Below are positions 1-64,000 of a DNA stretch of 64,000 nucleotides, piece after piece. The DNA comes from Cutaneotrichosporon cavernicola. Taxonomy: Eukaryota > Basidiomycota > Tremellomycetes > Trichosporonales > Trichosporonaceae. Each line of letters opens with the position of its first letter. The first letter of the stretch is position 1. The position numbers were made by a program, and so were the translations under genes. Below the pieces are notes generated by a model that saw nothing but the letters and a program-made list of their open reading frames with translations, was not told the DNA's origin and ran no database searches. The stretch spans positions 1,984,001-2,048,000 of the forward strand of contig NC_083393.1 of assembly GCF_030864355.1 (NCBI RefSeq). Reading direction: 5' to 3'.

Positions 1-2205
1 GAGGGCACGGGGCGGCCGACCCTCCTCGATGGCACCGGGCGAGTGGATCTGGATCACAGGCGGCTGTACCCTAGGAGGCGTGTGGGCCCCACCGAGAGTC
101 CCGTTCGACACCGTTAAGTATTTGCTCGGGATGCGAGGGACTGGAGGTTGTGCCACTGGTATCTGGAGGGCGCGGCGGAGCGACTTGACAGATGCCCTCT
201 TGTTTAACATACCCAGGCGAGACGGCGCGGTACCGAACGGGCGTGGTGGCGTGGTAGGCTTGTAGAAGAACGACTTGGAGTAGTCTATCGGGCAAGAGTC
301 GTCGAAGGGGTCAATCTCGTGCATCGTGCCCGTTGACGAAGTTGATTCGACTGACTCGCGGGACTTGTGCTGCTTCTCGTCTTGGTCCGAGTTCCAACCA
401 GCGAACTGGGCGCCTTGAGCGCTCCAGTCGAAGCGGGGAGCCAGGATCGGGGTGGTCGAAGTCGAGGCCGAGGCCGAGGGTACAGGCGCTTCGGATGGGC
501 CAGCCCAGAACGAGGCACGAATTGCGCCCAGCGACTTGCGGGCCTTTAACACCATATATCCGATACTCGACGTGGACGCCGCGTCGTTCATTGGTGGTAT
601 AGGAAGAGGGGGGAGGTCTTGGGCGTCGTTTGAGATCGAGTCGCAGACGACTGGTGCGACCCTCTGCAGCAAAGGTGCAGCTGTGACGGCTGGGGTGATG
701 GCGAACGGGACAGCGGACTTTTGCTTGCGCAACACTGGGACCGACTTGCTGGCGCGCAATGGGGATGCGGGTAACATGACCGGTTTCGCAAGCTTTGGTG
801 GCGAGATTATGCTCTCAGACATCGCCTCGGCAAGGCTGGCTTCCCGCAAGATGATCTTCCTCGGGGTGCGGATGGGAGGAGCTGCGCGAACCGCTGGCGC
901 ACGCTTCGCAACCCTCAGACGCGCAGCTGGGGATGGTGAGGCCGGCATCATTGGTTTACGACTTGGTGGGGATGGCGACATGACGTTGAAGACGGGGACG
1001 AGTGCGGTGGGCTTGGGGTTGGGTGTTGGGGAGCTGTGAGGATCAAACTCGTCCTCGCTGTCGTCATCGTCGTACTCGACGGTTGACGCTAAGATGCGCT
1101 GTCCGATAGCCGCAGCCTCGGCCTCTGCTTGCGAAATCTCCTCCGATTCAGCGATCGATTCACCGTCCGTCTCGACTGTCGGGCCGGAGCCGATGTCAAG
1201 ATCGGCTAAGAGCTGGTCCGTGTCCACGAGCGGCGGTGATTCCACCGCTCGAACAGGACCGAGGGATGGGCTGCTCCGCACACTTGTCCCCGAGACGACA
1301 CTGTCAGAGTCCGAGTCGCCGCTCTGGTACATCTGGGCGTATAAGTCGTCAGCCTCTTGTGACTCGTAGTCGTCAGGCAGCCGGCCCCAGTCGAACGCGT
1401 CGTCGACAAAGTGCGGCTGCTCACGTTGAGGTGGAGAGAAGCTGGGCGGGGAGAACATGGCGGCGATGGAAGGAGGTACCTCGCGCTGGAACGCCGTCGT
1501 ATGAGCAGGCGCCGTTGGAGGTTGCCTTTCGCGGTGGAGAGAGTAGTACTCGGGCGGGATGTCCTCCTTCTCTGGCGACCTGGGGTGTTTGCGGACAAGC
1601 TCCATGTTTGACTTTGCCTTGCGGACACCGCGACCATGCTGCGCGAGGCCTAACCCAACGCCATCGGTCGAGTTGCGAGTCGGCGGGCTGATCGCCGCAA
1701 TGTGCTTCCCCATCGCCTCTGCGGCAGCGCGATCAAGGATATCTGGACGCCAGAACGAGTCGGCCGCCTGTGGGATACCTTGCCCGGGCCCTGCGGCTAA
1801 CCGGCGTTTCCGCACCTCATTCAGCATTGCCGTTGCGTCCTGTAATGCGACGTTGCGTAACACGCTGCTGCTCGAACGGAGTGGCTCGCTAGGTCGTGTG
1901 AGGTGACGGACCTGTACAGATGCGCTTGGGTCGAGTCCCATGGCAGCGTACATGTTGGCGAGTTCAGCCGACTCGTCGTCATCTAGACGGGTCTTGAGTC
2001 TTGGTCGCACCCGCTCCGCTTCTGGTGTGAAGACACGCGTCTCCTTGTACCCAGCTTGACGAAGGAGGATTTCCAAGGAGGCGTATTCTGGGAGCGGTGC
2101 GGATGGGACTTCATCGTCGATCGAGCTCGATGCGGGCGAGACGGTTCCTGGTGGACGCTGCCGCACAGGTTTGCGAGAGAGCGATGAGGGATAGCGGCCC
2201 GTCAT
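1..2205 (-). CDS. large disordered protein, unknown function (3' end outside window)
   Basis: One frame stays open from the ATG at 2205 to the window edge at position 1, about 735 codons with no stop; the C-terminus lies outside. I do not recognise a family with certainty. Only the N-terminal ~100 residues look folded: a short conserved-looking segment around residues 43-58 (EYASLEILLRQAGYKE), then a helical stretch DDDESAELANMYAAMG. The rest is rich in Ser, Pro and acidic residues and reads as intrinsically disordered, with SPxP-type sites that cyclin-dependent or MAP kinases could use (inference). No membrane segment or signal peptide is seen. No intron was needed to keep the frame. The long open frame in a GC-rich genome and the biased codon use support a real gene; the function is unknown. 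Confidence 0.75.
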   Translation of the reverse strand, partial: MTGRYPSSLSRKPVRQRPPGTVSPASSSIDDEVPSAPLPEYASLEILLRQAGYKETRVFTPEAERVRPRLKTRLDDDESAELANMYAAMGLDPSASVQVRHLTRPSEPLRSSSSVLRNVALQDATAMLNEVRKRRLAAGPGQGIPQAADSFWRPDILDRAAAEAMGKHIAAISPPTRNSTDGVGLGLAQHGRGVRKAKSNMELVRKHPRSPEKEDIPPEYYSLHRERQPPTAPAHTTAFQREVPPSIAAMFSPPSFSPPQREQPHFVDDAFDWGRLPDDYESQEADDLYAQMYQSGDSDSDSVVSGTSVRSSPSLGPVRAVESPPLVDTDQLLADLDIGSGPTVETDGESIAESEEISQAEAEAAAIGQRILASTVEYDDDDSEDEFDPHSSPTPNPKPTALVPVFNVMSPSPPSRKPMMPASPSPAARLRVAKRAPAVRAAPPIRTPRKIILREASLAEAMSESIISPPKLAKPVMLPASPLRASKSVPVLRKQKSAVPFAITPAVTAAPLLQRVAPVVCDSISNDAQDLPPLPIPPMNDAASTSSIGYMVLKARKSLGAIRASFWAGPSEAPVPSASASTSTTPILAPRFDWSAQGAQFAGWNSDQDEKQHKSRESVESTSSTGTMHEIDPFDDSCPIDYSKSFFYKPTTPPRPFGTAPSRLGMLNKRASVKSLRRALQIPVAQPPVPRIPSKYLTVSNGTLGGAHTPPRVQPPVIQIHSPGAIEEGRPPRAL

Positions 2206-4038
2206 GTTTCAACTTGGAGTGAGTAAATGTGTGTTCGAGGATGGGCGTTGTTTGCTCCTCACCATACAGACTGGCCTTTGGGCCAAAGGGGTGGCTTGTG
2301 ACGGGAGGATTTGTGTTTGGACGGGGGCAGGTGTCACTGCCCTTGCGCACAGACGACGTTGATTAGAGATGGAGGGAAGAAGATGCGAGAGAGGTGTCGC
2401 TAAGTCGCGTGTTTGATTGTGTGGTCGTGCGTCGAGTTCAAGTCACCAAACAGTGATGCCCAATCCTAGGGAAGGTGTGCAGAGGCGGTAGGGTTGCGAC
2501 GGGGGCGTTGGCGACGCGTATCGCCAAGGGTACGCCGGAGTGCAGTTGTCGAGTTGTGATGGATCTCGATACAGTGATCTCCTGTTGAGATGAGAAGAGA
2601 TGAGATGCGATGGGATGAGATGAGGTTTGCGTTGATGTAAGAATGAGAGAGATGGGGGATGGTGAAGGGGGAAGGGGATTGAGTGATGTTAGTTGAGAGT
2701 GTACAAAAGGTACAAGACAAGGTTACGGGCAGCCAGACTGTTCCCTCTAAACACAGCAACCCCCCTCCTGCAGGGTAAATTACTTCACCCTGGAGTAACG
2801 TACCTTGGACCATGACATTATTCAACTCTAAACAATGTCCGAGCCACAAAATCAGTCACGCTCTCTCACACCAAAACTAATCTACTCGCCATCTCATCAC
2901 TATAGTTGGCTGTTCTTGACGTGCTGGTTATTCCAGTGAACAAGCCGCCCCCGCCCCCGTCACTCTGTAACGTGCGCGGCATGCAACACCACAGAATCTC
3001 AATTACTCGGCGCTTGGGTTGTTTAGACTAGGGGTCAGTGCTTTGACGTGGCTTCCCGAGACCAACTGTTTCTAACCCTCGGCCCCAAGCCAGTGTGCTG
3101 AAGCTAATGACGGAAGCGTGCGCACTCATACAGTTTCAGTGGATTTACAATGTCGTCCGTGTTCCACTTGCTACCATTCTCGTACTCGTTGAAGTTGTGC
3201 CGACGTTACCCAACATGAGCAATGGTCATCAAGGTGGGCTACCCTGTCTCCCACCAGGTCACCCGCTTGCCCAACTTGGGAGATTCGCTGTCCAACATTA
3301 TGAACTGATGATCACCAACATGGCAACATGGCGACATGGTCACGTTGCCTGAAAATGACTCGTTCCTTGCTCACTTTTTAGTCTCACGTCAGGATATGAC
3401 AACCTGACCCACGGCACAAGCGTACAGAAACGTTCGGCGGTTCCGATGTAGCAGACGATTCTTCGAGGCATGGCAACTTGAGCATGGGAGACAGAGTCGC
3501 AACCGAGTCAACGGCCCTTCGACTTGGAAATAGATGGTATGTGATTCAGCCACCTGCTTGAGCTGTGGCGAGCCGTCACACTCAGTGTGCTCAGCAGTCT
3601 TGCTCTCCTCCACCTCCACCTGCGAGCCAGCCGCAGCTTGTGTTCCGCACCTTGACTGCTGCAATTCAGAGCAGCCAGAGTCGCAGCTGCAGCCGAGTTG
3701 GCGGACGTGTCCGCGGCATGTGTTCAACATGAGGCGTTACGTGACTGTCATGAGATGTAACGATATGGGAACGGCCAGCCATCTGTATCCCGTCGACGTA
3801 TCCCTTGGACTTGGGAATGCATAGGATTATACAGTACAGAACATTACGCGTTGACAAAGTCAACAGGACAGCTGTCGACACGACATGACACAACCATTAT
3901 GGATCACGTGGCATTACCTAAGCAAAGTGTCATCAATCTCTGGTTGTCAGGCCCACCTCAGGTTCACCTCCGCACCGCGTGCTACATGGACTTGGACTGC
4001 ACATCCTCTTCTTCTAGACCAAATCATCTAGCAGGAGC
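2206..4038. other. intergenic, divergent promoter region
   Basis: This 1.8-kb gap lies between two divergent genes. It holds purine-rich GAGATGA repeats at about 2587-2624 and otherwise nothing I can assign. Short open frames at 3095-3352 and 3389-3824 lack family similarity and codon bias. Confidence 0.5.
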
Positions 4039-5452
4039 ATGTCCACCCTCCTTGGCCCCATCCCCGGCCCCGCCGCCTGGACGTTCACCCAAGGCTTCCT
4101 CTTCGGACAGGCGACCGTCATCCTCCTTGGCCTCCTCTTCGTGCGCTATGTCGTCTTCTCCGCCGCCGATGCCGTTGATCCCGTTGCCTGGCGCCAGCGC
4201 CGCCAAGAGCGGGCCAAGGTAAACTCTACTCTATCTCATCATGGGCTGACGGTAGAAAGCCCTCTTGTCGACGACGGCCGTACCCCCGCCCCCGACGAGT
4301 TACCTTCTTGACAACACAGGGTATGACATGTCGACGCATCCCGCCGAGTCGGCAGACTGGATCAACGTCGTCGGTGCCCAAATCCTCCAGGGATACCGGA
4401 ATGACCTACTGAGCAGTGGGGGCGAGGAGGGCGCGCGCAAGCAGTTTGAACGCTGGCTCAACCCGCCTGGCCGCACACTGTCATGGCTTGTGAGCTGGCG
4501 ACCATCTAGAGCTGACACCAGGACCCGATCGAGGTGACGTCTGTCAACCTCGGCAAGACGTTCCCTCTACTGTCGAATGCGAGAATGCGCCCCGCCGACG
4601 ACCAGGGGAGGATCCGGTGTGAGATCGACGTAGACTTTGCCGACAGTATAAGTCTGATCATCTCGACTGCCGTAGTAGTCAACTTTCCGCGCCCGCGCTT
4701 CGCAGTCCTCCCTGTCCAGATTGGTGTCGAGCTCGTCTCGGTAGGCGGTACGCTGAGCGTGCAGATTCACCACCCAAAGGACGACAGACAGCACCTACAC
4801 GTGTGTCTCCTCCCCGACTTCCACCTCAACTTGAAGACGACCAGTCTGTTGGGAAGCAGGGCAAAGTTGCAAGGTGAGCAGCTGGCATTTTCTCTCCCAG
4901 CTGACTCCAGACATTCCCAAGCTCGAACAACTTATCTTGGCTCGGTTGCGCGCGGTGATCCAGGACCGATTCGTCTTCCCGCACCACCTGACCTTTGGCC
5001 TTCCGCGTCTGCTGTCACGCCCGGAGCCCGACGCCGTGCCAGTGATCCCGACAGAGACGGACCTGCGTACAGTCGCGTTGACCGTGATGTCGCAAGGCAT
5101 CGGGCGGCTGGGGCAGGACTTGGCAGACAGAGTGGCGGCGCTCGCGCCGACAGACAGTGCGAGCGCGATGGCGAGCGAAGACATCGACACGAGTGCGTCG
5201 ACAGTAGATGCCGAGGACGACGAGATTATCATCGCCGAGGAGATTGAGCGTGCACCGCGCCGCCTGCCACCGCAGTTGGCGCCGGTGCGGCCAGGTAACG
5301 TGAGCTCGGCATCTAGCGGCGCGCCCGGCCCTGCGGGAAGCGTGAGCGTGAGCTCGGCGGTGCCGTCCATGACCAAGGAGGAGGTGCGGCGACGCATGCC
5401 GCCCCTGGCGGGCGAGCGGCGGATGGGCGCTCTCAACTCGCATACAAGCTAG
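4039..5452 (+). CDS. MMM1: maintenance of mitochondrial morphology protein 1 (ERMES subunit)
   Basis: Exons 4039-4218, 4256-4489, 4522-4873 and 4911-5452 join to 435 codons plus stop; introns are 37, 32 and 37 nt. MMM1 is the ER-anchored part of the ER-mitochondria encounter structure, a tether that moves phospholipids between the two membranes. The N-terminus carries one membrane segment (about residues 25-42, ATVILLGLLFVRYVVFSA) followed by an Arg-rich stop-transfer WRQRRQERAK. Exons 2-4 encode the lipid-binding SMP domain, with recognisable blocks HPAESADWINVVGAQIL, IEVTSVNLGKTFPLLSNAR and FVFPHHLTFGLP. The last ~100 residues are acidic and disordered. The frame runs through every splice junction in phase, and the first ATG precedes the membrane segment directly. 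Confidence 0.93.
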
Positions 5453-5472
5453 ATGGGAGGTTGAGCAGCTGA

Positions 5473-5500
5473 GTGGGCTGTGGGCTGTGGGCTGTGGGCT
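5473..5500. repeat. tandem 7-mer repeat (GTGGGCT)x4
   Basis: Four perfect copies of GTGGGCT lie just behind the MMM1 stop codon, in the 304-nt gap (5453-5756) before the next gene. Nothing else is assigned in that gap. Confidence 0.9.
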
Positions 5501-5756
5501 GTCAGGGAAAGGTAGCAGGCGTGCTGGTCTGGTTTGATGTAGGCCGCGGGATGATGGAGGAATGCATCTGTATCACCTATTTCCTTTTGGACGATGACCT
5601 CGCGGAAGTAGCGATGTGCGGGGTACGTCGGCAAAGTCCGTAGATCCGCCGCCGGATCGGACCGACGTTTACCGAAATGTCTCCTGCGACATGTCCTCGA
5701 CAAATACATATACGCCAACGACAGTCTTGTGAAACTCTTCTCCTCACCACACCACA

Positions 5757-7406
5757 ATGAAGACGACACACTTCAAGAACGGGCGCATCTTCACAAGCAC
5801 CGCCGATGGGACGCTGCACGACTCCCTCGTAATCGCGGGCGACAAGGTCGTCTTTGTCGGCACCGCGTCCGACGCGACCTCGCACTCTCCATCCGAGGTA
5901 GTCGACTTGGAGGGCAAAGTCGTGCTTCCAGGCATAATCGACGCCCACTCACACCTCATGCTTCTCGGAGGGAGCTTGACCAAAGTCGACTGTCTGGGCA
6001 AGTCGATCCCCCAGATCCAAGCAGCCATCAAGGAGCGATACGAGTCGGACTCAAACGCGTCGACAGTGCTCGGCTGCCAGTTCCAATACGATGCCATTGT
6101 CGAGCTGCCCCACAAGAAATACTTGGACGAAGTGTGTCCCGACAAGCCGTGCATTATCGACAATTCCTCCCTCCACTCTGTGTGGCTCAACAGCGCCGCC
6201 ATGAGTGCAATGGGGATAACAAACGACACGCCCAATCCCAAGGGCGGCGAGTTTGTGCGCGACGAAGCGGGAGAGTTGACGGGATATTTCCGCGAAACTG
6301 CTGTTGTGGATTACGTCTGGCCGTGGGTCGCTGCCCAAACTAGCCTGGCCCAGCGTGAGAGCATGCTTGGAAGAGTGTTTGACGCGTACCTCGCCACCGG
6401 AGTGACTGGGGCGGTTGACTTGGCCACGGTGCCCGACGACCTCGCCGCGTTGGAGGCCTACGCGGCCCACCATGGTCGGTTACCGATCCGTATCGCTTGT
6501 CACTGGCTCATCCGACCTAATGGGACAGACGAGAGCCGTGCCGCCCAAGTCCTCGAAGCGGCCGCGCATCGTGACCGCCTCTCCCATCTTGCGCCATGGC
6601 TATCCGTCGCCGGCATCAAGATTATCAGCGACGGCGTAGTCGATTCATGCACGGCCTTTCTCCGTGATCCCTATCCAAACGGCGAGACGCCAGGCCCCAT
6701 CTGGCCCGGCGACGAGTTGCAGAAAGTCATCACTCTGGCCGACAGCCTCGATTTGCAAGTGGCATGCCATGCGATCGGGGACGCGGCGGTCGACCAGGCC
6801 CTCGATGCTTTCGAGGCCGCTATTGAGGCTAATGGACCGCGCGAGAGACGGCGGCATAGGATCGAGCACCTCGAGTTGGTGGGCGCGGACGCGATTCCAC
6901 GCCTGGCCCGCCTCGGCGTCGTCGCGTCCATGCAGCCCGTGCATGCCGATCCCGTCAAGGTCGTCAACTGGGACGCTCAACTCGCCCACGGGTGCCGGTG
7001 CGATCGCAAGTTCCCGTGGAAGGAGTTTGAGGACGCCAATGCCGACGTCGCATTCGGAAGCGACGCTCCGACCGCACCATACCATCCCCTCCCCAACCTC
7101 TACACCGCCACCACCCGGTTGAGCGCCATCAACCCCTCCCTCCCCGACCCCGTCGATGAGCGGACAAAGAGCCTCGCCAAGCTGTGCGTCAGCCTCGAGA
7201 CGGCGGTGCGGTATTACACCGCCGGCGGAGCGTATTCCATGCGCGCGGATAAGGAGATCGGTACCCTCGAGCCAGGGAAGAGCGCCGACTTTGCCGTCCT
7301 CGCCATCGATCCCTTCGATGGCCGCCTCGACTCACTCCGCAAGGCGCAGAAGGGCGTTGCCGAGACGTGGGTCGCAGGACAGAAGGTTTGGACAAAGGGG
7401 GCATAG
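5757..7406 (+). CDS. metal-dependent amidohydrolase, YtcJ-like (Amidohydro_3)
   Basis: Single exon, 549 aa. The order of motifs matches the amidohydrolase superfamily, YtcJ/Amidohydro_3 branch: an N-terminal beta-sandwich start (FKNGRIFTS), the HxH metal motif in PGIIDAHSHLMLLGG (about residues 59-73), a mid-barrel ACHAIGDAAVDQALDAFE, HRIEHLELV, and the terminal metal Asp in FGSDAPTAPYHPL. The C-terminal strand IGTLEPGKSADFAVL closes the composite beta-domain as usual. These enzymes hydrolyse amide or related C-N bonds, but substrates of the fungal YtcJ-like members are mostly unknown, so no substrate is assigned. All expected metal residues are present, so it should be active. No signal peptide, so probably cytosolic. 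The start at 5757 directly precedes the conserved first strand. Confidence 0.88.
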   Translation: MKTTHFKNGRIFTSTADGTLHDSLVIAGDKVVFVGTASDATSHSPSEVVDLEGKVVLPGIIDAHSHLMLLGGSLTKVDCLGKSIPQIQAAIKERYESDSNASTVLGCQFQYDAIVELPHKKYLDEVCPDKPCIIDNSSLHSVWLNSAAMSAMGITNDTPNPKGGEFVRDEAGELTGYFRETAVVDYVWPWVAAQTSLAQRESMLGRVFDAYLATGVTGAVDLATVPDDLAALEAYAAHHGRLPIRIACHWLIRPNGTDESRAAQVLEAAAHRDRLSHLAPWLSVAGIKIISDGVVDSCTAFLRDPYPNGETPGPIWPGDELQKVITLADSLDLQVACHAIGDAAVDQALDAFEAAIEANGPRERRRHRIEHLELVGADAIPRLARLGVVASMQPVHADPVKVVNWDAQLAHGCRCDRKFPWKEFEDANADVAFGSDAPTAPYHPLPNLYTATTRLSAINPSLPDPVDERTKSLAKLCVSLETAVRYYTAGGAYSMRADKEIGTLEPGKSADFAVLAIDPFDGRLDSLRKAQKGVAETWVAGQKVWTKGA

Positions 7407-7450
7407 AAATCCACATGCATACAGTCAAATGATACAGGTAGTCTGTCCGT

Positions 7451-9582
7451 CTATCCGAGTCTATCCACAGGTAAGGAAGGAGAGTATGCGCGCTCGTCGC
7501 GCTCCGGAGATGGGGACAAGGTGCGCGGGGCTTGGTCCTGCGAGGCCGAGGCCTCGGGGGGTCGTGAGGGCTGAGTCGCCCACGTCGCGTACCTGCGCCC
7601 GTCCGAGTTCGGGGTGTTGGTCCCACTAGACGTCACGAAGAATGGCGACGGCACCGACCCGGGGGGAAGGTCGTCGCGCGGCTCGTCCGAGACACTCAAA
7701 ACGCTGTCCTCACGCAGCTTGCGCGGATCCGCGTTGGCCGCCTCCATATCGGCCTGTACTTTCTGCCCCTTCCGCTGCTCACGCTTCTTCGACTTGTTCT
7801 GCTTTCCCTTGTACCGCGTCTTCGTAGCGTCTTCTGTCTGATCAGGGAGCTCCGCAACCTCAACGTCACTGGGGACGATCGGGGGCTGGCAGGTGTCTAT
7901 CGGCTGCCGGTCACGGCTGCGCTGCATACGCCCTCGTCCCTCCACACCAGCGCCACTGCGGTCCAGCGCATCCTTGTATGCCTCAAGGCGCTTGGGTGTA
8001 GCACCGTGCCCGTCACGCATGAGCCCGTGCGTCACGGGAATGCGGCGGCGGGCCAGCGCCTCCTTCCCACGTTTGACCCAGTAGGCGTGCGCCGCCGCGT
8101 CCTTGAACCAGGGCACGAAGCCCTCGTCGCTCGGCAGGTCAGCGAGCGTAATCGTGTGGCTTGGGTGCTCGGCGATCATTTCCGGCGTGTTGATGTGGCC
8201 CGCGCGCACCCACCCCGGGACGTTGTCGACACCGCGCAGTGCCTCCAGGATTCCAATGACGCCGAGGAGGATATTGTCCATTCCCGGCTCTTCCGAGCCG
8301 TCCGCCGTGGTGGGCGTAACGCCAATGTCTGTTGTGGTCGACCACAGGTGATCGGCCGCGCTCCGCGCTTTCGTGAATTCGGGCCTGTCGTATTCCGGGA
8401 TAATCACCTGCGACCACGGCTGGTGCATGGCCTTCAAAGGGCTGTCGTCGAGCAGCACTGTCGTCTTCTCGTCGTACGCCTTGAACTCGTCCGTGACCTT
8501 GCGTAGGTCCTTGACGGTCTGGACCTTTTGGCCTGGCTTTAGTCTTGAAAACGGAGCGACTCACGATACGCAGCCTGGCTGAGGCCCATCTTGTCACGTG
8601 CCCACACGTTGAGGAGGCGGCCCTCGCCTCGCGCCTCGCTTCCCTCCCTCTCGCTTCCCTCCTCCTCGCTTCCCTCCTTCTCTTCATGCGGCTCCGTTTT
8701 CCACACGCCTCTGTACAGGTCCGGTTCAAACGTCGACTCGACCATGTTGCGCACATTGTGTGGCTGCGCCGACGACCACACGAGTACCTCGTACCCACGG
8801 CCGTCGGGGTCGTTGCCGAAAAGATAAGAAAGGAAGTTGGCGAGGAAGGGGCGAGGGTATGCTGTGCGGGAAGTGGATCCTCTCTCGTTGCGATATACCA
8901 GCGCCCCGTTGAGATCGAGGACGAGGAGCTTGGGGACCGCCGGGCCGGAAGTGGTGTAACGCTCGCACGAGTACGCTATGTACAGCGGTCGGGGAGGTTT
9001 TAGCTGAAACGTGTCGCGGGTACGCGAGCTGCGCGGATATTCGTTCCGGTGGGAGCGGAACTTGCCAACGAGCCCGGGTGGCGTCGCGCGGTTGCTGAAC
9101 CCGCGCGAAGGAGGGCTTTGGGATGTCGGTGGGCCAGGGCGATCGGACTGGTAAGAGGAGTAGCTTGTGGTTTTGTAGGCTGTATGCCTGCTGCCGGAGT
9201 AGGCTTGCTTGGTGCGGTCCTCAGCAGCATGTCCCTCAGAGAAGCGGTCCCGACGGTTGTAGTTGCTGTTGCTCTGACCACCGTTGTTCATGCCGTCGTT
9301 GTGGCGGGACCAGTCACCATCGCGATCGTCGAACTGGTCTGGCTGGTTCACACCCCCGGTGGTGCGATTTTGGTATGAACGGTCCTGCTGGTACGGGCCA
9401 TCGTCCTCGTCATAAACGGCGCCATACGTCGCCTGGAACGGAGCGCTGGACCATGTTGATCGTCTTGCGTCGCGCCAGTCGACGTGCATGGCCTCGAACT
9501 CGCGTGTCGGCTCTCTTGGAGGTTGTCGCCCGCGGGCCTGTGGCCGTGTCATATTGCGCAGTTGTGGGAGAAGACGGCGCAT
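7451..9582 (-). CDS. FCP1-homology (NIF) domain protein with DLNG active-site variant
   Basis: Two exons, 9582-8565 and 8532-7451, with a 32-nt intron; about 699 aa. The N-terminal ~215 residues are a disordered RNA-binding-like region rich in Arg, Gln, Tyr and Asn. The HAD-type FCP1-homology domain follows: strand LLVLDLNGALVYRN (about residues 219-232), YEVLVWSSAQPHNVRNMV, and after the intron KTTVLLDDSPLKAMHQPWS. Active FCP1/SCP phosphatases carry DxDxT; here the first Asp is kept but the second is Asn and Thr is missing (DLNGA), so catalysis on RNA polymerase II tails is doubtful. The C-terminus is a basic and acidic tail. The frame is open to an ATG at 9648, but a TATA-like site at 9665-9671 makes 9582 or 9552 the better start. 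Confidence 0.82.
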
Positions 9583-9664
9583 GCGTGAGTTAAGAGGGAG
9601 GCGGGAGGAAGATGAGGAGGGGGCGTGAACACAACGTGACGGGGGCAAATTTCTGGTGGCGAAT

Positions 9665-9671
9665 CTTATAA
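9665..9671 (-). promoter_or_regulatory. TATA-like element
   Basis: On the minus strand the sequence reads TTATAAG about 85 nt upstream of the chosen ATG of the FCP1-homology gene. It is the only TATA-like motif near this start and argues against the more upstream ATG at 9648. Weak evidence on its own. Confidence 0.35.
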
Positions 9672-10223
9672 GGATGGTTTAATTGACGTCAGTGCCAGAT
9701 GCCAAGAGAGCGCTTGATAGCTTGAGAGTTGAGTTGAGAGCTTGAGCACAAATACAGAAATGCCATCAGCGTCAAGACGTTTATCACATTCTCAAAGACT
9801 GGCGCAGATAGGGAGACGTTGGGCTCTGAACTGCGACACATTGGAACGCCGAGTATCGCCTACGTGCTATTCTAACCTTTGCTGATGGCTCACTCCTCAC
9901 TCCTTGAAAGCTCAACTCGAACCCCAGTCGTGATAGAATCTTGTCGTCGGAGTTGGAAGCCGACCGGGAGTACGACCGCAAGTACGGGCCCATGCCAGCC
10001 CATGCCAGCCCATGCCAGCCCATGCCAGCCCATGCGCTCCCACGCAGTTCGGCACTGTGGGGATACCTGCAACATTCAGGTTCCGTGAATCGCAGTCTCC
10101 CGCCGGAACGTCGGAGGAGGCCGACGACGGAAGCACGTCACCTGGCCGAGATGAATAAATAGCTCGCCGGAGTCAAGGCCGTTGGTCGTCTAATTCTATC
10201 CACGGCTTGGGCCAGAGAGCACC
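9672..10223. other. divergent intergenic region
   Basis: Shared upstream region of the FCP1-homology gene and the MFS transporter. Apart from the 10-mer repeat at 9989-10035 I see no feature here. Confidence 0.45.
9989..10035. repeat. tandem 10-mer repeat (CCCATGCCAG)x4
   Basis: Four perfect copies of CCCATGCCAG and a partial fifth, about 190 nt before the MFS transporter start. It is not part of a supported coding frame. Confidence 0.9.
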
Positions 10224-12158
10224 ATGAAATCCAGGCCAGGTCGCTCTGACGGCCTCGACGACCACGTTCACGTTCACGACCACGACCCAGATCCCATCGC
10301 CATGCCCAACCAAGCTCTCCATACAGAAAAAACATGCGGCGATGACAGCCCACCACTCTATGCTACCGCGTCAGCTCCTGCCTGTCAAGATGATCGTGAG
10401 ATGAGCAAGCCGCCCTCGCCACGACGGTCACACAGTGACCCAGGCCTTGAGCGCCTAGATACGCGCTTGAGCTCGGACGAGGGGTACGTTCCGTCACTGC
10501 CCTCAACCCCACCTCGTCCCACGATCGAGCGAACACAAACAAATGGCTCAGGTAAGCCATACTCTGCCTTTGACGAGCGCACAAAGTGGACCGTAGCGGC
10601 ACTGGGCGGCGTCGCGGCCGTCTTCTCGCCCATCAGCGTAAGCCCTACCTAATAGCTAGCTTAACACCAGTCCAACATCTTCGTGCCCATCATCCCGCTC
10701 TTGGCGAAAGAGTTCAACCGGAGCGAGCAAGATATCACCCTCGCCGTGACGGTCTATCTCGTGTGCCAAGCCGTGACGCCGTCCTTTTTCGGTGCTGCAA
10801 GCGACAGTTATGGCCGTCGACCCATATTCCTCATCACAATGGTCATTTACCTTGGCGCAAACATCGGGCTCTCGCTCATGCCTACGTCTGCGTACTGGCT
10901 CCTCCTATTGCTGCGATCCGTGCAAAGCATTGGCGGCAGCGCTGTGATATCCATCGGCGCCGGCGCTGTTGCCGACATTGCCGCGCCAAGGGAGAGGGGA
11001 AAGTACATGGCTATCTTTACTTGTGGTGCAATGATCGGGCCGGCCATCGGGCCGTTCTTGGGCGGTCTGTTGGCTCAGACTCTCGGATGGCGCTCCGTGT
11101 TCTGGTTCCTCACCATCGCTACGATCTGCGTCATGGTCCCATTTCTCTTGTAAAGTACTAGATTAACAGAATTGACGCCAGCTTTTATCCCGAAACACTG
11201 AGGAGTATTGTCGGGGACGGGTCGATACCCCCGCCACCTCTCAACGCTTCCCCGATCGCATTGTGGCACATGCACCAACAAAAGAAGGCTGGCGTCGAGC
11301 CAGATCCCATCGACCGCCCACTACACAAGAAATACAACCCTCTCTCAGCCTTTTTGATCCTCTTCACGCCCGAGCTCCTCATCATCTTCGTATTCGTTTC
11401 CCTCCCTTACCTCGAATTCTACTGCCTCCTGACCGTCTTCTCAACAGCCCTCAAGGACAGCTACCACCTCTCGGAACTGCAGATCGGTCTCTGTTACCTC
11501 CCCGGTGGGGCTGGTACTATTACCAGTGCCCTCCTAAATGGCAAGCAGCTGGACTGGTATTACCAGCGCGAGGAGAGACGAGTTGGCGGTGAACATCGAA
11601 AAAAGCCAGATACGTTCCGCCTCGAACTGACCCGCATACGTTGCATGTACCCCTTCATGGCCGTGTTTTGTAGCGCAGCCATCGCACTCGGCTGGTGTCT
11701 CCAAGCACGAGCCCCCTTGGCCGCCACGCTGGTCATGCAGTTCCTCGTGGGCCTGGGAACGGGAACGATTAGCACAGCAACGATTTACGGGCAGGACATC
11801 TTACCTGGAAAGGGAGGGGCTGTTAGTGCGAGTTTGAACCTCGTACGATGCGCTTTTGGGGCATTGGGAACCGGCGTCATGTGAGTACACGTACACCTTG
11901 GATGAAGCTGAACCCAGCCAACTCATGTATACCGCATTGGGGGCGGGGTGGACGTTTGTGCTCCTCTCTGGCATCTGTGTTGCTGGCACGCCCCTCTCCT
12001 TTGTGGTGATTCGGTATGGCAAGGGGTGGCGGGACGCTCGAGAGGCCCGGGCGGCAGCGAAGCGTGCCAAGAAGAGTGTGAGCATCAACTTGGGCGAGAG
12101 GAAGGAGGCAAGGGCCGACGTGTGTCAGGAGGGCGAGGAGAAGGCGCAGAGATCATGA
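10224..12158 (+). CDS. MFS drug:H+ antiporter, DHA1 family (QDR/AQR1/DTR1-like)
   Basis: Exons 10224-10637, 10671-11149, 11182-11880 and 11918-12158; introns 33, 32 and 37 nt; 610 aa. A cytosolic His- and Pro-rich N-terminal tail of about 125 residues precedes twelve predicted membrane segments split by a charged central loop (residues ~300-330). Marker motifs are the first-helix SNIFVPIIPLLAKEFNRSE, the loop 2-3 motif ASDSYGRRPIFL and the antiporter motif C in helix 5, GAMIGPAIGPFLGG. These fit the 12-spanner drug:H+ antiporters, of which QDR/AQR1/DTR1 export drugs, organic acids, polyamines or dityrosine. The substrate here cannot be told from sequence. Plasma membrane is the likely place. 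All junctions keep phase and restore the helix sequence. Confidence 0.88.
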
Positions 12159-12634
12159 CAACTGTATCCTAGCATTAGCATGTATCGCATTCTGACCAAA
12201 GGACGGTGTGATGGGCCTTGTAATAGACTGGAACCCAATGTTAGGATGTCTAATAGAGTGGGGCAGTGTCAAGGTGTTGTTTGGGCAGCCCAGGGCTTGT
12301 GGCGCTTCCAGTACCCTGCAGGTCGTCCAGGGAGTGGGGCAGCGTTAATTAGAAATAATTGAATTCATTAGAACAGAGTTTAGAGAGAGGGATTTTGAGG
12401 TCTCTAGTTTCTCTAACCGTGACGTGACTGATTTTACCAGCCATCTCAACTCATCCCATGATCCCCAAGAACCTCATATAATCACTTTACAATCATCCAA
12501 TCAACAACCAACGCCATCTTGTTGCCACCATCCCAGTTCCCAAGGTTCACACTGAGCAAGCTGCAAGCTCCAAGTCTACATAACATCTCCTCTTGTATTC
12601 TCATCACACTCACCCTCCCATCACAACAACAACA
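12159..12634. other. intergenic, promoter of SPO12-like gene 1
   Basis: Nothing coding is seen. The last ~140 nt before the ATG are pyrimidine- and CA-rich and end in CAACAACAACA, typical of a fungal 5' leader. Confidence 0.45.
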
Positions 12635-13130
12635 ATGACAGACTCCAACACTTCGTCAACCCTCTCAACCAACTCCCCAGTCAAGGTCCAGCCGCTACGT
12701 GACCCCGCTCGTGCAGCCATGGTCGTTGGCCAGAAGGCGCCGTTAGGCTCTAGTAATCGTTAGTCTCCACTTTGTTCTTACAACTGACACCAGCCAACCA
12801 GGTAGTGCCGGGCCAGACGGTCGACCATTCCATTCCAGGCGCCATGCTCGGCCAGAAGGCGTTGCTCGCCAAGAAGTTTGCCAGTGCCAAGTATGTCTGC
12901 TTAGTGAAGCATTCCGAAAGCTGACAACAGGGGTAGTACAATTAGCCCGACGGACGCGCTACAGTCGCCGTGTACTGCCAAGATTGCTAGTGCGAAGCAG
13001 CGCCGCTTCGCCAAGTGAGTGTTTTACGGATCACCTGTCTGACTGAGCTTTATGAACTGACAACAGGGTCAAGGTTGCCGGGCTGCGCCTAGTCAGCGAC
13101 GAGAACAAGAACACCACAGACAAGGCATGA
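12635..13130 (+). CDS. small basic SPO12-family-like protein, copy 1
   Basis: Four small exons, 12635-12752, 12794-12890, 12931-13014 and 13067-13130, join to 120 aa. Every intron (41, 40 and 52 nt) has a GT donor and an exact CTGACACCAG or CTGACAACAG end, which makes the model strong although no exon is a long ORF. The core (about residues 74-107) reads GSTISPTDALQSPCTAKI followed by AKQRRFAK. This matches the short conserved block of the Spo12 family (SPTDxL-SPC-xKL-K-F-K). Yeast Spo12 acts in the FEAR network releasing Cdc14 at anaphase; that role here is inference. A Ser/Thr-rich N-terminus and a Lys-rich tail flank the core. The ATG follows a CA-rich leader. A related gene faces it at 13665-14058. 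Confidence 0.72.
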
Positions 13131-13155
13131 GCCACTACACCTGTACCCACACCTT

Positions 13156-13193
13156 GTACGTTCAGCTCGTCACTTTACGGAAGCTGACCACAG
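13156..13193 (+). other. probable 3'-UTR intron of SPO12-like gene 1
   Basis: Behind the TGA at 13130 lies a stretch with a GTACGT donor, an AGCTGAC branch point and a CACAG acceptor, 38 nt long, just like the coding introns of this gene. It would be removed from the 3' UTR or define an alternative last exon. Confidence 0.5.
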
Positions 13194-13225
13194 GTCATGT
13201 CTCGCCCGTTGTACTTGCCTCATAG

Positions 13226-13273
13226 AAACGCCCAAACGCCCAAACGCCCAAACGCCCAAACGTCCAAACGCCC
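13226..13273. repeat. tandem 8-mer repeat (AAACGCCC)x6
   Basis: Six units of AAACGCCC, one with a C-to-T change, in the shared 3' region of the two SPO12-like genes. Confidence 0.9.
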
Positions 13274-13664
13274 GAATGATTCATGTGTACCCTTGTCATG
13301 TCTGTAGCTAAAGAAAGCTGCACCGCGGCATGCATTTGATTGTGACAAAGTGGGGTGTTGTTTGTTGTTGACTGAGTGAGTGTGAGGAGAGGCTGACACT
13401 CTCCCTAGATCTCCACCAGCCGACGACTCTATCGCCGCCGCTCAGACCCTCAACACCCTCAAACCCTGCGCCCACCCAAACATTGCCACAACAACACAGA
13501 GACGACATGACATGACAACCATGCATATACGCAGCCAGACTGCTCTATTGTCCTGCAGGTTCGTGTATGCTACACATGAGCGCGGCGAAAAGTCAAGCCA
13601 GCGCGGGTCGGTGGTGGGTGGGTTTGGGAGGAGGATAAGGTTTAACAGAGGAAAGGCAAAAGGC

Positions 13665-14058
13665 CTAGAGCGGCGTGTCCTTCTTCTCGGTGGGAGTAGC
13701 AGTGTTGCCGAGCGAGCTCAGCTTGGACGCGAGCGAGACGGGCTTGCCCCTGGGGTCAGCTTACAGCAAGGTGACCAATTAGTTGGCCAGGCAAGGACCA
13801 TGGCGGATCCACCTCGTCCTCATCTATCGACTCACTTCTGGAAGTGGCGCTGCTTCGCTCCGTTGAGCTTGGCCGAAATGGGGCTCATAAAGTTATCCGT
13901 GGGCGACATGGTCGATCCAAGCCCCTTCCCTCCCAGCAGCCCCTTCTTCTGAAGGAACGAGGGCGCGGCGGTGGGCTGGGCTGGCTGTTAGCTTGATTGT
14001 TCATCGTGCTGGTCCCAAGGTCAGACTAACCGTTAGACTCCTTGAATACGTTGGACAT
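13665..14058 (-). CDS. small basic SPO12-family-like protein, copy 2
   Basis: Three exons, 14058-14031, 13980-13836 and 13749-13665, give 85 aa. The first exon has only nine codons and a bit. The second intron ends CTGACCCCAG; the first acceptor (CCAG at 13981) was chosen because it alone keeps the frame into the conserved block. That block reads GSTMSPTDNFMSPISAKL, then AKQRHFQKGKP, and is about half identical to copy 1 over 34 residues. Both match the Spo12 family core (SPTDxx-SP-xK...K-F-K), a cell-cycle exit regulator family in yeasts. The N-terminus is only ~30 residues, the tail is rich in Ser, Thr and Lys. It is convergent with copy 1. Whether both are expressed is not visible from sequence. 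Confidence 0.72.
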
Positions 14059-14576
14059 GTTGAGGATCGATGGTCGATGGGCGATGGTCGATGGGCGATG
14101 GGGCGAGCTTGACTTACGGGCAAAGTTGAGTTGAGATGGATGATAGGACGAAGAACAAAGCGGGGTAAAAGCAGGCGCGGTTGTTTTGACTGGTGAGGCC
14201 TTTACGTAAACTGGGTAAATTGGGGTGAGTGTTGATTGGACAAAGTAGATTAGTGGCGTCAATGACGAATTGGCTCAGCAAAGTGTCTGTCAAAAGGGAT
14301 TTGATGAGGCGGGATGCCGACTCAGAGTTAACTTTGCTTTGTACATGCAAACTGGCGCGAGAGAGATGCGGCTCCAGCCACAGTCCAGTCCTGATGTAGT
14401 GCGCATCCGACGGCGTCTGTCAGTATCAATGCCTCATCTGTATCTGCGCATGCGTCTGCATCGTCTGCATCGTCTCATCGCCTCATCGCTTCTCTCATTC
14501 AGCTACACCCGACATAGATACACAGATCTCAGCCGCGCGCACTCATGCATCTGATACTACTTGGCGCCTCTAGAGC
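14059..14576. other. intergenic upstream of SPO12-like gene 2
   Basis: Holds two copies of a 14-nt unit GGTCGATGGGCGAT (14072-14099) just before the ATG of SPO12-like copy 2; no gene is seen up to the 3' end of the dienelactone hydrolase. Confidence 0.45.
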
Positions 14577-15785
14577 TTAGAGCTTGGCCTTGAAGAAAGT
14601 GAGCAGGTCAGCGTACGCCTCCTGGTACGCCTTGGTATGCTCGTTGCCCGAGAGGTCTCCACGCGCAGCCGCCCAACCGTGCGGCTCGTCAGGGTACCAC
14701 TTGAGGAAGTTCTGTCCTGGGTTCTTCTGCTCGAGCTTGGCGAACACGCCATCGACGACGGCCTTGTCCTCGTCCTTGGACGGAAGGAGGCAGACTGGCA
14801 CGTTGACCTTTTCGGCGTCCTCGAGGTCAATGAAGCTGGGGTCAGAAAAGCAGTAAAGTAAAAAAAAACTCACGACGGGTGGCAGCTCGCAATGGCAGTA
14901 AAGTCGTTGACGTCGACCGAAGTAGTCGTCGCCTTCCAGCCCCAGCAGTAGCCGACTGTGCCAACCTTGTCGTGCGTGACCTTGAGCTCGGCGAGCGATG
15001 CGCCAATCTGAGTCGACTGGGTCTGGGGGACAGCAGGGAAGCCCTGGAAGTACTTTGCTGCCTTGGCTGCGCCCTCGGCCGAGCCATCGAACATGTCGGG
15101 AGTCGCGTAGTCGCCGTGAAGGAGGTCGGGCATGTACACGCGGTAGCCGCCCGACGCGAGGATGTCGGCGCCTGGTGTGTCAGTATTTGCACGCGTCCTG
15201 TCCCGCAGATGAACACGTAGATCAACATGGAATGTGGCAGAGCAACTTGGAGTGATGACGTTAATGCCGAATCCCGGTTGTCACCAAGCACATGTCCACA
15301 TGTCCACAGTATAATCATTTTGGGGTCCCGATAACCGCAATGCGCCCAACGACACGACCGCTCCGCATACCACTCACCCTGGAGGATCTGGGGCGAGAAG
15401 CCGAACACGTCGTAGACAATCAGGATGGCCGAGCTGGCATTCTCGGGGCCGACAATGTACGTCTTCATGTCGGCGATCTTGCCGTACGCGCCCTTGGGCG
15501 TGTAGGTGGCCGAGACGGGGGGGAGGGTGCAGCAAGCAAAAGGTCAGCCGAGTGTGCGTACGAGGTGAGGAGTGTTTCGAGCCGTGCAAGATGAGGTGCT
15601 ATATGGGCCGTGGGTCGGTGCTGTGGCAATGCTCCACGAGCTCGAGCAAAGCTGAGCAACAGCTGAAATTCAACTGGTTGAATTACGCAGCTGTATGGAG
15701 CATGTATTGTATCCACGACCGGCGCATGGTGGGCCACGACCATACGGCCATGAACACGGCATAGGCTGGACTCACCCTTGGACAT
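14577..15785 (-). CDS. dienelactone hydrolase family protein
   Basis: Modelled exons 15785-15776, 15536-15378, 15171-14874 and 14835-14577, 241 aa. The alpha/beta hydrolase fold of the dienelactone hydrolase family is clear: VYDVFGFSPQILQGAD, the nucleophile Cys in VGYCWGWK, the Asp in LLPSKDEDK and the His in PDEPHGWAAARG. Such enzymes hydrolyse lactones or related esters in aromatic breakdown; many fungal members have no known substrate. The 5' end is odd. The family's usual N-terminal CCTLPPV...YTPKG is present in frame at 15533-15492, but no AG precedes it: the intron after the 10-nt first exon would end in TTTTG, with the branch point CTGAC in the normal place. Either a GT-TG intron, a base error, or a later start at 15468. 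Cytosolic. Confidence 0.82.
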
Positions 15786-16303
15786 GGTGGAATATGCTAT
15801 ACGCGGGGCCTGGCGTTAGATTCAAGTGAGGGCTATGAGTCTGTCCGCCATCTGCGCCAACATTGCAGTTTGCCAGCAAAGGAACGATGGACTCACGGAT
15901 CACGGAGAGACTTGGAGCGGATGAGTAGAGTTGAGACAAGTTGCAAGTTGTCGTTGTCGGGGTTTAGCCAGTTAAGGGTCAGGATCTGTGGGTATCGGGT
16001 ATCCGGTATCCCAGAGTATGCGTCATCAATATCAGCCTACCCACACCCAGTACAACGACATCTTGTACACCTCATGCATCATGCATCATGCATTGTACCG
16101 TTTCATGTGGCTCTGTACACTGCTGACAAGTATCTCGGCATCGTCTCCCACTGCCTCGTCGTCAACTTGGCCGTTCGAAGCCACCGTGGGAAAACTCGGC
16201 GTCTGCCGACTGCAGGTGGGCATCTAGGATTCACAACTGCCGGTCACCGCCTGCCGCCAGGCCGCCAGGCCACCATCCAGCTCAACAACAATCCAATCGT
16301 CAT
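15786..16303. other. divergent intergenic region
   Basis: Between the dienelactone hydrolase and the aminotransferase. A direct repeat of CATGCAT (16075-16095) is the only pattern seen. Confidence 0.45.
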
Positions 16304-16327
16304 ATGCGACTAAGCCACCTAGCCCGC

Positions 16328-17772
16328 ATGACGCTCCGCTACGCCCTCTCCCCGGCGGTGACTGGCACCGCAGCGCCATGGTACGTATCAGTGCCTCCCT
16401 TTCTCCTTTCTGACATTAGCATCCCCCAAGCCAAAGCCTGGGGCGCAACCTACGCTGCGGGCCAGCAAGCCGCCGGCCCACTCCTGGACCTGTCGCAGGG
16501 CGTCCCCGGCGAACCACCTCATGCTACGGTCCTGGATGCCCTCTCCAAGGTTGCAGGTAGCCACGGGGCGGCAAAGTACGGCGCGATCCTGGGCGAGCCC
16601 GATATGCGTGCGGCGTTGGCTACCCAACTCCGCCATCAATACCAACTGAATGATGGCCACCTCCAAGCACAGGATGTCGGGATCACAACGGGGTGTAATA
16701 TGGCATTCCTCATTCTGCTCATGTACGCCCTCTCTCCTCCATTGACCTTCTGATATCAGGTGCCTCTGCCCGCCCAACGAAAGCTCCATCCTCCTCCCTC
16801 TCCCAAGCTACTTCAACCACGCCATGTCCCTCTCACTACAATCCATAACTCCAGCGTACCTCCCCTGCGACCCGGCCCACAACTTCTTCCCGTCTCTCGA
16901 AGCGGCCCGCGCAATCCTCACCACGCCCAGCACCAAGAAACCACGCGCAATCGTCCTCGTAACTCCCAACAACCCCACAGGGTCGACCTACACTCCAGAC
17001 GTGTTGGCCGAATGGCTGGCCCTCGCGCGCCAACACAACATACCTCTCGTGTTGGATGAGACGTACCGAGACTTTGCGTCTACTGGTGCCCCTCATGAAT
17101 TGTTCAAGGACCCACAGTGGCGCGAGAGCCTCATCACCTTGGGTTCCTTCTCCAGTCCGTTTACCTTTTGACCTTTGCCAAAGATGATACTGACACCCAG
17201 AGGGATACCGTATCCCGGGCCACCGTTTGGGAAGTATCACTGCCCATCCCGATTTCTTGCAACAGGTCGCGACGGTTGCAGACTGCATGCAGATCTGTCC
17301 TCCGAGGGCACCACAGCTCGCCCTCGCACCTCTCCTCCCGTCGCTGACCGAGGATATGGTCCGCTATGCTGCTGCACTGAGGAAGCGCCTCACCGACTTT
17401 GGCGCTGCCGTTGCCTGCGTGCCGGGATGGCGCGTGCTCTCTTCCGGCGGATTCTACGCTTACGTCGAGTTCCCGGAGGCATACACCTCCGAGAAAGGAC
17501 GCAAGGCACTCGCTGCCGCTCTCGGAAAGGAGATGACGCGCGTCGGCTCGGGCGACGTTGGGCAGGCCCTCGCGACGCGGTGCGGCGTGCTGACCCTCCC
17601 GGGGTGCTTCTTTATGCCGGAGCTTGACGACCCCATCTGGGCCAGTGTACGTGGCGGAGACGCCATGCACGAGGATCGTTGGATCCGCTTCGCCGTTGCC
17701 AATGTCAGCGATGACACGATTGCCGGGCTCGCAGACCGCCTGCGCGCCCTCAACACGGTCATGGGAATGTAA
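16328..17772 (+). CDS. PLP-dependent class I/II aminotransferase
   Basis: Exons 16328-16380, 16420-16722, 16760-17154 and 17201-17772; introns 39, 37 and 46 nt; 440 aa. The fold-type I aminotransferase signature set is complete: YGAILGEPDMRAALA and GITTGCNMAF (cofactor phosphate cup), VTPNNPTGSTY (Asn ring contact), LVLDETYRDF (Asp to the pyridine N), and the Schiff-base Lys in SFSKGYRIPGHRLG, which is assembled exactly across the third intron. Substrate is unknown: it resembles broad aspartate/aromatic-type transaminases rather than a named biosynthetic enzyme. An in-frame ATG at 16304 could add eight residues. No targeting peptide is obvious, so cytosol is the default. Confidence 0.87.
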
Positions 17773-17806
17773 TAATAAATCGAATAGCTTCTACAGAGCC
17801 AGAATG

Positions 17807-18938
17807 CTACTCAGACTTGTCTACCCACACCGGCGCAGGTGACGCTGCAGTGGGGGCTGGCGACGACGCAGCGGAAGACGTCGCCGACTTCTGCTGCTTC
17901 TCGAGCATCCGTCTGGCGTTAGCACTATTGGTTGAAGCTGTCTGAGGGAGCTGCAGTCGTCACGCGGGTCGCAGTGACAAGATCGCTGGCGACCAGAAGC
18001 GCCGCAGTCCCCACATTTCGGACCCTCCGCACTTGGCACTCACCGCCGAGCCTCGAGAACCATGCGCTCCTTCCGTGCCCGCAAGTCAGCCTCCCGGCCC
18101 TCGCGCGTCGCCTCCCATTTGCCCGTGCTCGCCCCGCCCTCAGCCTCAAGACGGGCGCTCAGTCCATACCGGTCAATGAGGGACGTCGCCTTCTGGGGTG
18201 CGGGAGCCTCGGCGCCAGGCGCAGTGGCTGAGGGGTGTGGCACGGCAACGGGGGGACGGAGGTGGTCAGGGATGGTGAAGTTGGCGGGAGGCTGAGGTTA
18301 GCGGAGTAACGTGAAGAAGCGGGGATGCGTCTTGGGCGGGGAGGAGAAACGGAACGATGGGCCGGCGATTATCAAGACAGCTGTCGCTGCCCTCCGAACG
18401 TCCTCACCAGCCCAAGTGTATCCCGTGATGTGGGAGCAAGCCGATGTAGTCAAGGGGGAAGGATACCGATACAGCGCGAGGCGCGCGGAAGACGGCTCGC
18501 CTGTCGATAGTCCGGCTGTCGGAGACCTGTCCGCACTCTCGAGCATGCCTCCGTGCCGACCCTCCTTCTTCCCCGCTTGATCCACTCACGTTAGGTAACG
18601 AGCCGCGCTCGAGGATCAGTTCGCTCGTAACCTGCGCACTCCGCGTCCTCGTGAGCGAGTACACGACGTTATTAATTGGCTCGTTGGGGAACGCGGAAGT
18701 GACAGCCTCGACCATATCGCGGCGCACGTCGGAGAAAGGGTCCGGCGGTGTACCTGTGGTCAGCGGAAGCGTAGCGACGAGCGAGGAGATGCAGATGTCA
18801 AGGCGAAGAGAGAAGAAAGAGAACGCTAGAGTCAAGGAGAAAGGTGGCAAGGTACTCACTCGGGCCCGAGATCCAGCGGTAGACTGCGTAGAGTATGCCG
18901 AGGAGGATGAGAGTGGGGAGGACGTCCTCGAATGCCAT
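17807..18938 (-). CDS. CUE-domain ER membrane protein (Cue1-like)
   Basis: Exons 18938-18860, 18753-18590, 18291-18044 and 17912-17807, 198 aa. An N-terminal membrane anchor (about residues 7-22, LPTLILLGILYAVYRW) is followed by a CUE domain (residues ~40-80) with VRRDMVEAVTSAFPNEP, the AFP standing at the usual MFP position, and ELILERGSLP at its end. The C-terminal half is a charged helix RLEAEGGAS...RARKERMVLEARR. This is the arrangement of yeast Cue1, which recruits the ubiquitin-conjugating enzyme Ubc7 to the ER membrane for ER-associated degradation. Role inferred from architecture. Introns are unusually long here (106, 298, 131 nt) for this genome. The stop at 17807 is 34 nt from the stop of the convergent aminotransferase. 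Confidence 0.8.
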
Positions 18939-19395
18939 AGCTAGGGAGTGTGGGGGTCGAAGACGAGCAAGAAGTGATGTGGTTGAAGAGGGGCTGACGA
19001 AAGAGTAAATGTGAGGGACCAAGTGTTAATAGTTGGATGATAAGATGTAGGATGAATGGCCACGAGCAAGAGAGCAAGAGCAAGAGAGCAAAAGAGCGAG
19101 AGCGAGAGTGGGAGAGTGAGAGAGTGAGAGAGTGAGAGAGTGAAGGAGAGTGCACGCACGCACGCACGCGATCCACAAGCGACGTGCCGGGGCGGCGACG
19201 GAACCAAATTGAGTGGCGGTGGCCGCTGATGAAGTGATCCGCACAATAATCCCAGGAACCCGACTTGCAAGTCGGCCGAGTAGAGTGGCTTGTTGCCTGT
19301 ACAGCATGCTACACAACTTGCTGCTACAACTCGCAACCAGTACCCTAACGTCCCATGCATGCCCAACTACGATCTATAACCTACTTTTTCCCACA
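18939..19395. other. intergenic with simple repeats
   Basis: Upstream of the CUE gene and downstream of ARO2. Mostly the purine-rich repeat at 19063-19165; no gene is seen. Confidence 0.5.
19063..19165. repeat. purine-rich simple repeat (GAGCAA / GAGAGT / GCAC)
   Basis: Runs of GAGCAA, then GAGAGT, then GCAC units follow each other with few interruptions, about 100-230 nt upstream of the CUE gene start. Confidence 0.85.
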
Positions 19396-20892
19396 TTACT
19401 TGCGCTGGCCGGGAAACACCATGGTCGGCGGCAAGCTAGTAACGGGCGCGAGGAGCGACGCGGCGTGGGCGCGCGCGTTCTGCTGCAGGACAAGGTCCAT
19501 GACGACAATAGCGGCCATGGTCTCGACAATGGGCACGGCGCGAGGCACGACACAGGGGTCGTGGCGGCCGCGCGTGGCGAGCACTCCGTCCCTGCCGTCG
19601 TACTGTGCCGTGCTCTGCTCCTGGCTGATGGTGGCGGGCGGCTTGAATGCGACGCGGAAGTAGATGTCCTCGCCGTTCGAGATGCCGCCCTGCACACCAC
19701 CGGACCAGTTGGTGGTAGTGCGCAGGCGGTTCTCGCCCTTGCCGTGGTCCGAGGTGAAGGGGTCGTTGTGCTGCGAGCCGGGGAAAGTGGTGCCGCGGAA
19801 GCCCGAGCCAAACTCAAAGCCCTTGGTCGACGGGATCGAGAGCATGGCGTGAGCGAGCACAGCCTCGAGCTTGTCAAAGCACGGCTCGCCGAGGCCGAGA
19901 GGGCAGTTGCGGATCACGCAGGTGACCGTCCCGCCGAGCGAGTCGTTACGCGCCTTGGCCGCGCGGATTGCCTCCTCCATCTTGGCCGAGGTCACGCGTT
20001 CAGGGCAGCGCGTAATCTCCTTGTCAACCTCCTCGCGCGTCACGTTCTTGACCAGGTCGAGGTACTCCTTGCCGAGCACTTCGTCGTCCTCTTGCGAAAA
20101 CGGGAGGGCGACGGGGCCAACGGAGCCGACGAACGCGACAATCTCCACACCGTACGCCTCCTTGAGGTACTTTTCGGCAATGGCGCCAGCAGCGACACGA
20201 CCGATCGTCTCACGCGCAGAAGCGCGGCCGCCACCAGACGACGCCTTTACACCGTACTTGGCCAGGTAGGTGTAGTCGGCGTGCGAGGGGCGGGGGTAGA
20301 GGTCGGTCTCGGTGTAGTCGTGCGGGCGCTGGTCCTTGTTCTGCACCAGCATGCCGATCGGCGTGCCGAGGGTAACGCCGTGCTCGGTGCCGCTCTGCAC
20401 CTGGACGGTGTCGAACTCGGAGCGCTACGGGCACGAGCGGAGATAGCAGGGAGGCGCCATAGGAAGCGAGAGGCGTCGCAAGAAGCGGAGTAATGAGCGC
20501 GACGGGGAGCAGGGCGGTGGGGAATGAGTGGAGGGTGCAAGTGGTTGCGTAGAAAGGCAGGGCAGGACAGGGCGGGTTTATCGACCGGGTTTGTCAGGTC
20601 GGGTCAAAAGTCATCAAAGCAACACGCAGCATCGAGAGCGGCAACGATAAGTAGCGGCGAAGACGCCCAGTGAACGAAACACAGCGTCAGCCCCATTCCC
20701 CATGCTCTTCCGCAGAGTACTCACCGGCGTCGTGATGTCGCTCTGGCCCGGCCGCCTCCGGCTAAGCTGGACCTGGATGTCCTCATTGGTGAGGGTGAGA
20801 CCTGGCGGGCATCCGTCGACGATGCAGCCGACAGACTTGCAGTGACTCTCGCCGTACGTCGTGACGCGGTACAGTTTTCCAAAGGTGGACAT
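19396..20892 (-). CDS. ARO2: chorismate synthase
   Basis: Exons 20892-20725 and 20424-19396, 398 aa, close to the usual fungal length. It converts EPSP to chorismate, the last step of the shikimate pathway, in the cytosol; the fungal enzyme is bifunctional with its own NADPH-dependent flavin reductase. Signatures: [18 protein letters not shown] near the N-terminus, [32 protein letters not shown] and the C-terminal [15 protein letters not shown]. The intron is 300 nt and splits SDITTP from [16 protein letters not shown] in phase 0. Divergent from the Gemin2-like gene across a 248-nt shared promoter. Nothing is missing. Confidence 0.95.
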
Positions 20893-21140
20893 GGTGATTT
20901 GATTGGAAAGAGACAACAAGTGACGACAAGAGAGGAGGTCGGGCAAGCGGAGGCGGCCAGGGAGGGTCCGACTCACTTGACTTTTGGATTGAGTCGGGCA
21001 GCGGATCCAATTGCGTGATCAAACAAAAGTCGAGCATTGGGAAAGGATCGAACTCTGGTCCAAGGTGGAGGTCAAAGGAAGGTGGAGGTAACTGAGGCGA
21101 GTCCCACAAAGTTGCCACCACAACATCCAACATCAACATC

Positions 21141-22357
21141 ATGCCGCGTCCGGGCCAGAAGCGTAACCGCACACTGGCCGCGCTCGCCGTACAGGACGCG
21201 ACTAATCAGGGGGTGCCTCAAGATGAGGCGGGAATGGAGGTCGATATCGAGGTCGATCTCGATGATGAGGACGACGATGCCGACGCGATTAAGCCCGGGA
21301 CGAAGACGGGCCAGGCCCTACCCGTCGCTGTAATCCCGGACGACTTTGCAGGCGAACCCGAGGATGGCGCGACGTACCTCGCGCTGGTTAAGTATGTATA
21401 CCAAGCTAAGGAGGTTTGACGGTAGCTGACAGCAGCCGTGCGAACAACTCTCTGCCGTTCTATAAACGTGTCGATGTGCCCGAACATCTACGCCCCACCA
21501 CCCCCGCACCTGCGCCCCCAATATCCACAACGGGAAGGCATCCCGCTCTACCCCGCCAATCGTGGCAGGTGCTCTTTGGCACCCACTTGGCCGCCTACCG
21601 CGACCACCTCGCTGCCTCGTGGCCAGAGACCCTCCCCTATCCGGCCGATTACCCGCCACTACCTAGCGCAGGGGACATGGTCGGATGGCTGGGATACATC
21701 AATGGTGCAGGAGTGGAGATGGATGAGGAGGAGGCGATGAACGCCGAGCCGGTTCTCACTCCCCGTGAGCCAAGGATTAGCGTCCTGCAGCGTTTGGACT
21801 CAAACACCGTCGTCCGAGTGCTCAAGCATCTGAACCGGGCAACCAAGACTGCGCTCCAGCAATTAGAAGAAGACGGGACCGAGGGCGATCCTTTCCCTCC
21901 GGCTCACGCGCGCTGGGCATTCGCCCTGCTCGCCATACTCGACCGCCAGTTGGGTGGTGACGACACTGCTGTCCTCCGTGACTTTGCGCGGACGCTCGCC
22001 TCGGTTGCGGCTTGGCGTTGGGGCGAGGCGGCCAAGAGAGGCGAGCTCGAGCCCGTGCCCGTCAAAGTCGGGTTCTACGGACAGGGAGGCGAGGAGGGTG
22101 CGCCGGTGCTCGGCGAGCTGAATGGACCGGGGCGTGTGGGGTACGCCGTTGGCGCGCGGTGGAAAGCCGTGCGGGACGCGCGGGCGCGCAGTGAAGCGAC
22201 GCCGCGTCCTGAAACAACGGAGGCGGGACACATGGACGGGCTCGACGAGTGCCTCGCCCGCTGCTGGATGTGCGCGCATGCCGTCGCGGCGGGGTGGGCG
22301 CAATGGGACCTGCTCGATGACTTTGAGGACGCGTTCCGCGGCGTGCCGCGTGAGTAG
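21141..22357 (+). CDS. Gemin2/Brr1-like SMN-complex protein
   Basis: Exons 21141-21391 and 21436-22357, one 44-nt intron, 390 aa. The N-terminus starts with a basic MPRPGQKRNRTLAALAV, then an acidic stretch, then PDDFAGEPEDGATYLALV, a pattern seen in the SIP1/Gemin2/Brr1 family, whose members help load Sm proteins onto spliceosomal snRNAs. The C-terminal helices (WQVLFGTHLAAYRDHL, VLKHLNRATKTAL, WAFALLAILDRQLGG) agree in spacing with the Gemin2 helical bundle. The assignment is by pattern, so moderate. The acceptor could be 3 nt earlier (CTGACAG/CAG), which would add one residue in frame. Cytosolic and nuclear role inferred from the family. Confidence 0.7.
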
Positions 22358-22433
22358 GATGTATCATAGACAGTGTAGATGTGCATAATAACAGTGCATG
22401 ACTCTCCTCTTCTGATCTATCCCTCTATCCCAA

Positions 22434-23692
22434 CTAAAGATTGTACGCGGGGACAAGGCGCTCCATCCGCAGCGCCTGCCTGCACAGGGGACATTCCATC
22501 TTATCCAGTCCACCCAGGCAGCCCCAGCAGAAAATGTGTCCGCACTCGGTGACAGCCGTCGTGCCGCCACTACCCTCACCTGTCCCACGGCTCTCGAGGC
22601 ACAGCGTGCACTGGCGCTCGGGGAGGTCGAGCGCCTCCGGGTCGAGATACGTGTTGGGAACGTCGTACTGGGCCTCGTTCGTTACCACCACGCTGTCCTC
22701 GGGTGCATTTCTGATGGGCGTCGCCGTCCCGCTGTAGTCGTGCTGCGTGACCTTCTCCTCCATGCTCCCCGCGACAGCGCGAGAGGGAGAAGCACTCGTA
22801 GTCCCCAGGTTTCGGGGGAAGAGGCGATAGAGGAGAGGGAGGGCCATGATGAGGCCGAGAGGCTCGTATGATGCCTGCTTGTGCTCCGCGGGGATGGGCG
22901 GCATGTCCGAGATCTGGCGTGAGCTGCATGTAGGGACAATGAAGCTCAGACAGGCTTGAGATACTCACATACGCCATGCCCGTGATACGGCGTGCAAACT
23001 CGTAAAACCGGCCGCTAAACATGAACACGACGAGGTGGATTTCGGGCAGGCTCTGACCGAGGGGACTCTCGATGAACTTTGCCACGCGGCGCTTCGCCGC
23101 GGCCCACCGGGAATTATTGTATGGATCCCCGCGCAGGTAGTGCAACATCGACGGAGACGTCAGCACAGTGGGGAGGAGCAGGAGCGCGATGGTGAGTAAG
23201 CGCCGCTGGCGTCAGCGCATCCCTGCAACTGCCCACCCTTCGTGTCGGCGCAAGCTTGTGTGCGACCGGCATGATATCGGTATACTCTTCCCCGAGCGTC
23301 TGGCGTCCCCGCCCAAATGTTAGGAGAAGGTAGACGGCGCGCACGGCGAGGTCGACTATCGTCTGCTTGTGGGCGAGCCAGCGCGTGCCTGCCATCAGCA
23401 AAAGTCGGTGGAGGCGCTCGGATGCACTCACCAGCCAGGGACCGGAGCAGCTCGCTCACGAGCTCGGTCAGACGGCCCACCTGTGCCGCGTCGCGCTGAT
23501 ACGAGCGCACTGATGTCAGCTACCCCAGACATCTTTAAGCTCACGGATCTGCGCCTGCGACGCAGGGTCGGGCTGCAGGCGGTCGAAGGCATCGGGGGGC
23601 GTCGCGGTACCTGCCACGGCTGCCGAGGCCGTGAGGGGCTGCGCGGTGCTCTGCCCCTGGATGGTATGTGAGACGGAGCGTGTCGAGTCCAT
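22434..23692 (-). CDS. PEX10: peroxisomal E3 ubiquitin ligase peroxin 10
   Basis: Five exons, 23692-23545, 23509-23432, 23388-23237, 23205-22969 and 22913-22434; 364 aa. PEX10 is a RING protein of the peroxisomal membrane that, with PEX2 and PEX12, ubiquitinates the import receptor PEX5. Seen here: the N-terminal membrane domain with AGTRWLAHKQTIVDLAVR, GRGRQTLGEEYTDIMPV, hydrophobic segments around RRRRLLTIALLLLPTVL, and the C-terminal RING with CTLCLES, ECGHIFCWGCL and CPLCRQ (C3HC4 complete). The first intron is set at GTGAGC (35 nt), which joins QAQIL to RSYQRD as in the family. An in-frame upstream ATG at 23839 lies in the divergent promoter and is not used. Shares a 289-nt promoter with the deacetylase. 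Confidence 0.92.
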
Positions 23693-23981
23693 GTTGGACT
23701 GGGATATGGAGTGATGAAGAAGATGAGACAAGCAAGCATGAGCGGAGCCCACTCGGCTCAACCTTGCCCGCATAGCCGGCCCGACAGAGAGTGGCCGCAC
23801 AGACAAGAACACGGAATCAGATTTTGGCCCCGTTGACACTTGTTGGGTGGCAAGTCGATGTTGAGAGGTTGACCAACTGTTTCACTCGACGATTACGACT
23901 TTTACTGACTTTACTTTCAACGTCCTTCACTCCATCCGCCATTAGTACACCAACGATATCAGCGCCGAGCGCTCCGGCACC

Positions 23982-25553
23982 ATGAGCGCGATCGTCGATC
24001 ACCCCACATTCTCGGATAGCCCGTTCTTCTTCGACCGGCGCAACCTGCACATTCCCCAAGCCGAGAGCGCGCTATTGCAAGTGAGCTCCACACACTAGGC
24101 CAGGAGCTGACAGCAGCCACACTCCGCGCAAAGTGTCTCGTATTATTTCCCAAAACATGTCGGGAACTATCACTATGGCGTGAGTTGCTGACTCCGGCGC
24201 GATGGCGATGTCGGCGCAGACAACGGCCGCACACAAGCAAGGCCCGCTGACAGAAAGGAACGCCATCCCATGCGCCCTCATCGGCTCGAGTTAACCAACA
24301 ATTTGGTTTTAGGGTACAGTTTGCACGAAAAGATGGCCATGTATAACCCACGACGCGCGACCGACGATGAGCTGTGTGACTTCCACGACGAGGATTACAT
24401 CGACTTTCTGAAGCGTGTCACCCCAGCAAATGCGCAGAAGCTCACCAAGGACTACACATTATACAACATAGGTGACGACTGCCCGGTATTTCACGACCTG
24501 TTCAGCTTCTGCCAACAGTACGCGGGAGGGACTCTAGCGGCCGCGCGCAAGATAAGCATGGGTGGGACGGACATTGCGATCAATTGGAGTGGCGGGCTGC
24601 ATCACGCCAAGAAGGGCGAGGCGAGCGGCTTTTGCTACGTCAACGATATCGTGCTCGGCATCCTCGAGCTTCTCCGTCGTCACTCACGTGTACTGTACAT
24701 CGACATTGACATCCACCACGGCGACGGCGTGCAGGAGGCGTTCTACCTCTCCAACCGCGTGCTCACCGTGTCATTCCACAAGTACGCCGCCGACTTCTTC
24801 CCTGGGACTGGCAATCTCAGCGAGATTGGCGCCAACCTCGGCAAGCACTTTGCGCTGAATGTTCCGTTGCACGACGGCATCGACGACGAGAGCTACATCT
24901 CTCTCTTCAAGGCGGTAATGGAGCCGACGATCACAACGTTCCGCCCAGACTCGATTGTGCTGCAGTGCGGCGCAGACAGTCTGGGCTGCGACCGCCTTGG
25001 GACGTTCAACCTTTCGATCGCGGCTCACGGCGAATGTGTCCGCTTCATCAAGACGTTTGGGCTACCGCTCATCGCCCTCGGCGGTGGAGGGTACCGTCAG
25101 TCCTCGGTCGCGCGGTGTTGGGCCTACGAGACGGGCGTGTTGACGGGTACCGAGCTGCCCGTTGAGCTCCCACCAAACAACTACCTCGAGTTCTTTGGCC
25201 CCGACTACTCGCTCCACCCCAGACTGAGTGGGAGTATCCAGAACATGAACTCGCGGCAGTACCTCGAGCGGATCCGGGTGAGCATCCGCGAGAAGCTGCG
25301 ATACATCAACGGCGCGCCGAGCGTCCAGATGCAGGAGATCCCGCCGGACCTGCAGGGACTGTTAGAGTCCGAGGACCGCAAGAAGGAGGAGCGCGACGAG
25401 GAGGCGAACAACGGATTGGCTGGCGAGGACCGCAGCGACGGGGTGCAGAAGCGCAACGAGTTCTTCGACACCGAGATCGGCGGTGATGGGAGCGGTGTAG
25501 GCGGGTCATCATCCGGCCTAGGACCACGAGGGAAGAAGACCATGCGCTTCTAG
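23982..25553 (+). CDS. HOS2: class I histone deacetylase, HOS2/HDAC3-like
   Basis: Exons 23982-24080, 24117-24179 and 24258-25553, 485 aa. A complete zinc-dependent deacetylase domain: [23 protein letters not shown], the charge-relay [19 protein letters not shown], zinc ligands in [15 protein letters not shown] and [14 protein letters not shown], and the catalytic Tyr in [19 protein letters not shown]. The C-terminal part [12 protein letters not shown] and [13 protein letters not shown] is closer to Hos2/HDAC3 than to Rpd3, so it probably works in the nuclear Set3/NCoR-type complex (inference). The tail (last ~75 residues) is acidic, then Gly/Ser-rich. Intron 2 (78 nt) carries two CTGAC motifs; the AAAG acceptor restores HYGERHPM. 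Confidence 0.92.
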
Positions 25554-25891
25554 ACTGCGCTGCGTCGCTGTCACATGTGAAGATGGCCTTGCGCTTGCGC
25601 TTCTACGGCGCGCGACCTCACTCTCACCTGCTGTATTGTAGCTGTCGGATTCCCCCATCCCCTCCCCATACCTCCGCCATACCCTGCATTACCATGCCAT
25701 TGTACCCCGTAGCCCTAGTTTCCTTTTTATAGTCGTGTATGCACCAGTAGCAGCAGAACATAATCGCGTGCGTATGGTATCTTAACGTGTACAGCTACCC
25801 AGCTCTCTACTTCTGAGGATCCCATCCAAGATCGAAATGTGGATGGGATAGCGGGAATACGTCGGTGGCTTGGCGGCCTGTGCCCATTGTT
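25554..25891. other. convergent 3' region
   Basis: Between the convergent deacetylase and ubiquitin-like genes. Pyrimidine-rich, no gene seen. Confidence 0.45.
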
Positions 25892-26852
25892 CTACACGCC
25901 ACCACCCATACCTGCTGTCAGAACTGTACCTCCAGATGGCTGTCCTTCTCAAGATTGTCGTCTGTAAACTCACCAGTGACGCCAACCTCGTCGCGAATCT
26001 TGGCCGTCTCGCTAGCACTAAGTCGATTCTTAACGCTCATGAGGAAGCAATCGAACACGGTATCGGCCTCAGCCTCAATCCGGAACTCATCCTGGCAAAG
26101 GTTGTGGACCTTGTGCCAGAAATCGGGTGCGCTAAGCGTGCGGTGGAAGTTGGCCCCGCTAACAGGGCTAGGTGGCTCGGGCGAGACGTCGGACGCAAAG
26201 TCAGCGTCGATATTCATAGCGTCCGTAGTTGTGATCGTGAGGCTCGGCGCGCGGAGGTGCGACGGGCGGCCGGGAGACATGCCCTTAATAGGCTCGGGGG
26301 CAATCTGGGACGGCGCTGGAGCAGATGGGGATGGAGCCTTGGCGAGGAGGTTGATAACCGCCCCATCGGGAATGTCGTACTCCTTGAGGAGCTTGGCGTC
26401 GGCCAGCGCCTTACCCTTGAGCAGGAGGCGCTGGAGGTCTGGCGCGGGAGCGCCGGCAGCCGCTGCGGCCTTCTTCAGGTCCGCAACCGAGTCAGAGAGG
26501 GAGACGGTGAGGGTGAGTTGGAGGGCCGGCTTGAGGCTCTTGATCGTGACGTTGATGGAGCCGTCTGTTGTCAGCGGAAACCAAAAGCAAGAAATCGTCA
26601 AGGGGAGAGGAAATGAATAAGAGTGGGAAGAGGGGAGAGAATAGAGGACCCACCCTGCGATCCCTCAGCGTCCGCGACCTCGGGCGGCGCAATGACGGGC
26701 GTGTGCAGTACCGCCGTCTTGCGAGGACGCCCCTCGAGTGGCGGCGCATAGTCGGAGGGATACTCGACGGGCCGCGCGTCAATGGTAGAGACGTAGCGCG
26801 CCGCAAACGCTTTCTCCTCTGCAATACGTTCGCCAGCGAGTGGTGCGTCCAT
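25892..26852 (-). CDS. ubiquitin-like domain protein (possibly Get5/Mdy2-like)
   Basis: Exons 26852-26654, 26564-25974 and 25911-25892, 269 aa. Residues ~70-145 form a ubiquitin-like domain: INVTIKSLKPALQLTLTV, SVADLKKAAAAAG, DLQRLLLKGKALADAKLL and EYDIPDGAVINLL in ubiquitin order. A Pro/Ser linker follows, then a C-terminal helical segment FWHKVHNLCQDEF...DCFLMSVKNRLS. An N-terminal region, a central UBL and a C-terminal helical module is the layout of Get5/Mdy2 of the tail-anchored-protein GET pathway, but the flanks are not clearly diagnostic. The last intron ends in CTGACAGCAG and gives a short C-terminus GMGGGV; reading through instead would stop at 25918. Confidence 0.7.
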
Positions 26853-26951
26853 GTTTAGCTGATGATGATGTCAAGTGTTGTGAACAATGAGGTTGTGGGA
26901 TTGTGGATTGTGGATCGTGGATCGTAGCCGGCATTGTCCAGACAATGGCTC

Positions 26952-26984
26952 GGGATTAGGATTAGGATTAGGGTTAGGATTAGG
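26952..26984 (+). repeat. interstitial telomere-like array (TTAGGA/TTAGGG)
   Basis: About five consecutive hexamers of GGATTA/TTAGGR type, one of them a perfect TTAGGG, in the 296-nt promoter shared by the ubiquitin-like gene and shugoshin. Tbf1/Teb1-type fungal factors bind TTAGGG in promoters (established for other fungi); use here is inference. Confidence 0.75.
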
Positions 26985-27148
26985 CTGGGGCCATATTGAC
27001 TACTTGAGAAGCGATTAGGAACGTGTCGTCATTTCGACCTTTCGAGATATTTAGCGGGACCAAATAAGTCCCTTGAGGTAAGAACCAAAACACAACACAG
27101 GTCGCGATTGACTTCTTTGACAACTCGTTCCGTACACTTCATCTTATC

Positions 27149-28598
27149 ATGGCCGCCCGCCGCACCCGCCGTTCCTCGGGCCTCACCAGCCTCGGCATAA
27201 TGGACCAAGACCAAGAAGACCACCTCGCCGAGTTTGACTCTTGTACGTTCCACCCCCCCCTAAATATCTGACCAAAAGTTCGCCGCAGACATGCCCGGCA
27301 GAACCGCGAAATCATCACCGAGAACATTACGAGAAAGGGCCTGATCCGGTCCCTCCAAGACCAAGTCTCGAGTCTCCAGGCCGACCTCTTGTCTGCGCGG
27401 AGACAGAACGCAGCCCTAACCCGCCAACTTGCTTGTTTCCGAGATGACGCCGCCGCATTGGACGCAATTATCGAGGCCGTGCCCAAACTCGTGCGGTTGC
27501 GGTCTGCTCTCGGCCCAGCACCACGCAGACAGAGAAAGAGTATACATCCCCCGCCTCGGATAGCTGCTGCTCCACAAATGGGGGTGTTGCATGAAGAAGA
27601 CGAATCTCGACGGTATTCAGAGGCAAGCTCGCCGTTCGCCACGCCGTCTCCCAAGCCAAGGAGGAGGAGGAGGCGGGAGAGTGGCCTGTTCCCTCCTCGC
27701 CTGGAGACGCCAGAACCGGAAGAGGACGCTGTCGAGGATGCTGTGACACCTCGTAGGAGTCCCGAGCCGGACCGTCAGAGCACGACGCCAAAAGCCTCAC
27801 CGCGCCGCAGGAGCCCGCGCAAGAGTAAGAGTCCCAGAGGTATGTTATGTGATTGTCATTGTCCATCTGATGATAGCGAGCTCCACGCCCACGAAATCGC
27901 CGCGCACGCCGGCCTCGAACCAACATACACCCAACCAGAGCTCACCCCTCACGCCGGTGCCCGACACGCCCGCGATCGCGTCCGTGACGGTGTCGAGCCT
28001 GCCGAGCTGCCCGTCCGCGCCGTCCCCCTCTCAAAGAGGGTCCATCCCGTCCTGCTCAACGGCATCAATCCCTTGGTCCTCAACGTCAGGAGTCTCGGAC
28101 GTCCTCTCTGCCTCGACTGCCGCTACGTCACCGCAAACATCCAATCAACCAGCCACCCAACCGGACACGGACCCACCCTCGCTCGCGAGCTCGTCGTCCT
28201 CCACTACCTCCACCGCAGCCTTAACTTCCACATCCGACGCGGCCATCGCTGCCGCCCCGGAAGACGGGCGGTCGCGCCGTGCCCGCAGCTCGGTGTCGTA
28301 CAAGGAACCCTCGTTGCGAACCAAGATGCGCAAGCCGGACGGCGTGTCGTCCGAGGAGGCGCTCGGGTTACGGCCGCGCGGGAGCATGCTCGAGGGCGTG
28401 CGGCGTAAGAGCGCGTTACCGCGCTCAACGGCCAAGATGGACTTCCGGGCCGATAAGGAAGAGGAAGGAGCGCCGACGCCGCTTGCGCCGGCCAAGGTCG
28501 TCAAAGAGACTTTGCCGAAGGAGGGGACTAAGAAGGCCGCTGGGAAACGACGCGCCGCTGCCACTGCGACTACGAATGCGGCTGGTCCCGCAGTATAG
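27149..28598 (+). CDS. SGO1: shugoshin, centromeric cohesin protector
   Basis: Exons 27149-27242, 27279-27839 and 27877-28598, 458 aa. Two marks of the family are present. The N-terminal coiled coil (about residues 32-80, FRRRHARQNREIITENI, then KGLIRSLQDQVSSLQADL) is the Rec8/PP2A-binding helix, and the C-terminal basic SGO motif reads SSVSYKEPSLRTKMRKP (about residue 365). The long middle is Ser, Thr and Pro-rich and disordered. Shugoshins hold PP2A at centromeres to shield cohesin and sense tension. Both introns keep phase; the first is assembled at TTTGACTCTT with an AAAAG acceptor. Divergent from the ubiquitin-like gene with the telomere-like array between. Confidence 0.85.
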
Positions 28599-28825
28599 AA
28601 GAGCGACGGACAGCTCAGACGTTGATGTTGTACTTAGAGTCACCGATGGATCAGGTGTACAGATATGCGACTGCGTGCGTCTTCTGCTCCTTGTGGAATG
28701 TGTTACATTGTGATCTATGGCGTTGAATGATAATGCGAGATGCAGGCTGATGATATGACATGCAGGATGGAGCGTAACATGCAGGTGAGGAGCGACTGAG
28801 TATGCAATGATGTTGTATCTATCGC

Positions 28826-31800
28826 TTAGGACGGACGCGGTGGGCGCGGGCCGTTCGCGACGTCGTTGTTGATGAGTGCACGCACGTTGACTGGGCGTGC
28901 GCCGCCTCCAGGGCGTTGAACGGGTTTCTGATGTCAGTGGGTGTCAACAAGCAAAGCTGACTCACCTTCTTCTTGATGAACAGAGCGTCCTCGCCAGCGG
29001 GCCGCTTGGGAGGCCTTGGACGAACGGGACCGCCAGCGGATGGGCCAGCGATACCGGGAGGGCGCGGAGCGAGTGATGTGTTCACAGGGTAACCTGGACG
29101 TGCAGGGAGAGATGGATGCGCTGGCAGTTGCCGACCGGGTGCGGGCGGGGGTGAAGATGCGCCTCGTGATGATGGTAGAGCCGGTGAAGACCGGTCGGCG
29201 GGAGACGATAAGCGGGACGCGGTTGCCGAGACATTCTTCGACGGGCTGGTGGAGCCATTCTTCGAGCTGTCATTCGAGGACTTGTATCCGCCGATGTCCA
29301 AGCCGGGGATGCGGGGCTTCTTGCTTGCCAGCTCTACTTCTTGAGAAAACTTGCGCTTCTGGTCAGGTCGATCGAGGTCCTTGACCGTGCCGACCTTCGG
29401 GATGATAGTCGCACCCTCGGGTGTCACCTGGCGCGATTTGTACTTCCCGTTGGGGGGAGCGAGGACACGCTTGGGGTCGGAGAACAGGGTCGAGTCGTAC
29501 TGCAGGTCAGCTTACTCGTAGACAATATGGCAATATTGCAGCGCAGCCGTCTCTACGTACATCAACAAGGAGACCACGCTCGCGTGCGTCATTGACAATC
29601 GTGTTCCACCGCTGGTCACTGCGCTCGAGCGTCGAAGCGTTCCCCAGCACAAACAACGTCGACTTGGCACGCGTCAGAGCGACGTTCATGCGGCGGAAGT
29701 CCTTCAAGAAACCGATGGTCGTGAGGTTCGGTCCGGAACGGACACACGAGAGGATGATGATGTCCTTCTCCTGGCCCTGGAAACCGTCTACAGTGTTGAA
29801 GCTTTGGGTCAGCTGAGGATACTTCGTGAATGCTTCGTGAATGCAACCAGCCGGCAAGGTTGAGCGCTTGGACAACTGACGCCGCATGAGTGCGGCGCTG
29901 TTGCGCCTACTTATGCGTGCAGCTGTGCGCGGGAACTCTTCCTCCTCAGACTAGCTGCCACTCAACCCAAGGCCGTCGCGAACATCGTCGTCATAGGTTA
30001 CTCACTCAATCTTCTCAACGATCTCCTCGCCGAACACGTTCCGGAACTGTCGTTTGAGCTCGTTGAGCTGCTCCTTGTACATGGTGATCACGCCGATGCG
30101 CATCGTAAAGTCGATGCGTTTGCCGTACTGGAACTCGAGGTTGCGGTACAGGTCGACAGCAGCCCTGGCCTCGTCCGTGTTGCGTGTGGATGTACCCGCC
30201 TTCGTCTCGTGGCCATTGACGTTGACAAAATGGTACGGCCCGAAGATTGGGGTCTTGTGCCAAATCGCCGCCGTCTTCTCCGCCATCCTTGGGCCATCCT
30301 TCAGCCGGCTGCTGTAGAACAGCTTGGACGGCAGCTCCGAGATCTCGGGGTGCATACGGTATTGGATGCTGTCGGTTAGCTGTGAAAGATACAGCCAAAC
30401 CTACCTGAGAAGATTCATGTGCGAGCCCTTGTTCTGCGCGATGCGGACGAACAGGCTCTGGTTGAACTTGTTATTGTCGGCTTCGACGCTGAACGTGGTG
30501 GGTGGAAGCTGGTTGGGGTCTGACGTCAGCTAGATATGGCAAAGCAATCTCACCTCCGACCATGATGCACCGCTTAGCACCGTACTTGAGGGGAATGAGA
30601 CAGCTCATCTCGATCGCCTGGGCCGCCTCGTCAATGATGACCGTCTCGAACTGGTAGGCTGAGAGCACCTCCTGGCCGGAACCGGAAAGCGTTGCACAGA
30701 TGATGTCCGCCTCCTTGAGCACGGCATCGCGCGCCGCACGACGAGCACCGTTCAGGTGACGGGTGGCGTCACGTGCGGCGTCCTTGGCACGCGACTGCTG
30801 CTGACCGAGTTTAGTACGTTTCGCGTTGAGGGAATGCAGCTCGGTTTCGATCTCCTTGAGCTTCTGGTCGTTGCCCTGCACGCGGGACATCTCGAGCTGC
30901 TTCTCCTTGATCTGGTTCTTGACAGCGTCGAGTTCAGTCTGCACACGCGTGAGCTCGGAGCCACCACCATCACGCCGTTGCGACTCGTCGTTGACGCGCG
31001 CCTCGACAATGTTGTCGAGTGAGACGTCCTTAACGGCGACGTTGACGGACGACTCGACACCGATACGGACGACCTTGGGGTGGATACGGCCGCCCTGTGC
31101 TGACGGTACCCCGTCCATGAGACGTTTGCACACTTCGTCGATGGCCGCGTTACTCGGTGCAACTACCAGAATCTTGGTCTTGACAGGAGCATCCGCGTGC
31201 GAAGCGATCGGCATGTTGCGCTCGGAGAGGAACTTTCCCACCAGGCCGCTAATCGTCTTCGTCTTACCCGTACCCGGTGGACTGGCTCGTCAGCATCATC
31301 ACAGCTCACGCCACTCACCCCTGGATAAGTGCGAAGCCCTGGACGGCAAATGCACCGAGGATCGCCTTTGCCTGCGGCTCGTTGACCTGGAACTTGCCCA
31401 TGGCGTCCTCAATGTCGCCCTCAGAGACATCAGGTGTGACTGCGCTCCGCGCGCCAAGTATGTCTCGAAGGATACCAGGCTCGTAATACGGCAGACCACG
31501 CAGCGCGCCAAACTCGCGCATGGCAGTGCCAAGTCTGGTGTCAGGATGCTTCGATTCGTTTACCTACGCTGAGCGCTTCTGCAGTAACAGCTTGCCTTTG
31601 ACCCCTACGTTCGGGTCCATCCCGCCCAGGATGCGCAACTTCATGGACACCTCCTTGAAGCGGCGCTGGAATACCATGACCTTGGCAAACACCTGCCGCC
31701 CGCCGGGTGTTTGGGGTTGGATGGTGACAACGTCCGAGTCGTTCAAGCTGAACATGGGTGGCAGGTTACCAGCAACGACAGCCTGTAAGTCGATAAAGTC

Positions 31801-34800
31801 GTCCTCGTAGTCCTTCTGCATAACCTCCACGGTCACACTGCCGGAAGACGGCTGGTCCTTGATGAACTGTGCCCATAACTCCTGAAGGAACATGGGCAGC
31901 ATGACCTTGTCGTAATGCTCCGGACTCGCGAAGGTCGTGGGCACTGATTGGAGTGGCCCGAGCTGAGCTTCTACATTCTCCGGGTACCGAGGCGACGTGC
32001 CAGTATGCGCTGGGTCCCAGCCAAGGACGAACCGATACAGTGGCGTCATGTCTGGGCGGAGACGCATGCGCATCGCATGGGCTCTCTTGCGCTGAGCCTC
32101 ACGCTCACGCATGAGGTCAACCACACCCGCCCCTAGCATCTTGATGGGCCGGGACTCACTGATCTTGAACCTCTGCGGTGCCGCGACCTTGGTGGCCGGC
32201 TTCAGCACGCCCTTCTGGCGTGCTAGCAACGCCGTGAGACCCTTGTTGTCGTCGTCCGAGGACGAGTCCGAGTCGCTCGTATCCGACGACGCTGGAGCTG
32301 GCTTGGCGGCAGGTTTCGGCGGCCCCGTGTACGCACCGATACCAGTGCCGATTGCAGCAGCGTTCGGTAGACGTGTGACAGGAGGAGCGCCGCGGCGTTG
32401 CTCAATGATCTGAGCCTTGTGCTCACGGCTCAAGTCGCGCATGAACTTGGACTTGTAAGCCGACGATGAAGGCGGCCTCTTCTCCGGGTAGAACTTTTGC
32501 GGCACAACATTGATTTGAAGCTTCTCCTTGGGCTTGGGTTTCGGTGCCTCGACGCGCCTGGAGCTCGTGTTTTGAGCACGACGCTCGAGAATGTCCAGGT
32601 CGTTGGCAGATAAGCTCTCGAGAAAGTCGTCTTGTTCCTCAAACTCGTCTAACGTCATCTGGCGCGGCTTGGTCGGCTTGGCGTGTCTGGGACGGCTGGG
32701 GCCCTCCGACGGGGAGTACGTCCCGCCCGCCTTCTTCATCATCACGGCGAAGGCGTTCTTCTGCTGTGTCACCGGTACCGACGGCTTGACGTCGCGTCGC
32801 TCTTGACGCATGTCCTTGCCGGCAACTGCCCGAAGCTTCGAGGACACAGGCTCGACATCAGAGCTCATAGCCTCGGGCGATGTCGCCTTGACCTCCTTGA
32901 TGAACTGGATCTCGTCCATAGGAAGGTCGAACTGGTTGACAAGCTCGGACAGCTCTGACAGCATGTCGTCAGTGATGCGACTCCTGTACGCATTCGAGAT
33001 GCGGCGACAGAACTTGTCCAGCTCGACAAGCGCGCTTTCAAGCTGCGGATTGCTGCTGAGGTCCGGCTTCGACTTGCTAACGCGACCGAGAATGGTCTTA
33101 ATGAGCTCGAATGCCTGGTGGAGCGTTTCCGCGCTGTTGTCAGCTATCAACGAAACGAAGTCGGCTGCACTTACTCAGTCAGACGCAGCCACCCGACGAG
33201 ATCGGCAAGCACGACCTGGAGCTTCTGGGCAAGCGTCTTGCCGACTTGGGACACGCGTGCTGGCGACTCCGCCGGGTCGTCCTGTCGCACCTGTGTGTGG
33301 CTCAAGATGGCAGACTCGAAGATCCGGATATTGTCTGTGATCATGCGGCCGAAGATGAGCGCGTCGCGCATCCAGTCGACCATGACCTCGTTGTCGTAGA
33401 ATGGTGCCCAGTCAGAGGTACGCCTGAAGATGAGGGCGAGCGAGTCCGTCATGAGCTGCCACAGGTCACTCACACGGCGCGTCATGCGCCGGTTATTAGC
33501 GTATTTGGACAGGAACGAGTCCGTCTGGAGTAGGGCCGGTGACAGACCTGCCGCCTCACACAGAGCGTCCATGACGTCCGTGAAGCAGCGCACAAGCCAC
33601 TTGGCAAGCCCTACGGCTTCTGGAACCATCCGTGCGGTCTGAATGAACGCTGAAAGGAAGGTATAGAGGCCGTCCATGGCCTCCACCGAGTACTTGCTGA
33701 GGAGTGTGTGGATACAGTCGCCACGATCATCGACGTCGGTGAAGGACTGCTGGATCAAATTGATCACTGGGTCGTGTATCGACTCAACTGGTGAGAGGAG
33801 GAGCACCATGACAGACTGCGCGACGCCTGACAGCTCCCATAGCGAGCCGAGTATAAGAGGATCGAGCTGCGCTGCCATTGACTCGACAACTCGCGCAAAG
33901 TCAGTGCGGACAGTTTTGAGCGCCAAGTTGACGGCGCGCACACTCGCTTTCCACTCTGGTGGTTGGACGACTTTGGTGAGATCCTCGGGGTTCCATGCGT
34001 CGTTCAGGTTGAGCTCCTCGATGTGCGCCAACGGCGCTACGGCGGCCATGATGAGGGCCAATCCCGCGATGTCTGTTGGGTCTAAGGCATCGTACGCAGC
34101 CTTCCATAGTTCGCGTCGGATCGAGGCACGATGGAGCTTGTCGACGGAGACTGCCTTTGAGACGGGTTGGCCCTGCTTGGCTCGCCGCTCGCGCTTCAGC
34201 CGGCGGCGCTCGTTCATGGCGACCGTGGCGAGGCCAAGGACGCTCTCCATCACCTCGCGGCCATCCGCTTTGAATACGAGAGTGACGAGCGAACGTGCCG
34301 CCTCGCGCGCCGACGACCATCCCTGGTCGGCCTTTATGTGGAACGCGACGCGCGCAATGAAGCTGGAGTGCACGTCGAGCGCGGACGCGAGAGCTGCGAT
34401 ACCCAGATCGTTGCCGGCAACCTTCTCCTGCAGCACCGCTAGAGCCTGTGAGCAGTTAGCATGATTGAGGTATAACGGGCCTACCTTGAAGCCTGCCTCC
34501 GCAACGGCAGCGCGGACCTGGATGTCTAGCCGGTCGTGCTGCATTTCGGCGAAGCAGTAGCCCATAACCTTGGCCAGTGCCTCCGAGAACCCCGAGCCTT
34601 CCTTTGTTCGCTGTGCATCGAGAACGGACAAGAGGAAAGGAGTGATGAAGGCCAACGGCCCGGCTTCCTCAGCACCTTCCCTGCTCTTGCCCTTTGGGTT
34701 CGAGGGCCGGGTGTCAGCGACGAGGGCATCGAAAGACGAGTTTCTCTTGATCTCAGAGAAGAGTGTGTGGGGTAGCTCGGGGGACGTATCGAAAGCCCAA

Positions 34801-35937
34801 GCATGGTGGGTTGGGGACATGATGAGGAGGGAGGTAAAGAGCTCGAGGACGGCGGGGAAGGTATCCGATGGTGTGCCGAGCTGGCGGGCGACGAAGGCCA
34901 TGACGGACTTGTCTGGACGCGCTGCGTCATGCGTGTACCGCCCTTCAAGGAGGCCGCGCTGGATCGCATCGGGTCCCAGGCGGTCAGTGGACACGAGTGC
35001 CTGCACGGAGGAGAAGAGCTCGGTCTGAGAGCCGGAAAAGGTGGTTCCGAGTAGGGCGAGCACCTCTGCACCGACGCCGCTATTTCGGAAGTCCTCAAAG
35101 CACAGCGGCTTGTGCGAGATGAACGCGATCTGGATGCGCGCCCATTGCCGCCGCTCGGGCATGGGTGATGAGAGGAGATTGACGAGTCCGGCGGAGAGGT
35201 AGAGGTCGGCCACGGACGTACGCCCTGTCGACGCGACAAGAGCCACGTCGAATGCTTCTGCGATCTCTGGTATAACGAGGACTGCGGGCTCATTGAACGC
35301 CAGCTGGAGGAGCGCTGGGGGAAGGTCGAACATGCCGCCCAGCTCGAGATGCGGTGATATCAGGCTGGCTTGCCATTTGTCGACAACCTTGGCGAAGTTC
35401 TGTCTTGTGGCAGAGGGGTACGCCGAGAAGTAACTGATATCAGTGGGGCGGGTGGGAGAGGTAGGCCGATTGGGGAGGACGGGCAGTTTGGGAGTGTTGG
35501 ACGTAGGCCCGAGGAAGGAAGGTGAGAGGGGCGAACAGCGCGTGCCCCTCGCTGTACACGCTAAAGAAGATGATAGGGAAAGGGGACGTGATCCAGTACG
35601 CCGTCACCATGATCACTCACAGCCGCTCCCAGGTTCGCCGTGCTGACGCGAACGCGCGCGCACACTTAGCACACGACTTGACGACCTTTGCCAACGTCTC
35701 GATCCACGTCTTGCTTGTCCCCTGCTGCTTGAAAGCAAACAGGACGATGAGGTACGTCGCGGCGCGGCGATGCACCTCGCCTGCCTGGGAGCAGAACCAG
35801 TGCGGCACGACATCGTCACTCTTGTCCCCAAGGAGAAAGGTGTAGACTGGTGCGAGGTCGGTGTCGAGTGGCGTATCGTGCCGTCCCTTTCGGCGGTCGA
35901 GAATGGCCTCGACCTCAGCTGGTGTTGGGGTCGACAT
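28826..35937 (-). CDS. SEN1: SEN1-type superfamily 1 RNA/DNA helicase
   Basis: Eleven exons (35937-35621, 35433-34485, 34445-33175, 33133-31568, 31534-31319, 31281-30554, 30519-30405, 30368-30006, 29801-29561, 29499-28966, 28927-28826), 2133 aa, all junctions in phase. Sen1 ends transcription of noncoding RNAs and removes R-loops in the nucleus. The first ~850 residues form the all-helical SEN1 N-terminal domain; a charged, disordered linker follows; the SF1B helicase core spans about 1370-1930: [12 protein letters not shown] (motif I, rebuilt across an intron), [12 protein letters not shown] (II), [26 protein letters not shown] (V) and [10 protein letters not shown] (VI). The C-tail is basic and Pro-rich. 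The intron at 29802-30005 is enlarged by a foreign 165-nt piece. The first intron (187 nt) is the least certain. Confidence 0.9.
29839..30003 (-). pseudogene. decayed exon copy of the 38541-41500 gene inside a SEN1 intron
   Basis: This stretch aligns without gaps over 165 nt to 38956-39120, coding sequence of the Ser/Pro-rich gene, in the same orientation; about 128 of 165 bases agree by hand count. Translated in the matching frame it gives [15 protein letters not shown], a TAG stop, then [18 protein letters not shown] and [10 protein letters not shown], against TYDKDDRDGLGWSGS, SEEEEFSRTVARIARRKS and LSKRPSLPAG in the intact gene. Taking it out leaves a 39-nt intron, the normal size here. 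Confidence 0.85.
34446..34484 (-). other. in-frame 39-nt SEN1 intron without stop codon
   Basis: GTAGGC donor, GCTAAC branch point and CACAG acceptor; length divisible by three with no stop in frame. Retention would insert 13 residues into the N-terminal domain, so splicing and non-splicing both give an open frame. Confidence 0.65.
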
Positions 35938-36227
35938 GGGTCATGGAGAGATTGAAGGATTGAGAGGTTGAGATGTGAAGTGGAGTGGAGGAGTGGAGGG
36001 GTGGAGTGGTTGACTGTGTTGTGTTATGATCCTGAAATTGCTCGCACCGACGCGTCCCATATGACATGACGTGCGGCCGATACGCGAATCGGTGGCAACC
36101 AACAACAGATTTCCTAATTTTCCATTAGAAATATTGGGACACAAATATCAAAACAAGTATCTATTCATCCGTGCCTATTGATCTCAGACCGTTATGCTTT
36201 CAACAACCATCAACCATCAACAAGCAA
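35938..36227. other. intergenic
   Basis: The 290-nt region between the SEN1 start and the desaturase stop, with an AT-rich patch at 36110-36165 and (AGTGG) purine repeats just before SEN1. No gene. Confidence 0.4.
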
Positions 36228-37670
36228 TCACTCGCACCCGTCGCTCGCGTACCCGATCTCTACGGCCTCCTCCATCTCGCGCTCAATCTCCGAGTCGCTC
36301 AGGTCACAGTCGCTGTCCTCGCTCGCCTGCTTCTCCCACAGCTGCTTCCACACGTGCTCGTTGAGCCGCTCGCCGCGCCCATTGCGCTTGGCTCGGCTCC
36401 ACATGCCGACGTTGGGGTCCGTGATAAACTGCCATGTAACGTACGGCCAGCTCTTGTGGCTCGGCAGCGTGTCGTAGTACTCTGGGGCGAGGCGGCGAAG
36501 AGCAGGAAGGCGCGTCCACGGCACCGAGGGGAAGTCGTGGTGCTCATTGTGGTAGCCGACATTGTAGCAGAAGATGTTGAGCCAGCCGTAGTAGCTCGTC
36601 GTCTCCTGTGCAAGGCTCTGAACTGTACCCGGCTCGACGGGGTTCATGAGGTAGTGCTCGGCGATAAAGTGCGCCGCCATAGGGTGGAGCGAACCGGCGA
36701 AGAACGACGAGAGAAGGAGATAGAGGAGCGGGCGCCAACCAGCAAAGTGCACCAGCACCGCGTCAAAGGTCAGGACAGCGGCGAGGTTGATCGCGTGCCA
36801 GTAGGTGAACTTTTGGCTGCGGATGAAGCCGGGGCGCAGAGCATAGAAGAGGAGCTGAAAGGTCGCAAAGAACGTCTTACCGGCGACGTTGTTTAGGATC
36901 ATGGCCTCGAGGCGGCTCGGCAGGTCGGTGTCAATGCCGTCCTCGCCGAGGAACTTGTGGTGCTCGATGTGGTAGCCCTTGAACGCCATGGCGTAAGGGA
37001 CGGCAATGGCAAAGTTTGCGACGATTGCGAGCACCTTGTTGGGGCGGATGCCCTTGAACGCGAGGTTGTGAGTAATCTCATGGATCGCCAGGAACGTGTT
37101 CTGGTTGCAGGTGCCGCCGATCACGTACGCGGTGAGGAGCGTCTGCCATGACAGCGTCGGGAACCGCCGCAGGTACAGCGCAAGGAAGACCTGGAGGGAT
37201 AGCACCAAGATGACGACGAGGAGCGTCCACTTGGTCGGGCCCATGAGCTTGCGGACCTGATGTTAGGGGCAGTACATGTAACCAAGCAGCGGGCGGTGTG
37301 GGGAAGGTGGCCTGGTGGGTGGGGCAGGATGGGGCGGGATGGAACGGTGAGGAGCAGTTAAGCAGCCTCGACATTTCGGAACCACTTATCACTCTCCTGT
37401 TCTCTTGCTCCTCCCACTCAATGTGCGACTCACCTCAGGATGGTGCTTGAGGATAGCCATCCGGCGACTACGATGCGGTTCCTCAGTGTACATCCACAGA
37501 AAGTCCTGGGGATCGCGGTCGCCATTTTCGACAGCCGCAGCTGCAGCCGGGTCCGGCTCGTCTGAGCGGTCGCTGACACTCGGCGCAGAGGATACGGGTG
37601 GGGAGGGGGTTTCGGTGGGCTTGGCCTTGCGAGCCTTGAGGGGCCGCGAGGCGAGCGCTGTTGCGGTCAT
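36228..37670 (-). CDS. DES1: sphingolipid delta-4 desaturase
   Basis: Exons 37670-37434 and 37256-36228, 421 aa. It introduces the delta-4 double bond into dihydroceramide at the ER, on the way to glucosylceramide. All three di-iron histidine boxes are there: HEITHN (about residue 138), YHIEHHKF (about 174) and GYHNEHHDFPSVPWTRL (about 314). Membrane segments lie around WTLLVVILVLSLQVFLAL, VLAIVANFAIAVPYAM and LLYLLLSSFFAGSLHPMAA. The N-terminal DPQDFLWMYTEEPHRSRR is the typical sphingolipid desaturase lead. The intron is 177 nt and phase 0 (KHHPE to VRKLMGP). The C-tail is acidic. Confidence 0.94.
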
Positions 37671-38540
37671 CGTGGGTTGGTGGGGGTGGTGGGCGGAGGG
37701 TGGTGGGTGGGCTGGCGAGGGTCGGCGTAAGAGGAGGAGGAGAGGTTAAGTAGTATAGGTGGAAAGATGGAGACGGACGCGCACAGAAGAGGTCGATCTG
37801 ATGCTGGATCAGACGATGTGTCGATTGTCGATTAAAACGGCCGAAGTTGGATGTGCTGCGAGGTTGCTTGCTGCGTGATCGACGGTGTAAGGCAGTGCGG
37901 AAGGATCGGGCTGACTTTTTTTTCTGGACGATGAACGAGGCCCAAGAGTCGAACAGAACAAGAGAGACAGGAAGACAAGAATGACAACGGAACAGAGTAG
38001 CGAGGTGTGAGAGCAGCGTGGACACTTTCATGGTTACCAGGGTAAAAGCAAGGAAATCGCGCGGGGGATGGCTTTGTGCGGTGGAGGCTTGGCGGGCTTG
38101 AAGGAATTGGCCCCTAGCCGCCAGGTTCTTGGAACTGACAGACACCTTGACACCATAAAGTGATGGCTCAAAACGTGGCAGGTACATCTGATCTTGAAAC
38201 GTTGCATACAAGATCAAAATTAGATGGTTTGGTAAATGTACCAACTTTATGCTCATAGGGAAGGCAATATTGGGGGGGTGCCTGGGCTGGAATTCTTTTG
38301 ACAGCACATCCCGCTCTGCGTCCACTTGGCCAGCCGCCAGTACTTGCGGAATTAGACGTAACCAACGTCTGACAGTAGGGAACATCGGGATACACGAAAT
38401 GGTCATATCCACCTCTCCCATCTCCAACCAATGCCACATAACCAAGTGTTATGCATAGTGTATGTGTGCGGCGCATCTTGACGAATTACACTGGTAATGA
38501 CAACAGGTTGTACTGAGATACGAACGAAGGGAATGGATGT
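37671..38540. other. intergenic / 5' leader of DES1
   Basis: 870 nt without a supported gene. A minus-strand frame stays open over 37483-38445 but overlaps DES1 exon 1 in another phase and shows no family sequence. Confidence 0.5.
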
Positions 38541-41500
38541 CTACCACGCAGCCCCCAGGGGCCGCGGCAGACGCCTAGTGGAAGCAGCAGGCACAGCCTG
38601 CTTGGTCATCGTTGGGGTCGTCACGTTGGTCGTAGAACTCATGTGCTCGTCGGACATGGACATGTTGTCCGACGCGAGGTTGTCGGGCGGCCAGTCATCC
38701 TCAAGCAGCACCTCGGGAGCACCCCAGCCATGCACAAAGCGCTTGGGGCGCGGGAGCGCGTCGCGCGACGCGTACTTTTGCTCCACGAGGGCCGATAAAA
38801 GCGCCGCAGTGCCGTGGTTGGGACGTGAAGTGCCAAGTGACGTTGACGGGCGCTCGCCGATCGTCGGCGTCGGCGGGCCGCCAATCTGCGACTCGGAGCC
38901 GGTGGAGGGAGATGTTTGGTTGGAGGCCATGGTACTGTAAAAGTCGGAATGCCGATGAAGATAACCCGCTGGTAAAGATGGGCGCTTGGACAGGTGACGC
39001 GGGACGGGAACGGTGCTCTTGCGTCTTGCTATGCGGGCAACTGTGCGCGAAAACTCTTCCTCCTCGGACTCGCTGCCACTCCATCCAAGGCCGTCGCGAT
39101 CGTCCTTGTCGTAGGTTGCTCCCACACCTGGCGGCTGCGTCATCTTGACAAGGAGCCTGGACGATGACGGAATGACGCGCGAACGCAGCGCCGCGTTTAG
39201 CGGAGGAAGCGAGAGGTCTGGGGTTAGTTTTAGGTTGTTCCTCGGCCTCAGGAACGTACCGAGGTCACTTTCATCTCCAGAGTCTGCCAGAGCGTCGTTG
39301 TCGTCACGCTCTCGACCTGGACGTGCACGAGCAAGCTCAGCGAACGTAGGGCTAGGAGCGCGCGACACTCGAATGCTGGTGCGCACGCTAGATGGCGTGT
39401 CCGAAGAGGCTGGGGTGTCGGGGGTTAAAGGCCGTGGCGATCCTGAACGGGGAGAGTCGCGTCGTCCTGTGGATGCTAGTGGTTTTGGCCGAGTGCGTTG
39501 CATGGTGGGGGAATTCTCCTTGGAGGATGCGCGTCTCTGCATGCGCAGGTCGGCGAGCGAGTTCTGGAGGCGGAGTAGACGTTCACTTGCGCGAGGAACA
39601 ATGTAAGAAGAAGGAGCAGATGAACCAAAGGATGCGGGTTCGCTATGTCTTGGACGAAGGCGCATGGGCGCCTGGAGTCGTGGGCCTGGGTTATGACCCT
39701 GGACCATGTCACGCTGGTAGGCACTACCCCTCCCACCACCGCTTCTGCACTTTGTACTAAACCCTGCACCTGCACCTCCTCCTTCTCCTTCTCCTCCTCC
39801 TCCTTCCAACAATGCAGGCACTCCTTCGCACTCGACAGCAGACTCGACCTGGTTGGCCTCCTTTGCAGGCATTGGAGATCCGGGAAGGCCCTCTTCTCCA
39901 AAGGAATACGTTGGCATGGGGGGGAGGTACCGGTCGATAGGCGACTGGGGCGACAACAACAAGCTTGTCATCGAGGGAGCTGTCAAGGTCGACGCGACTG
40001 ATGCGCGGTGGCTCGACGAGCTGAGCGACGGGCACGTTGACGACCAGGACGGGATCGGCGACCGCGGCTTGCGCGCCACGCGTGCGGATGTCACCTGAAC
40101 GCTCGCACGGTTGTCGCGCTCGGGTTCCCTGTCCTTTGGAGCAGCCGTAGTGTGTGTTGTCGTGGTCGCTTCCGAGGAAGACGACTTGGTGGGCGACGCG
40201 GTCAACTTTGATGTGGTGGCTGCAATGGTGGCTTGCTTGTGTTGGTTGGACGCTGCAGACCATGTGTCGGCACCACCAATGCTAAAGCCGCCGTCACTCA
40301 GGCGCGCGAGTGCAGGAGACACGCGAGGGTACCTGAGGGTCTGAGGCCGGAACGCGTCAAACGCGTCATATGTAGATGCTACAACTCCTGTCGATGCCGA
40401 TGCACGTCGTGAAGGACCCAGCGGTGTTGACGACGAAGAACGCTTCAGAGCTGGGCGGACCGACGTGGCCTTGCGCACTGCGACCTCTGCGTCTGCTGAC
40501 GGGCGCCGGGCTGGTGCCAGCAACGGGGAAGGTGGACCGTGCGACCTTGGTCGACGGCGGTGCTGCTCTTCCAATGCGTCGACCTCGTCTCGGAACGAGA
40601 CGCGTGACCTTCTAGGCCGGACACGGGATGTTGTTGGACCCGATGGGACAGTCGAGGTGTAGGTGGAAGGAGGGGCAGACTTGCGGAGAGCATTGTCGCT
40701 GGTGGAGGGGCAAGGAGGAAGGGGCGGGAGAGGGGGGAAGGCCATGGCGAGGCCCGAGAAGGGCGACGACATGATGGGTGCCGTCTGCGGAAGTCTTGGG
40801 ACCGCAGCGGCTGTGGCTTCCGCGAGCGAGTTGAGGTTTGGAAGAGAAGGCTTTCGTAGGATGGATACGGGGTGGAGGTTTGAGGAAGGCCGCTGGTCGT
40901 AGTAAGATATTGCTCTTATTGTGGTGTGACGAGCGGGTTTCTGTACATTCAAGGATGGTGTGTTGGGAGTGAATGTGTTTTTCGCGGCCAGTGGAACGTT
41001 GAGAAGGACGAGGGGATGAACGAAACACGAAGAGAGTCGAAAAGGAAGGAGTCACAGAAAAGAGAGCGTGTGTGGAGGAAGAGGAAGAGGGAGAGAGATA
41101 GTGATAGTGATAGTGATAGGGATAGTGATAGTAATAGAGTGAGAGTGAGCGACAGTGACAGTGACAGTGGCAATGACAAGAAGAATCGGATACCGGAGAT
41201 GAGGATCGGAAAGGAAAGGTTGAAAGAGGATCCAGGATAATCACCAAGGGGAGAAGGAGAGGTAGAGGTGTGTGGGATGGGGCGTCAACGTGCAAAAGGG
41301 GAAGAAATGTGTAACGCATATACCCAAAGACCAAACGACCGCAAGGATTCACAAATGTGGTCAGTGTCCACACATCCCATGGTCATAATAGACAACCCTC
41401 CTCCAAAACTCACCTCGATCACTCTTAGTCCAAGTGTTGCCGTGGACGTAACAGGCCCACCTCGTGCTTCAGTCGACGTAGCCGCCATCGCACTCGACAT
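38541..41500 (-). CDS. Ser/Pro-rich disordered protein, unknown function
   Basis: The main exon 40940-38541 (799 codons and stop) is certain to be coding. It has no ATG at its head, so I add exon 41500-41414 (29 codons, donor GAG/GTGAGT), which joins in phase 0 at the TGTACAG acceptor across a 473-nt intron: 828 aa. I do not recognise a domain. It is dominated by Ser, Pro, Thr and Arg with many SP/TP sites, has SRVSF, a match to the PP1 docking motif RVxF, a poly-Gly/Glu tract (LLEGGGGEGEGGGAGAG) and an acidic SESEEEEF patch. A cytoskeletal or signalling scaffold is only a guess. Part of the coding sequence has a decayed copy in a SEN1 intron. Confidence 0.7.
41096..41171. repeat. microsatellite (GATAGT)n / (GACAGT)n
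   Basis: Imperfect hexamer repeats inside the proposed 473-nt intron of the Ser/Pro-rich gene; on the sense strand they are pyrimidine-rich, which lengthens the intron. Confidence 0.85.
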
Positions 41501-43982
41501 ATTTTGATGAGGCCCGGTTGAGGAATGTCGTCTACCGGCTGGCCGGCTGAGACCAAGGGCCAAGGGGGGCGTAAGGTGATGGAGACCGTGCGGTTGTCGG
41601 CAGTGAGAAGGCCAGAGCGGTAAGGGTAAGGGTGCAGTTTACTCAATCGCGGCTTATGGCGTCTTGAGGGAATCGAGGGTTCATTCAAGTCGGTGGCGCC
41701 GACACACTGTATCACCAACTCAATCTTCAACTGAGACAGTGACCTGGTGGACAATTGCGATCCTGCGGACAGGGTAGCGCCGAAAAAGCAGTCTCGGTCA
41801 AAGGTGAAGAATGTAGCTCGACTATGGCCGAGTAAGTGCCAGACTCCACCAAATGTTCTGGCTCGCTGGCAGACAGGGGTTGCGCGTTCTGTGCGGACGC
41901 GTGTAAACTGCAACGTGCAAACGTGCAAACGTGCAATGGGGCGAGGAGCGATAGTCACCGATTATCGGTGGGCGTGTTGGGTGAGTGATGGAGTGAGTGA
42001 GGAGTGGGGCGTTGGTTGTGGGATGGGTCTATGCGGAGAGGGCTGGTCGTGATGGTGGTCGTCGCTGTCGTTTGTGGTGGTTTCGAGTTAAATGTGTAGT
42101 AAAGTAGAAAGAGTGTACAGAACAGACTTTGATGAGTACGAGTAATCCGGATCAATGACTTTGATGGTTTACTAGTGAACCTGGATGACCTGGATGACCT
42201 GGATCCTGAGGACCTTTAGACTTGGATGGCCTGGATGGCATGAATGGATGTTGTTTGGGTTAACATCTACGACTTCCAGGAAGAGTAACACCAAGTACAA
42301 GGAGGGGAGGAGAAGGGGAAGGAAGGGGTATTGAACTGTATAACTGTACGTCACTGTCTAGACCCTGTTCCTAGCAGTCACCACTAAGGGAGTCTAACCC
42401 ATTAAATACAGCTATAATGTAGGTTTAGTAGGTATAAGTACGGTGGGCACGCATTCTCTTTTACTCGAGGTCGCCGGGATCTTTGGCGCAGTTCTAAAAT
42501 CCCTATATTCCTCTGACCTTGTGCCCTATTTAGTTTGAAAACCTCTGTCTAACAACCCTTTACGGGTCAGGCACCACCCCTAATCCGTCCCCTGGTCTCA
42601 GCCTCTGATTCCATACCAACATGTAAACAATCTGCTATCCGTATCCGTGTCTGGGCGCCCGCTATCCTGTTGCCACCCGGCCATGCCGGCCAACCCAGTC
42701 CGCTCCCAAGCCACCAGACGCGTCGATCATTACGATCACAAAGCTCCTATGCCCATACGCCCATATACCCATACGCCCATACGCCCATAAACCCACTGAT
42801 TCCAACTGCGGGTTCCATTCCAACCACCACCTCCATTCTTTATCCCGCGCCCCCGCGCGGCATCTACAACAACCCTAACTCCTAGCCTTACATCCATTCC
42901 CTACCTCTTGCTTGTTTGTCTTTCACTACTTGTCACGCCGCGTCGCCGATTAATTCTTCGGTTTACCCGTTGCAAAAGCAGAACATGTGTTCAAACCCCA
43001 ATAGATAATTACCCCGTCGCAATCGCCCTGACTAGCCTGACTCCAAAGCCACGCCATCAGCAAGTTAAGAATTCTTTTAACAAGGATCTCATTCAGCCTC
43101 AATTTGACCTCATCAGCACCCGAAATGGCTACAGGTACAACCAAGGGCATGCGAAACGCCAAACCCATCGAGACATGTGCCCCTCACCACGATAAGCAAC
43201 CGCAACCGCAACCGGTCGGGTGAGGGCGGTTGTTAGCACATGCCGTCAGCATAGCTGCGCCGTTTGAGACGGCTCGATCCGCTCCCGTAACTCTCGTCAA
43301 CGGGCGGGTATATACTCCGGGACTCGATTGGGGTCCTCATTGCATCATCCCATAACGAGAAGTAAACGGGTTACGAGATACTGGGTACTGGCCGTTTTTT
43401 GGTTCATCACAAGCTTGGACAGTCATTGAGCTGTTTCCAAGGTAGCACGGTTGGATTGGTTACCAGCACTGATACCGGCGGCGTGCCTTGCCCGAATCAG
43501 TTGTCTGCTGCCAGGAGGCCGTTTGGTGATCGGCGACTGCAACGCCGCACCCAGGCCGCTACCAGCCTCCGCGCAACCCGTGCCAAGCGACACTGTTACG
43601 TCATGATTGTTGTGCCTGTGAGCCTTGAGCCTTCCAACTGCGAGTTGCAGTCGCAGTTCAATTCAGCAATTGTATTGAGCAGTTCGAGCCTGTGCCCCCA
43701 CCGTACACCAACACCAACCAGCATCCATTAGCATTTGTACCGTACACCAAGCTGCAAACGGTAGCCTCGGGTGACAATGTGAACGTATGTGAACGTACCT
43801 GCAGCGGGAGCGATCGTGTTCTATTCTGGCCATTCTAGCCGTTCTGGAAGATGGTGCGGATGAACGCCACGGTTTTACTGCAAGACCTCTTACCGCAGGC
43901 ACGCAGGCACGCAGGCACGGTCAAGCCCGAAATTTCGCCAACGCCTACGTCACTTGTCTTCTCCCATCATCCCAACTACACC
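41501..43982. other. gene-poor region with short tandem repeats
   Basis: 2.5 kb with no supported gene on either strand. It holds CTGGATGAC repeats at 42180-42205 and five CCCATACG-like 8-mers at 42752-42791, and is AT-richer than its neighbours near 42400-42560. I found no tRNA, transposase remnant or long open frame. Confidence 0.5.
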
Positions 43983-46031
43983 ATGCCACGCCGCCGCCCC
44001 TTCTCCGCTAAGCAGAAGAAAGAACAAGTACAAGCCAAGCGCGCACTCAAGCGCGGCGAGGATATCCCGACTCCTACGCGGCGGCGCCCTCCCTCCAATT
44101 CCCCCAGGAAGGTGGCCTCGCGCGTCGCCCTCGAATCACGCTTCGTCACCCTGCCTCCCGGCTTCCTCGACCGCACTCGCGACGCCGCGTACGCCGATAC
44201 CCTTCCACGTCCCCTTCCCCCCTCCGCGTCCCTCTTCCCTCTAGACCTCCTTACCCGACCCTCGAACTTGTCTGTCCCTGCCCGCCCGAAATTTCGGTAC
44301 GGTCAGACGAAGAAGGAAGTCGAGCGGAACGAGGAAGGTGTATTTCGCAAATGGCTGGCCTCTACCCGGGCAGAGGTGACTGAATGGATGGAGACGTCAT
44401 TGGAGGAGGGAGGAGAACCGCGCAGTCCGAGCTGGTTCGAGACCAACCTCGAAGTATGGCGCCAACTGTGGCGGGTCGTCGAGTCTTCGTCTATCCTCTT
44501 GCTGTTGATCGATAGCCGCGCACCACCGCTCCACTGTCCCCCCTCCCTCCGGACATACTTGCGCGCGCTTAAACCAAGAAAGGAGTTCGTACTTGTTCTC
44601 ACCAAGGCCGATCTAGTCGACTCGGCAGCCTTAGAGGGATGGCGAGCTTGGCTAAAGGATTGGTGGGGAGGCGAGGCGCAGGTCGTTAGCGTGACTAGCT
44701 ACGATCTGGGGCTCATGTACGCCGATAAGCGGCGGCATAGGCCGGCAATTCCGAGTGCGTCAAGGAAGGCACTAGTCGATGCCTTGAGGGAGGCGCATGG
44801 ACGTCTACTCGCTCCGCCCGAATGGGCGCGGACGGATGAGAAGAAGCTCGCGGTGTGGCGGCCGAGCGTACGGTCTGTTGTGGACTGGGACGTTCTGGCA
44901 GCGGGTCCGGCTCCTCCGGCCAGAGGAAACGGGAGGCGCGGAACTCCTCGGGAGGGCTCTGAGCCTGAGGATGCTGTGGAGGAGGAGGGGGAGGAGGAGG
45001 AGGAGGAAGAAGAACATGACAAGGAGACTGATGAGAGGCCCACCCGCGACCCCGAAGTCGAACCCCTCACGATCGGTCTCATCGGCCAACCCAACGTCGG
45101 CAAGTCGTCCCTTCTCAACGCACTGCTTGGTACGAACAGGGTACGCGCGTCCAAGACGCCAGGGAAGACGAAACATTTCCAGACGATCTTCTGGGCCAGT
45201 AAGCAAGTCAAGATTGTCGATTGTCCGGGCCTCGTGTGTCCCAGCCCGGCACCGATGGAACTGCAAGCTATGGCTGGGAGTGAGTCGAGCCAGCGGCTCA
45301 GCCGACGGCTGGGGCCGGCGAGAGGTTGCCCGGGCAGAGAGCTGGCGAGAGAGCGAGGGCGGCCGGCGAGAGGCCAGCAAGGTAGTATTGACACCAGTCC
45401 TCCCTATCTCCCAAATCCCTTCGCTGCCAGCATGCACAGCCTTCGTGGCCCGCCATATGCCGCTCGAGGATATCTTCAGGGTCCCACGGCCTAAGCAAGA
45501 GGACGACATTGATTTACGGACGTGGCGCGGACCGAGGCCAACCACTCCCAAGAAGAATGCTGGGTGGACAGCCGGCGAGATCATGGACGCGCGGGCTTTG
45601 GACCGTGGATTCTGTATGTATAGCAAAGAAGGGGCTGACTGAAGTGACGGCCAAGGGTGGGCGGCCGGATGCCAACCGGGCTGCTAATGGGAGTGAGTAG
45701 CTGTAAGACTGGGCTGATCTCAGTGTTGCGGTCTGTGGCCGATGGACGGGTGCGGTGGGGTTTCTACCCGCCTGGCAGAGAGGGACAGGCGGGAGTTGGG
45801 GTGTGGCTTGGAGGGAATCCAGATTTGGAGGCGTTGGGAGATGAGAGTGAGAGCGAAGAGGAGGAGGGTGGTGAGAGGGAGGATGAGAAGGAGAGCGAGG
45901 CGAGGAGCGAGGGAGATGAGGACGAGGAGAGCGAGGACAGCTTCGTGAAACAGAACCAGCGCAGTTTCTTTGCTGCGTTGAGTCTCGACGAGAGCGAAGG
46001 GAGCGAGGGGAGCGAGAGTGACGTGAACTAG
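43983..46031 (+). CDS. GNL1-type circularly permuted GTPase
   Basis: Exons 43983-45279, 45398-45613, 45645-45692 and 45724-46031, 622 aa. The MMR1/HSR1 family is recognisable by permuted GTPase motifs: G4 VLVLTKADLVD (about residue 203) comes before G1 IGQPNVGKSSLLNALLG (about 367) and G3 IVDCPGLV (about 410). The start PRRRPFSAKQKKEQVQAKR and the end AKGGRPDANRAAN...LRSVADGRVRWGFYPPG are those of GNL1. An acidic insert (EEEGEEEEEEEEHDKE) sits before G1 and an acidic tail follows. Likely nuclear or nucleolar, in ribosome biogenesis, by family. Exon 3 is only 48 nt, between two 31-nt introns, the shortest in the window. An earlier in-frame codon exists but 43983 follows a CACC context and fits the family N-terminus. 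Confidence 0.9.
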
Positions 46032-46121
46032 ACCATAGACCCAGCGGGGCATAGACTAAACATGTACCTGGTCTGTCATGTCGGGACTGATTCTGTCCTC
46101 TATAGCTTACATTCCATCGTC

Positions 46122-46375
46122 TCAGTCATCTCTCTGACGGCTTCTTGGCGGCCTTGTCCGCGGTCGGATGACGATCTCAAACTCGCGCTCGACGAGGGCC
46201 TTGGTCTCGTCAATGTGAGCCAAATTGACTGAGATGTGGCTATCGTCGTCGACTGGGTCAGCGATCTTCTTCCTTAAATCCACTGCCTTCTGGTATTGAG
46301 GCGGGGTCAACTCACGGACGCGGAGAACAAACTTGTTCCCGTCACCCTCGTCGATAAAGTATGGTAGTGATCAAT
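46122..46375 (-). pseudogene. 5'-truncated duplicate of the neighbouring Sm-like gene
   Basis: It matches the last part of the gene at 46630-46983, in the same orientation: IDEGDGNKFVLRV, a 63-nt intron (46253-46315) at the same place with the same first eight bases GTGAGTTG, then DDDSHISVNLAHIDETKALV against the parent's VDESHVLVKSVFVEELKGLL. The parent's start and Sm1-like half are absent and no upstream exon could be found. Intron retention points to DNA-level duplication, not retroposition. A very short expressed gene cannot be excluded. Confidence 0.65.
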
Positions 46376-46629
46376 TGCAGGAACTGGTCAACCTTCTTCG
46401 TTGTAAGTCGTGAATAAACAGGCAGGAGGAACAAGTTGATACGAGGTTAGCAACGAGCGAGTGCGGAAAGTTGATGATGATGTGAGGAGATACAGACGGT
46501 GAGTACACCATTCATGTATCGATACTGGTATACATACAGATCTACTCTACCCTGCATCTCACTATTGAATGCGCAATCCCGCATCCCGCAATCCTGCCGG
46601 TCAGCCCAGCCCACTGAGGAATTGAGCAA

Positions 46630-46983
46630 CTAACACGCCGCCGGGTCCGCAACATAAGTGTTCTTCTCAAGTTCAGCCTGCAGGAGCCCCTTGAGTTCCT
46701 CGACGAAAACGGATTTGACAAGGACGTGCGACTCGTCGACTGCGGTTAGCCCGCTCTCCCAGCCCCTCCTCCACAACCCCCATCCTTTGCTCCTGGATTT
46801 AACCCCACCGGACCCAGGAGGCTGAGCCGGATGCCGCAACTCACCATCACGCATCACAAACTTGTGCGATCCCGGCCGTCCCTCATCGAGATGCAGGATG
46901 ATCTGTTTCGCCGCGCTGTCGCACGCGATCAACGTGCCGCTCATGACGCGCACGCCGTATGGGTCTGCGCCGGCGTATGACAT
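46630..46983 (-). CDS. small Sm-like protein, unknown
   Basis: Exons 46983-46845 and 46739-46630 around a 105-nt intron, 82 aa. The segment VRVMSGTLIACDSAAKQII has the look of an Sm1 motif (strand, Gly, strand, Asp, strand), and FVMRDVDESHVLVKSV could be the Sm2 half, so a single Sm-like fold is plausible. The last ~25 residues are helical and charged (FVEELKGLLQAELEK). Candidates are LSm-like or Gemin-type accessory proteins; I cannot name it. A truncated sister copy lies directly downstream at 46122-46375. The first ATG at 46983 gives the shortest leader-free N-terminus. Confidence 0.72.
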   Translation of the reverse strand: MSYAGADPYGVRVMSGTLIACDSAAKQIILHLDEGRPGSHKFVMRDGELRHPAQPPGSGGVKSRSKGWGLWRRGWESGLTAVDESHVLVKSVFVEELKGLLQAELEKNTYVADPAAC

Positions 46984-47472
46984 GGCTCAGAAGGGTAGCG
47001 AGCTGGCGAGCTGAAAGCGGAGGATCGCGAGGAGGCAAAGAGGTGACCTGGAGAAAATCAGTATCCGTGACTGACGGAGCGATGGATAACGTCCTGTTGT
47101 TTTTGGAGTTGACAAGTCGAGTTGCAGGTTGGGTGGCAATTCGCACGGAACCAAATCCCACTCGGCCTCCACTTCCGCCTCCACCGGTCATAGATGACAG
47201 CCGATCACATCGGGGGTGAGAGTGAGAGTGGGCAACAAGTTGCGGCAGTCCGTAACCGTTGCCTCAACTGATCTGTGCAACACAAGTCTCTTCTCTAGAT
47301 CTCTAGCTTCTCTCTTCGTTGCATCCATCTATCTGCTACCAAAGATCCTAGTCCCTCAAACAGCTGATCACCAACTGCGCTTTCGCTTCCACCGCTTCCA
47401 CATTCAAACGTTCACTCATCGCCTTCCCTCCAACCCCCACACCTGCCCTACCGGCTCGCTTCGTTCACTGCC
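46984..47472. other. divergent intergenic region
   Basis: Promoter region between the Sm-like gene (minus) and OHCU decarboxylase (plus). The last 150 nt are pyrimidine- and CA-rich; no gene. Confidence 0.45.
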
Positions 47473-48178
47473 ATGTCCTACCCCGCACAACTCGACTTTG
47501 CAACTGTCACCGACGCCGAGCGCCTAACCGCCCTCCTAGGCAACCTCTTTGAGCCGACGCCCTCCCTGCGCCGCGTGCTAGTCCCTGCCGTCCTCTTCCG
47601 CGCATCCACCAACCCACCCAAATCGTACAGCGCACTCGTTGATCTCTGTGCCGAGATCGGGGACGGATGGGACTGGGATACAAAGGCCGAGTTCATCCAG
47701 GGCCACCCGGTTATTGGGGAGGTCAAGGGGCTCAGCGCGCACTCTAGTAAGGAGCAGGGAAGTGGGACGCCCAAGGTTGTTCTGGACCGGTGAGTCGAGG
47801 TTGGGTTGGGAGAGCCACAGACGAAGCGTTGTAACCCTTGCCTCTCGCACACCACGCCGCCAAACCGCTCACACCAGCCTCGCCCACCTCAATGCCGTGT
47901 ACGAGGCTGTCTGGCCCGGACTGCGTTTCATCACTTTTGTCGCTGGACGGCCGCGCGCCGTTATTGTCAATGAGATGGAGGCCAACATCGGCATCCCCAC
48001 GTCGCCGCAGCCTCTGCCCGACAACTTTGCCACTAACGAGCCCGCCGTCGGCTCAAGGACTGTCAAGAACCTCACCCGCGACAAGTACGGAGACGCGTGG
48101 AAGAAGGAGTGCGACCGCGCACTGGTGGACGTGTGGCGGATCGGGCATGCGCGGCTCGGCAACATGGGCCTCAAGTAA
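47473..48178 (+). CDS. OHCU decarboxylase (uric acid degradation)
   Basis: Exons 47473-47789 and 47878-48178, intron 88 nt, 205 aa. This enzyme turns 2-oxo-4-hydroxy-4-carboxy-5-ureidoimidazoline into S-allantoin, the third step from urate, usually in peroxisomes. Seen: the active-site His in FIQGHPVIGEVKGLSAHSSKEQ taken as two pieces (GHPVIG, then SAHSSKEQ), and LAHLNAVYEAVWPGLRF followed by ITFVAGRPRAVIVNEME, where fungal members carry GRPR. The C-terminal VDVWRIGHARLG ends the helical bundle. No clear PTS1 at the end (GLK). Junction CG/C restores Arg. Neighbours do not belong to purine breakdown. Confidence 0.85.
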
Positions 48179-50349
48179 TTCTTGGGGGTGTATTGGTATG
48201 CATCTGGTTTGAAGGTTCTAGGTTTGCCTTGCTTGAAGGTTCTAGGTTTACCTTGTAGTGTTTGCAGCGTTACGTGGCTTGAGGAACATGGATTCTGTTC
48301 GGCGGGTGAAACATTAACGGTTGCGCAAAGGTCTTGCAAGGTGCACCGTACCTGCAACTCTCAGTGCATTGCGTACTCTTTTCCCACAATTGGGGCCCCT
48401 CCCACATCTTCTCATCGAGACCATGGCCTCACTAAATGGGATCTCTGGGCTTTGCAGCCCTCCCCCAGCACACTCTACACACAGCAACGCGCAGCGCTCC
48501 CACGTACGCCTTACCGCAAAGTCGCGAGCACGTAGCTCTAGGCACAGCCTCTTCACGGACACGGGCGCACGCGCTTGGCGCGCGATACACCACACGCAGT
48601 GTGTGCAGCTCACATCCTTACCCGACGCTAACACCGTTCGTGACGGCCACAACCCGTCGACCAGGCAGCTGCCCCTCAGCAGAATCACACGGGACATTGG
48701 CAGCGCGGTCCTTGCCTTGCGGCTTCCTGGCCCACCGAGGTGGCCAGCGGTGCGGAGTACGCTCAGGGCCTGACACCGGGGTGGGGGGTTTAAGAACTGG
48801 GTGTCAGAAGCGAGAGGTGAGGAAGGAAGGCGAGGAAGGAAAGGGAAGGAAGGTGGTGCGGAAGAGAACCACTCGGGATGGTCCAATTGGACCTGGATGG
48901 TGCAAGGCAGAGTTGACAAGTCAAGTAGCTCAAAAGGTCCCAATAAAACCATGAGCGGATGAATGGACAAGTGCGTGACTGAGTCACGCGTTGGTTGGAG
49001 AGCGGAGACCAACCTTAGGGTTAGGAGCCTTCGACTTGCGCCGAGGCCGGGGGGGCCAGTCCCATGCTCTTCTTTTATGCGTCTCTGGGGCAGACGAAGA
49101 AGCACAAGCCGGGCAAGGGCTGCGGTTTACGGCTTGCGAGACGGCGCAGTGGAGAGGGGGATTGGATATGAGCAATGAAGAGAAAGGAGAATTGTTGTTT
49201 GTGAGGGTTGAGTGTAGGTCAAGTGTCCAATCCTCTGCCCCTAACGGATTCAAGAATCAAAGGCCCAGAGGATCAAAAGTGCGACGCCTCACTGAATAAC
49301 TTTAGTCTCTCTGGGCCTTGGATCCCTTTTCACTCCCTTTGCTCACCATTAGAAGCTACATATGCACATCCAGCCACGATAACACGTGTCGCCTAACGTC
49401 ACATGTTTGTTTGTCTTGACAATGAGCGCGTTCCTTTTGACATTGCTATTGGGGGCCCGGAGGAGGCGTCGTACTTTGTCACTAACATTTCAAGTCCCTG
49501 GAGCCTGGCAATGACCCAGCGATGTGGGGTGGATGATTGGGAGCCTAGGTCTAGGATGAAACTTGAGCTGAAAGGCAGGGTAAAGGAATTGTGCATAGGA
49601 GTGGCGTCGTCAGATGATAAAAGGGAGAAGGAAGGGATCGAGCAGAGGGGACTAAGGGGGATGGTAGGGGTTAGTGTAGGGAGTATGATATTTCAACAAG
49701 TGAATGGGGAATGGGGTTTTCTGTAGTTTGATTCAGTCACCTTTAACCCTTTAGACATTCAACTGTTGAGATTGTGGATCCTGGAACTGGAGCCGAGGGA
49801 TTCCTTCCCCGACTAGTCTATTAATTAGACGCATTGCTGCACGTTCTGAATCGCCTTTCTAACATCGTTGACATAAAAATATACAGGGCAAACTTGACGC
49901 CTTCCGCTGTCCCGCTCAGCCGTTTGTAGAGCGTCGACATCACCTCCCTTCAACCATCCCTACTTACCTCCTCCTACCAGCTCCTACCCTCCTACCCTCA
50001 GCCGTTACTTTGTTCATCAACTACTACTCGATCCTTGATCATTCCTTTGAATTGTACTTTCTTGCGCGGGTCTTTCAACTAGGACTCACTCTCTTTTTTC
50101 TTCTCATCCTCTACCACTTGCACACCCTAGTTGCTGGAACCGGAGCACGGCCTTTACCCTCCCCATTATTGCTTTTGTTTCGGCATTCCGCCAGGGCCCA
50201 AAACCCACTTGGCCCCTTCCCCATCCATCGCCATCTCCGCCCCCGCCATCAGCTGCCGCTGCAAAGTCGGAGCGTTTCACAGCGCCAGTCAGGCAGGCTG
50301 TCGGCTGATCTGGTGTGGTTTGGTTTGATTCTGTGGGAGCAAAGATCCT
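48179..50349. other. gene-poor region
   Basis: 2.2 kb without a supported gene. Contains a 22-nt direct repeat (48209-48230 and 48233-48254) and a TTAGGGTTAGG at 49014-49024. The last ~450 nt are pyrimidine-rich and are probably the leader and promoter of the RhoGAP gene. Confidence 0.5.
48209..48254. repeat. 22-nt direct repeat, two copies
   Basis: Two copies of a 22-nt unit starting TTGAAGGTTCTAGG, one base different, 2 nt apart, just behind the OHCU decarboxylase stop. Confidence 0.9.
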
Positions 50350-53300
50350 ATGGTGTCCGTCACGAGTGCGTTGGCCATTCGTCGACCACGCGTCACTTCA
50401 ACCTCAATTGCAGCACCTTCCTCTCCTGCACCATCCATTGATCATCCTTCCTGCTTTGCGTGTGCGCCCATGTCATCTGCTTCTTCCAAGCCATCACCAA
50501 AGCCCATATCACACCTGTACACACCTTCTCAAACGCCCTCGGCACTATCCCTCGTCGCCCAGACCCGACGCTCCACACTGTTACCCCGAGCGGAATCGCT
50601 GCGCCACCGAATTTCCATCCGGCCAACCGTGGCGCCAAGTGCCGGCAACGGCAGTGGCAAGAATCTCCCGACGCAGCCAGTGTCAATCACTTTGGCAATC
50701 GATCACCCACACATTGTGTCTTCATCTCCTCTCTCATCTCTCGATCCCCCACAATCCCCTCCCGCATCCCCGCCACCACCTCCGTCGAGCTATCCACATC
50801 GTAACAGCACTTTGCGCCGCGGATCCTCCCCAGACGACGACGACGACAACCATCCACGCGCAAGCAAGGGCTTGGTCCACAAGGCCGCCGCGGGCCGCAT
50901 CCTCAACGGTCACCGAAAGCCACCCCACCCCCCCACCACGCCTCTCCCTCTTCTCGCAACCCTCATGGCTTCTGCGCCAGATGCGGGCGGCAAGGCCCTA
51001 GCCCCACCGCCTTCTACGGCTCAACCGAAGAAGGACCCAGATGAGCTGGCAGAGGGGCCCAAGCGTCAGACCTCAAACGGCAGTACCACCCACCAAATCG
51101 ACGTCCGCGAAGCGCTCAGCAAGTGCGTCGACCCGTCCATGGCATGGAGTATGCAGTTCTGGGTCACCATTGCGGACCCATTGGTAAGTGTGGGAAGCAA
51201 ACCAATCCCCAAGCAGTCCCAGGCTAACGGCATTAGACCCGCGATGTCTTCTTTGCGTGTCCAGCATCAGGTATGTTGTCCATCATTGACGCGTCGGAGT
51301 GTACCGCTTACCGCCCTAGGCCAGTGCAGCTGGGAACCGCCTGTTGGCGCATTTGTGTAAGTTGATCGCCCCGGTATGCAATGCAGAACGCGTCCTGACC
51401 CTGCAGTGTGCCTCGCTCCCCGGACGGAGAGTGGTGGGAGTTAGCAGACCCATCGCGCGACAACCAGAGCTATTATTATAGTGCGTTGAACAAACACAGG
51501 AACCCATCCATGCGCTGGCTGACTTGTCAGATACTTTAACCTGCGTGACACAGTGGAATCGGCCGGATGGCGACGCCTTTGTTATCCCGCTGGGATTGAT
51601 GCAGGTGGGTAACCTTGATCGGAACCAAAGCCCTAACAAGCTCAGCGCAACGAACTCTCTTCGCGACCGCCATCCCTGCACCGCGATTCGACAGAAAGCG
51701 ATACGATTGTCTCTACATCCAGCTCCATCCAACCTGCCATCTCGTCGTCTGGACACCGCGAGCAACTCTCTCTCCCCATCGCGACCTCGACGGCGAGCTC
51801 CAGCGGACCCTTGACGCCCATCCCAGACGACGCGCCCATGCCCGATCGGCCCCCGGGCCCGGCACACGATCAGCAGGGCAGCTGGTGGGGAAGGCGTCGT
51901 GGAAGACGTCTTCTCAGTCGCTTGAGCAAGACCAACCTCAAGACACCAGACCGCAGCCCATCTCTCACCAACGGCGGCACCACTCACCACACCGACCACT
52001 CTCCCGCACTTTCAAACTCGAATGGTTTTGTGGCGTCACCCCCGGGCTCCCCGTCAATGGATGACGGGAGCTTCAATGACCCTGTCAACCTCGTCCTCCA
52101 GCCTGCATCCCCCACATCCGCTGCATACAACCTCGAGAACTTCTCCACCGACAACTTTGCGGACCGCTATTTTGCCAGCCGCCGCTCCGGCGTGCTGCGC
52201 CAGCGCATGTCGCTCGAGCAGATCATGGAGTGGCAGCGCGCGCCGATCACGTCGCCACTCTTGGTGCTTTCCAGGTCATCCGTACAGGACGCGGTCACGA
52301 CTTTCAAAGTCATCCAGCATGTCATGGGTGACCGCGACCGGCACGTCACGGACGCTAGACTGCAGCACATTCCCACCGCGTCCGTGCTGTCTCTTCGCTC
52401 AACGTCGCGCCCCGGTGACCCGAACGATGCGAAGGATGAGAAGACGGTCATCCTCGAGGAGATTCGCTGGATGATTCAACTGGGTGTTGGCAGAGTCGAG
52501 ATGCGCGACGAGTTGTTTTGCCAGCTCATGAAGCAGCTTACGCGCAACCCGGACAACGACAGTACGGTGCTTGGCTTCCAGCTGTTCTGCGTGTTTGTCT
52601 CCGCGTTCGGGCCATCCAAGTCGTTTGAGCCGTTTGTCCGCTCATTCCTGATAGGCAAGCTGGAGCGCACCGATTTTGGTATTGGCGTCATGTCCAAGTG
52701 TAAGCTTCAGTGACGACGGCCCCAGCTGACAGCAGTCTGCCTTACTCGCTTAGATACCTGGTCGCAGAAAGGCGGTCGTGGCCGCGTTCTGAGCACGGCC
52801 GAGATCGAGCACGCGTCGGACGCGGCGTTTTACCCGTCCGTATACGCACAGACGCTCGAGACAATCATGCAGCGTCAAGAGGGCGCGTACCCCGAACTGC
52901 GCATCCCCATTATCCTGCCGTTCCTCGCGGACGGCATTCTCGCGCTGGGCGGTACAGAGTCGGAAGGAATATTCCGCGTGCCAGGGGATAATGATGTGAT
53001 ACAGCACCTCAAGTCACGCATCGACCGCGGGCAATACCAACTCAGCGGGATCACGGATCCGCACGTCGTCGCGTCGCTGTTCAAGATGTGGCTACGAGAG
53101 CTTGAGGACCCGTTGATCCCTACAGTGATGTACGAGACGGCACTCGAGGTGTCGAGGAGCGTCGACCATACGATTCTCTTCCTCAAGAAGCTGCCGAACC
53201 ACAACCGCAGAGTCTTGTTATTCGTCATCTCGTTCATCCAGCTCTTCCTCGATCCAGAGGTTGTTGCCATCACCAAGATGACGCCACGCAACCTCGCGCT

Positions 53301-53580
53301 GGTGTTGGCGCCCAACATCCTCCGGACGCCAGATGAGTCACTTTCGGCTGCGTTTGCCAACTCGGGCTACGAGTGCCAGTTTGTCCTGAACCTTTTGCTG
53401 CACCTCGACCCACCCTCTGTCGACCCGGACTACGTGCCATCACATGGCGGCGGTGCATCTGGGCGAGGATCGCTCGACTCGCAGCGCTCGGAGCGGTCGG
53501 CATTGTCGGGCGACGTCTCAGTAGATATCTCTGGGCATCACGCAGGCGAGCACAGCAGCAGGGAGAACGAGGCGCGCTAG
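50350..53580 (+). CDS. WW-MyTH4-RhoGAP protein (ARHGAP39/Vilse-like)
   Basis: Seven exons: 50350-51183, 51237-51270, 51320-51356, 51407-51480, 51531-51604, 51646-52699 and 52736-53580; 983 aa. After a Ser/Pro-rich N-terminus come two WW domains built from tiny exons (DVFFACPASGQCSWEPP about residues 281-297, then YYYNTLTCVTQWNRPDG about 322-338), a basic disordered linker, a MyTH4 domain (about 465-650, with MRDELFCQLMKQLTRNP) and a RhoGAP domain (about 715-900) with the Arg finger in ESEGIFRVPGDND and LAPNILR. MyTH4-RhoGAP proteins switch off Rho/Rac GTPases at the cortex and can bind microtubule motors or tubulin. Rho specificity is not visible. The start is uncertain: 50470 is an alternative ATG. 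Confidence 0.9.
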
Positions 53581-55420
53581 TGCTGATTGTGTAATTTACA
53601 GTATGTTTTTTTTTTTGGCTCGTCGGTGTGCACGTATGCCGACAGGGCCGTTTGTACATCTATCTGGGGATGCAGTGTGCTCCGCGTCCCCTATTGGGTA
53701 CATGGGTGCAGAGGCTGTGGAAAAGAGGGATTCCAAGATACTAATCAGCTGGATCCGTGCCTCCAGTGGCCACGACAATTGGAGCAGCTCAAGGCAGGTA
53801 GGCTGCGCAGGTTAAGCTCCAAACTCACATTACATTACTCTTATATCATACTATCTAACCTCTTGAGCCGCACACCATCTCATCTCCGATGGAATTGAGC
53901 TTCGAAGCTGTTCTCATAATGTTACTGGATCCCTCTGTAGCTCGTATCAGCAATCCGGTCCAAACTGGCAACCGACCAAGTGAGCTCCCGCTTTCCTTCC
54001 CGCTCCCGCATATGTTTACATGACTACATGTCTAGATACATGTCTACTCGCCCCCCTGGGATTCGCAGCTAGCCAGTCCCGCTTCTAACCGGCTTCCAGC
54101 CATCAAGCTTACTTGATCGTTTTCCGCCGATTCCGCAGAGTTGGGTTTTAAAGCAAAGCTCAGAACCGCAAAACTTTGGGCCACTAGTAGCTTTGGAGCT
54201 TACGACTACGGGCTAATGACATTAGACTCTGGTGTATTTGCATTGTTCCCACACTGCATACTCTGGGTAAGCACATTACATCTCTGCCTACTATCTGCAT
54301 ATACTCTGTGTCCATCTCGTCAGCATTACGTGTGCCATGCGCCATGCAACGTCTCCTACAGAGTCATAAGCCAACTCGGAGATTTCTGGCATCCATTGCG
54401 TCTCCAACCTACGACTTGAATACCAAAGTCGGATGTTTCCAGTGTAGAGTGTAGTTTGTTTTAGAGTCCTCTGACTGCAACCATGATCAAAACAGGTTGT
54501 CAAGGGATTGACCGTGGTGTGCGTTTGATATCTAGGGGTTCAGGGTCATGATTGAGTCTCAAGTGTGCATCCCCTGTGCCCGGTTTCAACCCCTGAGTAT
54601 TTGTTATGTTCCATGACGACCACTACAAGGCCATAATTGAGTCATATTAGGGGCCGAGTTTGTTTGTAACAAAACTACAGTACCCAAAAATAGTTTTAGA
54701 CTAGGAGAGCTTTTGAGAGAGCTAAAGAGGTCCAACTAAAGTAAGTGGTTGCCGTAAATGCCGTACTCTTCCCCCCCGGCCCCCCTCTTGAGATGTAGAA
54801 AGCTAAAGGAAACTGAGTAACTGGGGTAACTGCGGGCAAGCTGAGGGCTGAGGGGTAACTGAACAGTGCCTACTACTCCAACCATGGCTAGCTAGCTGCC
54901 CAGACGACCTAACATAACGACCGTGCCCAAGTTGCCAAGTTATAGCACATGGCCCACTACAACCCACCACAACCCACAACTCACCCAGCAACACTCTGTA
55001 CCCATACCAAGTTGGGCAGTTGACCACATCCTTTGTCAACCATCTCCATTTCACTTGTCATCTCCTATCTCTCCCTCTATCGACACTGGCTGTCCCTCTC
55101 TTTCTTGCCGACCTTTCCTTCCCTCGCTTCGCCAGCGCCGACCTTGTGTCCATCTTCCACTTGCACTTCTAGTGCCTTATCCTCACCTCTTATCTTCGGA
55201 CCCGACTTGCTTAGCCCTCATTCCCCCATCCCTCATCCCCCTTCCCCTCATCTCCTCATCTCTTGGCATCGGCATAGCGCCTCCCCTTCACACAGCCAGC
55301 CGCGCTGGCTCTATCCGCTTATACTGGCGACACGCAGACTCGCGCGCAGCGCAGCGCACACGCATCCAGCGTCCAACCTAACCTGCTTGGCCTTGTCCAC
55401 TTCCCACGCAACCACACACA
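53581..55420. other. gene-poor region
   Basis: 1.8 kb with no supported gene. A T10 run (53606-53615) lies behind the RhoGAP stop. The segment 53900-54800 is AT-richer and holds only short frames; 55000-55400 is a pyrimidine-rich leader for the next gene. Confidence 0.5.
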
Positions 55421-57648
55421 ATGATTCAGGTATACCTCCAAGCAGGGTGAGTGCGACTTTGTAGCGCAGTCAGGAGAAGGACGCTGACACGTCCGTGTCC
55501 ACTTGGCATGTCATCCGACACGCTTCCATGCCCTCCACATCTCCTACACGACTGCTGTGCTGGACTTGCCAACCCCCGTTTTCCCTCCACCTCTCAGATC
55601 ACCACTCCTCCAGTACAGCCCATGTCGTGCCTGCGCCGTCGACAAGGGGTGGATGAGCGAGTCCGACTTTGAGGGTGACAACACGACTATCGCGACGGGC
55701 GGAGACTCGACGCGCACAAATGGCACAGACCCTGGGTTTGTCACTACCGCCCAGAACGCCACGGTAGGCCTCAACTTTACTGGTGAGTCCAAGAGTCCAA
55801 GCGCCACCAGTATACTTGTTTGCTTGCTTTGCTTTGCTTCGCTTTGCTCTGCTCTACATGCACAAGCAGTGGTCGTGCGAGCTAGGGACGCGTCTTGCTT
55901 TTCTTTGAGGCTGACTTTGTCTTTCTTCGGGTTGGAACCCCTGTGCCTGCGACAAACCACTCCCTGTTCCTTATATTGACCCATCCATCGGCCATCTTCC
56001 TTTTCTTCAAACCCTTCCGTCTTGACGAATCTCAAACACCGAAACACTCAACCAAAACGTCACGCTACTCTAAACAGGAACTGGAGTCGTGTTTGATGTT
56101 GCATTTGCTCCAGATGCCGGCGCGTCCGGACCAGGTGCTGGCGCCGGTGTCAGCGGCGCAACCCCAGACTGGACGACCACGCTCCTTGTCAACGGTTCTG
56201 CTCCGCCGTCGTCCGCGACGCCACTGTCAGCGGGCGTGGTCGGGCTCCCGCTTGGCAGGCACACGTTCCAACTCCAGCTCGCGCGCAAGAACATGACTCA
56301 AAACGATACATGGGCGCGCATCGACGGAATGAGCGGCACAATCGGCGGCCTGGTCCAGGCCAACACCTTCAACACTACTATCGACGACTCGGCATGGGCC
56401 AACGGCACCGTAACCCTCAGTCAAGGATGGAACATGCTCGAGCAGGGCAAGAGCAACTACATCAATGAGACGCAGTACCAGCAAGAACTGCGGAATGCGG
56501 ACCGCCACTACAACCGCTCCATCTCGTGGACAACACAACCTGGCGCAAACACCACTATCAACTTTAGCGGTAGTGTGGTGTGGGTATTTGGGCTGAGCGG
56601 CGGAGAAGCGGGCACGTTCGAGGTGCGCCTGGACAATGTGTCACAGGGCTTTTTTGACGCTTCTGGTGGACCGCGCACGTACAATCAGACGCTGTGGCAC
56701 ACGTCGAGCCTGACGGACGGGCCGCACACCGTCCAGCTTATCAACCAGCAGGGCCGGCTGTCGTTTGACTACCTGGTTGCAACGACTGGCGTGAACAACG
56801 CCACCCTCGGCGAGATTGCTGAGCCTACGCTGGGCACATCGTCGTCATCTCTGGGTACCGCGACGTCGACTGCCACGGGCACCGCTGCGGCGGGGCACAA
56901 AGAGAACAACACGGCGGTCGTTGTCGGCGCGTCGGTCGGCAGCGTTCTTGCCTTATTGTTGATAACGCTGGCGTGCTTCTTCATCTGGTCGCGAGGGAGA
57001 CGCCGCAAAAGGAACGATAAGCACCAGTGGCAGGACAAGAAGCCGTGGTACAAGTTTGGACGCGACAAGGGGTGGGACTTTGTATCCCTAGTCGATGAGC
57101 CACACAAACCCATGTCCCATCCGGGAGTTTGGAACCGCGTCTCGCGCAGCGACACGTTCAAGTCGACATCGTCGTTCGGCTCGTCGGGCAGCCACATCCA
57201 CCATCCAGCACCGGCCCACACGCGCCGCTCTCTCCTCCCATTAGCGAACAACCTGTGGGCGAAGAAGAAGAGCGAGGGCGCGCACCAAATGACCGAAGTC
57301 TCGTCCCGTCTCAAACCCCCGTCTCCCGACCCAATGGCCCTCGCGCTCGGCGGCAGAGGATCCCCCCTCACCCAGCTGCAGGAGGACAACACGGATGCCG
57401 CGCAGGTCAAGGATGCTGCTGTAGGCACGCGCGAATGGTACGAGTGGTTCGGGTTCAGAAACTCTGGCAGCGTGAGGTCGGGACAGAGCGGCAACACGCT
57501 CCCTCGCATACCACCTGGCGCGCGGTACAATGATCCGGCGGACGGATCGGGTGCCGCGGCGGACGGGTACGCGCTCGGTGAGGACCGCAACGCGCCAAAG
57601 CACTATTACAACGACATGCCACTGACTCCGCAAAAGCCGTACCAGTAG
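55421..57648 (+). CDS. single-pass membrane glycoprotein, unknown function
   Basis: Exons 55421-55429, 55614-55782 and 56078-57648, 582 aa. The first coding exon is only ATGATTCAG, which splices to YSPCRACAVDKGW. Two tandem beta-sandwich-like extracellular modules follow (about residues 1-130 and 130-280) with many N-glycosylation sites (NMT, NDT, NTT, NGT, NRS, NFS, NQT). The second contains TINFSGSVVWVFGLSGG and GPHTVQLINQQG, typical of a basidiomycete family of such proteins. A Ser/Thr-rich stalk precedes one membrane helix VVVGASVGSVLALLLITLAC, then RGRRRKRN and a ~270-residue cytosolic tail. I see no classical signal peptide, so the 5' end may be incomplete. Function unknown; a surface sensor or adhesin is a guess. 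Confidence 0.75.
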
Positions 57649-58068
57649 ATATGTACCAGTAGGGCAGTAGGCGGCTTCTATATTGTATTCTAGGATATTG
57701 TATTGTGTCGATAGAGCGGGTGCGGTGCAGGCACCCCCGCGGGATGGATATTGTGTCGTGGAGTGCAGTAGTGGCCAGCACCGACCGAGAGCGACCACGG
57801 AGAGATGTCAGGACGCAAGAGGCACATCCCCGTGCCACTTGGAGTGGGGCAGCACAACCTCGGATTTGTTTCCGTCGTGCGTCATGTCTGCTCAGAAATT
57901 CGGCGCGTGAGACTGAACCTCAACAACATCCACTTGACTTACCTTGTTGACTGTTGACCAACTCCAGGTTCTTCTTGATCTGAGCCGGTATCGATAGCCC
58001 AGACTTGCCCTTGTCAAACTCCAGCCCTCTCCTTGTCAACAACCACCCCCCTCCTCCGCCCATCCACC
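57649..58068. other. intergenic
   Basis: Between the membrane protein and the Pol III subunit gene. TATTGTATTC/TATTGTATTG near-repeat at 57680-57705; nothing else. Confidence 0.4.
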
Positions 58069-59238
58069 ATGGACGTCGAAATGGTCGCCGACTCGATCCT
58101 CGACTCACCCAAGGGTAGTGAGTACGGCGGCGACGTGATCCCCGCCGACTCTGCCCTCCCTCCTCACGACGCCCCAGGCCCAAGCTCAACCTTCATCCCG
58201 CCGACCGAGACGTACCTCGACCCCGTCAACCCCCCTCCCTCTCCCCCCCTTCCCCCTTTTGACGAGGACGACGAAGTCGTCGCCCGCCTACCCGTCTACA
58301 TCTCCCCTTCCTTGGCCCAGAACCTCGCAATCTTCCAATACCCGCTGCAGCACCGCAGCCTCCGCGTTCCCACATGGGCCGCGGACCGCGGGAAGCGGAT
58401 CACCTCCCGTGTCAAAGAGGGGGTCGGGCGGGTCGAAGTCGAGGTGCCGGTCGATGCTAATGCGGGGGTTTGGCGGGATGAGCGGGCGCGCGAGCTCGCG
58501 TTCGTTCCGGCCAATACAGTTAATGGGGAGGAGGGGAAGAAGAAGAAGGAGATCCAGTGGGGCGATAAGATGCGGCTTCGGAGTGAGGTTGTGCCGACAA
58601 AGGAGGGGACGTACTTTAGCGGTATTGTGCATGAAGGTGAGTCGAGTCTCCCACAGCTTCATTAACCTACTCCTTTCACTTCTAGCCCAACACCCACTCA
58701 ACCACACTCGCCGCTAACCCCAGGCGCGCTTCACCTCCACCCTATTAACCGGATGCTCCAGTTTCGCACGTCGCTGGCGTATCTCGACGACTACGATAAC
58801 AAGAACCGGCCCCGTGCTGTCGAGGAGGAGGAGAAGAAGAAGGTCGCGCAACGCAAGGACCTGCCCAAGAGCCTGGTGAGTGTTGAATTGGCCGCTGTTT
58901 GCTTGCCAGCAGAAAGTGGACACTCTGTCGGTTGGAGCATGAATCTTCACTCTCGACTCGCACTAGAGGCTGTCCTCCATTCCTCGCTCGCTCGCCGCTG
59001 ATCGCAGGACGACCCAAACAACGACGGCTCTGGATCGATCAAGGACTTCCGGACCAAGATGTGGAGCATGCAGGCGCGCGAGGACGAGGAAAAGTGGGTC
59101 CCGTACGAGTGGAACGAGGGCGCCGAGAACGAGGCCGTCACTGAGAGCCTCGAGAATCTCCTCGTCCACCAAGACCGGCGGGGTATGCTCGACTGCAAGA
59201 TGCGCGGGCTCGACTACCTCGACAGGCATCATCGTTGA
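58069..59238 (+). CDS. RPC37: RNA polymerase III subunit Rpc37/RPC5
   Basis: Exons 58069-58636, 58724-58875 and 59008-59238, 316 aa. Rpc37 pairs with Rpc53 (TFIIF-like) and helps Pol III in initiation and termination. Family blocks: LPVYISPSLAQNLAIFQYPL, LRVPTWAADRGKR, and after intron 1 ALHLHPINRMLQFRTSLAYL. The N-terminal 85 residues are acidic and Pro-rich, with DEDDEVVARLP at the border of the dimerisation module. Exon 2 ends in a Lys/Glu-rich helix; exon 3 encodes DFRTKMWSMQAREDEEKW. All junctions are in phase. A second Met lies four codons downstream. Confidence 0.88.
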
Positions 59239-59425
59239 GTGCCGAACGAAGGATCGGAGGCAGACAGGATGTAGACACGTAGACACGCGGGGCATGTACA
59301 TATAGCTGCTAATGTGTGACATCGACTATTGAAAACACCAACTGACTGGATACGGATTTGCCTCTTCTTCTCTCCTGCGCTGGTGGATGGGGTATAGGCG
59401 CAGGCTCTGCCCTTGAGCACTCGCA

Positions 59426-61785
59426 CTATTCGATCATGGACGCGTCCAGCCCCAGCCCATGCAGGAACATGTTGACATTGCGCAGCTTGAGCTCGGCACG
59501 TGCGCGGTTGGTGTGCGGGTCGCGCGCGGCCTGGACGGCGTGGAGAATCTTGTCGCGGAGCGCGCCAACGAGCTCGGTCTGCCGATCCTCGGGCGCATTC
59601 ACAGCCAGCGCCGCAGCGAAACCCCACGCCTCGGCCTCGCGGCGCTCGAGCTCGACGCCCTCGAGCTGCGACGTGGGATCGAGGAGGTATGCACCTGGCC
59701 CGAACGCTGCCTTCTGCGCCACAGAGCTGGGGAACGCCGCATTAAGGTTCGGCAGCACGTGGTAGAGGAAGAACGCAAACGTCTTGGTCCACTGTTCCAT
59801 CTCGTCGGCGGAGGGAAGGGACTCTGGTGGTGCGCGAAGAAGGCTCTGCGCACGCGAGAGGAGCGCCGTGAACAGCGCCACGCCCGGGCGCGTGGACGCT
59901 ACCTGGCCCAGGTCCATACGCTGCGAGCAGATACCGAGGAGGCCGGACACGAGGCCGAGGTTGCACTGGTTGATGAGGGCGTCGACGCCCGGCACGACGT
60001 ACTGGAGGAAGCTGTCGGTCTCGGCCTCACGACGGGCGCGGTCGAGGCGGTCCGCCTTAGTGAGGAGGGACGCGTCGGCGACGGGTGGAGGCGGTGCGCG
60101 CGACACGACGTCGAGCTGGGGGTACGTCGCTACCAGAAGCGTGAGGAGGGTGAGAGCCTGGTTGTGGGGCAGGTGGCGGAGGAGGCGGGGGAATAGACGC
60201 TGGCCCTTGAGCGGGTTGAGGAGGGCGATGAAGGGGTGCGGCGTGCTGACGCCGAGCGGCTCCATTACCATGAGGGTGCGCCACAGGTCATCGACCTTGG
60301 CAGAGCAGGCAGCGTTCCATGCCTCGACGCGGGGCACGTCGGTCGGTGGCGGTGCGTCGCGGCGCATCTGCTCGAGGTCGAGTGCCAGGTCGTACAGCTC
60401 CTCGAGAGCGTACATGACCTGCTTGCGGGTCAGGGCAGGGCGCGTCTCGGAGGAGCTCGTGTTGAGCTGCTGCATGGGCTTGTGGGGCACCGCCTTGGAG
60501 TTGCCGACGTTGAGGACTGGACGCGGGGCCGCCTGTGCACCGCGGCGGGCAGGCACGCGGCCAAGAGCGCCCTGCAGCGCGTCGTTGGACATGTTGGCCT
60601 GCCGCTTCGAGCTCGAGGCGACGAGCTTGCGCACCTGCGTGGCCAGGCGCTGCATCGACGCGTTGCCCATCTTGCCGAAGCGGTTCGCAGGGCCACCGAC
60701 GCCAAAGCCCATTCCCGGCGCGGCCTGCACAATGTTTGGTCCCTTGGCCCCGTCAGGAGCCTGCTGCCGCTTAAGAGCTGAGAAGACCTGCGCATAAAAG
60801 TCGGAGGTGTATGGATCGCTCGAGGCGAGCTGCGACAGCTGGATGCGCGTGATAAAGTCCTTGTCCGAGTTGCCCATCAAGTTGTTGAACCTGCTCATGC
60901 CCTCGATCTTGGCGGCGATGCGCGATTCGAGAGCGGCGATCTCCTCCGGCGACTTCTGGTGCGAGCCAGGAGGCGGGCCAGGCGACGGGCCCATCCCTGG
61001 TGGAGGAGGAGGACCTTGGCGGAGGTCAGGGAACATCGTGTCGAGCACCGCCTGCTGCGAGTAGCTTCCCGGCTGAGGAGGTGGGGTTGCGTGCGCTGGC
61101 GGCGTGCCCATTGGCATCTGTTGGCTCATGTTGCGCTGGTGTCCCGGCACCGGGATGGCCTGGGGCTGCGGTGCACCGACGAGCTGTCGCTCAATCTCCT
61201 CGAGGCTCATCACCTGCTTGGGCTGTGACGCGCGCTTGTCGCTGACGCGCGTGGCAGCCATACCGGCCTCGATCTCGTCGATGCTCGGGATGTGCTGTGG
61301 AGGCCGCTGGCCCCACGCATTCGCCGGCGATGCGTGCGCCCAAGCAGGCTCAGGCTCCTTCTTCTTCTGCTTCTGCACCTTCTTGGGTGCCGGGCGCGAC
61401 GACGACGTGTAAAAGTCGTCCTCAGTCATTGCGAATGGGTCCGCTACAGCTTTAGGCCCAAAGTGGCTCTTGGTAGACGCCACGCGCGGTTTGTTCGCCA
61501 GCGCGGGCGCGGGCGCCGCACTAAAGTTGAAGTCGGCGGCTACGTCAACATACCATCAGGGAAGCACACACCAATGTCATCGAAGCCGCCGAACGTTTCG
61601 TCGTTAAGTTCGTCGCCGCCATCGAGCAGTGAAGTGTCACCCTCGCCCCACTGGTAGATGGCGAGATCTTCCTCGACGCCAGCGCCGCCCATGTGGAACG
61701 CATCCGTGTCGGCATGTGCGTGGAAGCCCGAGCCCTTGGAGCGGGGGTCATCTGGGAGTGCAGTGTCGAACCCAAAGAACGACAT
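59426..61785 (-). CDS. PAT1: mRNA decapping activator
   Basis: Exons 61785-61572 and 61539-59426, a 32-nt intron, 775 aa. PAT1 links deadenylation to decapping in P-bodies, binding Lsm1-7 and Dhh1. The start FFGFDTALP and the acidic N-terminus (FDDIAADFNFSAAP) fit the conserved Dhh1-binding N-terminus. A Pro/Gln-rich middle (residues ~130-300) leads into the C-terminal alpha-helical PatC domain from about residue 420 (TRKQVMYALEELYDLALDL, GQRLFPRLLRHLPHNQALTL). The donor is GTGTGT and the branch TTGAC, weaker than usual, but the frame joins DDI to AADFNF. Divergent from the second dienelactone hydrolase (201-nt promoter). Confidence 0.88.
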
Positions 61786-61986
61786 GGTGGTGGGTGTGTG
61801 GTGGCGGTTGTTGATGGTTGGTTGACTTGGATGTCTGAATGACGACCACTACTGGGGTGACCAAGAGCGGAAATGGCGATATTGCCGGTGTGGCAATCAC
61901 CTGGTGGAGGCCCACCGCACACCACCATTGCCGGCGGCAATGATATCACTGGCAACAACTGTCCCTCATCGTCAACAACATTCACC

Positions 61987-63118
61987 ATGCTCATCAAGAC
62001 TTCGTACCGCGACGTGGAGACCAAGGCCAATGGCCGCGCTGGCAAGATGCGCATTTACATCATCGAGCCCAACCTCCCAGAGTACCCCAACGCCAAGTTC
62101 CCTGGTTGTGAGTCACCTGGAACTGACCTTCCCTTGAGACTGGCCGCACCAGCTCATTTAATAGAACAGCGAGCTGACCCAAGGCGTCGTGTTCTCTGAG
62201 ATCTACCAGGTTACTGGGCCCGTCGAGCGCTTCGCTGGCAACATCGCGAGCGAGGGGTACGTTGTTGCTCTTCCCTCGTCGTTCCACGAGTTCGAGGGCC
62301 CCGAGGCGATCCCATACGATACTGAGGGCACAGACCGTGGGAACAAGTACAAGGTGCGCCTTTGGTTTACGTACAGAGCTGACGACAGATCGAGAAGACG
62401 GTCGATGCGTACGACGAGGTATGCTCCGCATTTTAGCCAACTAGCTGACGCCAGGACGCAACGCTGGCGGTGGACCTCCTGACGTCGCACCCGAACTGCA
62501 ACGGGCGCATTGCCGCGACAGGCATGTGCCTCGGAGGCCATCTGGCCTTGAGGGTGAGCTCTTGCGAATGTACCATCAGCTCACATCAGTGCGCGTTCGA
62601 CCCCCGCGTCCTGTCGTCGTTCTGCTACTTCGCCACCGAGTGAGCTGACCCTACCCTACCGCAGATGGAGACTGACAGCAGCATCCACTCGGCAACTCTT
62701 GGCAAGGGCAAGTCGGACGACACGCTGACGCGCGTTAAGAAAGGGGACCTCGCGGGGAAGGGCGAGGTGACGCTCGTGTTCGGCAAGCAAGTCAGGTCGA
62801 GTCGCTTCGATAGCTGACAACAGGACACCCACGTCAACCGTGCTGGCCGGACGCTGATCCGCGAGACGTTTGACGATGCAGGTGTCACGCTCACCGTACG
62901 TCGGCTTTCAACTAGCATCCCTTTCTCTCCGCTGACGACAGTTCATGGAGGTACAGGCACAGCACGCGTTCATCCGCGACGAGAGCTCGAAAGGGCGGTG
63001 GGACGCGGCGCTGTCGCGCTCGCTCTTCGCGATGATGATGGAGAGCTTCGACCGCTGCGTTGCGCGCGATCTCGGCCCGCGCGCCGATAGGAAAGCCGCA
63101 ATCGAGCACGTCTGCTAG
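61987..63118 (+). CDS. dienelactone hydrolase family protein, second copy type
   Basis: Eight exons: 61987-62107, 62184-62353, 62389-62418, 62455-62553, 62590-62639, 62682-62790, 62824-62895 and 62942-63118; 275 aa. The smallest exon is 30 nt and introns run from 33 to 76 nt with nearly identical CTGAC...CAG ends. The catalytic triad is intact: Cys in ATGMCLGGHLALR, Asp in VFGKQDTHVNRAG and His in AQHAFIRDE. The front half shows VVFSEIYQVTGPVERFAGNI. Such enzymes open dienelactones or related esters; the true substrate is unknown. It belongs to a different branch from the one at 14577-15785, so they are not recent duplicates. Cytosolic. Confidence 0.9.
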
Positions 63119-63160
63119 CCACTATGACATCCTATGCTCCTATGCTTCTACAACCAAGAT

Positions 63161-64000
63161 CTAAAAGTCCTTCTCCATAAGAGAAAGGCAGCTCTCCATG
63201 ACGTTGACGGCGTGGTCACACTGCTCGGGCGTAACGATAAGGGACGGGATGCAGCGGACGGCGTCAGAGCCAGCCGTGAGGAGGAGGACGCCACGCTCGC
63301 GAGCGAGGCGGACGAGCTCCGCAGGCGCCTTCTCGTTCTTGAACGGGATACCACGAATAAGCCCACGGCCACGGCTCTCGTCCTTGAGCAAGCTAGGGAA
63401 CATGGCCGGGAGGGCGGAAAGACGGGCGTCGAGGTGGGCAGCCGTCTTCTTGAGGGACTCGGCAAAGGCAGGGTCACTCAGGCGCTGGAGGACATGCACG
63501 CCGAGCGCAGCAGCAAGCGGCTGGCCGCCGAATGTGGTGCCGTGGTGTCCGACGCCAATGACCTCGGCAACCGGGTCGCGAACGAGGATGGCGCCAATAG
63601 GGAAGCCGTTAGCGAGGGGCTTGGCCATGGTGACAATGTCGGGGTGCGCCTCCTTGGGCAGGGCAGAGTGCGCCCACATGTCGCCAGTGCGGAAGAGACC
63701 GCACTGGATCTCGTCGTAGATAAGTACTGCGCCGACCTCACGGCATCGCTTAGCAAGAGCAGTGAGGAACTCGGGGGAGGCTGTGCCAATACCGCCCTCG
63801 CCCTGGATAGGCTCGACAATAACGCCGCACACGCTCTCATCGACAAGAGACGCGATCGTGGCGGGATCAGCGTCGTTGTACTTGCCAACACGGATGTCGG
63901 GGATGAGCGGTGCAAACGGAGCCTGGTACTTGGGGTTGGTAGTCACGCTAAGTGCGCCCATAGAACGGCCATGGAACCCATTGTTGAAGCAAACGATACC
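63161..64000 (-). CDS. ARG8: acetylornithine aminotransferase (5' part outside window)
   Basis: The frame is open from the edge at 64000 to the stop at 63161, 279 codons; the N-terminus with the expected mitochondrial presequence is outside. It is a class III PLP aminotransferase of arginine biosynthesis (mitochondrial matrix). Seen: FNNGFHGRSMGALSVT, VIVEPIQGEGGI, AVLIYDEIQCGLFRTG (cofactor Asp), VTMAKPLANGFPIGA with the Schiff-base Lys, and HHGTTFGGQPLAAA. The end RCIPSLIVTPEQCD is typical. No intron in this part. The arrangement GEGGIGTASPEF and the single-exon 3' half agree with fungal ARG8 rather than ornithine transaminase. Confidence 0.93.
   Translation of the reverse strand, partial: GIVCFNNGFHGRSMGALSVTTNPKYQAPFAPLIPDIRVGKYNDADPATIASLVDESVCGVIVEPIQGEGGIGTASPEFLTALAKRCREVGAVLIYDEIQCGLFRTGDMWAHSALPKEAHPDIVTMAKPLANGFPIGAILVRDPVAEVIGVGHHGTTFGGQPLAAALGVHVLQRLSDPAFAESLKKTAAHLDARLSALPAMFPSLLKDESRGRGLIRGIPFKNEKAPAELVRLARERGVLLLTAGSDAVRCIPSLIVTPEQCDHAVNVMESCLSLMEKDF

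Follow-up and report, generated by a model that had tools for sequence, protein, structure and literature searches.

A SEN1 intron of Cutaneotrichosporon cavernicola very probably enlarged by copy-paste capture of coding sequence from a neighbouring gene

The sixth intron of the SEN1 gene of Cutaneotrichosporon cavernicola harbours a decayed copy of coding sequence that belongs to a Ser/Pro-rich gene some distance away on the same strand. We consider it very probable that this segment was captured by copy-paste into an intron that SEN1 already possessed. The initial annotation had read the intron as having grown by capture of exon DNA, and that reading is borne out from two sides: orthologues preserve the source block as coding sequence, and the 11 best of 120 listed SEN1 frames point to an older intron at the site. 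The features on which the analysis is based are collected in Table 1.

Table 1. Features of the SEN1 intron and its source gene, in positions of the window
Feature	Positions	Strand	Remarks
SEN1 (senataxin-type helicase) gene	28819..35333	-	8 exons in the minimal-intron model; 3′ end approximate
SEN1 intron 6 of 7 (model)	29802..30005	-	204 nt, phase 2, GTGAGT donor, CTGACCCAAAG branch/acceptor
Putative residual end of the ancestral intron	29802..29822	-	Branch point CTGAC, acceptor AAAG; letters of P0056 and P0128 fit CTNAC then AG
Tandem 11-mer GCATTCACGAA, two perfect head-to-tail copies	29823..29844	-	Borders the copy on the acceptor side; homology may extend here with gaps
Decayed copy of coding sequence of the Ser/Pro gene, without gaps	29838..30008	-	132/171 identical
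Source segment	38956..39126	-	Within the Ser/Pro-rich gene's last coding exon
Ser/Pro-rich gene	38541..40772	-	Matches annotated 679-aa P0002; no Pfam match at E 0.01

Copy and source align without a gap over 171 nt, 132 of which (77%) are identical, at a spacing of 9118 and with both segments on the minus strand. The outermost bases on the donor side of the aligned block are SEN1 exon and intron donor, and the partial match there may be due to chance. Within the window, by which we mean the whole 64-kb stretch of DNA that was analysed, at 1984001-2048000 of contig 1, this pair is the sole direct-repeat family of 60 nt or longer. A same-strand match about 9 kb apart, with 128 identities in 165 gap-free positions, had been counted by hand in the initial annotation; the count is exact for 29839-30003 at an offset of 9118. 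The partner given there, 38956-39120, is off by one, for an offset of 9117 yields 32/165 and the correct partner is 38957-39121. An alignment no better than that of shuffled sequence had been named as an outcome that would speak against capture. The local alignment of the 204-nt intron with the source region has a score of 521, compared with 161 for the best of 500 dinucleotide shuffles.

The copy has decayed. It differs from the source by 22 transitions and 17 transversions, and it carries one in-frame TAG in its interior, as had been reported; the intron donor adds a TGA in the same frame. The mismatches fall on codon positions 1, 2 and 3 in the numbers 11, 10 and 18, each out of 57. This corresponds to Jukes-Cantor distances of 0.21 for positions 1 and 2 together and 0.41 for position 3, a contrast between codon positions that falls short of significance (Fisher p = 0.081). 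Such distances are expected if the copy drifts at all positions while the source drifts mostly at third positions, and on this basis each of the two branches, copy and source, would have accumulated about 0.2 substitutions per neutral site.

Which of the two genes was the donor? Of 7994 candidates scored, seven proved homologous to the C-terminal part of the Ser/Pro protein, and protein-level conservation of the source block extends to C. oleaginosum, T. asahii and Vanrija albida. The six sequences compared, P0001 (from C. cavernicola itself) and P0003-P0007, do not differ at any residue of the segment LGWSGSESEEEEFSRTVARI. The intron copy deviates at four of the 20 residues of this segment (W, E to stop, S and V). 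Since the block is conserved in the orthologues and the copy has acquired a stop and other changes, the Ser/Pro gene is identified as the donor, and the copy as sequence that no longer codes. A single site, with Q in the copy as in C. oleaginosum but H in the C. cavernicola source, suggests that the source itself changed after the copying. The set of proteins with an identical LGWSGSESEEEEFSRTVARI spans the genera Cutaneotrichosporon, Trichosporon and Vanrija.

Its two introns aside, the Ser/Pro gene is identical to C. cavernicola CcaverHIS641_0107580 (P0002, 679 aa), which makes the window very probably DNA of a strain of this yeast. The open reading frame (40952-38541, minus strand) contains a 42-nt intron at 39259-39218, and comparison with P0002 from strain HIS641 points to a second intron of about 150 nt at ORF residues 378-427. 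Thus longer introns do occur near SEN1. P0001, from strain HIS631, is 36 aa shorter than P0002 from strain HIS641, so that published gene models differ between strains that are reported to be >99.9% alike in the accessible text of PMC10568926; according to the same text the gene models used RNA reads as hints.

The host gene is identified by Pfam matches to SEN1_N (E=1e-90) and SEN1_barrel (E=1.4e-7). A Pfam search with the SEN1 region 29000-31572, translated as a single frame spanning introns and with stops as X, matched no family. The exon/intron structure is a model that follows the path of minimal introns, giving lengths of 41, 33, 37, 34, 36, 204 and 61 nt. The reading frame is open and SEN1-like on either side of the 204-nt intron, of which the donor GTGAGT occupies 30005-30000 and the acceptor AG 29803-29802 on the minus strand. 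The copy thus starts on the donor side, as the initial annotation had stated. It had also remarked that removal of 165 nt leaves 39 nt, the usual intron size here; the six other modelled introns of SEN1 range from 33 to 61 nt.

Was an intron present before the insert arrived? The evidence comes from relatives, as predicted reading frames from unannotated DNA. Such frames run on into introns, and both the presence and the length of an intron can therefore be read from them. With spliced SEN1 (203 aa) as the query, 120 of 433 matches were listed. The 11 best of these 120 frames all indicate an intron at the exact SEN1 site, at 66-90% identity over the aligned part, a measure that may favour matches confined to exon 1. 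Ten of the 11 stop at ‘...IE’, where GA and then a donor GTGA, GTAA or GTAG would force the frame to close. P0056 (81%) reads IE-WVLSGRLSLTVQ-LQHRRRF, running through a 37-nt intron with a CTNAC-like end and into exon 2 in a shifted frame. The frame of P0008 (62%) likewise crosses an intron at this site, 63 nt long and in frame. Among the 120 listed, 105 frames are uninterrupted at the site, and all of these are at most 61% identical; the junction motif with no preceding break is found in 106 of the 120, P0008 included, hence the figure of 105. P0065 and P0076 are without the junction motif, and one of the 120 falls in neither count. The inserted segment is coding in none of the SEN1 frames examined; its presence as coding sequence in the SEN1 introns of distant relatives was the other outcome that had been set against capture.

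A search from the side of exon 2 listed 120 of 279 matches, with 69 new proteins. The closest exon-2 frame among the matches listed, that of P0128 (93%), begins MSLACKRSLTSS-FNT, as expected of an intron of 35 nt that starts GTG-AGY and has no insert. Twelve of the 69 new proteins among the matches listed combine an MS start with the junction motif. Nine of these fit GTG-donor introns of 32, 32, 32, 35, 35, 44, 44, 50 and 71 nt, lengths that take the first M to be the donor GTG and leave frames with other starts uncounted; the remaining three (P0177, P0194 and P0195) are plain coding sequence. The start of P0128 at the donor depends on the same MS reading, and the frames that read from exon to exon are those of P0056 and P0008 only. 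Overall, the frames strongly indicate that a short intron existed at the SEN1 site before the insert. With an intron in the closest listed relatives, it is an old short intron that would have been enlarged in the C. cavernicola lineage. If the MS reading is right, the species of P0128 may have split off earlier than the insertion, or may have lost the insert. Several of the relatives have frames that fit introns of just 32-35 nt at the SEN1 site.

The edges of the insert permit, without proving, a templated insertion linked to repair. On the donor side the match is solid from AACCTA, and the trinucleotide GAG is common to the intron donor and the source (GTGAGT versus GGGAGC), a microhomology too short to prove the repair route. 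Towards the acceptor the gap-free alignment weakens past GGTT, after which come the two copies of the 11-mer; no further exact match to GCATTCACGAA is found on either strand of the window. Gapped extensions past GGTT of 16, 22, 28, 36 and 43 nt are equalled by 15, 3, 1, 19 and 11 of 500 single-base shuffles respectively, these lengths having been picked post hoc with the sequence already in view. If small gaps are allowed, the homology may reach as far as about 29823. Taken alone, the 36-nt tail has no significant match to the source, with 295 of 2000 shuffles and 180 of 2000 random pieces of the window scoring as well. By eye, neither edge of the copy shows a poly(A) tract or a target-site duplication, though the copy is old and its 3′ edge uncertain.

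From these data we propose how the intron may have come to its present form. A short, old SEN1 intron would have acquired a copied stretch of coding sequence, some 165-180 nt long, from the Ser/Pro gene, which lies 9.1 kb off on the same strand and has kept its own sequence. The likeliest route would be templated insertion during the repair of a break or a stalled fork within the intron, whether through template switching or because a displaced fragment was captured with hardly any homology or none. As the insert lies between donor and branch point, the intron is expected to be spliced still, in its 204-nt form, leaving the copy free to decay. Neutral decay would then have brought it to the present state, with a stop and changes at conserved residues.

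Could both segments instead be copies of a small dispersed element that became exonic in one gene and intronic in the other, the alternative offered in the initial annotation? In its favour there are two copies with edges that are partly alike. But when the copy and the source region are each searched at the DNA level against the 20.2-Mb genome of 8 contigs, the former a check that had been proposed at the outset, two places only are found (a count to be read as at least two), and the source block is itself conserved within an old protein, across several genera. Self-comparison of 264 kb (low-complexity filter on, E up to 1e-6) gives four repeat pairs, comprising copy and source (159 nt, 79%), a 68-nt palindrome, and adjoining pairs of 78 and 60 nt. 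Copy and source are the sole pair of the four that is neither adjacent nor palindromic, and there is no third place in these 264 kb. The many similar genomic copies that define an introner-type or other dispersed element are thus not seen, and we find such an origin scarcely credible. Even less so is the gain of a new intron, with the captured coding segment itself turned into the SEN1 intron. The copy does extend to the donor, the intron length of 204 is a multiple of three, a gapped alignment nearly reaches the acceptor, and the 43-nt gapped extension is equalled by 11 of 500 shuffles. Yet the site is not intronless in close relatives: the 11 best of the 120 listed break or read through exactly there, and where the intron can be read it is short and fits CTNAC. 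We reject intron gain as close to refuted.

Copy-paste capture into an existing intron could itself have had an RNA intermediate, if a piece of the Ser/Pro transcript was copied into DNA and filled a break in the SEN1 intron. This sub-route overlaps with capture as a whole, and we judge it rather unlikely. Both genes and the copy share one sense, and the accessible part of PMC5110952 considers RNA-templated patches in connection with class 2 TSIPs. On the other hand the segment lies within one exon, so that no spliced junction could betray an RNA; the edges, as seen by eye, have neither of the marks mentioned above; and a source only 9 kb away fits local copying of DNA at least equally well. 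As to what the insert might do, no function of the copy is indicated. The intron has no Rfam match at the gathering score and no unusual fold (z-score -1.04, with 32 of 200 shuffles equally stable). That the copy was kept for an effect is very unlikely; in that event the approximately 5-fold longer intron and the purine-rich GAGGAGGAAGAG (once EEEE) might change the efficiency with which the intron is removed from SEN1.

How does capture of a coding fragment by the SEN1 intron compare with known systems? A decaying exon fragment copy-pasted into the intron of another gene is close to kinds already described, so far as the accessible portions of PMC2718932, PMC5110952 and PMC11724301 go. The copy is homologous to a coding exon and disabled by an in-frame stop, the two marks of a pseudogenic exon. 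In the mammalian pseudogenic exons of Morais and Harrison 2009 (PMC2718932), as described in the text available, a duplicated piece of coding exon is likewise disabled by stops and decays within a gene. In the present case the fragment derives from another gene, a neighbour of the host gene, and represents an internal portion of an exon, in a yeast with compact introns. The copy is also templated from elsewhere with the donor kept, as is class 2 templated insertion. The class 2 TSIPs of Onozawa and Aplan 2016 (PMC5110952, in the part available) similarly result from copy-paste of a distant segment with the donor kept, whereas the present case is fungal, with a source 9 kb away and 23% divergence. 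Class 2 is further defined by the lack of a poly(A) tract and of a target-site duplication of 5 bp or more, and by microhomology, microdeletion or added bases at the junctions; in a SEN1 copy of this age such junction features are blurred. Templated insertions in yeast dna2, rad27 and RPA mutants (PMC11724301, accessible text) also place nuclear DNA into a break by copy-paste with the donor intact; those arose at induced breaks in laboratory strains, while that in SEN1 is a single, natural and old event. Among the papers listed on templated insertions, intron gain and intronic exon fragments, no title concerns an exon fragment within an intron of a basidiomycete yeast, which does not imply absence from print.

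The age of the insertion may be gauged from published identities. The nucleotide identity of C. cavernicola is about 93.4% to C. aff. cavernicola HIS471 and about 82.0% to C. spelunceum, as given in the accessible text of PMC10568926. With a neutral distance of about 0.4 between copy and source, the insertion would have occurred well before the split from HIS471, and perhaps near that from C. spelunceum.

Views on the origin of introns are unchanged by our analysis, since the intron was very probably already present. If the copy were kept for its effect after all, retention of the intron would introduce a premature stop and could adjust helicase levels. The genome of C. cavernicola has about 2% repeats according to the part of PMC10568926 available, and against this background a single event of this kind is conspicuous; sister species offer a means of dating it. 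It provides a clean, polarised case of a very short yeast intron growing in one step, in which both the source and the direction can be read.
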